Shown one piece after another: positions 1 through 64,000 of a stretch of DNA of 64,000 nt. The DNA comes from Apostichopus japonicus (lineage: Eukaryota; Echinodermata; Holothuroidea; Aspidochirotida; Stichopodidae): assembly GCF_037975245.1 (NCBI RefSeq), contig NC_092579.1, forward strand, positions 14,492,678 to 14,556,677, read 5' to 3'. Positions within the stretch are counted from its first letter, which is position 1, and every line of letters begins with the position of its first letter. The translations under genes and the position numbers were made by a program. Under the pieces are notes generated by a model, which did not search any database, was not told the origin of the DNA, and saw only the letters and a list, made by a program, of their open reading frames with translations.

Positions 1-321
1 AGCACATACGGACCAGTATAACAGCGCCTTTGGTAGGAACATTTGAAGATCCCCATTGTAGTGTTTCCATTTCATATAGTCTAGCAAACAAGCAAAAGTT
101 GAGTGCTAGTATTATTTCTAAAAATATTCTGATTCTCAAGTGGCAGCTTGCACGTGAGTTGCCATTATTTTGACAACTGGGGGTCATACTGATGACCTTA
201 AGTCCTAATACAACATTTTTATTAAATTCTTTCAAAGTCAAATTTATGTGACTGTGGACTTCTGTCATTTATCCTTTTTTGGGTCAAGCTCCTCATGTTT
301 TTTTTTTTCTCTGGTTGCTAG

Positions 322-3300
322 ATGAAAAAAAATTACTTACAAGATTGGAGGGAATTACCACGGCGATGGCTGCATGAAAGCTATTGCAAGCAAGTACGGC
401 AAGTACTTGCATCAGTTTACAAGATGGTAAGTAGGCTACTATATATATGTGTGTTGTAGTGATCAACTGGCACGACCATCACAGTATCTGGCAGTAATGT
501 TAGCCTTGTCAAGGGTAGTGATTGTTTCTGTTTGCAAAAATGTCAGTTGTAATTCGGAAAGCTTGAATCTTACAGAATCGCTTACAAATTTATATTTTTC
601 CAAGTACTTCACTATGAAGACTTCCATATATGTAAATAGCTATATATACAGTTGTACCTTGATCCCTTAATCAAGCACGTTTTCTACCAGATATGTTTTG
701 GTTCATAAGATAAAGGAAACAAACTTTATAGACCCCAATAAATGTAGGTGTGTAAAGTCACAGCATTAGAAAACAGCCACAGAATGATGCCAAGAGAGTA
801 CTTAGTTTAGTTTAGTAGAAAAAAAGGATCAGGAGGGACACTTAAGTCCCCATGAAGGACCCTATAGAGAGAGAAAAAAACTGAAGACACAAACACTCAG
901 ACCCGATTACAATGCTTAAAGTGCTTGTCCAAAGCATTCTTAAACCCATTGACACTACTTGCAAGTACAACTTTCTCAGGCAAACCATTCCACTCATTTA
1001 CGACCCTATTAGAAAAAAAGTTATGCCGAATATTAATCCTACTATGTGACTTTTGGAGTTTAAGACAATGACCTCTGGTACAACTACTGTTAGCAAACAT
1101 GAAAAAGTCGGTAAAGGATAAATTGTCGAAACCATACACAATCTTGGAAACCTGGATCAAGTCCCCACGTAACCTCCTAAGCACTTAGTGTGGCGTGGTG
1201 GAATTGGTGCTTGTACTTGTCAGTTATAACCTTAATAAGTAACTCAACTGCAAAGAAGTGAATCATCTGTAAAAGACCACTTACTGTACTAAAGTCCATG
1301 AACATTAGTTTATGCTTGACTAGCTTACATGCTGCAATTAACTTTTATTGTTTAAAAAGTGTTTGTTTACAGTACAATATACAATAATTAATAATTAGTT
1401 CTGCAATGTAAATGAGTTACTTGAAGGTTCGCAAAAGAAAGTAGGGAGCTTAACTTAGCCAAGGAAATCAAGATATGTGAATTTACCTAGAGAATGCAAG
1501 AAGAAGTTGCTCAAAAATTTTCTGCCGAGATTTCCCCCAGAGGCCCAGACCATATATCCTAGCAACCTAGGTTTTCAGTAGTATAGGACTGTTTCCCATG
1601 ATTATATATACAGTAGACCCTGGATTTACAGGCTAAATATGTTTGTGCATGTTGCTGTTGCATAATTACCTTTTCTTTTAAATCAAAGCCTAAACCAATT
1701 AAGTTTAGGGTTTTGATGGCATTTTATGTTCCTCCTTTTGTTGGGTATTTTACTTTAGATTAGTATGACCTCCATTGATGCAGTCATGAAAGCCACTAAG
1801 GGGAGGCTGTCTCCAGCATTATACGTATTAGATCAAGTGCTCGAGAGTAAAGAGTTCAAAGAGACTGTGAAAAATCAAGCGATCAGCAGCTCCGCTGTTA
1901 ACAGTGCACCCCCTCTCTGCCTTAACTTAAATTTACCAGGAGAAATTAACGATCTAGTGAATGGGAACCGGAAGGAAAGCAAAGGTAATCTGAAATATTT
2001 ATCTGTCGTTTTGTCTCAAATTGTTAATCACAAATGGGAAAATCATGAAATTATACTTCTTTGGAGGACTTTGTATAGAGGCATAGGCCATACTTACTAT
2101 GATATATAAACCAACGTTTCAACAGATTAACATACACATGTGCGGCTTTCTGATCTTCTATTTGAGTACATAATTTAAGATTCACATTCTATGGGAGGAG
2201 GTGCACCCTCAAAGTGTTGGGTCCCACGGACTGGGTGCAAAATGTCGCCGTGGCTCATTGGATCCATTTTGTGCCCACCACAGTTACTTGTCACCCTCTC
2301 TGTATATGGATATATGGTAATTTGCCATTAAACATCTCTGGCATTCCAGCTGAGATGTCATCACCACTGTTTCTGAGATCATAATGTACTACAGCTTTCA
2401 GTTGGGTTGACTAAATTCTGGAAATATTTGAATTTCTGACTGCATTGTTCTGTTGGATAACATCAAAAGAAATATTTGCGGGTTTGTAACTTTCTCGATC
2501 TTTCTTCCTCCTGTGACTGAATGATAAAAACCCAGTCTTCCGGATAAAGGTGAACAAGAAAGCAAGATCGTTCGTGGCTCCATGGACTGATGAAGAGATT
2601 TTGACAGAAATAGAAGAATACAGATGCTATCAAGAGGGTGTACAGGTGGTAAGTACAAATATATACGTCTGTTAGCAACAATATGGAACAATTACCTCAG
2701 CTCAAATCCATTTGCATTGTCTCATTGCTCTTTGTTAACAAATGAAAATCAAGTATACCGTTCTGGTTCTCTCTATGCACACAGTATCCCCTTTGTTCGG
2801 GTACTCAGGGCCAAACTTTGTTTACCACACATTATTCATGTCTGCTAAAATATCGTCTTCGAACATGTAAGCAAAAATCTTTATTTTCTTTATTTCATGC
2901 TGGATGTTTTTTGTTTTTCATTGAAAACTGTCTTAATTTTGATTTAAACTTCTCATTTTCCAGGAGTTGGACCACCAGCTGGCCATTGATATTAATCAGA
3001 AAGAGTACGATCAGGTAATTTTGGCTATCAAAACAAAAAACAGATCGTTAATCTTAATTTGTGATGGAGGGATGCTATAGTGCACAAAAAAAATGTTCTC
3101 TACCTAACCTCTTCCTTTACCCCACTGGTGAGATAACAGAGCATGAAGAAAGTATTCCTTTAAATATTAGAAGATACTAGAATGGATAAAAACAACTAGA
3201 AGGAATGGAGGGGGAAGACAGTATCTAAGAATGAGATCACATAGCCACCACCTTTTCTTTTAAGTATTGGAATCTTTCTTTGCTCATAAACATTTATATA

Positions 3301-6300
3301 CCTCAAAAACACTTCCTGCATCTCATCTCTGCCAAATAGAAGTCGACAGTTTTGTAGCGTAGTCTATCTTTCAATCCTTGTTTTAGCTGTGAAAAGTAAA
3401 TCTTTAGAGGTAAAAAGTAAATCTGGCCAAAAAATTATTTACCTATCGAAAGCAACCGATAGAACAGATGACTTTAACCACAAATTTGATCAGAAAGTAG
3501 ACGCAATATCTGTGAGTTGGGCAGGATTTAATAAAGAAAGGCTTTCCAAAATTATATCTTGCATTCGAGAAACAATGTAAATTATGCTTTAGGTTTCAAA
3601 AAAAAAAAAAAAATGATGTTAAATTTTTCATCAAAGCGTTTCCTCGCAATCTGTCTCATTTCCAGAACCAACAAGGCATCGAGTGTGAATGCTGCTTTGC
3701 CGAGTTCCCATTTGAAAACATGGTCCAATGTTTCGAGATGCACCTCTTCTGTGAGGATTGTCTTCAACGATACGTCAAAGAGGCCATCTACGGCCAGGGC
3801 AAAGGAAACTTAGCATGTATGGCCCCCGAATGTGGCAGCACATTTCCGAGAGGTTAGATCAATCGTTTACAGTGTTTCTCACAGTTTTCAATTCTTCCCC
3901 TCTAATATCTTCCAGTTTCAAATCAAAACTGAATTATATTTCAAAGACCATGCCGATCAAAAGTGATGAGTTGCTTTTGACAACGGTGTTGTGACTTGTG
4001 TACCTGTTGTCTGTCTCTTTTGGTCACCATAGTGACTGTTTTCAGTGCCTTCACATTAATGTTCAGGGGATAATACTGAATGTGACACTTATATCTAGTT
4101 GGCTGTGGCTTATTTATTCCACAGGCCAAGCTCATAATAAATGTCACAACTTCTCTCATTGAGGATCTCTTAATGTGTCCGGGAATAATTTACTGTTCAA
4201 ATTTTTGTGTAGCAGCAGTTTTGAAGGTTCTCTATTTCCTGTCTTTGTAAATTACTTTGGATCCTGTGTAAACAAAAACGCTATGCATCTATGCACTTGT
4301 GTAGCAATTTGCCTAGCAATTTGCCAATTTTGCGTAGCGTTCTGAGATTCGATACCAGATAAATAATTCCCGGGAGTGTGTCTCTCTGTGTTTATAACTC
4401 AACGTCCACATCAGCATGAGAGTTTTCTCTTATATGCCAGTCCCTTAAATTTATTACTTTATGTATGCTGTCCTATAGTTCAGGGTTGAATTGCTGGAAT
4501 AAAGTACTGATCATAATATGAAAAACAATATCATGATCTCAACCAACTTGTTTGTTTTATATCAATTGCTTCATGGCAATATGTGTTTATTACAGCAAAG
4601 GTTATAGCGTTATTTTTACAGTTTTTTTTTCGTCATGTCATATCAGTTATACTCACATTTTAAGTATTATACTCACATTTTAAGTAAGTTATACTCACAT
4701 TTTATTCTTTATTGCCCACTTTGTGGGATGCATATTTATCTTTAGTTCCTTTTTCAGGTGAATAGGCAAACATTTTCTAGTCTATGAGGTTTTGAAATCA
4801 AACACTTTTTTGACATAAAGTTTTATTAGTAAAATAAGTTATCTTTAATATTGGAAATATATACAAAACTGTACAAAAGTTGTTCATTTTTTCTTCTCAC
4901 AGACCAGCTGGAGAAGACCCTCGCCCCTGATGTTCTTGCCAAATACGATGAGAGATGTAGCGAAGAATCTGTTCATAAGGCCGACTTGGAAAACCTTGTG
5001 CGCTGCCCTCACTGTGACTATGCTGCGATCCTTGCCCCAGAGTTGAAAGCCTTTCTATGCCAGCAATGTGGCAAGGTATTGTATTATGTCTGATCATTGC
5101 ATTTATAACAAATTCATTTCATCAATAAATTTTATAATAAAACTCCAAATGTATTTTTATTGTTAAAAATTGAGTCAGCTTGATATAGCATGTTCCTCTT
5201 GAATATTGAAATTATTAGATGGATGGTATACGTTTGTAGTTTAAAGCAGACATATGCTCCATGGTAAATCACCTTACATCTTGGGAGACAAGAGCGTGAC
5301 AGGTTGGACTGGTTTGTTTTTCAGGTCGAAGCAACATTTTTGGAATCCATTGATTTGTATTAAAACCTTAAATGTAGTCTACCTTAAACCCTGACGATTT
5401 GAGGATGTTGAAAGTTTAACTTTTAAGTCCTTTGTCGCTGTTTTGATACAACAGAATGACTGTCTTAACTGTGAGTTTATCACACATCATAATCTGTAGA
5501 AAACTCAGAATAGATTTCACATAAGCTACTGGCTGAGAAAAATTCCTCTGTCAAAATTTTGTCTGCAATGTCTTGGTCAGCTTGTTCGTTTCCTTTCGAA
5601 TACAATTTACTTTTTCTCAGCTACTTCAGCATGATACTGTGATTCTTTGTAATAACAATGAGTAAGACTTGTTTGTTTTCCAAACTTAACCTCAACAGGA
5701 AACCTGCCGAAGCTGCCAAGTCGATTGGATGGAGCATTTTGGAAGAAAATGTGAAGAAGTTAAATCGGAAGAAGCATTACGAACCAAATAGTAAGTGACT
5801 TCTTCACATGTTGAAGTCATCTGTTTGTATGGTGAAGCATGCCATCTCCCCCAGCCCCAAATAACTAGAATTATATCACATTCTGTTTTTTGGGGGACTA
5901 AGACTTGGGACAGTAACCTTGTAAAGACTAACACTGTATAATATACCTCTAGAAACTCTTCTTCATGTGTCATCTCCCTTCTAGACTAGGAACATGTTAA
6001 ACTGACGAAAGATTTGAGTCATTATGTTGTATGTATGTATGTATTTTAGATCCTCCTGCAAGCAGGAACTCGCGAAGAAGCTTCATTGGCTTATCAAAAC
6101 CGCAAGCTGACCGAAGTCAGTCTCTTACATTCATATTTAACGTCCATGATTATGAATTGTCAATTGTCAACAACTCTGTAACTGGACGACATACATTAAT
6201 CTTGGAGTGACTAGTTGAATGTTGAATTACAAGAATTGTTGAATTACAAATGCAGATAAGAATAATTTCCTTTAACCAGCTGTCTTGATGGTAGACCAAG

Positions 6301-9300
6301 AACTATTGGTGGTATTCATCGGTGCGGTGGGGACTAGGGATGTCAGAGAAGAATTCACTGGAAAGATCTTTACAATTCCAGGATAGTTGGTGAATCAGAT
6401 ATATACTGTACAAGTGTTATTTACTTTATCCACCTCTGTATGAAGAACAAAACTTCATATACCTCATTTTAAACATTTTCTACGATCTTGGAAGAAAGTT
6501 GGGTTTAGTCTTTGTCAAACCTTTGTGTATTAATCAAATTCAGTACTTGTAATTCAGTAAAAAAAAAGAAAAAAATGAGAACTTTCCCAGGACTAAAAGA
6601 TGAACTAGTTAGATTAATAGTTTTCAGGCAAATCTTAATTAAATTTAAGTTAATTTAAAGTAATTTAAAGTAAAATTAAAATAATTTAAATTAAATTTTT
6701 GAATTGGCTGTAGAAGGTCACTCATGCCAGGTTCGTCTCACATGTTTGTATTCACAGTGAGGAGAAGTTGTCGGAAGCATTGATAAGAACTTGCAATAAA
6801 TGTAAAGCCAGCATTGTCAAGGAGAACGGTTGTAACAAGGTGAGTATTAGATCTACAGATACCATATGTTTTTTTTTCCAGTTTATATATATATAGTTCA
6901 ACATTATTTTAATATGTGGATGTACATGTCTGATGAGTAGTCTTTACAGTCTAGTTCATGACATTTACATACAGACAAATACAAGATTAAATTTAAATTA
7001 TTTAACACGAAAAAAAAACTATTTCAACCCCATCGGCAAAGTTCAAATTACTATGATACTCCTATTAGCAGTAATAATATCCAAAAACTATATTTCAAAA
7101 CCTAATAGATTAGACCACGGCTGCCAATATCTCTCCCAAATATTTACTTTCATATTTTACTTAAAAATATAATAGTTTAGTTTAAAATAATATTTTAAAT
7201 AATCTAGTAAGAAACGAACTGATGTTATTTTCTTCATCAGTTTTGACTGAAAAATCTGATACTTTACTAAAATTATTTTTAAGTTTAACTTGCCGGAAAA
7301 ATCTCCACCAAAGAGAACAATCTACGTTTTTTTTTTAAATCAAAGTTTGTTCTTGCCTACTACATTGCTGACCTACAATGCCTTATGATATAAGCGGTCA
7401 CACCATGGATAAACCACATTGATTTAAATTTACAGTAGTTAGTGGCTTGTGTTGACAGGGGATTTCAGGTGGTTGTTTTTTTTCTCTAGCAATCTGATTA
7501 TCGTGGAGTTTTGTTTAGGGGATTTGTTAGGACATTTTTTGACAATTTAAAAATTGCTTATCGTAACACTATTGTAATCATTCTCAACTCTTCTCTGTTA
7601 TTACACCGGTTAAGAAACCATGTTCTGGGGGAAAAAATCCTTGTTGCCCTTGCTGGACACTCTCATGAGCTATGGTCAAACTATGTGCGTTTTATTTTTA
7701 TTTAATGTGACCTTTAATGTCATTGTTTGAGAATGCATATATACATTAGACATCCCCGGTTATTCAACCAAGGTGTGGTAACGGGGAATTATAGATTAAT
7801 GAGGTGAAAGGTTAAAGTTGAAAGGTGAAATTTAAACTTTCTCTCAGTATGGCACAAACAGTTACTTGCTGTATTTAGCAGAAACCCTATGATCACCAAT
7901 GACACTCTGTACCTTAGTACATCTTTCATTCCAGATGTCTTGTGTTTTTCTTTTGTTGCAGATGACTTGTCGTTGCGGTGCTAAAATGTGTTACATTTGC
8001 CGAAAGCCTGATATTGATTATAACCACTTCTGCCAGCATTTGAGGGATCCTCATATGAAAAGCTGTTCTAAGTGTAATGCTTGTTGCCTATGGGAAGTTG
8101 CAGAGGTAGGGCTTTAAGACTTTAATGGAGACACAACTTCAACCATTATCATCGGTGTATAGGATAATCGTTATAAACGGCTTCCCACAACAAGCCAAGA
8201 AAAATCGTAATTCTTTTGGGAGATATCACAGGTTGATTGTTCTATGACTTGAGCTTCAAGTTTTTATTAAGTTCAATTTATGACAATTTCTAATTTTCTG
8301 TAATAGAGATGGGTTTTGTAAATGCTGAATCTTAAGTTTTGAAGCAGTTAACCTGTCTAAATAATGGCATTGGTCTCAGTGTCAACACAGATGACACGTT
8401 TCAGATACTTGTGTCATCGTGACATCACACAGACACTGAATAATATTTTTGTCAAACTGAAATGTCTCTAAAACAGAGCAAGAGTTGTTTTTTTCTTTAG
8501 CTGTTGAAGGAGATTCTCTATCATATCAACTAAAGCTGATAGTTGGTTTGGTGGTGCTCCTTTAATTAAATTACTTAATATCGATTAAATAATTATTAAA
8601 TCTGGTATGTGTGATGCAAGTTACACAGAATGCAGCAAAAGCAGTGCAGCTTCTGACTGGCACTGACAGCCATGAAATAATTTGGGATTGCCACCGACTG
8701 AGGGCGCTGTGATAGCAGTTCTGTTGGTAGAGCACAAGAATTGCACCCTGGCCTTAGGTCATGCCTTTGAATTCTCTAGATGGGTCTTTCAAAATCGGTT
8801 CAAAAGAAAGCCCTTCTTTTCATGATTTTGTTCTTCCTAAAGTCGAACCACCGAAATGGGGAATATGTATCTCCTGAATTATTTGCTGTTGACAAACTTT
8901 GTAAGGAAATATTGACTGAGTGTAACAGGCTGTTAGTGTAATATAAGCATTTCTTGTAATCGATTCAACTTCAAAGGAGCAAATGGATTCTGGAAACATT
9001 TTGTTGTTGATGTATTCCATTTGGAGGGAAGCTTCATTTTGTGTACAATGTTTCCACTTGTTATTACAATTTCAACGTCTCTAGTTATCAATTTGGAGTA
9101 TAAAAGGGAAAAATAGATTCCCAAAAGAATTTGATGTTAACTTATTTTGGAGGTATGCAATCTCCTTTCCAGTGATCAGTTTGTTTGTATCATTTCATTC
9201 GTCAATTTCACCTTTTTTTTCACTCATTTTATTTGGTCCATGATTATACATAATTTTATATTTTCTGGGATTCATTTTCAGAAAGTAGACCAAAAAAACA

Positions 9301-9551
9301 TGACAAAAATCAAAGATGAGCTGAAGAAAGAACAGGATGAAAAAGGTAAGTTCATCACAAATAAATTGTCCCCACTCCCCCTCCCCCCCCCACCACACAC
9401 CTTGTATCCAAATCATTGTAATGCTGGCTATTTTGATCATTTAAATCCCTTTTTTAGCAATTTACCCATTTATTTGAATTTTTCAGGTATCAGTTGGACC
9501 AACCGGACTGTTGGTGTGCCAGATCATCTCTTACCTGGACAAAGCAAATAG
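322..9551 (+). CDS. RNF216: RNF216/TRIAD3-like RBR E3 ubiquitin ligase, 3' part (11 exons)
   Basis: Exons: 322-426, 1759-1984, 2536-2648, 2964-3014, 3666-3852, 4903-5075, 5699-5790, 6758-6839, 7962-8105, 9282-9345, 9487-9551. All junctions are GT/AG, phases join without a break, and 433 codons plus a stop are visible. The product is a RING-in-between-RING ligase, which takes ubiquitin from an E2 onto its own cysteine before passing it to substrate. In order: a helical region before the RBR, RING1 from about residue 170 (motif [13 protein letters not shown]), the IBR (LVRCPHCDY ... CRSCQVDW) and RING2 ([19 protein letters not shown], then [12 protein letters not shown]). By family analogy the catalytic cysteine is that of ENGCNK, residue 341 of the visible part (codon 6831-6833), next to an exon junction. 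The distal motif HFCQH is present. The protein stops about 40 residues after the last cysteine cluster, so the long proline-rich tail of vertebrate RNF216 is absent. The 5' exons lie upstream of the window. Confidence 0.93.
800..1190 (-). mobile_element. Remnant of a non-LTR retrotransposon (reverse transcriptase C-terminus)
   Basis: An open frame at 897-1184 reads like the extreme C-terminus of CR1/jockey-type LINE polymerases. Motifs include [32 protein letters not shown] and a final [13 protein letters not shown]. Only about 95 residues remain and no catalytic domain is present, so this is a 5'-truncated dead copy. It lies antisense in the RNF216 intron between exons 322-426 and 1759-1984. 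The flanking boundaries are approximate. Confidence 0.75.
4649..4704. repeat. Short tandem repeat, three copies of about 21 bp
   Basis: The motif ATACTCACATTTTA occurs three times in succession within an RNF216 intron. It is small and imperfect, and no function is visible. Confidence 0.7.
6040..6195 (-). mobile_element. Truncated SINE body, inverted copy of the one at 22978-23217
   Basis: The reverse complement of this stretch matches about 23050-23215 closely. Shared blocks include CTGCAAGCAGGAACTCGC, GCAAGCTGACCGAAGTCAG and GTCAACAACTCTGTAACTG. The tRNA-like head seen in the other copy is not recognisable here. The copy lies in the RNF216 intron between exons 5699-5790 and 6758-6839. Confidence 0.8.
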
Positions 9552-11690
9552 CCTCGGATGATGTAACCCTAGACTAGAATTCTTTCAAGTTTGCTATGCT
9601 TACAGGAAAGGTTCTTCATGAGGCAGCTGCAAATTTATAACACTGTATCATCTGGAAAAAAAAAAGATAACAATCCAATCTGAGTCTTTGAAACTTCTTT
9701 TAGCATGTGCCTTTTACGATATACATTGTGCAGGTCCACCAATGGTACTGGTATTTTAACTTTCCTTACATTTTCAGTTGAATTCCCTCTGTTCATTCTG
9801 CTACCTAGCTGTTGTTTGATGCCATTTTGCAAACTCGTATTAGAAAATTCTTTTTAGAGTATCCAATGTGTTGTGTAGGCTGTGACAATTTGTCTTGTAT
9901 GGAAGGGAATGGAGATGTTTGAAAATAGGATCGCATGGTTTAAACCCATTAACCTTTGTTTCATCCAACTGCTTTTGAGAAGGGTCAATATGCAGGTCTC
10001 TTGAAAAGGCTAACTTAGGATGTAGATAAATTAAGTCATTCAACGTACATGTAGGCAATCCATAAATGGTCAAGCATTCTTTATTTGGTTGAGTAGGAAA
10101 TTATATTTGAATGTAACAAGCTCGTTAGTGGTCATCTGTTTGAATTTACATTGAGAAATGCTTTATTGTTTCACACATTTCAGTACTTAGTTTTAACAGT
10201 GCCTTAATACAGAGTACCTTAAAGGTGTTGTGACAAGTCACCTTATGGTCAAGTCTCAAGCTGACTCCACTGGTGCATTCATAAAAACTCAAGTCACTTA
10301 TCTCACAAGTTTGCCGAGTCAAGTCAGACACATTGTCTGATCAAGTCAATCATTAGTCAATGTCAAGCAGAAGGTGTTATGGAGTCAACATGGAGCAACT
10401 CAAATCACATTCTGTGACTTGACTTGTTATAAAAATCCAAATTTTCAACTCAAGAAGAAGCAGAGAAAAATCTATTTAAGACTTTGTTAACATTATAGAA
10501 AGGTTACAGCCAGTACTATATTTCATGTTCCTATGTTGTGGGTGGTTAAAGTTCTAATACTAAGCATTAAGGAAAAGTGGCTACTTTTTTTTTATCCCTC
10601 CCACTACGTATTACAATATACTTCTGCAGACACACATGTGAATTTGAGAACTTCTATCTTTCTCTTTATCCTTTCGTATCAATTTTTGCTGTCCGAAGAA
10701 CAATAATTGTTTCTCATGCACCACTCCTTCTAACCTCTCCCACCTTTATCACATGAACAAGATAAGTTCCCTCCTGAAGTATAATCTTTGACAAATTAAT
10801 TTGGTGAAATGGGATTGACCACTCCAATTTACTCCTGCTCTATGAATTTCCCCGCCTCTGCAGAGATGTAAAAGAGGACTTACCGACAGTCAGTGATTCT
10901 GTTATATGTCAGCTGTTGAGAAGTTATCTCATATTTGTTATTGTTTAACATAGTTGTAAAATAAGTGGTGAGCCAACTTAACTCTATCCTACATTGTAAA
11001 TCTTTTCTGTATCTACGCAGATTGTTAATAGTTAAGACATTGACACAGAAACTACAGTACTCTCACTTTTTCGTGTTTATTTTTATGGAACCAGTTCAAA
11101 CACTATCATTTTCATAACATGTTAGGGATCATGTCCCATTCGTTGCGGGTAGTTTTATTTTGGATTATACCATTTGATAGTAGGTTGGTGTCGACAATAG
11201 TAAAAGGTTGATTTTATGTAACTTAAACTTATCAGCCACTCCTCATGCTGCCAAATTGTTTAACATCACTCTTGCCCTTAATTTAAGAAGTCTCAGTGTA
11301 CATAACTCCAAATGGCTGTGAAGTGTTTACAAAACCTTTATCTTATACATAATTATATCTTAATGTAAAGCAAATTAATATTAAACTCACCAACAATATA
11401 AAATTATATTTTTGCAAGAACAGCAACAGATTGTTGTTATGATTGCGATGGTACTGGAATCTTTGACTAGAAAAATGCAAGTTAAGTGTACTACATTTAC
11501 ATGTTGTGGTTCCCACATGTTGCACAACACATGAAGTACCATGGCTGTTGACTTAGTACCCTTAATAATGTAAGTAAACAGGAAAAACCACCATCTTGGG
11601 ACTAGATCACTCAATAAAGTTTCTTTGGACACCGATTTGTATCCTATTCTGGCCAAGCTTTTCTTTCTTTCAAATACAAAGGACAAGAGT
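9552..11690 (+). other. RNF216 3' UTR and downstream non-coding sequence
   Basis: No gene is recognised here. The stretch directly follows the RNF216 stop codon and presumably begins with its 3' UTR. No single polyadenylation site can be chosen; one AATAAA lies near 11611. Many copies of TCAAGTCA-like words cluster at about 10230-10430 without forming a clean array. Confidence 0.5.
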
Positions 11691-11699
11691 TTTTACCAG

Positions 11700-13270
11700 A
11701 CATGTCTTTATCATTATACATGTATCTCTATGTTCACTACACCTGTACCTGTATATGTGCTACATCTACATTGCTTTACACCTATACCAATCTATTCCTT
11801 ACACCCTGCATCCATATGTTCATTCCCCTACATCTATGTAGTCCTCACACCTGCATCTGACTATATCATTACACCTTTATCTCTATGTTCACTACACCTG
11901 TACCTGTATATGTGCTACATCTACATTGCTTTACACCTATACCAATCTATTCCGTACACCCTGCATCCATATGTTCATTCTCCTACATCTATGTAGTCCT
12001 CACACCTGCATCTGACTATATCATTACACCTTAATCTCTATGTTCACTACACCTGTACCTGTATATGTGCTACATCTACATTGCTTTACACCTATACCAA
12101 TCTATTCCTTACACCCAGCATCCATATGTTCATTCCCCTACATCTATGTAGTCCTCACACCTGCATCTGACTATATCATTACACCTTAATCTCTATGTTC
12201 ACTACACCTGTACCTGTATATGTGCTACATCTACATTGCTTTACACCTATACCAATCTATTCTTTACACCCTGCATCCATATGTTCATTCCCCTACATCT
12301 ATGTAGTCCTCACACCTGCATCTGACTATATCATTACACCTTAATCTCTATGTTCACTACACCTGTACCTGTATATGTGCTACATCTACATTGCTTTACA
12401 CCTATACCAATCTATTCCTTACACCCTGCATCCATATGTTCATTCCCCTACATCTATGTAGTCCTCACACCTGCATCTGACTATATCATTACACCTTTAT
12501 CTCTATGTTCACTACACCTGTACCTGTATATGTGCTACATCTACATTGCTTTACACCTATACCAATCTATTCCTTACACCCTGCATCCATATGTTCATTC
12601 CCCTACATCTATGTAGTCCTCACACCTGCATCTGACTATATCATTATACCTGCATCTCTATGTTCATTACACCTTTACTTGTATATATCCACTATATCTA
12701 CATTGGTTTACACCTATATCAATTCCAATCTATTCCTTACACCCTGCATCTGTCTGTTCTTCCACCTACATATATGTAGTCTTCACACCTGCATCTGACT
12801 ACAGTATATCATTTTACCTGCATCTCTATGTTCATTACACCTTTACTTGTATCTATCCACTTTATCTACATTTGTTTACACTGCTATTAATCTATTCCTT
12901 ACACCCTGCATCTGTATGTTCTTTCACTTACATCTATGCAGTCTTTACAACTGCATCTGACTATATCCTTATTCCTGCAGCTCTATGTTCATTACAACTA
13001 TCTGTTAAAGTCTACATTGGTATATTCATTACACCTGTATCAATCTAATCGTTACACCCTGTATCTGTCTGTTTATTTCACCTGCATTGTCTTTAATCCT
13101 GCATATTTATTTATCTCTACATCTGTCTGTTTAGTAGTACACCTGCATCTGTCTGTTCTTTTCATCTGCATCTGTGTTCATTTTATCTTCATCTGACAGT
13201 TCATTTCACCTGCAGCTGTCCGTTCTTTTCACCTGCATGTCTGTTCATTTCACTTGCTCTGTTTGCTACA
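11700..13270. repeat. 155-bp satellite array with a degenerate tail
   Basis: The anchor CTCTATGTTCA recurs at 11726, 11881, 12036, 12191, 12346, 12501 and 12656, exactly 155 bp apart. The first six units are nearly identical; the next spacing is 168 bp, and beyond it the order decays. Inside each unit, cycles resembling CACCTGCATCTGTNTGTTCA recur at about 26 bp. The 155-bp unit therefore looks like a six-fold higher-order repeat of an older short unit, and the decayed tail to about 13270 shows the short unit more openly. Open frames through it encode repetitive hydrophobic peptides and are artefacts of the repeat. It lies between the convergent RNF216 and SLC25A17 genes. Confidence 0.93.
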
Positions 13271-16160
13271 CCTTCGTCTATCTGTTCTCAATCTACAAAA
13301 ATTCCATTAATTTTGTTAAAATTTTGCTCAGATTTTCATCCAGTAGAGGTCATTGCTCACAAGCTAAAAACTTGTCGCAAAAAAGCATGAATGTACATTT
13401 CCATGGTTAAAGAAATAGTGTCATCAGGTTGTTTAGGAAAGTGAGGTCCAATTTTGTTGTCAGTGCTCAGCCATGTCAAGCCCATTGTTTTAAGTTTGCT
13501 ATTTCTTGATTACTTGATTTTGTACTCAATCTGTAATTTAATTGTAATTAAGAGCAACGAACAAGCTTGTAGCTTGTGACAGATGATCAGTTCAGTTTAG
13601 TGTTGTGAAGGGTCTCTATAGGATTTAAACAAAACATACAATCATCCAGGAAATGAAATCTGCTTTGAAATTGTAGTTTTAAACCTGCACTGACACTGTG
13701 GTTATCAGTTTTCACCTTCTGAGCTATTCAAGGGGTCAACAGGTGTTCTCATTTGGGCAAATAATTGCCACAAGTGGTCAACCAACAGGTTATCTCAAAT
13801 TGGCTCAAAATTGGCCATTTTCTCTGTCATATATACTACATGATTTTTGCTTTGGCAGTAGGTTGTGAAAATATTTCACAGTACATAAGAAATGTCATAT
13901 AACTCTCATTCATTCAAAACAGTTATTAAAGCATGGTTCTGTAGCAGAGCTGATTTCCTAGCTCAAAATTGGTAAAAGAAAATGCTCTTTTATTCATACA
14001 TCTGTGTCTGTATTCCACATAGCAAGACTGTTCTTTCTAGATATTGAAACATTTTGGAATAAACATTCTATACTGTAAAATCCTTACCAGTAAATATAAT
14101 GGTTGATCTGCACCAGGGAGTACTACAAATAAGAGCTGGAAATTGTTTATCTTTTCTGATTCTCACTTAATTCTTATCAACTCAATTTAACTTGTATGAC
14201 TTACTACACTATGAATAGTTAGGACATCAAAACCAATAAACATTTTCATTTTCTAGTCGTAACAGTTTGGTGATTTGCTGAAATAGCAAGTTAGAAAATT
14301 CATGACATGATAGCAGAAAACTGATGTTTGAAATTTGTTTTCACTTTCAGCTGGCTGGTTTTTGCAAACATCAAACACCATCCGCTGTCATTTGTAATGT
14401 CTGAATGACGAATATTCAACCGTTTTCTCTGTAATAATGAACGGACTTAGGTTTAAAAGCTTGCTTTGGTACTGTCACATAGAACGGCGATGAAGAGATT
14501 TATGTCATTTCAATAACATATTTGTAAGTTTTCTCTGCTTGGTTATTTATAGTTCAGAGGTTTTATCAGGTACTTTAGAGAAAGAAAGAAAAACAGTTTT
14601 ATTCAATGAAAACTGTTGAGAATATTCTCAAAATAAAATGCATGCCATTATAAAGAATGTGTTGACCATTTTCTTGTTTTCATTATATTCCTATTTTTAT
14701 TTGCCATCTTTCTGAAAGGTAACATGTAAACTAGTCATTTTGTTTTTTTGTGGCAGTTGGAGAGAGAGAGCGAAAAAAAAACATTGTTTAACTACTGCAA
14801 CATGCCTGTGTAGGGTAATGTATAAGGAGAGCCTGACATGTTTGGTTCAAAACCTTCAACAGGCAGATGAAATAGTTAATTGTAAATTAATTGTTAACTA
14901 ATTAATGCAAGAATTAATAATGGTCACAATGAGAGGCAGACAGTGGACAGGACATAAACTGAATGAGGAGCAAAATCATTATTAAGAATTGAACAAACTT
15001 CCCACATGGTCTGGAAAATTTTAAAAAAACTATTTTCTAGGTCTTCAAAATTATAGAATTTTAATGTTTAGTCTAGAAAAAAAAAATTCATTTGAACACT
15101 TCTTTGTCTATGATATGAGACTTTAGTAAGCAAGGTTTTTTAATAACAGATAAAATTCATCGGAATAAATCAACTTGGTGAAAGGTAATGGCCACAGCTT
15201 GTAATATCTGGGGTTCATGGCTCCTTGAATGTCTCCCTCTCCAAAAATTTAAAGAATGAGGTTAGCATAAATTTTGCAAGAGCTCCAATCGTTAGGCTTG
15301 CTATAGGTAACTATAAAGCAGTACGTCATATATAGTGTGTAGGCTTCATAGCAAATCTTTAGACGTGTTCTTGAAAAAGTCTGGAATTAAATTTGTTTTG
15401 AAGCATGTGAACATTAATGGCCGAATACCAATTAAGATTTATCCTGTCTAAAAGAACAGTGTTGGTATCAGGTCATGTTCAGGGAAGAAAATTGAAAGAA
15501 AAGTTAGATGTCACCATTTTAAATTGATGTGACTTTGTCTTGAGTTCAATTGCACCTCGAGGAAAATATAACTTCAAATGTCCCAGATGCTCATTCATCA
15601 GTCTGCTGTGACAGTAGTAATGGGTCTCATAGCATTGAAGACTCGCGCACAGAGAAAAGTCTGATGCCGGTAATCTGACCTAGTTTCGAATGAGGTGTAA
15701 CAGAAGTGTTAGACACCGCCATTGATCCCAGAAAATACATACACAGCTTGCTACCGTCAGTAATTAGACACTAGTGTACAGTCAATACATGCAGCTACGG
15801 TCAACACCCACAACACAGTGTACGGTCAACACCCACAACACAGTGTACATAACAGCGATGGACATCTCAGGTCTAGATAAAAGATAACAAGGTATCACGT
15901 TTCATTACTGTCTGCATTTTGTAGCGACAAGAAAAACTTCACTTGCAAGCAACGGAAAATTAACTTTTTGCAGAGGGCAGCATGCGGTTTGGGGCGAGTC
16001 TTCAATGCCTTTAAAAGAAGCATTTCGAAAATGACGAAGGAAAAAAAGAAGACAGCACTCCAGATTTGTTAATATCAACTTTGACCTCAAAGTATCATAT
16101 TAGTTTATTACAGCCATACATTGGTGATTTATGTAACATCAGATGGAGTGTGGGAGGGGG
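13271..16160. other. Intergenic sequence without a recognisable gene
   Basis: The interval is AT-rich with no exon-like homology on either strand. At about 15793-15846 a 28-bp unit containing GGTCAACACCCACAACACAG is duplicated in tandem. Nothing else was recognised. Confidence 0.5.
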
Positions 16161-16169
16161 GGGGGGGGA

Positions 16170-16296
16170 ATTACATGATACACATAAATTATTAGGCAAG
16201 TATTTCAGATCAAATACTATTGAAATCTGAAAAAAAAACTATATGATACACATAAATTATTAGGTACTTTAGATCAAATACTATTGAAATCTCTGT
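16170..16296. repeat. Tandem duplication of about 65 bp
   Basis: Two adjacent copies share TGATACACATAAATTATTAGG and, further on, AGATCAAATACTATTGAAAT. A short A-run separates them. Confidence 0.85.
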
Positions 16297-16533
16297 ATTT
16301 GGGATGTAACAGAACCTTCTTATCTTCAGCATGTTAAACATGTGACATGATGTAATGCTCTTGCACATAGTATTAGCACACAATAATTCCCTGCATTGGA
16401 AAAGATCACTGCCCTTGATAGTGAGTATTTCAATCACTAAATTCGAACAGAAATATGTGATCACCCGGACAGAACAAACTCTTTTAAATATATCAAAATG
16501 AATGTTCGAAAGATAGATAAGTCTTTCTCATAA

Positions 16534-16962
16534 ATTAGATGATATGGATAAAATCAGTAAAATGCAACAAATCATGATAGTGGTATTGTTCAACCACTAA
16601 CATTAGTGTTCAACCACTAACATTAGTGTTCAATTAGATGATATGGATAAAATCAGTAAAATCAACAAATCATGATAGTGGTATTGTTCAACCACTAACA
16701 TTAGTGTTCAACCACTAACATTAGTGTTTCATTAGATGATATGGATAAAATCAGTAAAATCAACACATCATGATAGTGGTATTGTTCAACCACTAACATT
16801 AGTGTTCAACCACTAACATTAGTGTTCAACCACTAACATTAGTGTTCAACCACTAACATTAGTGTTCAATTCGATGATATGGATAAAATCAGTAAAATCA
16901 ACAAATCATGTTAGTGGTATTGTTCAACCACTAACATTAGTGTTCAACCACTAACATTAACT
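16534..16962. repeat. Nested repeat: 20-bp hairpin unit inside a ~98-bp unit
   Basis: A leader block beginning ATTAGATGATATGGATAAAA starts at 16534, 16633, 16731 and (diverged) about 16869. Each leader is followed by copies of a 20-bp unit, GTTCAACCACTAACATTAGT, in numbers 2, 2, 4 and 2. The unit holds the inverted repeat CACTAA-CA-TTAGTG. A further inverted pair, TAGTGG ... CCACTA, joins each leader to its first unit. The extra 40 bp in the third block is exactly two added units. Confidence 0.93.
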
Positions 16963-17968
16963 TAACAAGTAACTCCACGGAAGGGAAGTGCTTAAAACTG
17001 AGCAGCTTTGAAAAGTGTCTGAATATTGATTTTCAGATACAATTATGATTCTAAAGCGAGGGGGTAGTGTAGCATTCCAGCTCATCCATTCCTATCCCTC
17101 CCACTCCCCTCCCAACCTTAACCATCCTCCAACCCCCCTTACTCATACCCATTCCAAGCTACATGATCATGTTAAATTGGCTCTTTGGTTCATTCTACAC
17201 TTAACATGAAAAGAAAGCAACTCAGAAATCGGTTGTTCCATGCAAGACAGTTTTATCAATTTTCCCAAAGTTCCCTTCCCCAACCCTCACCTTTCCCCAG
17301 ATGCTACTACTCCCACATTAAGTTTACCCTTTCTCTGTTTAAATATTTCTCTTCCCAGAAGTAGTAATTGTAAGTGCCTTGCCTGAGATGCATAATTATA
17401 ACATAAGGCACAGCTGTACTTCAATGGACACCTCAGCATGAGAAATAACCGAACCAACGAGGAAAATAGAGGCAGGTATTGCACGGTATTACCACTTAAA
17501 TGTTTGAGACTTTAAGACAGCGATGTTCAAATAAGTTAAAACAACATTTGTGTCACCATTAGACATAATTATGAAAGGAACTAAGGTCCATTCTTCAACC
17601 ACCATATTCCATATAGCACCAAACAGACAGCAGTACATACAATGTTAGGCAAAACAACCTACGTAACTGGGAACGTGCAACTATACAAAGGAGACGAAAG
17701 AAAACAGTAACTGTCACTGAAAAGGTCAAGGGTCAAAGTGACATCACCCACTGATCTTTGACTGCAGGGTGTGGGTGGGTGCATACATGGTTACCCTGTC
17801 ATCCTGCTGGTGCATATATATATATATAATGTTTCAGAGATCTTCTCCATGAATTTTCAACGGTATTGTACTAATACACCAGCATATATACATACAGGAT
17901 GCATTGAAATTGGCCCTGTGGCCTACCAGCACCATCTAGTACAGCAAGGTACACCTCATCCTCACCCT
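16963..17968. other. Intergenic sequence and probable SLC25A17 3' UTR
   Basis: No gene is recognised. The stretch adjoins the stop codon of the minus-strand SLC25A17, whose 3' UTR should lie in its upper part. A short AT dinucleotide run sits near 17815-17828. Confidence 0.45.
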
Positions 17969-20900
17969 TCAAGTCTTCACTGTGGTTAAGTTTGCTCCGA
18001 GGATTCTGAAGATAAATGCTGCAATCTTCTCGTAGCAAACAAACATGAGGGCAGCAGTCAGAACTGTCTGTACCAGTTTGGTCTCCAGTCCCTTGTAGAA
18101 ACCGTTACGACCCTGAGTCCTGAGGAGAGGAGAAGATATCAGGAGGTGATGCTTGATAATAATAATATTAATACTGAGAATTTAAAAAGCGCAGACATAT
18201 CCACGATAACGGTGCTCAAGGCGCATTACAATATTACCCTGGTCAACGATAACCTGTCAAACATAAAGACATTCCCTCCACATGGCAGCAGCTAAACAGC
18301 GCCCAACTGACAGTTTATCTCACAGGTCCCCATTTATACACCTGGGTGAAGAGAGGCAATGGAGATTAAGAACCTTGCTCAAGAACACAATGTAATGACC
18401 TGGCAAAGACTCAAACCTGCAAACCTTCGATCACAAGTCCACTGCCTTAACCGCTTGACCACAATGCTCTTCTCAGAGAGAGAACCTGATACTGAACAAT
18501 ACATCCAAAAAAAAAATCCATGTTTAACTAGCAAAGCAACAATTTGCTATGATCTTGTCAAGTTTTCGATACTAAAACTACCAAAACGATAACAATTCAT
18601 TCTCTATGACTGGTCAGGTTTATATTCCTAATTATGTTGATGCCAAGTCAACAGTTTATGAAAATATATGCTTTGCTTCTTGGATACATGCGATTAGTGC
18701 AAATATCAAACAGTTTCGGCATGGCAATTCAGTTTAAGCACCAATGGTATTCATCAAGTACCCCACTAAATATTATTCATCAATGAAAAGAATATCTGAA
18801 AGGTTGACTATGATCAATTGGAGTCTTACTTGAATTACTTGCTAAAAGTTCAATGATGTGCGCTGGCATGGTTCAATAACAGGCAAATAACTCTGGGGTT
18901 GTAGAGTCTGGAGGCTTCGGTCCAACCATCCAGCCCCCACCCCAACCCCAACCCTCCTTTCCTTCTGTTACCACCTTTGAATATTAAATTACCCAAATTA
19001 TATTAACCAAATTAAATCACCCAAATGGAGTGATGTTAAATTGCAAAATCAACTATTGTATGGTCTTGAAAGTCAAATCTTAAATACTCCAATACTCAGA
19101 CACAGAGAGACCCACTGGTTCTCATTATAACATGCTATCACTTACTGTAGTATATATTTAAATATGTCCAACATGGTCGGCTTTTTTTCGCCATCTTCCG
19201 TATTGTCACGACCATACTAGAAAGAAAACACAGAAATGCCACAGTTAATTATGATGCCGGTATTATGATGTTAACTGTTTGAACTATGATGAATCTGTTC
19301 AAGGTAAACTGCAGTAGTAGGAGTACTTAGGTACTCTGCTGTATATGTCAAGAGACCTAGTCTGTCATTATCAGTCAACACTTTACTACTATCTGTGCGA
19401 CATCACAATAATACAATAAGGTAGCCATGGTGACTGTAAAGTTGAACAAAAACAGATGCCTTGCAATGTGATCTGTACCCTATATATATGAATAAACAGT
19501 TGAAAGATGTAAATATATATATACATGATAATAGATGTGTTATAGCCAAGAGGAAGTACATCAAATGTAGTACACAAACATGCTAGATACAGTAAAATAC
19601 CTTACACATCACCCACACCATGGTATCCTTGACACAATGCAAGAATAGAAATATCACCACCCTTTGTACTAAAATTAACACAAATTATCATTTATAAAGG
19701 GAAAAGAGAAACTTACAGTAATATGAATGAGTATACTATCATAAATATACTTAAACTCGAAATGACTGATGAAAATGAAAAATGGCTACTTAAGAAACTG
19801 TCATGCAGTGTTTTCTCTGACCTTGATTAGAGTTCCAGACATATAACAAGCTTGTGTGAATTTGTGTGGGTACTATGGGTGTATAGTAATTCAAATGATT
19901 GTTTTTATGAGAAAACTTAATGCAAGGAATACATGCAGTGTGTTTAACTCATCTTCCAATCAGATAAATTTCTTATTTTGGTTGAAATGTGACTCACCCT
20001 GAGTTTGGATTGGATGACCTGTAATGGGTAGGTCGCTGTTGTTGACAGTGTCTTTGCGATTGCACCAATGATGAAAAAATGAAGAGCAGATGGGGTCTAG
20101 AAACATAAACAGAGAATCAACATCAACATTCACATAAACATTTAAATAACAAAGAAAATGCAGGATCACAATTAATGCCCTTTGTTTGTGAAAGAGGTCT
20201 TGATATTTGGCTTTTCATTTCATAACCATAACATTCATAAAATTTCCATAGCATACTATGGCTTCTGAGCAAATAACTGCTATCTACGTTATTGACTTGT
20301 ATTTATAGCAGTTTGGTAGGTAGGTCCGTTTAGAAAACTTGCTTGCACAGTTCATACAATTTTTCATCCAAACACAAACGAATACTTCAATGTGAGGTTG
20401 AGGTGAGGTGCATTGAAGATACTGCCAGCTACTTGGAAGTGGGTAATTCATTAACGATTCTTACAGCTCCCTAATTGGTACTTCTACTATAATACTGTTT
20501 CAGGAATGTTGACTTCAAGATGCTTGTAGTTCCTTCTGTTCATCTACTACAACATCATTGAGGTGAGTTGATGTATATTTTTCAAGATACTCACAGCTCC
20601 TTTTGTCAGTCTGCTATAGTACCGTTTGAGGGATTCATAGATCATAAAATGAAGGGCAGGGTTGATGACTAAAGCCAGTGATGACACTGTACCACTCCAG
20701 AGGGTACTGACACCCTCTTGGCTAATTATCTTCTGAAAGGCATCTGCATCAAATTGAACGAAACATAAATTGAAGGATATCGGGAACAAAAATAGCTGCA
20801 AACATCACAATTGAGATCTCAATAAATGAGTATATTATGCATGGAGAGCAACAACTCATGAATATGTATGCAAGAACTGACCTATTATACCGCTGTACTT

Positions 20901-23900
20901 TGGAAACTTTTTCTTCTCAATGCGTTCCGTCTTGAAATGGACCCCTTGCATCTTCAATCGAGTGTTGACCACCCACATGGGAGTTGTGGAGAGGACGTTA
21001 ACAATACCTGGAGGAGGAAAACAAACAATTGGTCGGTGCCTCTGAAGACACTATCGTCTTTTCAACATTATTCTGTGATTTGTCAAAAATTGTGTATGAA
21101 TAATTCAAAATTAAACAATTTTGAAAACTATTTTTTACCATCATGATGCGAAGTCTTGTGTATAAAGGTATTAACTGTGGAGTGCAGGTAATGAATTAAC
21201 CACTCACATGTGAGTTGTGTATTTAGATGTTTGGGTATTTAGTAAAGAGATGCTGTAAAGATGACGTATTTACCTACATCAAAGTTATGAAAAGTTTTGA
21301 TACTATATTTATATGGAAAATTTCAATGAAAAGCACTTCAATTTTTAATGTCACTGTGCCATGTCCTAACAATATAAATTAAGCTGAATATCCTGAAATT
21401 TCTTCTTTTCTTCAGCTCACATAACTTTTAAGGACGACATCTGTATACTGTAGATGTACCGAAGGCAGACACACTCACCGTCTATAATTGTTCATGATAA
21501 AACTATGCTCATTAACATAGACTTAAAATGCTTTCGAATCTTTGGTTCCAATTCCAACAAGACTGGTCAGCATTGCCCAAATCACAAACAGACAGAGGTC
21601 AAACAGCATTAACTTTACAAAACTTTGTTCAATTTCTAGGATACTTTACCAGCGGATATTCCCATCAGTAGATCTTTTAAGGCCTTCCGTGTCCTCATGC
21701 TATCAACCAGGAACAGTTTCAGCCCGTTAAATGTGTAAAAGTAGACAAAGTTTGACAGCCAAAGACTGGTAATGACTGGGCGCCATCCTCTGTATAACGA
21801 CGACCTGTGAGGAGAGAATTAAATGCTACAATGTCATCGTTAGTTTAATTAGTTCATTAATTAACATCGTACTGCTGAATTTGATGGAGACTTGTCACTG
21901 GTTAAGATTACTGTGAAAAGCTATTCAAGTTCATTATAATGAAAGTAGTCTACTACTTCAACAATCGTTGTTACAGTATATATTTTGCATACTATTCATT
22001 GTCCTGCATGTTTCATCTTAGAACTACTGAGTGTTAGTCTCATACAACAAGTACCAGATACTTGTTTGAATACCTCAAGAGTCAAGACTCTGATTCAAAA
22101 AGTCTGCTGGTACATGATTACAGTGATGTATATTAATCTCTAGAGAATTACTACACTGTAGCTCATTGCTACATCCTATATAGCTCTATTAAAATTGACT
22201 GCAGTATCAACTACTAAACACTTGTACTTGTTCTTTCCACTCAATGCAGGCAAAATTGTGTAATTGGTTTTGAGGAAATGTCCAAATGTGGCTCACAAAA
22301 AGTAAGTTATTTTTTGCACAAAACAGCTTAATGACCCATTTTCCCAAATTCATATTCATAAATATCTACAGTATATTTTCAAAGATACAAGGCTATACAG
22401 AGCAAATATCACATTGAAGATGCTTGTTGCACTAAAAACAGACATTTTAATTGAAAGTTGTAAAAATTAAATTTACAGAAACTTTAGAAAGTCATAAATG
22501 TAGACTCACAGTCCTTCTTCACTGAGAATTTCTGCAATAACAACCGGAGTGTGTTGGGCCTGACGTTTGTCATCAACTGCAAAGGCAAAGACGGAGTAAT
22601 TTATCAAGTACCGCATCGCAAAATGTACAATTTATAGTGTACAATATATAGGTAATTGCTATATAAATTCAGAGATGTATAGGCCTATATACTGTACATA
22701 GCAGTTCTGTACACAGGGACCATAGAACTTTATGAGAGATAAACTTCAGTGACTTCATATTGCTACACGAAATATGAACGGTAAATTATTCCCTGAAAGA
22801 GATTAATACATACCACGACAGATGGAAAAAAACACACACAAATAAGCTGGAGATTTCCTGAGAAACTTATATACTGAGATTTAATGTGATACCAAGTTTG
22901 TTACACCCCCCCCCCCCTCTCTCTCCCACCTCCAAGATCCATACACACCCATCTTTAAGCTTTGTCAAGGCTACAAAAGAACTAGAAACATTGGCAAGCA
23001 TGGGAAAGTGGTTAAGGCCGGTGCCTTTCAATCATAAGGTCCCGAGTTTGAGTCACTGTATGTCGTTCAGTTACAGAGTTGTTGACAATTAAAAATTCAT
23101 AATCATGAACATTAAATGTGAATCTAAGAGACTGACTTCGGTCAGCTTGCGGCTTTGATATGCCAATGATGGCTTCTTTGCGAGTTCCTGCTTGCAGGAG
23201 GGCCTAAAATACATTCAATATATACAAGTTCTCTCAGATCAGAAATGTTTAATAGATATTGTCATCTATTGACAATTGCTGGAATTATTGCAGTTATATA
23301 AATGACTCACGTTGAAGCCTTGTCCGAGCTGTATCCAAGGGAAAAAAGACAGTCATAGCCACAGTGCTACCCTACAAATGCAAAACAGAAACCTAAGAAG
23401 TTATCATACATCAATATATCAGTAAATGAACAAATAGAAAAATGACTGGCAAATCATACACAATGGAAAAGAACAGAGGAATATTTGGCTATAACAGGAC
23501 TCAATCCAGTAACCCTAGGTACAGAACTGTAGGCTAGCACAGGACTTTACATACAAAGGATTTCAGAGGTGGGGAAGGCCTGAACTCTATTACCGACACT
23601 CCAAACTGACATAGCTATAGGGCATGAACCTTTATGGAAGACCAGGGTATGATCCTGAAATCACTGAGGCTGACTCTCATGCATGCATGCATGCATGCAT
23701 CTTTGATTCTGCTCGGTGGTTCAGTTTCAACCTTCAACTATTTGATGTTACCAATACCAGTACTTAGGCTTACTTAGATCAGAATCCACAAACATAAGAT
23801 AGATTTATTGTACACCTGAAATAGTCTTCAATTATAACAGTCCAGCCAGGGAAATATTCCCCACTTCGGGCATGCGAAAATGGGTAAAATATTTTATGAA

Positions 23901-25148
23901 CCTCAAAACATAAAATTTCTGTCTAGCACTGTATTAACTTTAGCTGGTTTCCTCAAGACTGTATGGATTCAAAAATGCAATTTCAACATTACAATTTGAC
24001 TTTCAAACACATCAGCTGCAGTTACATGTCTCTACTGTACCACAGCATGCAAAATTAGGATGCATGCAAAGTTACCAAATACCACCACACAATCTGAGAG
24101 TGGTGTTGGGAGAAACTCTAATTATCCATACCCAGGACCCCTGCCATGGGGGAAATTGCTACAGCAGCAGGCAAATTGAACACCACTGACTCCCACCCAC
24201 AAACCCTCCTTTATATCGTTACCCGCTGCCCCTATAGCTACTGTGTCCCCTCTCGACTAGAGCCTCATATAGTGCTCCCAACTAGTACTAGTAGCATGGT
24301 GGGTTCATAATTGACGCACTTAAGGATTTGATTAATGATGTCTATCAAAGAAAATCAAAATCACTCAACTGTATTCGTTTTTCATATGTGTAGTTCCTCA
24401 GAAAAGTTATGATCTCAAAATATTTATCGTTCTGTGCCTACCTAACATACAATTGAGCAGAATTTGACCACAAAATGTCTGCCGCCTCAAGTTCTTTCAA
24501 ACCCCTAAATTGATACAATCGTCGATAAGCTAACTGTAGTGTACTGGCCTAAGGATACATCAATTGACTTTGTATGCTGTTTGCTATGATCTGAGCCTCT
24601 ACTAGTCTAAGCTCTGACATGTCAGGTCCCAGAGCATAGTGGTATTATAATATTGAGGTAATTTTTGTTATTTTTAGGGAGTATATTTCCAATGCCACAA
24701 AAATGTGCAAACTGGGGGGAGGGTGTACACTATTTGATCAGCTTAAGCCTGAAATGGATTTAAACTCATCAAATATGTAACTCTGCTTGGTTGCCTGCTG
24801 TATTATTGCTTATATATGTTTGAGGGTGCGCTAATTATGAAGCATTTTACTATATTACTTAGTGTTGATCCACTGAAAGTAGAAAGTCACTTTGTTCAAA
24901 GTAACCCATCGACATTGTGTACAAGTTCGACAGATTATGAAATCACGTACGATCACACATTGACTCTAACTCCAAGGTACGGTGACCAAGGTCTTACTGA
25001 TATTTTAAGTACTAAATTATGCCTAACACTGGTAACAGTTAGTACTACGGTTCCAGGGAGAGCTCAACATTCAGTTTAAGATGATATTTACCGTTGCCCC
25101 AGCTACAGCATGCACAAGAGTGTCGTATGAAAGTAAATTACTGGCCAT
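17969..25148 (-). CDS. SLC25A17: Peroxisomal solute carrier SLC25A17 (PMP34), complete, 9 exons
   Basis: Exons in transcript order: 25092-25148, 23311-23371, 22510-22576, 21650-21804, 20882-21007, 20595-20743, 19998-20096, 19146-19216, 17969-18119. Phases join throughout and give 311 residues, close to the vertebrate length. The start [18 protein letters not shown] matches the family start. It is a six-helix mitochondrial-carrier-fold protein of the peroxisomal membrane; PMP34 exchanges CoA, FAD and adenine nucleotides. The three carrier repeats show PLDTAR (residues ~30-36), the family's atypical [10 protein letters not shown] in the second, and [10 protein letters not shown] in the third. 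Other family blocks are [27 protein letters not shown] and [20 protein letters not shown]. No defect is seen. Introns hold two tRNA-derived SINEs. Confidence 0.95.
18150..18478 (-). mobile_element. tRNA-derived SINE with conserved central block
   Basis: On the minus strand the element starts with a tRNA-like head (GGTCAAGCGGTTAAGGC resembles an A box; GCAGGTTTGAGTCT a B box). A body follows containing CTTGAGCAAGGTTCTTAA and CTTCACCCAGGTGTATAAAT, and the element ends in an ATT/ATA-rich tail near 18155-18170. It lies in the last SLC25A17 intron in the same orientation as the gene. The body resembles central domains shared by many metazoan SINEs, but I cannot name the subfamily. Confidence 0.8.
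22978..23217 (+). mobile_element. tRNA-derived SINE, second family
   Basis: The head contains AGTGGTTAAGGC and GTCCCGAGTTTGAGTCAC, close to class II tRNA A and B boxes. The body differs from the 18150-18478 element but is shared with the inverted fragment at 6040-6195. It lies antisense in the second SLC25A17 intron, between exons 23311-23371 and 22510-22576. Confidence 0.8.
23683..23701. repeat. ATGC tetranucleotide microsatellite
   Basis: Consecutive GCAT/ATGC units form a short perfect run in the first SLC25A17 intron. Confidence 0.85.
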
Positions 25149-27689
25149 TGTCGGAGAAATTTTGAAGAGTCTTTCTGGAGAATGTGTGTTTAGTTTTGTC
25201 ACATTGTCATTAGCACTCCCTAAAATCAATCTGAAACTAGTCGCATATTCAGCCACACATTCAGCCACCGAAATATCCAAGTGTATGCGGTGGCACCAAA
25301 GTAAAAGAGATATACTGATACATATCAATCGGGTGATCGCTACCACACCACTACGGAGTAGTAGGAGGAACATCCTTTTAATTCAAGGACAGATTTCCAA
25401 ATGTCTTATCAGGAAAGTCCATCTGATCAACAAGGTTAATGGATATATCCGCACACGGACGGCTGCTGGGAGCACTAGCAATTCTCAATGCAGGATCTTC
25501 AAAACGACCTGAACTTAAGAAGTTGATACTTTACCATTTTCAGCGACGGCAGAGAAGGCCTGAAGGGGAGGGGTTGCAGGAAACTATTTATTAAAAGTAT
25601 GAAAACTACCCAGACCATAACACGACTTACCATTTTCTTAGTGAACTGTACCGTTTCTTCATTATTGTAATTTAGATATGACTTTCTCTAGAATGGTGTT
25701 GAAGGTGAACTGCATGCCTTTTTGCTGGCAATTAAAACCTGCCCAAGTAAGATTTGAAACTTAGCATTCAAATAATGGATATTGCCACAAGGAATTCTCA
25801 GATAAAAAGACTCATTTTGCCTGGAAGATTTAGGGTAACTGTTGCAGCTTACCCCCCCCCCCCCTCAAATCAAGGTCAACTGTCCTGCCCTTAAAGTTTC
25901 TTTTTGCATTGCCGAAAAATCAGGTCTTCCCTATCAAACCTTTCTTAATTAATACATTTATTTTTGCCCGTATCGGTTTGTTATTTACTCATACTTCATA
26001 TATTTCAGTGTATGGAAGTCTTCACATTCTCAATGGGATACACAGAGACTTAAGAAAGCTTGCTGACAGTTTAAGCCCACTCTGCAGTAGCCACAGGCAT
26101 GCCTGTAAAGGAGGGGGAGGGGCAGATGGAGGGGGAGGGGAGAAGGAGGGGAGAGGGAGGAAGGAAATGCCTCCGATCAAATCATACTCAAAATATAGCT
26201 AAATATGGTTTATTTTGTATTGTTTACTGATGAAAATCTCCTCAGCAAGGAGGATTCAGCAGTAGGCTCTCCACGTAGCAAGGTCTCTAAGTTATAGCAA
26301 TCTAACTGCCAATTGGCCTCAGCAGAGCTCCCCCCCCCCCCTCCCTTAATGACAATAATAATGGCAGCCATTCCAGAATTGGTGATTCTATTGAGTAATA
26401 TAGACAGCTAACTTAATGCTGTGGAAATAAAGATTAGACCCTCTGGGTGCGCTATAAAGGACAAAACAATACTTTTAAAGCAATTGAGTAATTTCACAAG
26501 TTTTTATTGCAAAAACAGATCAGCCTTATGTTGCACTTGAACATTTTACAGATAGTCACATTTGAAGCAAACAAAATTCAGACATTGACTTTACCAAAAA
26601 GAAAGCCATTTTTACATTAACAGAAACATTACAATTATCTTTATCATCAACAAATGGAGGAATATGATTTGATGATAGAATAAATAAAAGAACAGTTTGA
26701 CAACATGCAACCAGCTTTTACTTTTCTGGCATGTAGGAGGGGTGGTGGAGTTTGGAAAGTGAAAATGGTGATGAGTAGGATATACTGATTCTCTTCAATC
26801 CATTGGTAGAATATGATAACTGTAAATATTACTTTTTTCTTAGTAAATCCACAGTGACTCCAATATGTTTTGTCACTTTAGTGCATAAAGGAACAAAGTA
26901 AAATATCAAAGACCTCAGCCCTTAGGCATTATATAACATAAAATGGACAAAATTACAGACGTGTCTGACTAGACATTACCAAGATAAACACACTGAACAA
27001 ATTTGGTTAGCTCCCTGGGTAATTTTTTTGGCATAACTTTTTGCTTGCAAATATCATTTATATCTTCATTGTCATTGACTAGATCCTCTCAGAAAAAAAA
27101 TACTTGAAGCTAATTTCAAACATAAAAGGTAATTTTAAATTCATTATTATTATTTTAATTAATTAGTTTTATGAATAGCCACCATTCTGGTGTTGATCAA
27201 TTGAAATTCTTCTTAAATTTATACAAAATAAGGAATCTCCTTCAATTGCTATTTTTGTTAAATATTATTTGATACTAAAAAAATTCATAACAATTCAAAT
27301 GATCAGCTTGACTAGTAAAGTTTCATTTCACACAATGGATGAAATCATTGTAACAAATTTGAAAACATTTCTCCAATTTTACATACCCAGTCTAAAAAAA
27401 GGACCTAAGTAATGACTGGAGATCTCAAATTAATTCCTTAATAATTTATGTACTGAATGTTTTGGAAGTTGTCTTAACTGAATCAATTGTTTTTGTATTG
27501 GAGTAATAATTAGTAAAGTAATTAGTAAAAGGATTTTGCAAAGAAACATTGTCAGCTGCTTCAAGCAAAAACAATAAACAGGGATATTCTTAGAGAAAGA
27601 TGTGTCAGGATAGCAACACCCATCATTGACAGAAGCAACAGAACCTTACTTATTAGTATTTGCATACATATACCTCCAGACTTTACTCA

Positions 27690-27895
27690 GCATTTCACAG
27701 TTTGCAGTAATCTCAAGAGTAATTTTGTTAATTTTTCTTTCTTAAATGAAAACATTTTTGCAAAATCCAGCTGTCATATTCCTCAAAATTTACTTCAAAG
27801 TCTGCATTTCACATTTTGCACTAATCTCAAGAGCAAATTTTGTTAACTATTCTTTCTTAAATGAAACATCTTTGCAAAATCTAACAGTCCAAAAA
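27690..27895. repeat. Imperfect tandem duplication of about 110 bp
   Basis: Two copies share GCATTTCACA, TAATCTCAAGAG, TTCTTTCTTAAATGAAA and TTTGCAAAATC in the same order. The copies have diverged at scattered positions. Confidence 0.8.
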
Positions 27896-28969
27896 TAGCA
27901 TCAAGTCATGCAGAATCCTTAGTTTGATGACACTTTTGATTGCAGTTTCAGAAATGTTTAACAACCTGGCACTCAATTAAAATACTCTTTCCATCATGAA
28001 AATAGCTGTAACTCCCATCAAAAGCCATCAAAGATTGACACTTTTACAAGTCTTTTCTTAATTCTAGTTTTATTAATGAATAAACATTAACTAATTTTGC
28101 ACATTGATGATGTAAAAGGAGTGACTGCCTAATTTTCTGTTATGTTATCCCTTTGTTTTCAAAACCTTCGTTTCGTGGACATTGATCACAGGTTTGTGGC
28201 CTGAGGTACTTTTTGAAAATATTTTTATTGTCTTCTTTGAAAGGAGGAACATCACATTATTCAAATTGCTATATGTGGGCTTGTAAATTAGGGGTTAACT
28301 TATTAAGGGATAAAATAAAATATTTTGATATTAAGATAGTTTGCACATCTTTAATGAGTTCCCAGATTTATGAAAACTTCAAATGTGTATATCTTGGAAA
28401 CGAATTGAGCTTTTCCACACAATTTCAACAGATTTAGAATGAGATTATCACACACAACAAATGTACTGCATAAATGGCAAATTGTCTAGGTGACTGTAGT
28501 ATTTTAAACTGAATGATCACATAGCATGACAAACTCATTTAAATTACTTGTTATTAAATGTTTGGGGATAAAAACTTAAAATAAAAATAATAATAGACTC
28601 AATCATAACAAATAGCTGTGTAATGACCTTCAATATTACTGTGATAAAAGGATAAGTTTGTGCAGATTCAGGAAGCAAGTTGTGTTAAGGGAAACTAAGA
28701 ACTGTAGAAAAATATTGAAAATTTATAGAGCAAAAAAAGTCAAAATGTATGTAATTTAGCAAAAGTTGTTTTTTGATTTCTGAAATTCATCGCAATAAGC
28801 AACCTTTAAGTTTTGTCATCTTAATCATCAAGACAAAGAGGGCAGTAGACGATACATGTTTACTTCACGCTGTCGTACTGTCTGCGATTTGCATTCTTTC
28901 TTGTCAACTTGAAACTTCAGGCATTATGCACAATTTAGTTGAAACACTCTTAGCATACTCAACACATAG

Positions 28970-29148
28970 CACAGACAGTCAACAGATGACTCACTTATCA
29001 CAGTTACATACAAGGTTATAACTGATTATGTGTAGCACCAGACAACAAGAGTCTACACTACACACAACACAGACAGTCAACAGATGACTCACTTATCGCA
29101 TTTACATACAAGGTTATAACTGATTATGTGTAGCACCAGAAAACGAAA
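28970..29148. repeat. 98-bp tandem duplication
   Basis: The block beginning ACAGACAGTCAACAGATGAC at 28971 repeats at 29069 with few differences. Both copies continue into GGTTATAACTGATTATGTGT and end in GTAGCACCAGA. It lies just downstream of the ALG1 stop codon, possibly within its 3' UTR. Confidence 0.9.
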
Positions 29149-29226
29149 GCATAATGATCTTCTACATTATTGTTACCATTGGAATACCTATCTTCATTAG
29201 TTTGCATGCTGAGATAGAAGTAAAAC

Positions 29227-32200
29227 TTAGGTATACAGAATTGGTTTCACTGTTTTCAGCCAGCTTTCCTCCCACCTCAATTCCTGAAATTCTTTGAGGT
29301 TTTTACGAAATTCTTCGAGCTTTGGTACATTGGGAAATTCGTTAAGGAGGTCTTGTATCTGGGATGCAAGCTCTGCCTTGTTCTTAAAGACGAGCCCATT
29401 CTTGCCATGCTGCACTAATTCATGAAGGCTGTAAATGAAATTGAAAAGATTCCAATAAAAGTTAAGACTGATAAACATGAAAACATCAAGATACATCACT
29501 AATCAAGATAATAGACAGTCAAGCAGCACTAATATTACTTAAGAGTGGAATACCAGCCAGGCCTAGAAATTCACAAGCCACCTGCTTAAAATATGCATGT
29601 GCTTCAAAAAATCTACTGGCTGAATGTCAAGTTAACACAGGTAGTTTCCTGAATTGCAATACATATTAGTTACAGTATTGGCTTTATAAGAGCTAGCCGA
29701 TAATAACATTTGCTCACAATAAGTGCTATTCCAAGGCTCATGTCAGGTACTGAAATCAAATGGATTCTTTGATGATTAATAACCAACTTATGAAGAGTTT
29801 ACAATCTTAACGATAATAAATTGCAATTTCTTCAAATAAATTGCCATTTCGACAAATAAAATTCCATTTCTTCCCATTGCCAAACAGCTACAACCACTGG
29901 CAGTTAGTCAATAAATTAGCAAGTATTTCAAGGCCTGCTGTCTTTATTGTGAAAGATGTAAGGACTCATCCCAACATTAAAAGGCTCAAAACTTGCAGCT
30001 TACCAGTTAAAATGAATTGCACATACTGGAAGCCCACAGCCAAACATGTCAACAACTTTCATGGGAAGGTCAAGACCACTGGAGGAAAGGTGCAGGCAAA
30101 CCCCAAGATCAGCAGCTCCTAGAATTAAAAAAAGAAACAGAAAAAATAAACATTGATAAAATCTTTACAAAATAGCTACACTAAACCAAATACAAGTGAA
30201 AGCATACAATAGATCTCATGTTATCATACAGTGAGTCACAGACTATGACAAATAAAGAAACATACTGGGAAGAGATGTTTAATGGTCATTCTAGATGACC
30301 AAATTTATGTTTGGACGACCAATATCAGCTCTGAAGGTCAACGTGGAGTGGGGGAGGGGGGGGGTTGACTAATTGTTAACATGTAAACTTTCATATTGCA
30401 TTGTGACAGATACAACCAAGAAATTATAAATTGGTATGACCAACCTCCATTACTTTGAAGATACTTAAAACAAACAAAATATAGTGGAAAGCCTATGATC
30501 CACAGGTAGAATTGTTCTATTCACCAAAACCTCACATCTCTCCTACAGTGTACAGATTAGTCATTCTTTGTTGTTTTGCTTCCTTTTTGTCAAACAACCA
30601 GATTTCCTCTTTGGGAAACCGTAAAGTAGGATCTGGTTGTCAGGGGGACACCCAGAAAACAATCATTCGCATAGCTTCAATGAGCTGATACACTTTGTGT
30701 GTAGACTTCCAACAAATTTTGCTACTACTATGTGAGAGCGGCACCCAGATAGTACGAGCTACAGCAAAGATAAAGACTTTAAAAGTTTGATGAATAGGGA
30801 AATTATACATATTGGAAATACATATGACATCATGTATCACTTATTCAACTGAAAATATCTCTCGGATGGTACCATAATTTTGCCACGGAGGCAGATTACC
30901 CGCTCAAAAACAGAAAAGCCTTGAATCACAGTATGCGAACAGCTAAAACAATACTTCCTAACATATCACATTGAGTAAGTTCAATAGAAATCAAAAATAC
31001 GATCTGAAAAGAAATGAAGCTTTTCAATATCCTGTACCTTGAACACACCACAGACAACATAGTATAGTGTTTATGAAGGTTTTATCTCGCAAGAGTTTGT
31101 GGAAATTTCTACAGTTAGAAACAAGACAATCAGATGTTTTCAACTAGCAGTTATATTGTTGAAAATATTGTTGGTTTCCCTGTATGGGTGGAATTGTTCT
31201 AGTACTATCTATTCATTCTTTCTTGTCTTTGTCCTTCTCCAGTTTATTCCCTTCCCTTTATCCTCTCTTTGTCCCTCCACTGTTTATCTCCTACCTCTCC
31301 TCTTCCCCTGTTGGTTTCTTTCTTTCTTCTCTCCATCCCTTGTCTACTAATCCCCTTTCATCCATCTCTTTGTGTTCACCATGCTTATTAACTGGTCTGT
31401 ATTTTGTGCGTGTTTTTGTCCCTTCTGCTACTGTTACTTGTCATTTAGCCTTTGAAGAAGATCCTGCTAGGATCGAAACGTCAGGCTAACTTACTTTTAC
31501 ACATTCTCCTACACAGGCTCTCTAGTGGATAAGCAGTTTGCTAACAGTTTTATTTTATTTTACTATCTATTCATGTAAGCTGAACTTACCAACAAGGAGA
31601 GGGTAGTCCTCAGCAGTCAACCATGGTGTACATATTGTCACGTGTTGGAAGGATTTCTTGCTAATTATTTCTTCATAATGTTGTTTCTGAGGGCCTTTTC
31701 CTGTTATGGCACAGACAATGTCTGGTAAGGTCTTGCTTTTACTCGCAGCCTCTTCGTAACCTGTCAACAAGAAATCAAGACATCGTTCAGAACTGTTTAT
31801 CATGAAACTTTATAGCATACAATAGGGTAATTTAAAATGTGAGATACACCCTGGTATGATGATGGCAGCATTGATAGCTCGTCTTTAACAACACTAGAAT
31901 GTTCTTGACTTACATGTTTTCTCAACTTCTATTTCCATTTTTTTTCGAAAGTAAAATAATTTTTGCACCTAGGACGTTCAAATACATAAATATTTTGGCA
32001 CAATATTGCTCATGCTCTACATGCACTATTCTCTTGTCAAACATGTGCATCTGGTTTGCTCGATGCCTTTTGTATTTTAGACTAAACAGACACATTGAAA
32101 GAAATGCAACAACAATTTCATTTTTATGTCACTGAATCTAAAACAGTAAACAACAGAAACTTTCTTGAGCACCTACTATATCAACGATCATCAGATAAAT

Positions 32201-35200
32201 CAAGGCTGATCAAATTATTCCAGTAGTATCAACTATTCATGACCAGTGTAAACTATGTAAATATCCAACCCCAAGATTTAAGAACATTGACATTACTTCC
32301 ATTATTTTCAGTTCTGCTGTCACATTTCCCCCTCTAGCAAGCCCCACCACACCACACCCCACCCACTCCCAACACAACCCACCCACAACGGCACTGAGCT
32401 TTTATCACAGACCTGAATACTGAACTATGGGAGAGTTTCCCTAAGTCGAATTTCTCCCCAAACTAATGCAGAAATCTTACTCTTTAAAGCATCAACATCT
32501 TTCAAACTAATACAGAAATCTTACTCTCTGAAGCCTGAACACCTATCAAACTAATGCAAAAATCTTACTCTCTAAAGCATCAACACCTAACAAACTAATG
32601 CAGAAATCTTACTCTTTAAAGCATCAACACCGATCAAACTAATGCAGAAATCTTACTCTCTAAAGCATCAACACCTAACAAACTAATGCAGAAATCTTAC
32701 TCTTTAAAGCATCAACACCTAACAAACTAATGCAGAAATCTTACTCTCTAAAGCATCAACACCTGTCAAACTAATGCAGAAATCTTACGCTCTAAAGCAT
32801 CAACACCTAACAAACTAATGCAGAAATCTTACTCTTTAAAGCATCAACACCTGTAGAACTAATGCAGAAATCTTACTCTCTAAAGCATCAACACCTGTCA
32901 AACTAATGCAGAAATCTTACGCTCTAAAGCATCAACACCTAACAAACTAATGCAGAAATCTTACTCTCTAAAGCATCAACACCTAACAAACTAATGCAGA
33001 AATCTTACTCTCTAAAGCATCAACACCTGTAGAACTAATGCAGAAATCTTACTCTCTAAAGCATCAACACCTGTCAAACTAACGCAGAAATCTTACTCTC
33101 TAAAGCATCAACACCTAAAAAACTAATGCAGAAATCTTACTCTCTAAAGCATCAACACCTGTCAAACTAATGCAGAAATCTTACTCTCTAAAGCATCAAC
33201 ACCTAACAAACTAATGCAGAAATCTTACTCTCTAAAGCATCAACACCTGTCAAACTAATGCAGAAATCTTACTCTCTAAAGCATCAACACCTAACAAACT
33301 AATGCAGAAATCTTACTCTCTAAAGCATCAACACCTAACAAACTAATGCAGAAATCTTACTCTCTAAAGCATCAACACCTGTCAAACTAATGCAGAAATC
33401 TTACTCTCTAAAGCATCAACACCTGTCAAACTAATACAGAAATCTTACTCTCTAAAGCATCAACACCTGGCAAACTAATGCAGAAATCTTACTCTCTAAA
33501 GCATCAACACCTAACAAACTAATGCAGAAATCTTACTCTCTAAAGCATCAACACCTGTCAAACTAATGCAGAAATCTTACTCTCTAAAGCATCAACACCT
33601 ATCCAACTAATACAAAAATCTTACTCTCTAAAGCATCAACACCCATCAACTTACTCTCTAACGCATCAACACCTATCAAAGACTAATACAAAAATCTTAC
33701 TCTCTAAAGCATCAACACCTTTTAAGCTAATGCAGAAATCTTACTCTCTAAAGCATCAACACCTGTCCAACTAATACAAAAATCTTACTCTCTAAAGCAT
33801 CAACACCTATCAAAAACTAATGCAGAAATCTTACTCTCTAAAGCATCAACTCCTGTTAAACTAATGCAGAAATCTTACTCTCTAAAGCATCAACACCTAT
33901 CCAACTAATACAAAAATCTTACTCTCTAAAGCATCAACACCTATTAACTTACTCTCTAAAGCATCAACACCTATCAAAAACTAATACAAAAATCTTACTC
34001 TCTAAAGCATCAACACCTTTCAAACTAATACAAAAATCTTACTCTCTAAAGCATCAACACCTATCAAAAAATAATGCAGAAATCTTGCTCTCTAAAGCAT
34101 CAACACCTTTCAAACTAATACAGAAATCTTACTCTCTAAAGCATCAACACCTATCAAACTAATGCAGAAATCTTACTCTCTAAAGCATCAAGTAGTATTG
34201 AAAAGTCCTCATCCTCTGTCCAGCTGGTGCTACTGATCAGTAAAGCCGGCCTGTCCTCTTTCACCAGGACTTCTCCGTCTACCACTTTTGTAAAAGCAGA
34301 TTCAGCTGCATTGCCTTCCTTGTCTTTAAACTCTGGATATTGCTTGCCAAGTCGCAGAAATAGCTGAAAAAGTTGACACAGAAAGATGCTTAAAATGTCA
34401 ATATAAAGCTGTTAATCTGTTGTATGGACAATTCATTGTTCTTCAAAAGTTATAATGCAGAGAAAGGCAGTAAATAATTTATCCAGCATCACATCACAAA
34501 ATGCTATGCAAATGTGGTCATTAGTTGCTGATCAAGTCCAAAGATGTCTGGTATCTAGCAGTATCAACACAGGAAGCTGAGTAAACATAGTAAGAGACAA
34601 AATTCAGAGCCTTCAAAACTGCTTCACAAAATTTGTACACTAAATTATTCCCTGAAAGGTGCATTTTACCAGTCAAAACAAAAGAATGTGTAAAAGTAAG
34701 TTGGCCTGACGTTTCGATCCAAGCAGGATCTTCTTCAACTTTAGGCTAAATGACAAGTAACAGTAACAGAAGGTACAAAAACATGCACATAATACAGACA
34801 GGTTAATGAGCATGGTGAACACAAAGAGATAGATGTAAGGGGATTAGTAGACAAGGGATGGAGAGAAGAAAGAAAGAAACCAACAGGGGAAGAGGAGAGG
34901 TGGGAGATAAACAGTGGAGGGACAAAGACAAAAGAAGACGTCTAAACAAAAGAAGACGTCTAAATCTGAAATCGTAGCATTGGCAATGAAACAGGAATGC
35001 TGGTAAATCTACATCTCGCTGCAAAACAGGTACTCCTTACTATGCACATCATAGTAATACAGGTTGAGTATGTATGATTCACAAAGCAGTTGCATTTCAG
35101 AGAGGATAAAAAGTGCTAAAGAGACGTAAGATGGTTACTTGCATTCTGAGATCACAGTGATCATTAACGAGCAGAACATTCCATTATTATTTTGAAAACT

Positions 35201-38200
35201 TACAGATTACCCATCATACAGTACATTGGTCCAAACACCTACTGCTGGCATACACATCCCAAGACGCAATATGGCCTAAGCCCAGGTTACTCAACCTGTG
35301 GTCCGCGGACCCCTAGGGGGTCCGTGAAATTTATTAGGGGGTCCGTGAGGGCAAAGGGGTCTGCAGGGGGTCCGTGAAAAAATAAGGGTCCGCGAAAGCC
35401 GAAGAGGTTCGTGAAAAATGGAATGAGAGATATAGTCGAAGGAAGAAGTATGTATGCCTCTAGAAATCTAGGCTAGGCTAGCCGTCAGTACGTCGGACCC
35501 TGATGATCAGACCGTATCGTCAGTAGTCGATAAATGTTGAATCGTGCATTCCCCGATGAAAACAAGTAATATAGTTTCTCATTGGATTACATTCGGTGAG
35601 GTATGGATAACATGCCACCCGAGTGTTGTGTACAACTTAACTGCACACTATACATCCTAATATGCAGAGCAATAACTATGATGCGTTGCTCACCGTTGAC
35701 ACAGCGAAGCGCGGCAGTTATAAGGCTTTGGTGGAGGATAAGTTATAACTAAATTGGAATTGACACACACAAAAACCGGTGCCGTTTGCAGCTATCTGAC
35801 AAAGAAAACACATAATTCTCCTGACCTCATGCAGAATCAACCAGTTTGTATCTGACAACTCATCGCTTCCAAATTAAAATGTAATTGGGAAATATATCAT
35901 TTGAAAGTAAGAATTTCCAAGTAGGCCTATGCCTAGCAATACTTGCAGGTCTAGGAAAACTGCATTCCATGCCCAGAAAAATGCATTTCTAAACATAAAT
36001 TCTTGAACATAAATTTACTTCAAAAGTCACAAAATAATGCACCATTTCGCATCTGACCCTCAATATTGAAAAAAATCAAAAGGGGACAGGAAAACCCCCT
36101 CCCATTATACCCCTCCCCCAGGCCGGCGGACACTGTCCGGGGGTCCTCCAAACATTTCAGTTTATCTCAAGGGGTCCCTGGATAGAAAAAGGTTGAGAAC
36201 CTAGGGCCTAAGCCACACCTCTTGTGATATTTCCTCAAAATAGTCATCTCTTGAATAATCGTTAATTTCCTTTAAAGACATTCATACTATCATGAAGCTT
36301 GTCTCCGGTTGCCCAAGACTTCTTAGTTTTATCAGGTTTCTAACATACTTTAGCTAGAGGGACTTTCCTTTTCTTGCTTTACCTCGTGTTTATCTGCTAC
36401 AGAGGTCTCTTTGAATACATCTGCTGCTCTGTCATACAGAGTGGTCACGTTCTGTAAGCCCCAGTTCATGGTAAGGTCATCATTCATTGCATTTGTAACA
36501 CAGAGATTGTCATTTGCGCACCTGCAAAATGTCCGCTCAAACCTGCCATTTGAACAGAACAATGTCAAATCACATTTTGTATTAAATCATTGCCTTTAGC
36601 AAGCTTGTTTCACAGTTATCTTATACAATTTATGGACGTTGCTGTAAACTTGATAAATTGCACATTTAACAACCTCTTATAGGCGTGAGTAAAACTTCTC
36701 CCAGATCCATGTTTAGTTCCTCCATGATATTATAGAAAATAGACAACCATCTTTAACAAAACACAACTTTAGCGAGCTTTAACATTGTGTGACTAATCAC
36801 TATCTGAACATACTTTGAGCTATCACCGCAGCAAATTACTTTTGATACATTGGAGCAATTTTTAGCAAAACTTGTAAAATCCAAGAAATTTATTGCCCAT
36901 TATGGCCATGTCTGCAAGTTAAATTTCTTGCACATAATCTTGTCAGTTCTATTATACTACAGAATTGCACTGAAACAACATGAAATCATGTAACTTCCTG
37001 CAGTAAGTATCAAATTAAAGGCCTAGATGCTGTTGAAATAATTAACAACTACAAACACCAGTTTATTTGTCACCACATACCTTTCAGCTAATCCAACAAG
37101 CAAGTGATTTTTGCCCAAGGATAGGCCAAGGATAGTATAGCCATAGTTGTGCCAATCAATGATGAATTTGCTACCATAGAGTCTGCCCATAACCCAAGCA
37201 ACTGCTAGGGTTGGAATGGTTGGTGGATTCTGAAAAGTAAACCAAAGTATTTAAAGAAACTGTAACTTCTCGTGAGGCTCTAACACATTGCAGCATAACC
37301 ATAACATTGCATGCTAACAGAAGGTAAGTCGATTATCTAGAAAATAGCAGATGTACATCCCGATGAACTTGTAGGAAGTTTACTTACATACTTTGGATGT
37401 TTTAAATTTGATGACAGTTTAAATAGTAATGTGAATAACTGGAGTCCAGTTCTTAGCTTTGGGTAGATAAAATCAGCAGAACATGAAATGGCTAAAAGAT
37501 TGAAGAGACTTTTGGTAATCTCAGATTGGAAATGATTACAAACCTGGACTATAATGTGTGATGGCCACTTTATCTTGATGAAGAGAGTCCAGGTCAGCTG
37601 GAAAGCTTGGAGTAAAACTTTGGTTGGGTACCTCAGGAAAGTTGGCAAAACTATAGCAAAGACAAAGTTTGTAATGTAAAAGGCAAATGTACAGGCAAAG
37701 AAATTTCAGACAAGAAAAAAACAAAATTTGAAGAGACTCATAATTTGAGTTTATATTAAAGATTATGTACAGTAAAACTTAACAGAAGATTCTGAGTATT
37801 TTGCCAGGAATGATTGAATTAATCAATCAAACAGAGAGATCTACATCACATTATAAATACTGTACCTACCGTACTTTATCCCCATCAAAGCTACTCAGCT
37901 TGCTAGTAAAAATTTCATTTCGAGTTTAACAAATCTGTTGCTCTGACACTGGTAGTGTACATTAGTGTTAATCTCATACATATTACTATAATTAATAAAT
38001 GTTTATAATGTTATGGTTATTCTGCATGAAATAGTTGGGATGATCACACAGAAAACATCTTTATACTCAAAGCAAGTTTCTGCATCGTTAGTTTAAGTGA
38101 AAATGAAATACTGCTACAGTATGTACCTGACACATATTAAGGAATCTGATGCAAAGAAATTTAGTTTTGGAATCCATCCTTACATACTGTAGGAATACTA

Positions 38201-39801
38201 GGATGCAGTCTTATGGCTAAGCTATAAAGGAGAAATGAAACAATTTTAAAACAACAATCTGGGCAAGCTGAGGGGAGATGAAACAGATAGGCTCTTGGGA
38301 ATAACTGTACCATCCTGCCTCTCAAGCCCTCTGCTCTGATGGTTTTACATTCTTGAAAATTTAAATATAATTGCAAACATTAACTACATTTGACATTGCT
38401 GTTTTACATTAACATTACTGCATTAACTCACATATCAGGTTAGGTACATCGCTCATTGGATGAAGGCGGACTTTGCTGCTGGAGTTCAAAATTTCATTTG
38501 GTTTGGATCCTGAGAAAAAAAATATTCAGTACATCAATACTAAAAAATAGTAATTATGTGCCTAGCATAAGATGATCAATCCACATTTACACAAGCTTGT
38601 TAATTAATGTCAGGTAAGTATTTTATAATACTATATATACAGGAAACTTGTACATAGTCCATTTTTCTATATATACATCGAAAGTAAATCTGCAAAAACT
38701 AAATTTTTAGTGAAAGATGTTAGTTCTGGATTTTTCTGAACAGCAAGAAATTCAGTAAGAGGCTTGTGTTATTATTTATTAAATCTACAAATTTTAAAGT
38801 GTTTATCTTTTGGACAAATAACAGAACAATGTGGACAAAGGCTAAATATTTCAAAGCAATCTTTGTATTGTTTGTCTTTGCCTGACAATGTATGGACCCG
38901 CTTCCTGTGACATGTTTACAAACAGGAAGTTGATATTTTTCAAGATTGGTTCTCTTGAACAAACTTTCACAATTTTCTGATGTTGGTGTTTCATATGTAC
39001 ACTGTACCTAATGACCGAAGAGTCATGGGTTATAGTAAATGGTTTATTGTTTCAAAATCATGCACATGTATGTTGTGTTGTGTAGAGCATTTGCTCACTT
39101 CTAAATGTGTTCTGAAATCATAGGCTATCTTTATGGTATGAAAATCCACTGATTCACAATATGTAGGAACAATCAGATAGTTTTTATGTTAATTTTACAT
39201 TTGTACAAGTAGCCTAGTCTCACACCATTTTTACATACCATATGCTGCGATTTGACCTTGGGTCAGAAGACCTTGCACTTCTGACCGACAGAATACTGCA
39301 TGTACAGTTGGTTAACTAAATTAGGCAAGGTCTAGGCTGTAGGCCTAACGTAGTTCAACAACACTGCATGGAATCCGTATGGGGATTTACTGGAGCCAAA
39401 TGTATCACTGTAAGTTATTGTAAGCCTAGGCCTATCAAAGTTAGGCAGAGAGTAGGTATACAGTAGGACTAGGCTAGGCCTAGTTAGGCCTCCAGCAGGC
39501 CCAACATAGTCTTTCTTAAACGAAACTTACCGCCATATCCGACAATGTCCACATCGAAATTCAATTTTGCAAATGAAGCTGCATGATACTGCATTCTTGG
39601 GCTACGACCAATATCTCCTAGAACGATAATACAGGCTGTGGAACCCATTCGAGCCTTACGATAGCCAGACGCCATATACAAAAAGACAAGGGTGACAAAC
39701 ATCAGGCTGTAAAGTCCCTGAAAATATAGGTAGACTTCCATGAAAAGGATCATAGATCCTTGGACTACAATGTCCATATACTGGTCTGAAATGAGTGCCA
39801 T
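29227..39801 (-). CDS. ALG1: ALG1 chitobiosyldiphosphodolichol beta-mannosyltransferase, complete, 9 exons
   Basis: Exons in transcript order: 39531-39801, 38432-38509, 37544-37650, 37081-37229, 36383-36542, 34177-34363, 31590-31760, 30004-30118, 29227-29428. Phases join throughout and give 479 residues, slightly longer than vertebrate ALG1. The enzyme adds the first mannose (beta-1,4, from GDP-mannose) to GlcNAc2-PP-dolichol on the cytosolic face of the ER. Visible: an N-terminal hydrophobic anchor (residues ~16-43), [14 protein letters not shown] after it, [93 protein letters not shown] and the C-terminal [13 protein letters not shown]. The start at 39801 is the first ATG after an in-frame stop at 39808-39810. 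An unusual satellite follows exon 6 (34177-34363), and introns 5 and 6 carry transposable elements. Confidence 0.96.
31240..31562 (+). mobile_element. Repeat element with GATCC hairpin and GAAACGTC, copy A
   Basis: A pyrimidine-rich stretch leads to AGCCTTTGAAGAAGATCC, then the perfect hairpin GATCCT-GCT-AGGATC, then GAAACGTCAGGCT. The copy continues with TAGTGGATAAGCAG and ends in a TTTTATTTTA tail. Copies B (34685-34930, inverted) and C (43757-43872) share this core. It lies in an ALG1 intron, antisense to the gene. The element class is not identified. Confidence 0.75.
32450..34190 (-). repeat. 44-bp minisatellite built from the ALG1 exon 6 / intron 6 junction (~39 copies)
   Basis: A unit of about 44 bp repeats from near 32450 up to and into exon 6 (34177-34363); I count about 39 copies plus the true junction. 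Read in ALG1 sense, each unit contains GATGCTTTAGAGAGTAAGA. This is the last 13 bases of exon 6 followed by its 5' splice site GTAAGA. The copy nearest the exon runs directly into coding sequence, so the array grew from the junction into the intron. Two main unit types alternate irregularly, reading TTTGACAG or TTTGTTAG before GTGTTGATGC. Units near the exon end are more varied, and a few are shortened. No ORF or array-associated gene is present. Confidence 0.95.
34685..34930 (-). mobile_element. Repeat element with GATCC hairpin and GAAACGTC, copy B (inverted)
   Basis: The reverse complement matches copy A (31240-31562) over the pyrimidine-rich lead, GTTCACCATGCT, TTACTTGTCATTTAGCCT and the hairpin core. 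The hairpin carries one change in its loop-side arm (TGCTTGGATC). Similarity stops after CTTACTTTTACACATTCT, so the 3' tail is missing. Copies A and B face each other around the 44-bp satellite and ALG1 exons 6 and 7. Confidence 0.8.
35281..36204. mobile_element. hAT-like non-autonomous DNA transposon
   Basis: The ends are imperfect inverted repeats: CAGGTTACTCAACCTGTGG on the left, and AAGGTTGAGAACCTAG on the right. Both are followed internally by GGTCCGCGG- and GGGGTCC-type sequence. The 8-bp target duplication GGCCTAAG flanks the element at 35273-35280 and 36205-36212. An 8-bp duplication and CAGG...TCAACC ends fit the hAT superfamily. No transposase frame is visible. It lies in ALG1 intron 5, between exons 36383-36542 and 34177-34363. 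Confidence 0.85.
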
Positions 39802-42800
39802 TATTGGTCAGAACGGTAGCCAAATTACGCATTCAACAGCGAAGAGTTAGGACGTAGTACTGAACCCGTTTTAACGATTTCCTTTCACAACGTGCATCAG
39901 TACATGCATCAGTTTTGCGAACAAATTGTCTTACTAGCACAAAATTACTAGCACTTACTAGCACAAAATTACATGTCATGCATTCTGCGCCGACTAGCAG
40001 GGCACATTATTTCTACCGAAGCGTGGAAAGAACCGCCCATGAACGTTGGCCGTAGGCCTACTGGTGGATATATTTACATGATATCCGGATTTTAAGTTTA
40101 CCTAGATTTTGTAAAGATAGCGTCAGATTTTTTAAGTGAACGTTTTCTTACAGTATTTTGACTGTGGAATGTTAAAGGTAGTCATATTTGTTTATTTCCG
40201 AGGAAATTATACTTCCGGTTCAATTGAATACGGTACTTATAATATTATAACAAAATATTTCTTTCTTTTCTTTAAATATTAACCACGTTTTGGTCTCGTT
40301 TGGACGGTATTGCCCTAACCCAGCTCATTTTAGGTAACTTCTAATAACGATTAAGGGCGAATCCAGGTTTTTAAAAAAGGGAGGCCAATGATCGAGTACC
40401 GTATAACCGAAGCCATGAATGAGAAGCGATGTGTCGAATTGGGGAGGGTTAATGAAAGAGGTGTCCTCCTGCCTTTTGAGATAATTTTAACAATCAGGTT
40501 ACTCAGTGGTACTCAGATGCAATCTGGTGCAATATTTTTAGATTTTTTAGATCCAGAATTTTCATGTTTTACGTTAGTGTGTCCGATATTTACGTTTTTA
40601 ATGAACGCGACTGCGCTTGATCCGGATTAAGAAATTATTCCAAAATATGAAATCGACCCTTCCCCTTTGAAATTGAGTTTCACTCAGTCACTTTATATTT
40701 GTTAACAAGATCATAATATGTAGGCTACATAGCCATAAGAAGTTAATAAGTATCCAGAATTTTTAATTCTACATATAACATGGTATCAGGGACGTAGCCA
40801 GGGGTGAGCAACGGGAGCGATCCCCCACCCCTCCCCCCCCCCTTGAGTACCCCGAAAAATAAAATTTAACTAAAAGCCGGAAATATCTTTAAAGCCATCT
40901 TTCAGGTTGAAGAAAGCTTAGCGAGCCTTCTCATTCTTTCCTCTTGAAGTTCGTCTGCTACGGATCAATGAATGAATTAAGAAATAGGACTCTCAACAGT
41001 GGAAAACTGATCAATTCTCTGATATTATTCGATACTAAAATTCCCATAGGTTTTTCATTATTTTGAGTAATATTGCTTAATGTCAATTAAAGTTCCTTCT
41101 TTTAATTGATCCAATTTGCTTTCCACATATGGATAATCTGGTTGGTGAGAGCCTTTTTAACCTTATCTGATTAATTGTTATCTAATTTGAGTTGCCCCAC
41201 TTGGATTGGTAAAGTTGACGACCAAATTGAAAGAGTTCCTTTCAAAATATTTTTATTAGTCATATTAACATCCCCTTGTTGTTGTTGTTTTTTTTCGTTT
41301 ATTTTTGGCAGCCTTTTTTTGGTGGTGAAGCACATAGTAACTGTTTATTCACCAGTCGAATTGTGTCTATTTCATATACGCTCCTTTTATTTTCCAGTCC
41401 ATTCCTTTAAGATAATATTTACCTTCTCTTATGAAATACTTTAACTATGTAACCTCTTGTCCAATTATAAAAAAATTCTGATAGAAAGCGAAGAAAACCA
41501 TTCATAAATTGACTTTATTTTGCCCTCTATTTTTTCACAGACTTTGATGAGTGTAGCGACGGGATTATTTGTACCAAATTGGCGCTGCTTGTGAAAACAT
41601 ACCAGGTTCTTTCAGATGTGTGTGTATTTCTGGTCAAAATTGTTAACTATTGTAAGCACATTAACTCAGTCGAGTTTAACACAAATAATATTTATATGTA
41701 TTTTTAGCTATTTGTATAGGACCGTTTGGAATATGTGTATGGCGCAAAATGCCAGTGCTATATGGTATCCGTTACTTAGTTATTTACTCTTTAATGATGA
41801 CCGACGAGTAAAGTGAGCTTTCTCATCAAATCTTCATTTGTTTACTAAAAACAGAAATGCATGCACATTTTGTCTTACTTAGTTTTATTGTCCTCTTAGG
41901 CTGAGTTGATTTTCTTAAAATCCCTAACGACCGAGCAGACAACGCTGTCTTAACTTCTATAGGATATCTTATTAATAGCTATGTTTGTAATAAATGAATA
42001 CCAAAGAAAAACTCAAAACCAATACGCATGCATACACACTTTTCTTTATTCTACTCCATTTGAACATAAATTATGACTACTGCAAAACCGGAATAACAAA
42101 TGTTTACAACTCACAAATCTTAGTATCTTGTTTGATTTTTCTTCCAAGTAGGGCAATACACATAACATTCATTGAAAATGTCTTCTGTGTTGAGCGATTA
42201 CATTTCGTCGTCACAGCATCAGGGTTAACTTTTCAATTTTTTCTTGTTTAATTCAATATATTACATTTACAGTAAATGCATAATTATATAATTTACAGTT
42301 ATAATACAATAAAAACATAGATTTTGGTCATTTATCAACTTGGAATCTAGTGCAGAATTTAACAACTATTACAACACAATGCAAAAGTAAATACCTGCTT
42401 GGTTATCAGAGTATCTCCGTATTTTCCTACTATGTTTACATAAGACAAGTGAAATTTTTATTTCAACCACCAACAAATACACAGTTGTCAAACTGGCGTC
42501 TCACGATCTAAAACACATGTATATTATCCAGTAAGGTTTACATATAATATATTTATTTTAGCAGGATCGTCAAAAATATTTGTTGAAGGATGGTGAACAG
42601 AAATATGGATGATTAGGTCAAGGCCAGTACACATAACATGAAAAATATCTTCTTTTTTGCAACTCTATCGATGAAAAGGACTTTCTATGACCATCCACCC
42701 TCCCCTCATTGCATATGTAAACGTTGTTGCATTTGCTGTGTCGTACTACCAGGCAGGCCTTTAAGTATGTGTTTAATGTGTGATTTCTTTGGTAATCGAC

Positions 42801-43537
42801 TCATTCTGTCTTGTAATTATAGCGAGATTTTAATTACAGAGCGCCCAGTTTCTATAAATTGGAAGCGTTATCTATCCAGTAACGCTAAATACGTCAACTT
42901 TTATTAACGTTTCCTTGTCAAACTGAGGGTTTTGAATTAATAATTAATTTTGTTTGTCAATGGAGAATATCCACAAACCCACAACATTTCATGTTGTTCT
43001 CTTACTCACAACGCTGATAATGATTTTATAAAAAAAAGTTATTTGTGACCAACAGTGTTAGATTAAATATTTTCAAATCTTTACAACCATCAAGAAAGTG
43101 TGTCGAATGGTTCAATATTTTTATCGGACGAAATTCAAGTGACATATTGCCATCTATATAGCCAATTCATATTCAACAGTTGGCAACAAAAGTCACGTGA
43201 TTAAGTTCTTAATTTTTCGTTTCTCGTTTTGTTTACATAGGTATTGAAGAGTTTTAATTAATTTTAATATAAGAGATATCATATATCTCTTGTAAACTAG
43301 AAAACAATATTCTGCGATTTTTTTTTTTATAATTATATGATTAGGACGACTGTACTCTGTTGTAGAAATCGGCGCTGTACCACAATATTTCAAAAAGTAT
43401 ATAAATGCTGGGTGATTTTCATTGCTTGTGCTAGCCTTAACCACTGCAACAACAATTCATATTTATTTATATATTTCCTTAACAATTTATGCTGTTGCTT
43501 ATCGGTGCTTGGTAGAAGTATGGCTTGTAAGGTAAGG
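39802..43537. other. ALG1 upstream region and 3' flank of the first AprA-like gene
   Basis: The ALG1 promoter should lie just above 39801, but no TATA box or other clear element can be named. No exon-like homology is found. At about 40788 CAGGGACGTAGCCAGGGGTG resembles one end of a DNA transposon, but no partner end was found. The part below 43538 should contain the 3' UTR of the AprA-like gene. Confidence 0.45.
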
Positions 43538-46500
43538 TCACCATAAGGTACCTTTACACTCCCAATCCACGCAGTCCTTGGATGGGAATATGTCAGGAAC
43601 CATGTTGACTTCTGTCGTAAACGTAACGTGTTGGCCCTTTGGTGCTTCAAACATCATCTGAAAAAGTAATGATATAGGAATGCTTTATTAGAATCAAGGT
43701 AATTCAAGCCACCCGAATATATAACAGACAGTTTGATAACAGTTTGATCCCAATTGTCATTCAGCCTTTGAAGAAGATCCTGCTAGGATCGAAACGTCAG
43801 GCCCACTTACTGTTACACATTCTCTTACACTGCAGACTCATTAGTGGATAAGCAGTCGCCAGTTTTGTTTTATTTTAGTTTCAATTGATAACTTGTCAAA
43901 AACTATGAGTTAGCCTGTCCTTCTACAACACGGTATTGTGTTCAAACTCGCTAACAAACCTTTACGAAAGTATTGCGTTAGAACAGTCTTTAACAATGAT
44001 TAAAATGCTAACAATGTTGAGAAAAATGCTCAGAATTATATCAGATATGATTAACAATATGGGAAACATCCTGTTTGCTTGATTAAAGAATAAGTTTAAA
44101 ATAATCAAAAGGCATTCACTTCTTAAAATATGGTTGCCACTGTTTGATGCTTTAAATTGAAAGTTTGAATTACTGACCTCGATAAAGAAACAGGACCAGC
44201 CTTTCTTGGGAATTTCAACAACCGCTTGGTATGTGTTCTCCGCCTAAATAATAAACAAATAAGGTTATTTCAACTTTTGAGATCATGGGATATAACATTA
44301 CTATCTTTGCCATCCATTGCCATGTTTTTATCTGATTAGAACCATATCAAATACGTGAATATTGTTTCATTTCTCGTATTTGATAACATCGTGTCATTTT
44401 CAACCCTCCTAAAAGATCATTTTTACTCAGACCTCGTTTCTTTCTTTTTGTCAGTCAAATAGCCATACTTTCTGGTAATACCAGCATTACTGTCAAATTA
44501 TTTTGCATCACTAACACTGATGGCAACAGTAAACACAACAGCAAGTCTTGCTATAAGTCTTGTTCTATGTTATGGAATGGTTTTAAAACTAGAACCAAAC
44601 AATCAAAATAGAGTGTTATACTGTTGCAGACATCGCACTGTATAAGTTCTGATGCACACATCCAGCCGCTATTTAACACATGAATCTATGGAAAGTTACT
44701 CCAAGTCGCATTAATGATGTCATCTCATCCGATATGTTCAATGTTCCAATCACTTGATTGAAGTTTAAGTCTTCACCCAGAGTTTTGAAATGTCTGACGT
44801 ACTATATTAAATATCATATTTCATTCAAATTCACTCACCGGATTTCCAACGCCGATGTTTCGGTAGATAGTCGGTTGCGGTTTGATATCGGTGGTGTTAG
44901 GTGTTCGAGCTATCACCACTCTAAAGTCACGTCTGAGGAGCAGAATGTAATGTCGTTTTTAACATCATATCACGTGGTTTACTGTAAAACTTCACGCAGT
45001 TTCTTAATCTCATGTATTTACATTATTAGTACCTTTAAAACAGCAGTGATTCCATTTAACAATTTTGAAAAGTATTGAAGTGAAGCATCTACTTTCATTT
45101 TTGTTTGATTATTTTGCTTTTTTACTAGTAAACAGGTAGTCTGAATACAAAACAATGGCGGCATAATACATGTTGACATCGTTGTGAAAACGAGCATAAT
45201 TTTTATAGACCGTAGTTACGTTCGAAGTAAAGGTATACGGTGCAGTGCGCAAGGGTGCCCTGGGGCGGTGGCCACCCTACCACCTCTGATCGTATAAGTA
45301 GGGGGAATGTTTCAGTCGGGGAGAAATTGTTTAGTCGGTGGATTTCTGCATTCAGCCAGGGACGAATTGGACCACTACTATACCACTCTTTACCTGCCCC
45401 TTTTTTGAACCTAACACAAAGTATTTATCAGCAAATCCTTACTAGGTTTTGTGACTATTTATATAGACTTTATATGTATAGTCATAATATGCCTCAAGAA
45501 AGCCAAATTTGACGTCGAAAGTTTTGTTCCCCTGGGGAAGGACCCTAACCGGCGATAGCTACACAGGAGCCGGTTTCGATGATCCCAAGGCAGCTTCCTG
45601 TCCATTATAAATCTCATGATTAGACTCTGGTCCTTCCATACAGGTTCAGCTCCCCCACTTCTATCAATCAGGAGAAAGTTTCAATTGAACACACACAAAC
45701 CTTTGAAAATCCTGTGCACGACACTGATATACGTAATACAATAAAAAGAGACGTGAAATCAGATTATACAGTAAGCTGAAAAGTACAATTGGCTAAGCAG
45801 CTGCCGTGTGGACAACAAAAGCATTTAAATTGTCGTTACAGAGTTTGAAATGTACCTGTAATCTGTATACGTGTCCGCCTTCCATGCCGTAACGTTAAAT
45901 GGTGTCCTGTCGGTCGTAACGGTTATCATACCTAGGCCTGCACCCTGTGCAAAAAAAATAAGCTCAAGCATCTACAAGCAATAATCGTGGAATTGGGGCT
46001 TGTACCAATACGTGTGACATACATGACACTTATCCCACAACAGGGCGGGGAAGCTAAGACAAAGGGCTTATGGAATGTTCCCCTTTCCCCTACCCCTCCC
46101 AACTCATCAAGGGTGCTCCTTTTCATACATAAGAAGTGCCCGTTTTTGTTTAAAAACATAGCTTTGCTCTTTTTGGTCATAACAACTTTTATTATAATAT
46201 ATCGCCATGTTGAAAAATACTAAAACAAAAGTTTCATTTTTGTTAAAAATATTCAAATACTGGAGTTTAGTGTACATAATGCACAAATCTCCATTTTTCG
46301 GGACGTTTCAAAGGCGATTTTGCGGTTTACTGCCTCAGATCAGAGTCACGTGTCTCACAACGCCTCTAAGGTTGTGCCGAAAAAAACGAAGGAATAGTTG
46401 TTAGTCCAGAATTCATCAAAGATTAAATTAACATACCTCGGTTCTTGTCCATTGGAGTTTCGGAAATTCCCATCCCTGCAAAACATGAAATGTCATTTTA

Positions 46501-49500
46501 TTATCCTGGGAATAAGGTACATATGTTTTCTGCTGACCAGATTAAGAATCAGCATCCTTGGTACCTCTTTTATAAATGTTTATTACCTCTTAGAACTATA
46601 CTAAAACTCTGATCGTCACGCATTTCAGCTGATTGAAATTTCATGGAACAAATCATTCATAAGTATAAAAAATAAAAAAGTATTTACTCCATTTCGCTTT
46701 GTGTTTGGAAAGTTGTTGTTACTGTTAGTGTGACTTGCAGCAACATTGCTCTATGTGTGCTGACAATGCTAACTGTTATATTTATTTACAACACTACGTT
46801 TCTCTCTCTTCATTCTCATAATATAATGTACAGTGAACACTGCAACACTGGATATACAAGCGGGTATGACTCTTTACAACACTAGGTTTCTATTAGACCA
46901 CATTCTTCATGTAATGTACACTGTAGCACTATGTTATAGTGTTATGAATTACTAAACCACTCTAAGACTGTTTGACGTGTTACATTTCTTGATTCGATTG
47001 AATATATATACCTCTAACACTGTCAGCACGAATCCCACGGCCTCATCAACAATCTCGCGGTATCTTCCAATCAAAATATGGTCTGTGTTTTGATGGACTC
47101 TGTGGGAAAAGAAAACGAACACAATTTACAAGATCAGCATTTGGCAGCAAAAATAGCCTTACGTATACAGGAAATAGCACACGGTTATCAAACCCATTGT
47201 AAAATTATCTCTAAGCTTTCACGCAAACGTGTCTTACATTTTTGGGATAGACAGCGCTGGTTTATTAATAAGGACATGCTTTATACGTCGCATCAAGATT
47301 CTATATGGCGGTAACTTTGAGCATACTTTTATTTCTTACCTGAGATACATCGGTCCCAGCATTTTATCATAATAGTAATGGGCGTCGTCAGGAATGAAGA
47401 ACTCATCACTACCGGCTGATATGCTGTATTTCGGCATCGTCAGCAGCTCTCGGTAAGCTGACAAAAATCAAAGCAAAAATAAAAAAAAAACCTTTATATA
47501 ATGATAAATATTTCATGTTTTGAAGGGAAAAGTTTGTTTGTATCCGCTTTAGTTTTCAAACCAGTTCTATATCTTAAGTTTCGAGTAGGGCAAAAGATGC
47601 ATGGTCAAATTAATAACGCATGTATAGATAACATTTTTTCAAGAAAAATATGTAATGGGAAAACGACTAGGCCTACAGGTAAACTGGTCATGAAAAATTT
47701 AGTTTCGCAACTTTCAAAAGGGTCGTTAGTATATGATATCTTATTGTGTACAAATTCACCCAATTATAATATAGGCCTATATAACGGTCTATATACCTTC
47801 GCAGTTCGTTCTTACCAAACGGATCAATGAAGCCAATGTTCAGATATGCATATAACATCTATAGTTATTGTTTCTACATGTTTTATGATGCGTTCGAGGT
47901 AATTTTCCTAAAAAATATAATTTCATCTTTGAGTTATATAAATCGTATGCAGTGTAAAACGGCGTTCGCAGCTGGCACATTTCTTACCGAACGGGTCAAT
48001 TATATCTGTGGCAAGGTAAACATTAGGCTCGTTTAAGTACATGGTGACGTTGTGGTACCAGTAGTCTTTAAGAGCCCAAGACCAGCCGTTCATTGATCGA
48101 TAATGATGTGCAAAATTCTGAAGAGGGAGACACAGAGAGAGGGAGATAGAGAGGGAGTAAATACTGCATATTGATTAAAATAGAAAGGCAAGTGTTCAAC
48201 GCAAAAAATCTGTTAAAGTCGTTTAATATTAATGCATTTTAAAATTTAGAACAGAAATCTCACGGAAGTTGACCGAAAGCTGCTTCGAGTATCACCTATA
48301 TGAATCCATAACGAGACATTGCTTGACCAAGTAAATTACACATTTTACATAATGATATTTGACAATTCGAAACCGTGTATCAATTCTTTCAGATTCATGA
48401 ATGTATATATGCTTACCGGGATCATGTTAAGAAAGTCCAACACCAATGGAGCCACACCAATGACCCTTTCATCAACAGCCGCCGTCAACCAAGCTACCCA
48501 ACCTCTCTGAAAATAAATGACAAAGAAATACCTGTTGAGGTGTGTATCGGTGTATAGTGGGCCAGACTAGGGAGTTCCCGATGGGTACAACTGTCAGTCT
48601 GTCTCCCAACCTCAAATGCAGTTGTTAAAGCAACTTCAAGATGCACTGAGGTAATGCAATGTAATGCGTAATTCTCCTATTACCAACCCCACATGAAATA
48701 TTAAAGCAATTATTCACACAACCGTATACGTGTGTATACTTTCTTAAAGGCCAAATTTATAGCCTCAATTTGCCTCAGAAAGTGCACAATTTCATGTATA
48801 AGATGTTAACTTTTTTTGTCGGTATCAATGACCTGCTATAAGAAATAGTTTGTCTTTACCTTTGATGCTCCAGTCACAAAAAATCTTTTAATTCTAGAAT
48901 CAGCAAAGTTAGTGATGGTGTCCATTGCTCGAACTGCAGACTTGAGAAGAAATAAAAACAAAACATTTTGATTCCATATATATCAGGCGGCTGCCATTTA
49001 GATGGCGAAGATAATATGTTGTTACCAATGGTCTTTCAGCACGCAACACTCATCATTTAGTGAGTTAAATTGACATCAAGAGCAGTTACTTCAGCATTTT
49101 TCAGTCAAATACACACTTTAACATAAACAGCAATATACGGATCGCTCTTATTGTAATATGCTTAGTACTCGCTTGATGCGTTTGAAAATAAGAACCAGCA
49201 AAACAAGTAAAGTCACTCATTAAGGAAACTCTTGTAAAACTGGACCCCCTACACGTTCCTATATTATACCTGTTTCACATAGAAGAACATTGATCAACGG
49301 CTAACGTCATGACTTTGAAATTCCCTTTAGCAGCTGTTCTGCGCCCTTGGGGTGGTAAATGGGTTTCTTCAAGGAGGAACAATGAAGTAAATTAAATGGG
49401 AAGAGGAAATTCTGTTTTACCAAGATTACAAAACAGCGAGAGAGAGGAACACAGCTGCTGTATTCAAAGGTTTAGGTTCAACAGTGACTAACCCTTAAAC

Positions 49501-52500
49501 ATTGAGGACAGAGGGCTAAAGCCCCTAGGCCCGCCGCTCATTTGCCATGGCTGTTCATTAATTGTTAGTGTGTTAGCGTTCGATCCTCTATGCCTAAAGG
49601 TTTCTTAAAATTTGACAAGGCGAAAAAGTTTTACCTACTGGTTTACATTATGCAAAAGATAGCATGGCTTTGAAAGCCCAAATATATCAAGTTTACCTTT
49701 GTCATTGGAGACAGGAGAAGTGATTCGAAGTCATCTTTACCAGTTTCCATAAAATACTTCATAGTAAAAGCAATCAAATCGTCACCGCTGCGATATTTAT
49801 TCTCTGGATCGACCTGGAGGTAAAAAGGGAACCATTTATATCGTAAATAACTAATCATATCATATTTATTGTTTCAAACTTCGATATTAAGTGAATATTT
49901 GCTAATATACTCAACTCAACACCACATGTATAGCTCACTTGACTTGTTATAACATATAGGTATTTTGATGTTTATCTTTTGATACACGTGATCACGAATG
50001 ATTAGGCAAAATCTATGCAATCCTCCCAGTAACCCTTACCATCCTGATTCCCATTAAAGTAGTCTCAAAGATTCCCAAATAAATGGATGTTAATATATAC
50101 TTACGAAGAACTTGAACTTTCCGTTCGGGTTTTGCCTTTGTAAAGCACAGACTCTGTCAGAAGAAGGAGAATAAAAACATAATAAAAATAATAATAATAA
50201 TAACACCAATAATAACACCAATAACAATAACAACAACAATAATAATAAAAAATAAACAAAATAATAAAACAGTCACATTTTTAGAACGTACGCGTGTATT
50301 TACCACTTCCTACTTACTCTGGAACACAAACTGTGGTCTCTATATTAGTATTCTGTAACATTCTAATAAACATACTAATAGTAATATTCGTGACGTAAGA
50401 TGCATTTTATTTGAACAGTCATCGATATAGCCTAAACATTTTAGTCCTACAACAGTTCAGTGACAGACGAAGCAACTGGGCCTAGTCTATGATGACGTAC
50501 ATGTAAAACTTTGGCGGTTTGTTGTATTTGGGGATTACTATTCAGTACCAGCTTGTTGCACCACAATTGGGCGGGATGACATAATTCACGAGCAGTAACT
50601 GGGGCGACCTGAAGTCAAAGATTCAAGCTTCTGGTTGCAACCAGCTGCCTTAACTTGGAGGCTGTCGTTTGTAGGACCCTCTGCATTATTATACGAGAAA
50701 TCTAACCCATGTTATCTCATCTCAAGGGAAAATTTAGGAATTGAGATAAATGTAAACTACTTACCATGATGAACGTGTAAGCGTAGAGATAAATACAAGG
50801 GTAACTCTAAGTAGATATTCCCTATAGCTTAGTGTAATATTGGAAACTTTCTGAGTGACTCAGGCTATATATTTAGACGCCACGGCATCAGGATTAAACT
50901 TTGAAAACCTTTTTCTTCATTTCTAGTTTCTTCTCCAAGCTTTTACCGATGATTTGAAATGTACACTTACATGCCTACTCTGGTCGCTACTTGTCTAATC
51001 AGAAGTAATTCGGCGTCGGTTGCAGGATCTACTGGGCTATAATGGGGGGAAAAGAAATAAAACCAGTTGAACACTTATATTTACGAGAAAATTTGGGAGT
51101 ATGACTTCTTCTGTAATAAAAGATTAAGTTATCATGATGGGGATTAATGGTTTGAAATATAAAATGGCATGATATTTTCTAAATTCCTCGGTCAACGCAA
51201 ATGCATTTCCAAAATATTATAATAGCGATTGTATAAAGGAAGAAATTGTAGAATTCAGCATCTTTACTCTCACTCGATTTGGATACAAAGTTCAAATTGT
51301 TATCATTGTATGATTTTATTGCTGGCATTCAACAAAAAGGCGGTCATAACTTGCCAGTGGACGCAGGGGCGTATCCAGGATTTTCCACTAGGGGGGGGGG
51401 GGGCGTCAGGCATGAATGATCGCCGTCCTGGGGGATGGGTCTAAGGGGAGGGGTGGACAATTTTTGCTTTCGAAGAAGGGCTGAAATGCAAAATGGTGCC
51501 ATATGTGATCCATTTTTCGACCTTAATAATAAGCAACATTTCCAGTAAAAATGGACACAAAATGCACAATTTAGTATGGCTGGCATGTCACTTAGTGTTT
51601 ATAGTGATAATACAAACACAATTACCATCTATGTTTCTAAAACTATTATGCCGCCGAACTTCGCCAGAACCTTTTTTTGGCAAACAAAAAATAAAGCATA
51701 CGGGAGGGGGGGGGGGTTGAACGATCACCGACATCTCACATAAAAGTCGTCATCAATTTTTTTTTTTTGCTAAACTTTTTTTTGGGGGTGACGGCCAATG
51801 GGTGGGGGTGCGCGCCTGTTGCGCCCCCCTGGATACGCCCCTCGGACGGGTATATCTCCACCCTGCACCCCGCCTCTACCCCCTTAACATATATACACAG
51901 ACCATTAAGAACAACGTCTCGCTTTTTACTTGCCCCATCTAAAACGTGTTACAGTGATATTTGGAAATGATAACTACTTCTATAGCAAGAAAGACAAAAA
52001 ATAACTTACTCGTCCCGATTCGAGCCACCTGTCACATAAAGGCATCCAACATCCGGGTAAACGATATTGTCCGGAATAACTACGGTCAGGTAATGCCACC
52101 AAAGAGTTCGGTCAACTTTGTCCTCTATAAAGGTAGAATCGAGAGAGTAATTAGTGTTAGACTACAAAACGGAACCTGCGGGATGCAAGCCACGAAGAAA
52201 GTTGGGCAAAACATCAACCAGGTCAATAATATCAACGTAAACACAACTTGTTTTGTAGTTCCGACCAACCACCTCCCTAATCCCAACCCCCGCCTTTCAG
52301 TCCTCTTTCCATATATCAGTAAGCATAGGGTCCCAGTTGAAATTAAACTTATAATTATTTGTTGTGAAACATTATCTACAGTAGAGCAGCCCTCTCCCCT
52401 CCCTCCCTCCCTCCTCTCCCTCCTCACCTCACCTCCTCTTCTCTCCCTCCTCCTATTCATCTCATCTTCTTTCCTTATCCCCCTCCTCTCCCCTCATACT

Positions 52501-53334
52501 TCCCTCCTCCCTCCTCCCCTCCTCTCCTCTGCCCTCCTCTTCCCTCCTCTCCTCTCCATCCTCTCCCTCCTCCCCTCTTCTCCTCTCTTCTCACTCTCCC
52601 TCTTCCCCTCTCCCTCTCCCTCTTCCCTCCTCTCCTCTCCCCTCCTCCCCTCTCCCTCCTCCCCTCCGCTCCCATCCCGCTATATAGCAGGAGCTTCGAG
52701 GACAAGGAAGAACCACTGGGACGAATTACGTCACTGAGCTCACGATAGAGTTTCAAAAGCACCATCGAATCGGGTGTTGTAAAACATAAAACTTGTGTTG
52801 AATTCGTCACGGTTTTGAAAGAGTGTAAATTACTTGAATTAATTTAAAACAATGCACTAAACACCATTTGTGAACGGCTGAACGTAACCGACTTCATTAG
52901 ATATTCATGACCTAGGCCTACTTAGCGATATTATGTCGAGACCCAATCTAGTCTTAGAACAATAGGGACAGGGTGCTGCCGGATTAGAACAGCACTGCTT
53001 TTACTCTTTTAGAGACAAAATTTTAAATTAAAAAAATATATATATATATACTTGACAACCACTGGTGTGACGTCATATTCAGCACAAAGGCAGTAAAGCT
53101 ATCCCCCCGGTTTCGCATCGTGTACTCTGGTAGAACTCTGTAACCGTATTCAGGATCCTGTTTTTTCACATATTCTTGAAGGAATGGGTGATTAGCCTTT
53201 GGTACATTTTCTTCCGTGACTTCCGTTTCGTCGACCCTAGTACTCATAGAGATCCATGTAGCGATCAATGCAGTTGCCGCTAACGCGATGAAAATCCCGA
53301 TTATAACCGGTATTGAAGCTTTCTTCGATCCCAT
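43538..53334 (-). CDS. AprA-like / PhoPQ-related family alpha/beta-hydrolase, copy 1, complete, 15 exons
   Basis: Exons in transcript order: 53052-53334, 52010-52124, 50971-51036, 50105-50153, 49697-49813, 48860-48940, 48417-48506, 47988-48117, 47340-47457, 47012-47099, 46437-46475, 45856-45944, 44839-44932, 44178-44243, 43538-43657. Phases join, giving 514 residues. The family includes bacterial PqaA and Dictyostelium autocrine proliferation repressor A; its activity in animals is unknown to me. Residues ~7-28 form a hydrophobic signal anchor or signal peptide, and N-glycosylation sequons (NMT, NVT, NTT) suit the secretory pathway. Family blocks are [48 protein letters not shown] and [20 protein letters not shown]. 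Ser236 of GASK, Asp328 of GSDEFF and His357 of NTDHIL are my inferred catalytic triad. The last exon has a cysteine pair. An in-frame ATG at 53352 is an alternative start. Confidence 0.92.
43757..43872 (+). mobile_element. Repeat element with GATCC hairpin and GAAACGTC, copy C
   Basis: This short copy contains AGCCTTTGAAGAAGATCC, the perfect hairpin GATCCT-GCT-AGGATC, GAAACGTCAGGC, then TAGTGGATAAGCAG and a TTTTATTTTA tail as in copy A. It lacks the pyrimidine-rich lead. It is antisense within the last intron of AprA-like copy 1. Confidence 0.75.
51364..51843. mobile_element. MITE with CAGGGGCGTATCCAGG ends, simple copy
   Basis: The left end CAGGGGCGTATCCAGG is mirrored on the right by CCTGGATACGCCCCTC (15 of 16 bases). 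The 5-bp target duplication GGACG lies at 51359-51363 and 51844-51848. The interior is non-coding and carries G-runs. It matches 58691-58826 plus 59685-60039. It lies in the second intron of AprA-like copy 1, between exons 52010-52124 and 50971-51036. Confidence 0.88.
52385..52680. repeat. Polypyrimidine/polypurine tract of about 290 bp
   Basis: The plus strand is almost purely C and T, in CTCC and CCTCCT runs, with few interruptions. The frames open across it on both strands are by-products of this composition. It lies in the first intron of AprA-like copy 1, close to exon 52010-52124. Confidence 0.9.
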
Positions 53335-55463
53335 CTCAAATATAAAACACACTGTTTTTTTTTTTTAAACAATTTAAACTTTCCAAAGTCGTTTTCTGTA
53401 TACGGAAAGTATTTTGTACGAAATATTCAATATATAACTTGTCACTCTCCAAAATGCGTACGAGGGTACCAAGTGTAACAGTGACAAATGCCCCGCTTTC
53501 TATATGGCAGTGTTATAATGTCACCTGTACTATCAAGAGGGTAAACGTTTGTCCTTTAAGTTTGCAATTTTAAGTATATATTTAACTTTTGTCCATTAAT
53601 CGCGATTCCTATCTAAGATCAAATCTAAAAATTGCTAAGAGATAAATCCCATTATAGTTCCTACCAAATTACCTTTAGCTTCGATCCAAAGTGCGAAGCC
53701 TTCAATTGCTTAGGTTTGTATGTATGTACGTGTGTGTTTGTGTGGGTTGATAGGGTATAGAAGATTTTGTGACGCTAGTCTAATTAGTTTATAAACGTGC
53801 CAAACTTGTCAGGTTGATACGGTACAGTTATAATGATATGTTTCCAACAGTAATCAGCAATTAAGCACAGACTTTGGTTTCTAAATGGGGGCTCGTTTAT
53901 TTGTTTACGATTAATTAGTGTCAGATGCTTTAGAGTTTCTTTGTTTTGTTAGTTTCATTAAGATAAACAATTATCATATTGACGCTTAAAGTTTGTTTTC
54001 TTTTGGGCAAGATTGCTACCTATACAAATTTCGCGTATATCTATATATATATATATATATATATACAGTCGGTTAAACTACACCTTCTCTGTACCGTTGT
54101 TGTTGTTCGGTATATACTAAAGTACATACCAGAAAGCAGGCTTTCTTGGCTTGACTAGTATAAAGATTAAACAAAATTCGATTGAGTTATTTCATAAAGT
54201 TATATTATGGTTCTGTTACTCATGAAATACTGTATATGACTTTGATTATGTAATCTAGGTACAGGGTAGGTATGTACTGCATCCACTCAAACACAATAGG
54301 GGGAATTATGTCATCTGATCTAACTTAACCTGAAGTTACGGTTTGATTCGCAACGTCGAACGATTTAACAATACTATAAAAAGCTCGCAACCAGTGGTTG
54401 ACGCTATATAATATTGATTGAAAGTTTGGAAGGGAAAATAGGACTACTTCTCATCTTTCTTGCATACCGAGCACACATACACCCCCCCCCCCCTCACTCT
54501 TCCCCCTCTCTCTCAAACATACACACATATCGACACGGAGTAATCTCTTCCGTTCGGTGTTAGTCCTTGTGGAAGGTGAACAAGATGTAAGCTCTCGACA
54601 TTTACAAGTTGGTTTACTTTTTAGCATCATTTCAGACATAATATAGCAATGCATGTACAAAATTAAAAAACAATAAGAATCTAATGATAATCTTACACGA
54701 AGTCTCTATTTTAAAATTTTATTTCAAATTACGAAATATTTACAACTATTACCATAAAATGTAACGTTCGTTTGATATGCCAATCATTGATCGATATTTT
54801 ATAAAGTGTTAGTAATTAATAAATACTAAAATATATAATGTGAGAAATAATTAGCGCCAATTTCAAAATGATTTAAAATGTATTTCACACGTGAGCATAA
54901 ATTTAAAAGAGCCATTTTCCGACCCTTGACCTATTAGAAAGCATATATGGGCGACAATAACATAATAAAAACAAATTGTAATACTTAAACCATACATGTG
55001 ACCAATTATGGGCTTATAGCCCCACCTGTATAGCCAAAAATCCCGAATATCTTTATTTTACAATGAATAACGAAAATTCGATAAATGTGAAGCAACGTTG
55101 CAATTACAAAATATACAAATTTTCTCCAAATTTTTCGGAATATTTGCTTTTTCCTAAAATCCCTTGACTTTTCTGCTGGCAGAGGGGTGTGGGGAGGTGG
55201 ATAACTTATTTGCATATATGCTAAACTCCATAGTCCAGTCATTATGACTCATGAGCCTTCATAATTTAATGTTAAATTTCTCAAAACCTTATTAGGTTTG
55301 CCTCAAGTTATCGTTTAAGTACAATTTTAAATGTATGAAGCGGTAACAGTTGTCTTAGGTATTGAGCTTTCCTCTCCATATTGTTACAGCATGGGGATGG
55401 GGGGGGGGGTAGGCAGATTGAAGGAGGATATGTATTCAGTCAGTACTTGACATAATACTTTTA
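53335..55463. other. Intergenic spacer between the two AprA-like genes
   Basis: The spacer holds the putative promoter of copy 1 and the 3' flank of copy 2. No exon was recognised. An AT dinucleotide run lies at about 54042-54065 and a C-run near 54481-54494. No promoter motif can be assigned. Confidence 0.45.
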
Positions 55464-58400
55464 TTATACTAAGGTTCCTTTGCATTCTGCTCCGTTGCAA
55501 TTTTCCGCGGGAAAAGTATCCGGAATGATGTTAACCTCTGTCGTCACAACAATGTGACTTCCTTTAGGTGCCGGGAATGTCATCTGTTGAGAAGAAACAA
55601 AGGAATAATTAACCACTGGTCAGAGTTAATTAAAATAATTAACACGTCAATAATCTGCATAAAAACATCTATTCCGGAGGTTATAAGTTTGCCCAAGAAT
55701 CATTTGGATAGCGTACCGTAAAATTTCATTTGAAAAAATGTGAAATCGTGTCCATTGTTTACAAGATACGTCATCGTAACATGAATATGCATACATATGC
55801 AAATTAGAATGCTCCGTTCTGCAGTGTATTAAACGTTACACATGGATACGTGTTTGAAAACATCATCATAAGACATTGTTTCTATATTATAACTCATACT
55901 CTGGGTTACGGTGTTCATCTAACTAATTCTGATTATAGATATAATCCTTCAGCTAGGGTAATTCAGCGAAATAAACTCAAATGGATCACCTTTGATTTCT
56001 ATACCGACTCAGAAAACCCCTGGAAAACATTTTAGTCCGTGGGACTTTCCTTGTTAGCTTGTGAGACACAAACTTGCTGGAATGTTTTCTATCATTCAAT
56101 ATGCTATGAACCTCTTGGCTCATAAAATGCAGTGTTTGCACATCGGGTGCCTTATAAGATCCGCCCATGGATAAACGATTTAGAATTAATAGGTAACCAA
56201 CTTAAGGATCGGAGCTCGACAAAGGAACAGTTCTACACGACTGGGGCGGAGCGGGAGGGAGAGCCACTGGTTTACCCTTAAGGTGACAGGTAATTGCGTT
56301 ACCTGTGGTGAAATATTCCCATGGAAAAGTTGTCTCTGCGTGCACACTGCCCCCCCCCCTCAAGAAGAAAAATAGCCCCCCCCCTCCTCTCCCAGTAGCT
56401 ACCTAAAACGACCAATGGAAAGTAATCAACATCGAAATATAGGATTAACTGTGCAGTGGAATACAAAAGCGAAGTGATTAGCTAACTATACAACGCAGAT
56501 CTACAAACAACTAAAATCAATGTTAACCTTTGACCTATAAGTTTTAACTCACCTCAATGAAGAAACAGCTCCACCCACTTTTCGGTGTCTCGACGGTAGC
56601 TGTGTAATTGGCACCCTGTAAACAAAGCAAATCCGAATGACGTCATTGTAAATATCCATGAGTACAGTTCAAATCATTCCAAATGTGCATGTACTGAAAA
56701 GTAGTTGCTAAACGAGAATTTTACATTAGTAGAATAAAATACAAATACTCGTGCTATTATAATATTCAGATATTTAATTCCAGATTTGCATAAATTCATA
56801 TATTCATACGATATTGTGTTTTTGTTTCTCGTTATATTTTTGACAGAGACTTCAGCTTGTTTTTCCCCTCTAACTTTATGGACAATTTTGCACTAAAAGA
56901 TTTTTTTCATGAAGCAGCCCATTTTGCTTTGTCGCACAAGCAACCCTACTTCGACCCATCCCCCCCCCTTCCCCTCCTATACCCCTTACTCAATTTACAA
57001 TCTTTCAGAATCCTATTCAGTACTCAATAGGTGTTTAATTGTGGGCTGGTGTGAGTAGGCTATATTTGTTGTACGAAATAACCCCGTCCGCCATCCCACC
57101 CCAACCCCACCTCTCATTGTCTAGACCCCCATTAATCGTTCAAATTATTTACATAGTCTCATGTTTGCATTTGCATATAAACTGCGATATAGAGTAATAC
57201 TGTCAATCGCTGAGTATATGAACGAACGACCTTTCTTACCACTCGGCTCACACCGATATCGCGATACACCGTCACTTGTGGTTTCACATCTGTAGTGTTT
57301 GGAGTCCTGGCAACAATGACTCGAAAGTCACGTCTATATATATAATAGAATCGAAAAACAGATGGTAATGAAAGAATGAATTATGTTTTTATTAATTAAA
57401 TTCATTTAAACAATTCACCAAATCCCAGATTGAATAATCCAACAGTTTCGCCAAATGAAACGTCGATAGTGTTTAGGTGTTTGTCTATTCCATCATTTCT
57501 TAATCTGAACAGATCAAGTTTGATGGCGCTCTTCATGTATTCTTTCTTGCTATAAGAACTAAGAACGATCACTCTTTATACGACCGTATTTTTCTCTTAT
57601 CAATTGGTGACGTCACGTCAGTTTAAACCCGCAACAATGAATCTCATCACTGTACAAGAACAAATATAACTGTATTTGAGCTAGATTTGTAAGGATTCAC
57701 TTGCATAAGACAAGACTGAAATCTTTCAGAGTTTAACTAAAGAGAAATCGTTGCAGACACTCCTCCCAAAATTGAAATCTCACTCTTTTGAATTCATAGT
57801 GTATTTTTTATGCATTTTGTATCAAGTTTCGAGACGTACTTTTGACAAACTGACGACGATTACGTCAGAGTAGGCCTAAGTGTTTGGGTCCTTAGAGGTC
57901 ATCAAAGTAACCCTCGAATATGCTAGAAAATAGCAAACATGTCAAACTTCAACAAAAAGTTAACTGTTACGCATAATAACATTCTTTCTCATGGAGTTAT
58001 ATTATGAGAATAATTGGGAAGCTTTGAACATCCAGAAAAGTGTTTTTAATTGACAATTCTCAGCAACTGGTGATTCCCCCTTCAAGAATCATGATAAGAT
58101 GTAGCGAATGACTCCAAAGTAAAATAAGAAAAACACTAATTTTGCTCCTTTCATTAGATCTAGAATAATTCAATCTAGCCGCCATATCATTGAATATCAA
58201 ACCCAAAGTGCAGCTTTCTGCGTTTCGTTTTCCGTCTGCCACAAACCGCGATATAAATTATTACTGTCAATGGGCCGGCATATGAATGAATTTTCTTTCT
58301 TATCACTCGGCTCACACTGATATCGCGATACACCGTCACATCGTCACATTACTCGGTTTACGATTGTTATTGATCATCAAACCAGTAGACCACAAACGTC

Positions 58401-61309
58401 AGTTTCTTTTCTCTTTGGTTTTGCAAGGGAAAGTTAGCAAATAAATACTGCTTAAACATTCAATTCGAAACAGTAATCGACCAGACAATTTGTTATATTT
58501 AAGTTAAATATTGAAAATGGGACGGTTTAAAAAATGTTCAACTATTTCCTTCTCTTTCAAATGAAACAGTAAGAAATCAAAACAATAATGAATTGTATTG
58601 TTACTGATTGATTGTGTTTGGAAGTTCTCTAGAATTTCTAGAATTTACTATAAATAATGGAGAAGAAGAAAAAACTTTTAGTATCATTATCAGGGGCGTA
58701 TCCAGGATTTTCCAATAGGGGGGGCGCCAGGCATGAATGATCGCCGTCCTGGGGGATGGGTCTAAGGGGAGGGGTGTACAATTTTTGCTTTCAAAGAAGG
58801 GTTGAAATGCAAAATGGTGTCATATGCATGGGCGGCGATCCGTACTTCCGAGTAAGGGGGGGGGGGGGGATATGACCTTGTTAACTATCTAAGCGTAGCG
58901 CCACCATGAGTTGGCGCGAAGCGTACAAGAACATTTTGGGATTAACAAACCCTGTAGATGGCCGAAAACGGCACTTCCCGAGGTTTCCAAGCGGCATATA
59001 CCCAACTTTAAAATAGGGATGTCATGTCCGAAATATCTCATAATCAGGATCCAAAATACTTTTTTTTTTAATTTCGGGCGTTATTTTGGGAAAATTGCCC
59101 CTGTCAATCTTGTTTCAGGCGCAACGTTAGAATGTTCGAGAGCTCTGTTATATTATTCGATGAAGAAAATGGCCTCATGCAGGCTATTATAGGCCTATAC
59201 ACATGCAATACACAATTACACATAGTTACATTCCTAGGTACCGATTGCTAGGGCATCCAGGTGAAACGTGTATTAAGCATTTACCCTGGTTACATGAGAT
59301 TCTCAGCTGTTCGAGGGAACATGTACGTGTGTAGGCCTACTATAGGGCCTATATGAATACTATGAGGGTGCATATATGTACTATATCAATACCGTGGGCG
59401 CAATAATACATTTTGTTGTTATAGGGCCAATGAAGCCTACAGTCAACTATTTTTGCTTTATAAAGACGCTTTATTTGAAAAGATCGCACTGCGTTTATGG
59501 TAGGCGAGAAATGAAGCTAAAAAAGAGCCGTACATTAACGAAGATGCATAAATGTAGGCATGAAAATATTCTTATCCCTGGCATTTGGTGGGGGGTGGTG
59601 ATATGGTGCATTACATCCCCTCCACCCATTTTCATGGGGGGATATATCCCCCCTCCACCCAGGATCGCCGCCCATGGCCATATGTGATCCATTTTTCGAC
59701 CTTAATAATAAGCAACATTTCCAGTAAATATGGACACAAAATGCACAATTTAGTATGGCTGGCATGTCATTTAGTGTTTATAGTGATAATACAAACACAA
59801 TTACCATCTATGTTTCTAAAACTATTATGCCGCCGAACTTCGCCAGAACCTTTTTTTGGCAAACAAAAAATAAAGCATACGGGAGGGGGGGGGGGGGGTT
59901 GAGCGATCACTGACATCTCATATAAAGGTTGTCATCAATTTTTTTTTTTTTTTTTTTTGCTAAACTTTTTTTTTTTTTTGGTGACGGCCAATAGGGGGGG
60001 CGCGCGCCTGTTGCGCCCCCCCCCCTGGATACGCCCCTGATTATGTCAGTTTGTTCTTTACCTTGAATCTGTAAACGTGTTAGCTTTCCATGCAGTGATG
60101 TTGATGGGTTCAATGTCGCTATGAACAGTAATTCGTCCAATACCAGAACCCTGTTGAAACATTTGCAAGATGCAAATATTTGTGAATATAGATTACTTAC
60201 AGGATACAATTGGCACGATAATGAGAGAAAAAGCAATTTGCCAGACTTACAAATAGAGCCTTTAACTTGTGTTAAATATCATATGTGTTATATCATATTG
60301 GATTGTAAATTACAAACGTTGCTTAAAAATGTCAAATGTAAACATTTTGAGCACATTCCATGATAATAAATCCTTTCTGCATTTTTAATTAACTAACATT
60401 ATGTCATAAAACATATGTCATACGTCATATAAACTCACATAAGTGATAAGATTAAATTATCACCATTTATCTTGACTTAAACAGCACTTAAGTTATATTA
60501 TAGCAAAAAAAGAAAAATGACATTATAATTACTAAAAAACTTACATCAGTTCTTCGCCATGTTAATTTTGGCAATGTCCCATTCTGTTAAAGGAATATAA
60601 GTTAATTTGTTATTAATTATTTTAAAGCTATATCGAAATTTCAATCAGCTCTTGGATAAATGAAATATTCGATAAAGCAACTTGTACCAACGTGTGACAA
60701 ACAAACAATTTAAGTGTGAATATTTACATATAAAGTATGTAGTGGCGCTATTTCACAACTCTACAATCATTCCATCGTTCATATATTGTTAGCAATCTGG
60801 ATGGTTGACCCTTGGTTTCTAGAGTAGTCAAGAGGTTTAGTTACTTCTTTACTGACATAAAAAAGGAAATTAGTCCAATCGTATAATACTTCACTCACCT
60901 CAAGAATTATATTGATGAAACCGACAGCCTCATCAACAAGTTCTCTGTAACGACCTATTAAAATATGATCTGTGTTAGGGTGCACCCTGAAAAAAAAATG
61001 ATATTAAAACACAAAACATATTGACGAACTTATCATATTAAATACTCGAAGATATGGAAAAGTTTGTTGATGAAAAAATGAACAGGCAAACGATATAACT
61101 ATTAAATATATCATCGGCGGAAAGTCAAGAAAGGAAAAATTTCATTTAATGAGTTAACCTTGAAAGATCTGTTGTTTTCCCCTCGCCCCCCCCCCTAAAA
61201 CACCTACTGTTGAGCATTGGGATGCAAGTTGCATATACGCTTGCGTTTAGTCTTGTTCATATAGTGCCGAAAATCAAAGTTTTACAGTTTTACTAATACT
61301 CCGATTATT

Positions 61310-61386
<77 letters not shown>

Positions 61387-63762
61387 TTGAGTTTCTCGCA
61401 TGTCTTAAAGGTATAATGGTCAATGAAACTCTTTAAGGTTTGTTACTCAAACCTACACATTGAGTATTTTAGAAGAACTGCAAGATTCACTCCAGTAAAA
61501 TTTTGTAAGGAACTTTCTTGACTTTTCTTGACAATCTTTTGTGTTCATACTGTGGAGAAGTTGGGCCATCAAATTACAAACAACAATGTAATTTCGAATT
61601 GAACTTTTTAACACCTACCTTAAATAAGTCGGACCCATCATCTTATCATAGAAGTAATGGGCGTCGTCTGGTAGGAAGAATTCGTCACTTCCGGCAGTGA
61701 CGATGAACTTGGGTAACTTGAGTTTGTCCAGGTAAGCTATAAACATGTGAATAATAGTAAGCAATCGAAAAACCAAAATAAGAAAATATATCACTGTAAA
61801 TATTTATCGTCTAAATCTCTTTTGGTTTTGTATTAAAATTAGTGATGATTTTGTTCAAGTATATGGTCCATTGTCTACTGGAACAATTCAAACATTACAA
61901 ATATAAAAGGAACACTGTAACAATAAGATTAGAAAAACGGCGAAAACGCATTTACGGACTAGGAAGGTATGCAATGAATTTTTGTATCTCAAAATTAATG
62001 AATATGAAATTCATTAGTAATGATTCATTGATAGTAGACGTAAGGGGCAAAATTGAGTTGACAGAAACCTAAATTCACTTTTAATTTATATATAAAAGGG
62101 AGCACATATTATATTGCGTGAACATGATTGATAAATATCTTACAAAATGGATCGACTATGTCAGTAAGGATCACATTGGCCGGATCGGTCAAATAATTGG
62201 TGACGTTGTGGTACCAGTAGTCTTTAAGAGCCCAAGACCAGCCGTTCATTGATCGATAATGATGTGCAAAATTCTAGGAGGACGACAGAAGCAGATTATA
62301 TGAAACGTTATTAAAGTTATTCTTTAGTTATGACGTAAAAATATACAACTACATAGCTTAGGTTGAAATCTCTCCGGTTTATCTTAACATGATTCATACT
62401 ATAGTAACTAAAGAATACTTTCTAACTAAAGAATAACCAAAGAATACTTTTCCTATTTATAAATGTTTAATGATTTATACTGGAAATAAAGAATTGAATT
62501 GAATTAACATCAAACTGTATACGACATAGATTATGTGTAGTGGCGTGTCTACAAACCCAGTACAACTGATTAATGTTTGGAGAAATGGAACTTACCGGTT
62601 GCATATTCAAGAAGTCCAGTACCAATGGCATGATACCTATGACCCTGTCATCTACAGCCGCCGTTAACCATGTTGCCCATCCTCTCTGAACGAGAAGAGA
62701 TTTCCAAAGATATAAATAAGAAATCAAGCAAATGACGAGTTCCTAGCATAATTTCTCTCGGTATCAAGAACAATGTTCAACATAATACAAATATCAGTAT
62801 TGTGAACCTGTTATGTTGATGCCACAAAAGATGTGTGATGTATTTAATGGTATGTTTAACAGTGATTACTTGAAGAGATTTTATGTGATTGGGTGTACAA
62901 AACGTTACGTCATTATGCCATAAGTAACGCATACTTTTTAAAGAAGTACATAATGACTGTGAAAATGGTCCTTGCAAATTTGTGTTTGTTTATCAGAGGC
63001 GTCGGGAGCGAAGGCGGGCAGCGGTGAAAGTCATTTTTTTTTCATTTTTCTTTATGCCTATACTTTGACCTCACCTCCTCGCTCGCATTTGAATTATTTT
63101 TTTTACGAAACGAGGAACGTATTATTGTAGGCACATTGTACATTGTAAGGGAGTGACAAGTGATTTATTTACGTGTCGCTAGCTATATAATCTCGTTTAC
63201 TTACCTTCGAAGCACCACAGACGAAGAAACGTTGGATTCTTTGATCCGCAAAATCAGTTATTGTGTCCATCGCTCGAACCACAGACTAGGAATCAAGGCA
63301 GAAAATACAAAATAACTAACTATGAGAACAGACTCACTACGAAAAGGATCAAACTGAGTACTATACGTCATACATATAGAATCAAGTGAAGAATAAGGGG
63401 AATGCCACCTCCCCCACCCTATCCGCATCCATACACGCACCCCCCCCTAAATAAACTTCGTCATATACTCAGAATACCTACGGACTTTGTTATTAGCAAC
63501 CTTATTATATATACCCCTCAGGCTCCTATATAGTCCCCTTCCTTAACCCGAATAATCTGGGTATCCTCGCAATCATATCATGTTTGAGTACTGGTAGTCA
63601 GTGTGATTAGGTCAATATGAATTAAATAATTAAAACAACGCTTACCTTGACCATTGGTAAGACAAGAATAGCCTCTGGATCATCCCTATGGCCTTCCATG
63701 AAATATTTGAAGGTATAAGCTATCAAATCGTCGCTCCTGCGGTATTTATTTTCTGGATCTTC
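55464..63762 (-). CDS. AprA-like / PhoPQ-related family alpha/beta-hydrolase, copy 2, 3' eleven exons
   Basis: Exons in transcript order from the first visible one: 63646-63762, 63205-63285, 62596-62685, 62144-62273, 61619-61736, 60899-60986, 60545-60583, 60062-60150, 57240-57333, 56553-56615, 55464-55583. This gives 342 residues and a stop. Every exon has the length and phase of its partner in copy 1, except 56553-56615, which is one codon shorter. By comparison four 5' exons (about 171 residues, including the membrane anchor) lie beyond the window end. The candidate catalytic residues are kept: CGASKRGW, TAGSDEFFLPDDAHY and [10 protein letters not shown]. The sequon NVT, the sequons NYT, NIT and NTT, and the last-exon cysteine pair suit secretion. 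The GASK exon matches copy 1 at 22 of 27 residues. The copies are tandem in the same orientation, so they arose by local duplication. No break is seen. Confidence 0.92.
58242..58340 (-). pseudogene. Duplicated exon fragment of AprA-like copy 2 with a lost splice donor
   Basis: This stretch repeats about 57178-57276, which is the end of exon 57240-57333 (37 bases copied) plus its following intron. Shared blocks are CTCGGCTCACA and GATATCGCGATACACCGTCAC. In the real exon the donor reads GTAAG; here the equivalent bases read ATAAG, so it cannot act as a GT donor. The rest of the exon and its acceptor are missing. Confidence 0.85.
58691..60039. mobile_element. MITE with CAGGGGCGTATCCAGG ends, copy interrupted by another element
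   Basis: The two 16-bp ends are perfect inverted repeats. The 5-bp target duplication ATTAT lies at 58686-58690 and 60040-60044. Apart from the insertion at 58827-59676 and one target-site copy, the element matches 51364-51843 from end to end. It lies in the intron between exons 60062-60150 and 57240-57333 of AprA-like copy 2. Its right end is only about 20 bases from the 5' splice site of the former. Confidence 0.9.
58827..59676. mobile_element. hAT-like MITE nested in the 58691-60039 element
   Basis: The ends are the perfect 15-bp inverted repeat CATGGGCGGCGATCC / GGATCGCCGCCCATG. The flanking 8-bp sequences are GTCATATG (58819-58826) and GCCATATG (59677-59684). The uninterrupted MITE at 51364-51843 shows the empty site as GCCATATG once, so the left duplication has one later change. 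An 8-bp duplication fits hAT. No transposase is encoded. Confidence 0.88.
61307..61383. repeat. ATT trinucleotide and AT dinucleotide microsatellite
   Basis: A short run of ATT units passes directly into a long perfect AT run. It lies in an intron of AprA-like copy 2. Confidence 0.95.
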
Positions 63763-64000
63763 CTGTCAGAGAAAACGTATAATATCACAACATGTCAAAA
63801 TAATTACGTACACAAATCTATAAGAACACATATCTCTCAGAACATCATGATCATATTGTTTGAGTCGTTGTACTTCATCAGCTTCTGTGATCCTTCTTAC
63901 ACGCAAGTTCTTTTCCTATGTTCGCAAACTTGGGCAACATTTGGCATGCAGCGTCTGTACAACTCATTTGTGAACTTGAGGTTGAATGTGTATTTCACTA

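Follow-up and report, generated by a model that had tools for sequence, protein, structure and literature searches.

Minisatellites that carry splice donors have been described in two human genes. In IFI6 (also 6-16 or G1P3), the older case, a minisatellite provides multiple splice donors for the interferon-induced transcript, and two downstream units are used as donors in transcripts; this minisatellite was reportedly the subject of a 1995 paper by Turri and others. IFI6 units are short (12 bp), and use of their donors keeps the frame. In the Alzheimer-risk gene ABCA7, the VNTR of human intron 18 includes the exon 18 donor, varies in size between roughly 12 and 427 units and has an effect on splicing (PMC5954066). 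From the same source, one-unit retention amounts to 2 ± 1% and is unchanged with array length, in-frame skipping of exon 19 increases with length, and expression in the longest genotype lies 33% below that in the shortest, a fall that the authors do not attribute to nonsense-mediated decay (PMC5954066). Tandem duplication of splice-site sequence is also a described route to new introns: Internal tandem duplication has been proposed as a mechanism of intron creation (Gao and Lynch, 2009, as cited in PMC2809761), and the potato RdRp gene is presented as such a case (PMC4974935). The kind of array described here is therefore already known from ABCA7 and, earlier, from IFI6, and the array in ALG1 is a new case of it; no title among the literature matches listed concerns such an array in ALG1.

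The array lies in a gene whose identity is clear. In the window (the whole 64,000-nucleotide stretch of Apostichopus japonicus DNA that was analysed), the ALG1 coding region including the stop codon occupies positions 29227 to 39801 of the minus strand, with nine exons that encode 479 amino acids between a proposed ATG at 39801 and a stop codon at 29229-29227. The predicted protein matches ALG1 (chitobiosyldiphosphodolichol beta-mannosyltransferase) over its full length, and both PF00534 and PF13692 are above the Pfam cut-off. Among the best 120 of 5408 protein matches, the top one (P0001, from a 1991-base contig) has 75% identity, and named echinoderm ALG1 proteins have 59-64% identity to the predicted protein by these matches and the alignment, with sea urchins, starfish, brittle star and crinoids all at about 60%, values that by themselves make an echinoderm host very probable and a sea cucumber no more than a guess by elimination; when shorter ALG1 fragments served as queries, the highest identity among the best 120 of 158 matches was 66% over 73% of the query. 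Exon 6 (34363-34177, minus strand, 187 nt, phase 0 in and phase 1 out) joins exon 7 (31760-31590, minus strand, 171 nt, phase 1 to phase 1) in the conserved frame. Nine relatives align across this join (...DALES|YEEA...) without a gap, and their lengths diverge, by one to a few residues, only from four residues downstream. Because the frame is intact and the protein conserved, ALG1 is presumably spliced mostly in the normal way. Between the two exons, intron 6 (31761-34176, minus strand) measures 2416 nt, 1718 nt of which are array, and contains no AATAAA or ATTAAA polyadenylation signal.

The array itself runs from 34191 to 32459 on the minus strand (1733 bp) and consists of 40 head-to-tail units with a period of 44; Tandem Repeats Finder likewise returns a single array at 32459-34191, with period 44, 39.8 copies, 87% matches and a score of 2583. 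Cutting at each TTGATGCTTTAGAGAGTAAG (at most 5 mismatches) delimited 34 units of 44 nt, four of 46 nt and two of 30 nt, with 26 distinct sequences among the 40. Allowing at most 3 mismatches, this 20-mer occurs 40 times in the window, always inside the array (shuffle mean 0.05, n=100), and it is exact in 31 of the 40 units, corresponding to 30 of the 39 copies. The array starts 15 bases inside exon 6, is contiguous with that exon and includes its donor: Unit 0 is the true exon 6 end, comprising the last 15 bases of the exon, together with the donor, and units 1-39 are copies within intron 6. The initial annotation had reported about 39 copies of the donor following exon 6, with the true donor first in transcript order, and both statements agree with what we find. 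Its span of 32450..34363 holds for the array at 34191-32459, the remainder (34363-34192) being ordinary exon 6, and the exon stretch carried by the units is 15 bases long (TTGATGCTTTAGAGA, exact in 31 of 39 copies) and not 13 as it had stated.

Units are not equally alike along the array. The part proximal to the exon (units 0-13, 33596-34191, minus strand) is more diverse, contains the 46- and 30-nt units and shows a peak of unit similarity at a lag of seven units (units 4-6 resemble 11-13); the distal part (units 14-37, 32540-33595, minus strand) is more uniform and made of 44-nt units throughout. This pattern, diverse near the exon and uniform away from it, is as expected of a minisatellite growing by local duplication. 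Near-identical arrays are easily mis-assembled as a general rule, and the copy number could in principle have been inflated or collapsed in this way; however, the number of distinct unit sequences, their ordered variants and the unique flanks make such an artefact extremely improbable and point to a real multi-copy array, even if the figure of 40 is inexact.

Tandem arrays are common in the window, where 20 of them (hand-merged from Tandem Repeats Finder output) cover 7.5% of bases, making it less astonishing that one of them has come to include a splice site. The others include a 155-bp tandem array of 8.7 copies at 11709-13065, also readable as shorter 23-bp units; a nested array at 16533-16959, with 20-bp units (TGTTCAACCACTAACATTAG) within a 98-bp higher-order unit; and nearly two copies of a 98-bp unit at 28962-29144, just downstream of the ALG1 stop and perhaps in the 3' untranslated region. 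Elsewhere, a frame at 3516-3857 has a Cys/His pattern resembling that of an RBR-type E3 ligase, presumably akin to RNF216, with no Pfam match for the single frame. Five other frames of the window gave no Pfam family at E 0.01, and no known RNA family reached its gathering score in the window. A 21-mer of the array unit had no exact match in viral contigs, in a search that may not cover records close to the genome of the window.

Nearly all copies retain what a donor needs at its core: 38 of 39 have GT, and the unit at 34103 has GC. The 9-mer of the true exon 6 donor (AGA|GTAAGA, 34171-34179, minus strand) is found unchanged in 34 of the 39 copies, the remainder being AGA|GTAAGT in the two 30-nt units, a C at -1 in two and the GC in one. 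The earlier statement that each unit carries GTAAGA is thus correct for the 34 copies with the true 9-mer and fails for the GC copy and for the two with GTAAGT, which is a better donor than the true GTAAGA. Scored by a consensus matrix and by pairing energy to the U1 5' end, the true donor reaches 4.76 and -5.3 kcal/mol, placing it lowest of the eight ALG1 donors on both scores, albeit narrowly (exon 3, 4.80; exon 2, -5.5), and 36 of the 39 copies score at least as high on this matrix. GT sites that equal or exceed the true donor's score number 49 within the array's 1733 nt (the true donor itself, 36 copies and 12 CAG|GTGTTG seams) and 40 in the rest of the locus (8369 nt, including the seven other true donors). 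We also considered whether RNA folding hides the decoys: With five settings of the folding window, the copies predicted to be less paired than the true donor numbered 4, 0, 1, 12 and 19 of 39, and from a result that shifts between 0 and 19 of 39 we conclude nothing.

Use of a decoy would be destructive. Reading beyond the true exon 6 junction in frame gives SKISALV and then a stop (TGA), just as the initial annotation had it, and its further claim that a decoy serving as exon 6 donor ends the protein early applies to every copy: Any of the 39, like retention of intron 6, yields one identical 324-aa product. Since the stop precedes further exon junctions, nonsense-mediated decay of decoy-spliced transcripts is expected from established knowledge. 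A transcript without exon 7 (171 nt) stays in frame and encodes 422 aa; one without exon 6 does not, and encodes 273 aa. Both exons and the array are flanked by the two arms of an inverted repeat, at 34683-34928 in intron 5 and at 31266-31507 in intron 7, each about 240 nt long with 3.2 kb between them; their complementarity is 95% along 186 nt and 96% along 56 nt. Judged from this complementarity, the arms could pair in the transcript and place both exons and the array in a loop; inverted repeats in such flanking positions are able to promote exon skipping or the formation of circular RNAs. They are probably copies of a dispersed repeat, given a similar reading near 43678-43851.

If decoys were kept for a purpose, their donors should be better preserved than their surroundings, and here two measures differ. 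Distinct variants, counted by hand on an alignment of the 40 units, number 7 in the 20 exon/donor columns, 4 in the next 13 intron columns and 14 in the 11 seam columns (one of the 14, a G in column 36, being an effect of how the 30-nt units were aligned); measured in this way, conservation of the donor part does not exceed that of the intron beside it, so that there is no clear selection for decoys. By raw mismatches across the 39 copies, which amount to 11 of 778 letters in the exon/donor columns and 66 of 911 elsewhere, the exon/donor columns vary less than the intron columns beside them, and weak selection or homogenisation is therefore possible; 47 of the 66 fall at the seam and 18, by hand count, in columns 21-33 (about 481 letters), 16 of these 18 stemming from two shared C/T variants. 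Selection for decoy donors was hence not adopted as an explanation, the distinct variants giving it no support and the raw mismatches leaning towards a better kept exon/donor part. Titration of U1 by the array, as initially suggested, is not supported: The donor core shows no clear selection, and by established knowledge U1 far exceeds the nascent RNA of any one gene, so that the idea was set aside on stoichiometry.

Alternatively, the true donor might win in essentially all transcripts, leaving the array an inert minisatellite without effect on ALG1. An intact and conserved ALG1 frame, from which it follows that most transcripts must be right, and donors that by distinct variants are not specially kept in the copies both speak for this reading; however, most copies match a true donor that is itself weak, such that one would hardly expect the first copies to be shut out entirely, and ABCA7 shows about 2% one-unit retention (PMC5954066). 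On balance, we consider an inert array unlikely.

We instead regard it as probable that the array is a tolerated intronic donor minisatellite with no evolved task, probably variable in length, and that through mis-splicing it reduces ALG1 output to some degree. Its founding event may have been a tandem duplication straddling the exon 6/intron 6 boundary of ALG1, after which slippage or unequal exchange would have produced the 39 extra donor copies. As the conserved protein suggests, most transcripts would use the first donor, aided by the body of exon 6, and join it to exon 7. A minor share would either use a nearby copy, run into a stop some 20 bases past the true junction and probably be lost to nonsense-mediated decay, or skip exon 7 in frame. 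The net effect would be a somewhat lowered ALG1 output, as reported for the ABCA7 VNTR in people, and by this analogy slower splicing or a tuned ALG1 output, both raised in the initial annotation, are plausible, and variation in array length between individuals is likely. The link from decoys to output may nonetheless be indirect, because in ABCA7 one-unit retention is length-independent and the fall in expression is not explained by decay; if ALG1 behaves similarly, a longer array would be expected to show first in reduced output and more skipping of exon 7, and less in splicing from distant decoys.

A different fate of the units is suggested by an AG located three bases ahead of the duplicated exon end, present in 37 of 39 copies, whereby the unit reads as AG, 18 nt and a GT or GC donor, and each such copy is therefore an 18-nt pseudo-micro-exon. 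The initial annotation had mentioned neither this AG nor the in-frame cassettes, the flanking inverted repeat and the published precedents. All 37 cassettes are in frame, lack a stop and would add six residues (mostly VDALES), and the architecture of a cassette micro-exon (acceptor, very short stretch, donor, frame kept) is thus present, by sequence alone, in 37 of 39 copies. On a crude acceptor score, 27 of the 37 attain 2.63 or more and 10 of them 4.7 or more, compared with 152 and 63 of 3649 other AGs on the same strand; the best copy acceptors, at 6.12, come close to the true exon 7 acceptor at 6.70. Single units might accordingly be spliced in as 18-nt cassettes, giving ALG1 isoforms with six more residues beside the exon 6-7 join, and these residues, if the reading is true, would sit inside the ALG1 glycosyltransferase group 1 domain. 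However, the acceptors derive from one ancestor, for which a score attained by about 4% of AGs combined with a 1 in 3 chance of keeping the frame is no strong signal, and in 36 of the 37 another AG lies within about 15 bases upstream. With a crude score, one ancestor and these upstream AGs, the acceptor signal counts as one suggestive observation and not as 37. Furthermore, none of the nine aligned relatives (none of them this species) has an insertion at the join, though beginning four residues beyond it their lengths vary by one to a few residues. Of 36 possible two-unit cassettes, 34 are out of frame, and splicing of one unit to the next seems scarcely feasible, since within a 44-nt unit only 26 nt separate a donor from the next acceptor. 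We consider micro-exon use of the units highly unlikely, and give equally little credence to its extension, a ready-made micro-exon satellite in which unit number would set the odds of normal ALG1, ALG1 with six added residues and truncated transcripts, and thereby act as a length-tunable splicing switch.

As a tolerated donor minisatellite, the ALG1 array suggests that minisatellites of the ABCA7 kind arise outside vertebrates too and that a housekeeping gene can harbour one of about 40 copies. The locus is a natural setting in which to test how the spliceosome chooses among 40 near-identical donors in series, and bears on 5' splice-site choice in general and on the relation between intronic repeat length and expression.

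Set against the described systems, the ALG1 array is close to the ABCA7 VNTR in its layout. Both are minisatellites flush with an exon and including that exon's donor; in both, splicing from the donor of the following unit lengthens the exon by one unit and leads through a frameshift to a stop; and in both the downstream exon (exon 19 in ABCA7, exon 7 in ALG1) can be skipped in frame. The units differ, those of ABCA7 being 25 bp long and starting exactly at the GT, whereas those of ALG1 are 44 bp long and carry 15 exon bases with an AG in front. The host genes are different and the likeness drawn here is one of anatomy, and whereas ABCA7 is backed by population, expression and isoform data, the ALG1 array is known from one assembly. 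With the IFI6 minisatellite it shares the supply of multiple donors, but the 12-bp units of IFI6 keep the frame, whereas the 44-nt step and early stop of ALG1 make donor use destructive. Introns created by duplication resemble it in that a tandem duplication carries splice-site sequence, and AGGT is found at the seam before 35 of the 39 ALG1 copies; unlike in those new introns, however, the duplicated boundary in ALG1 belongs to an existing intron, with the copies inside it. Cumulatively, these comparisons place the ALG1 array, by its anatomy, with the splice-donor minisatellites of the ABCA7 and IFI6 kind.
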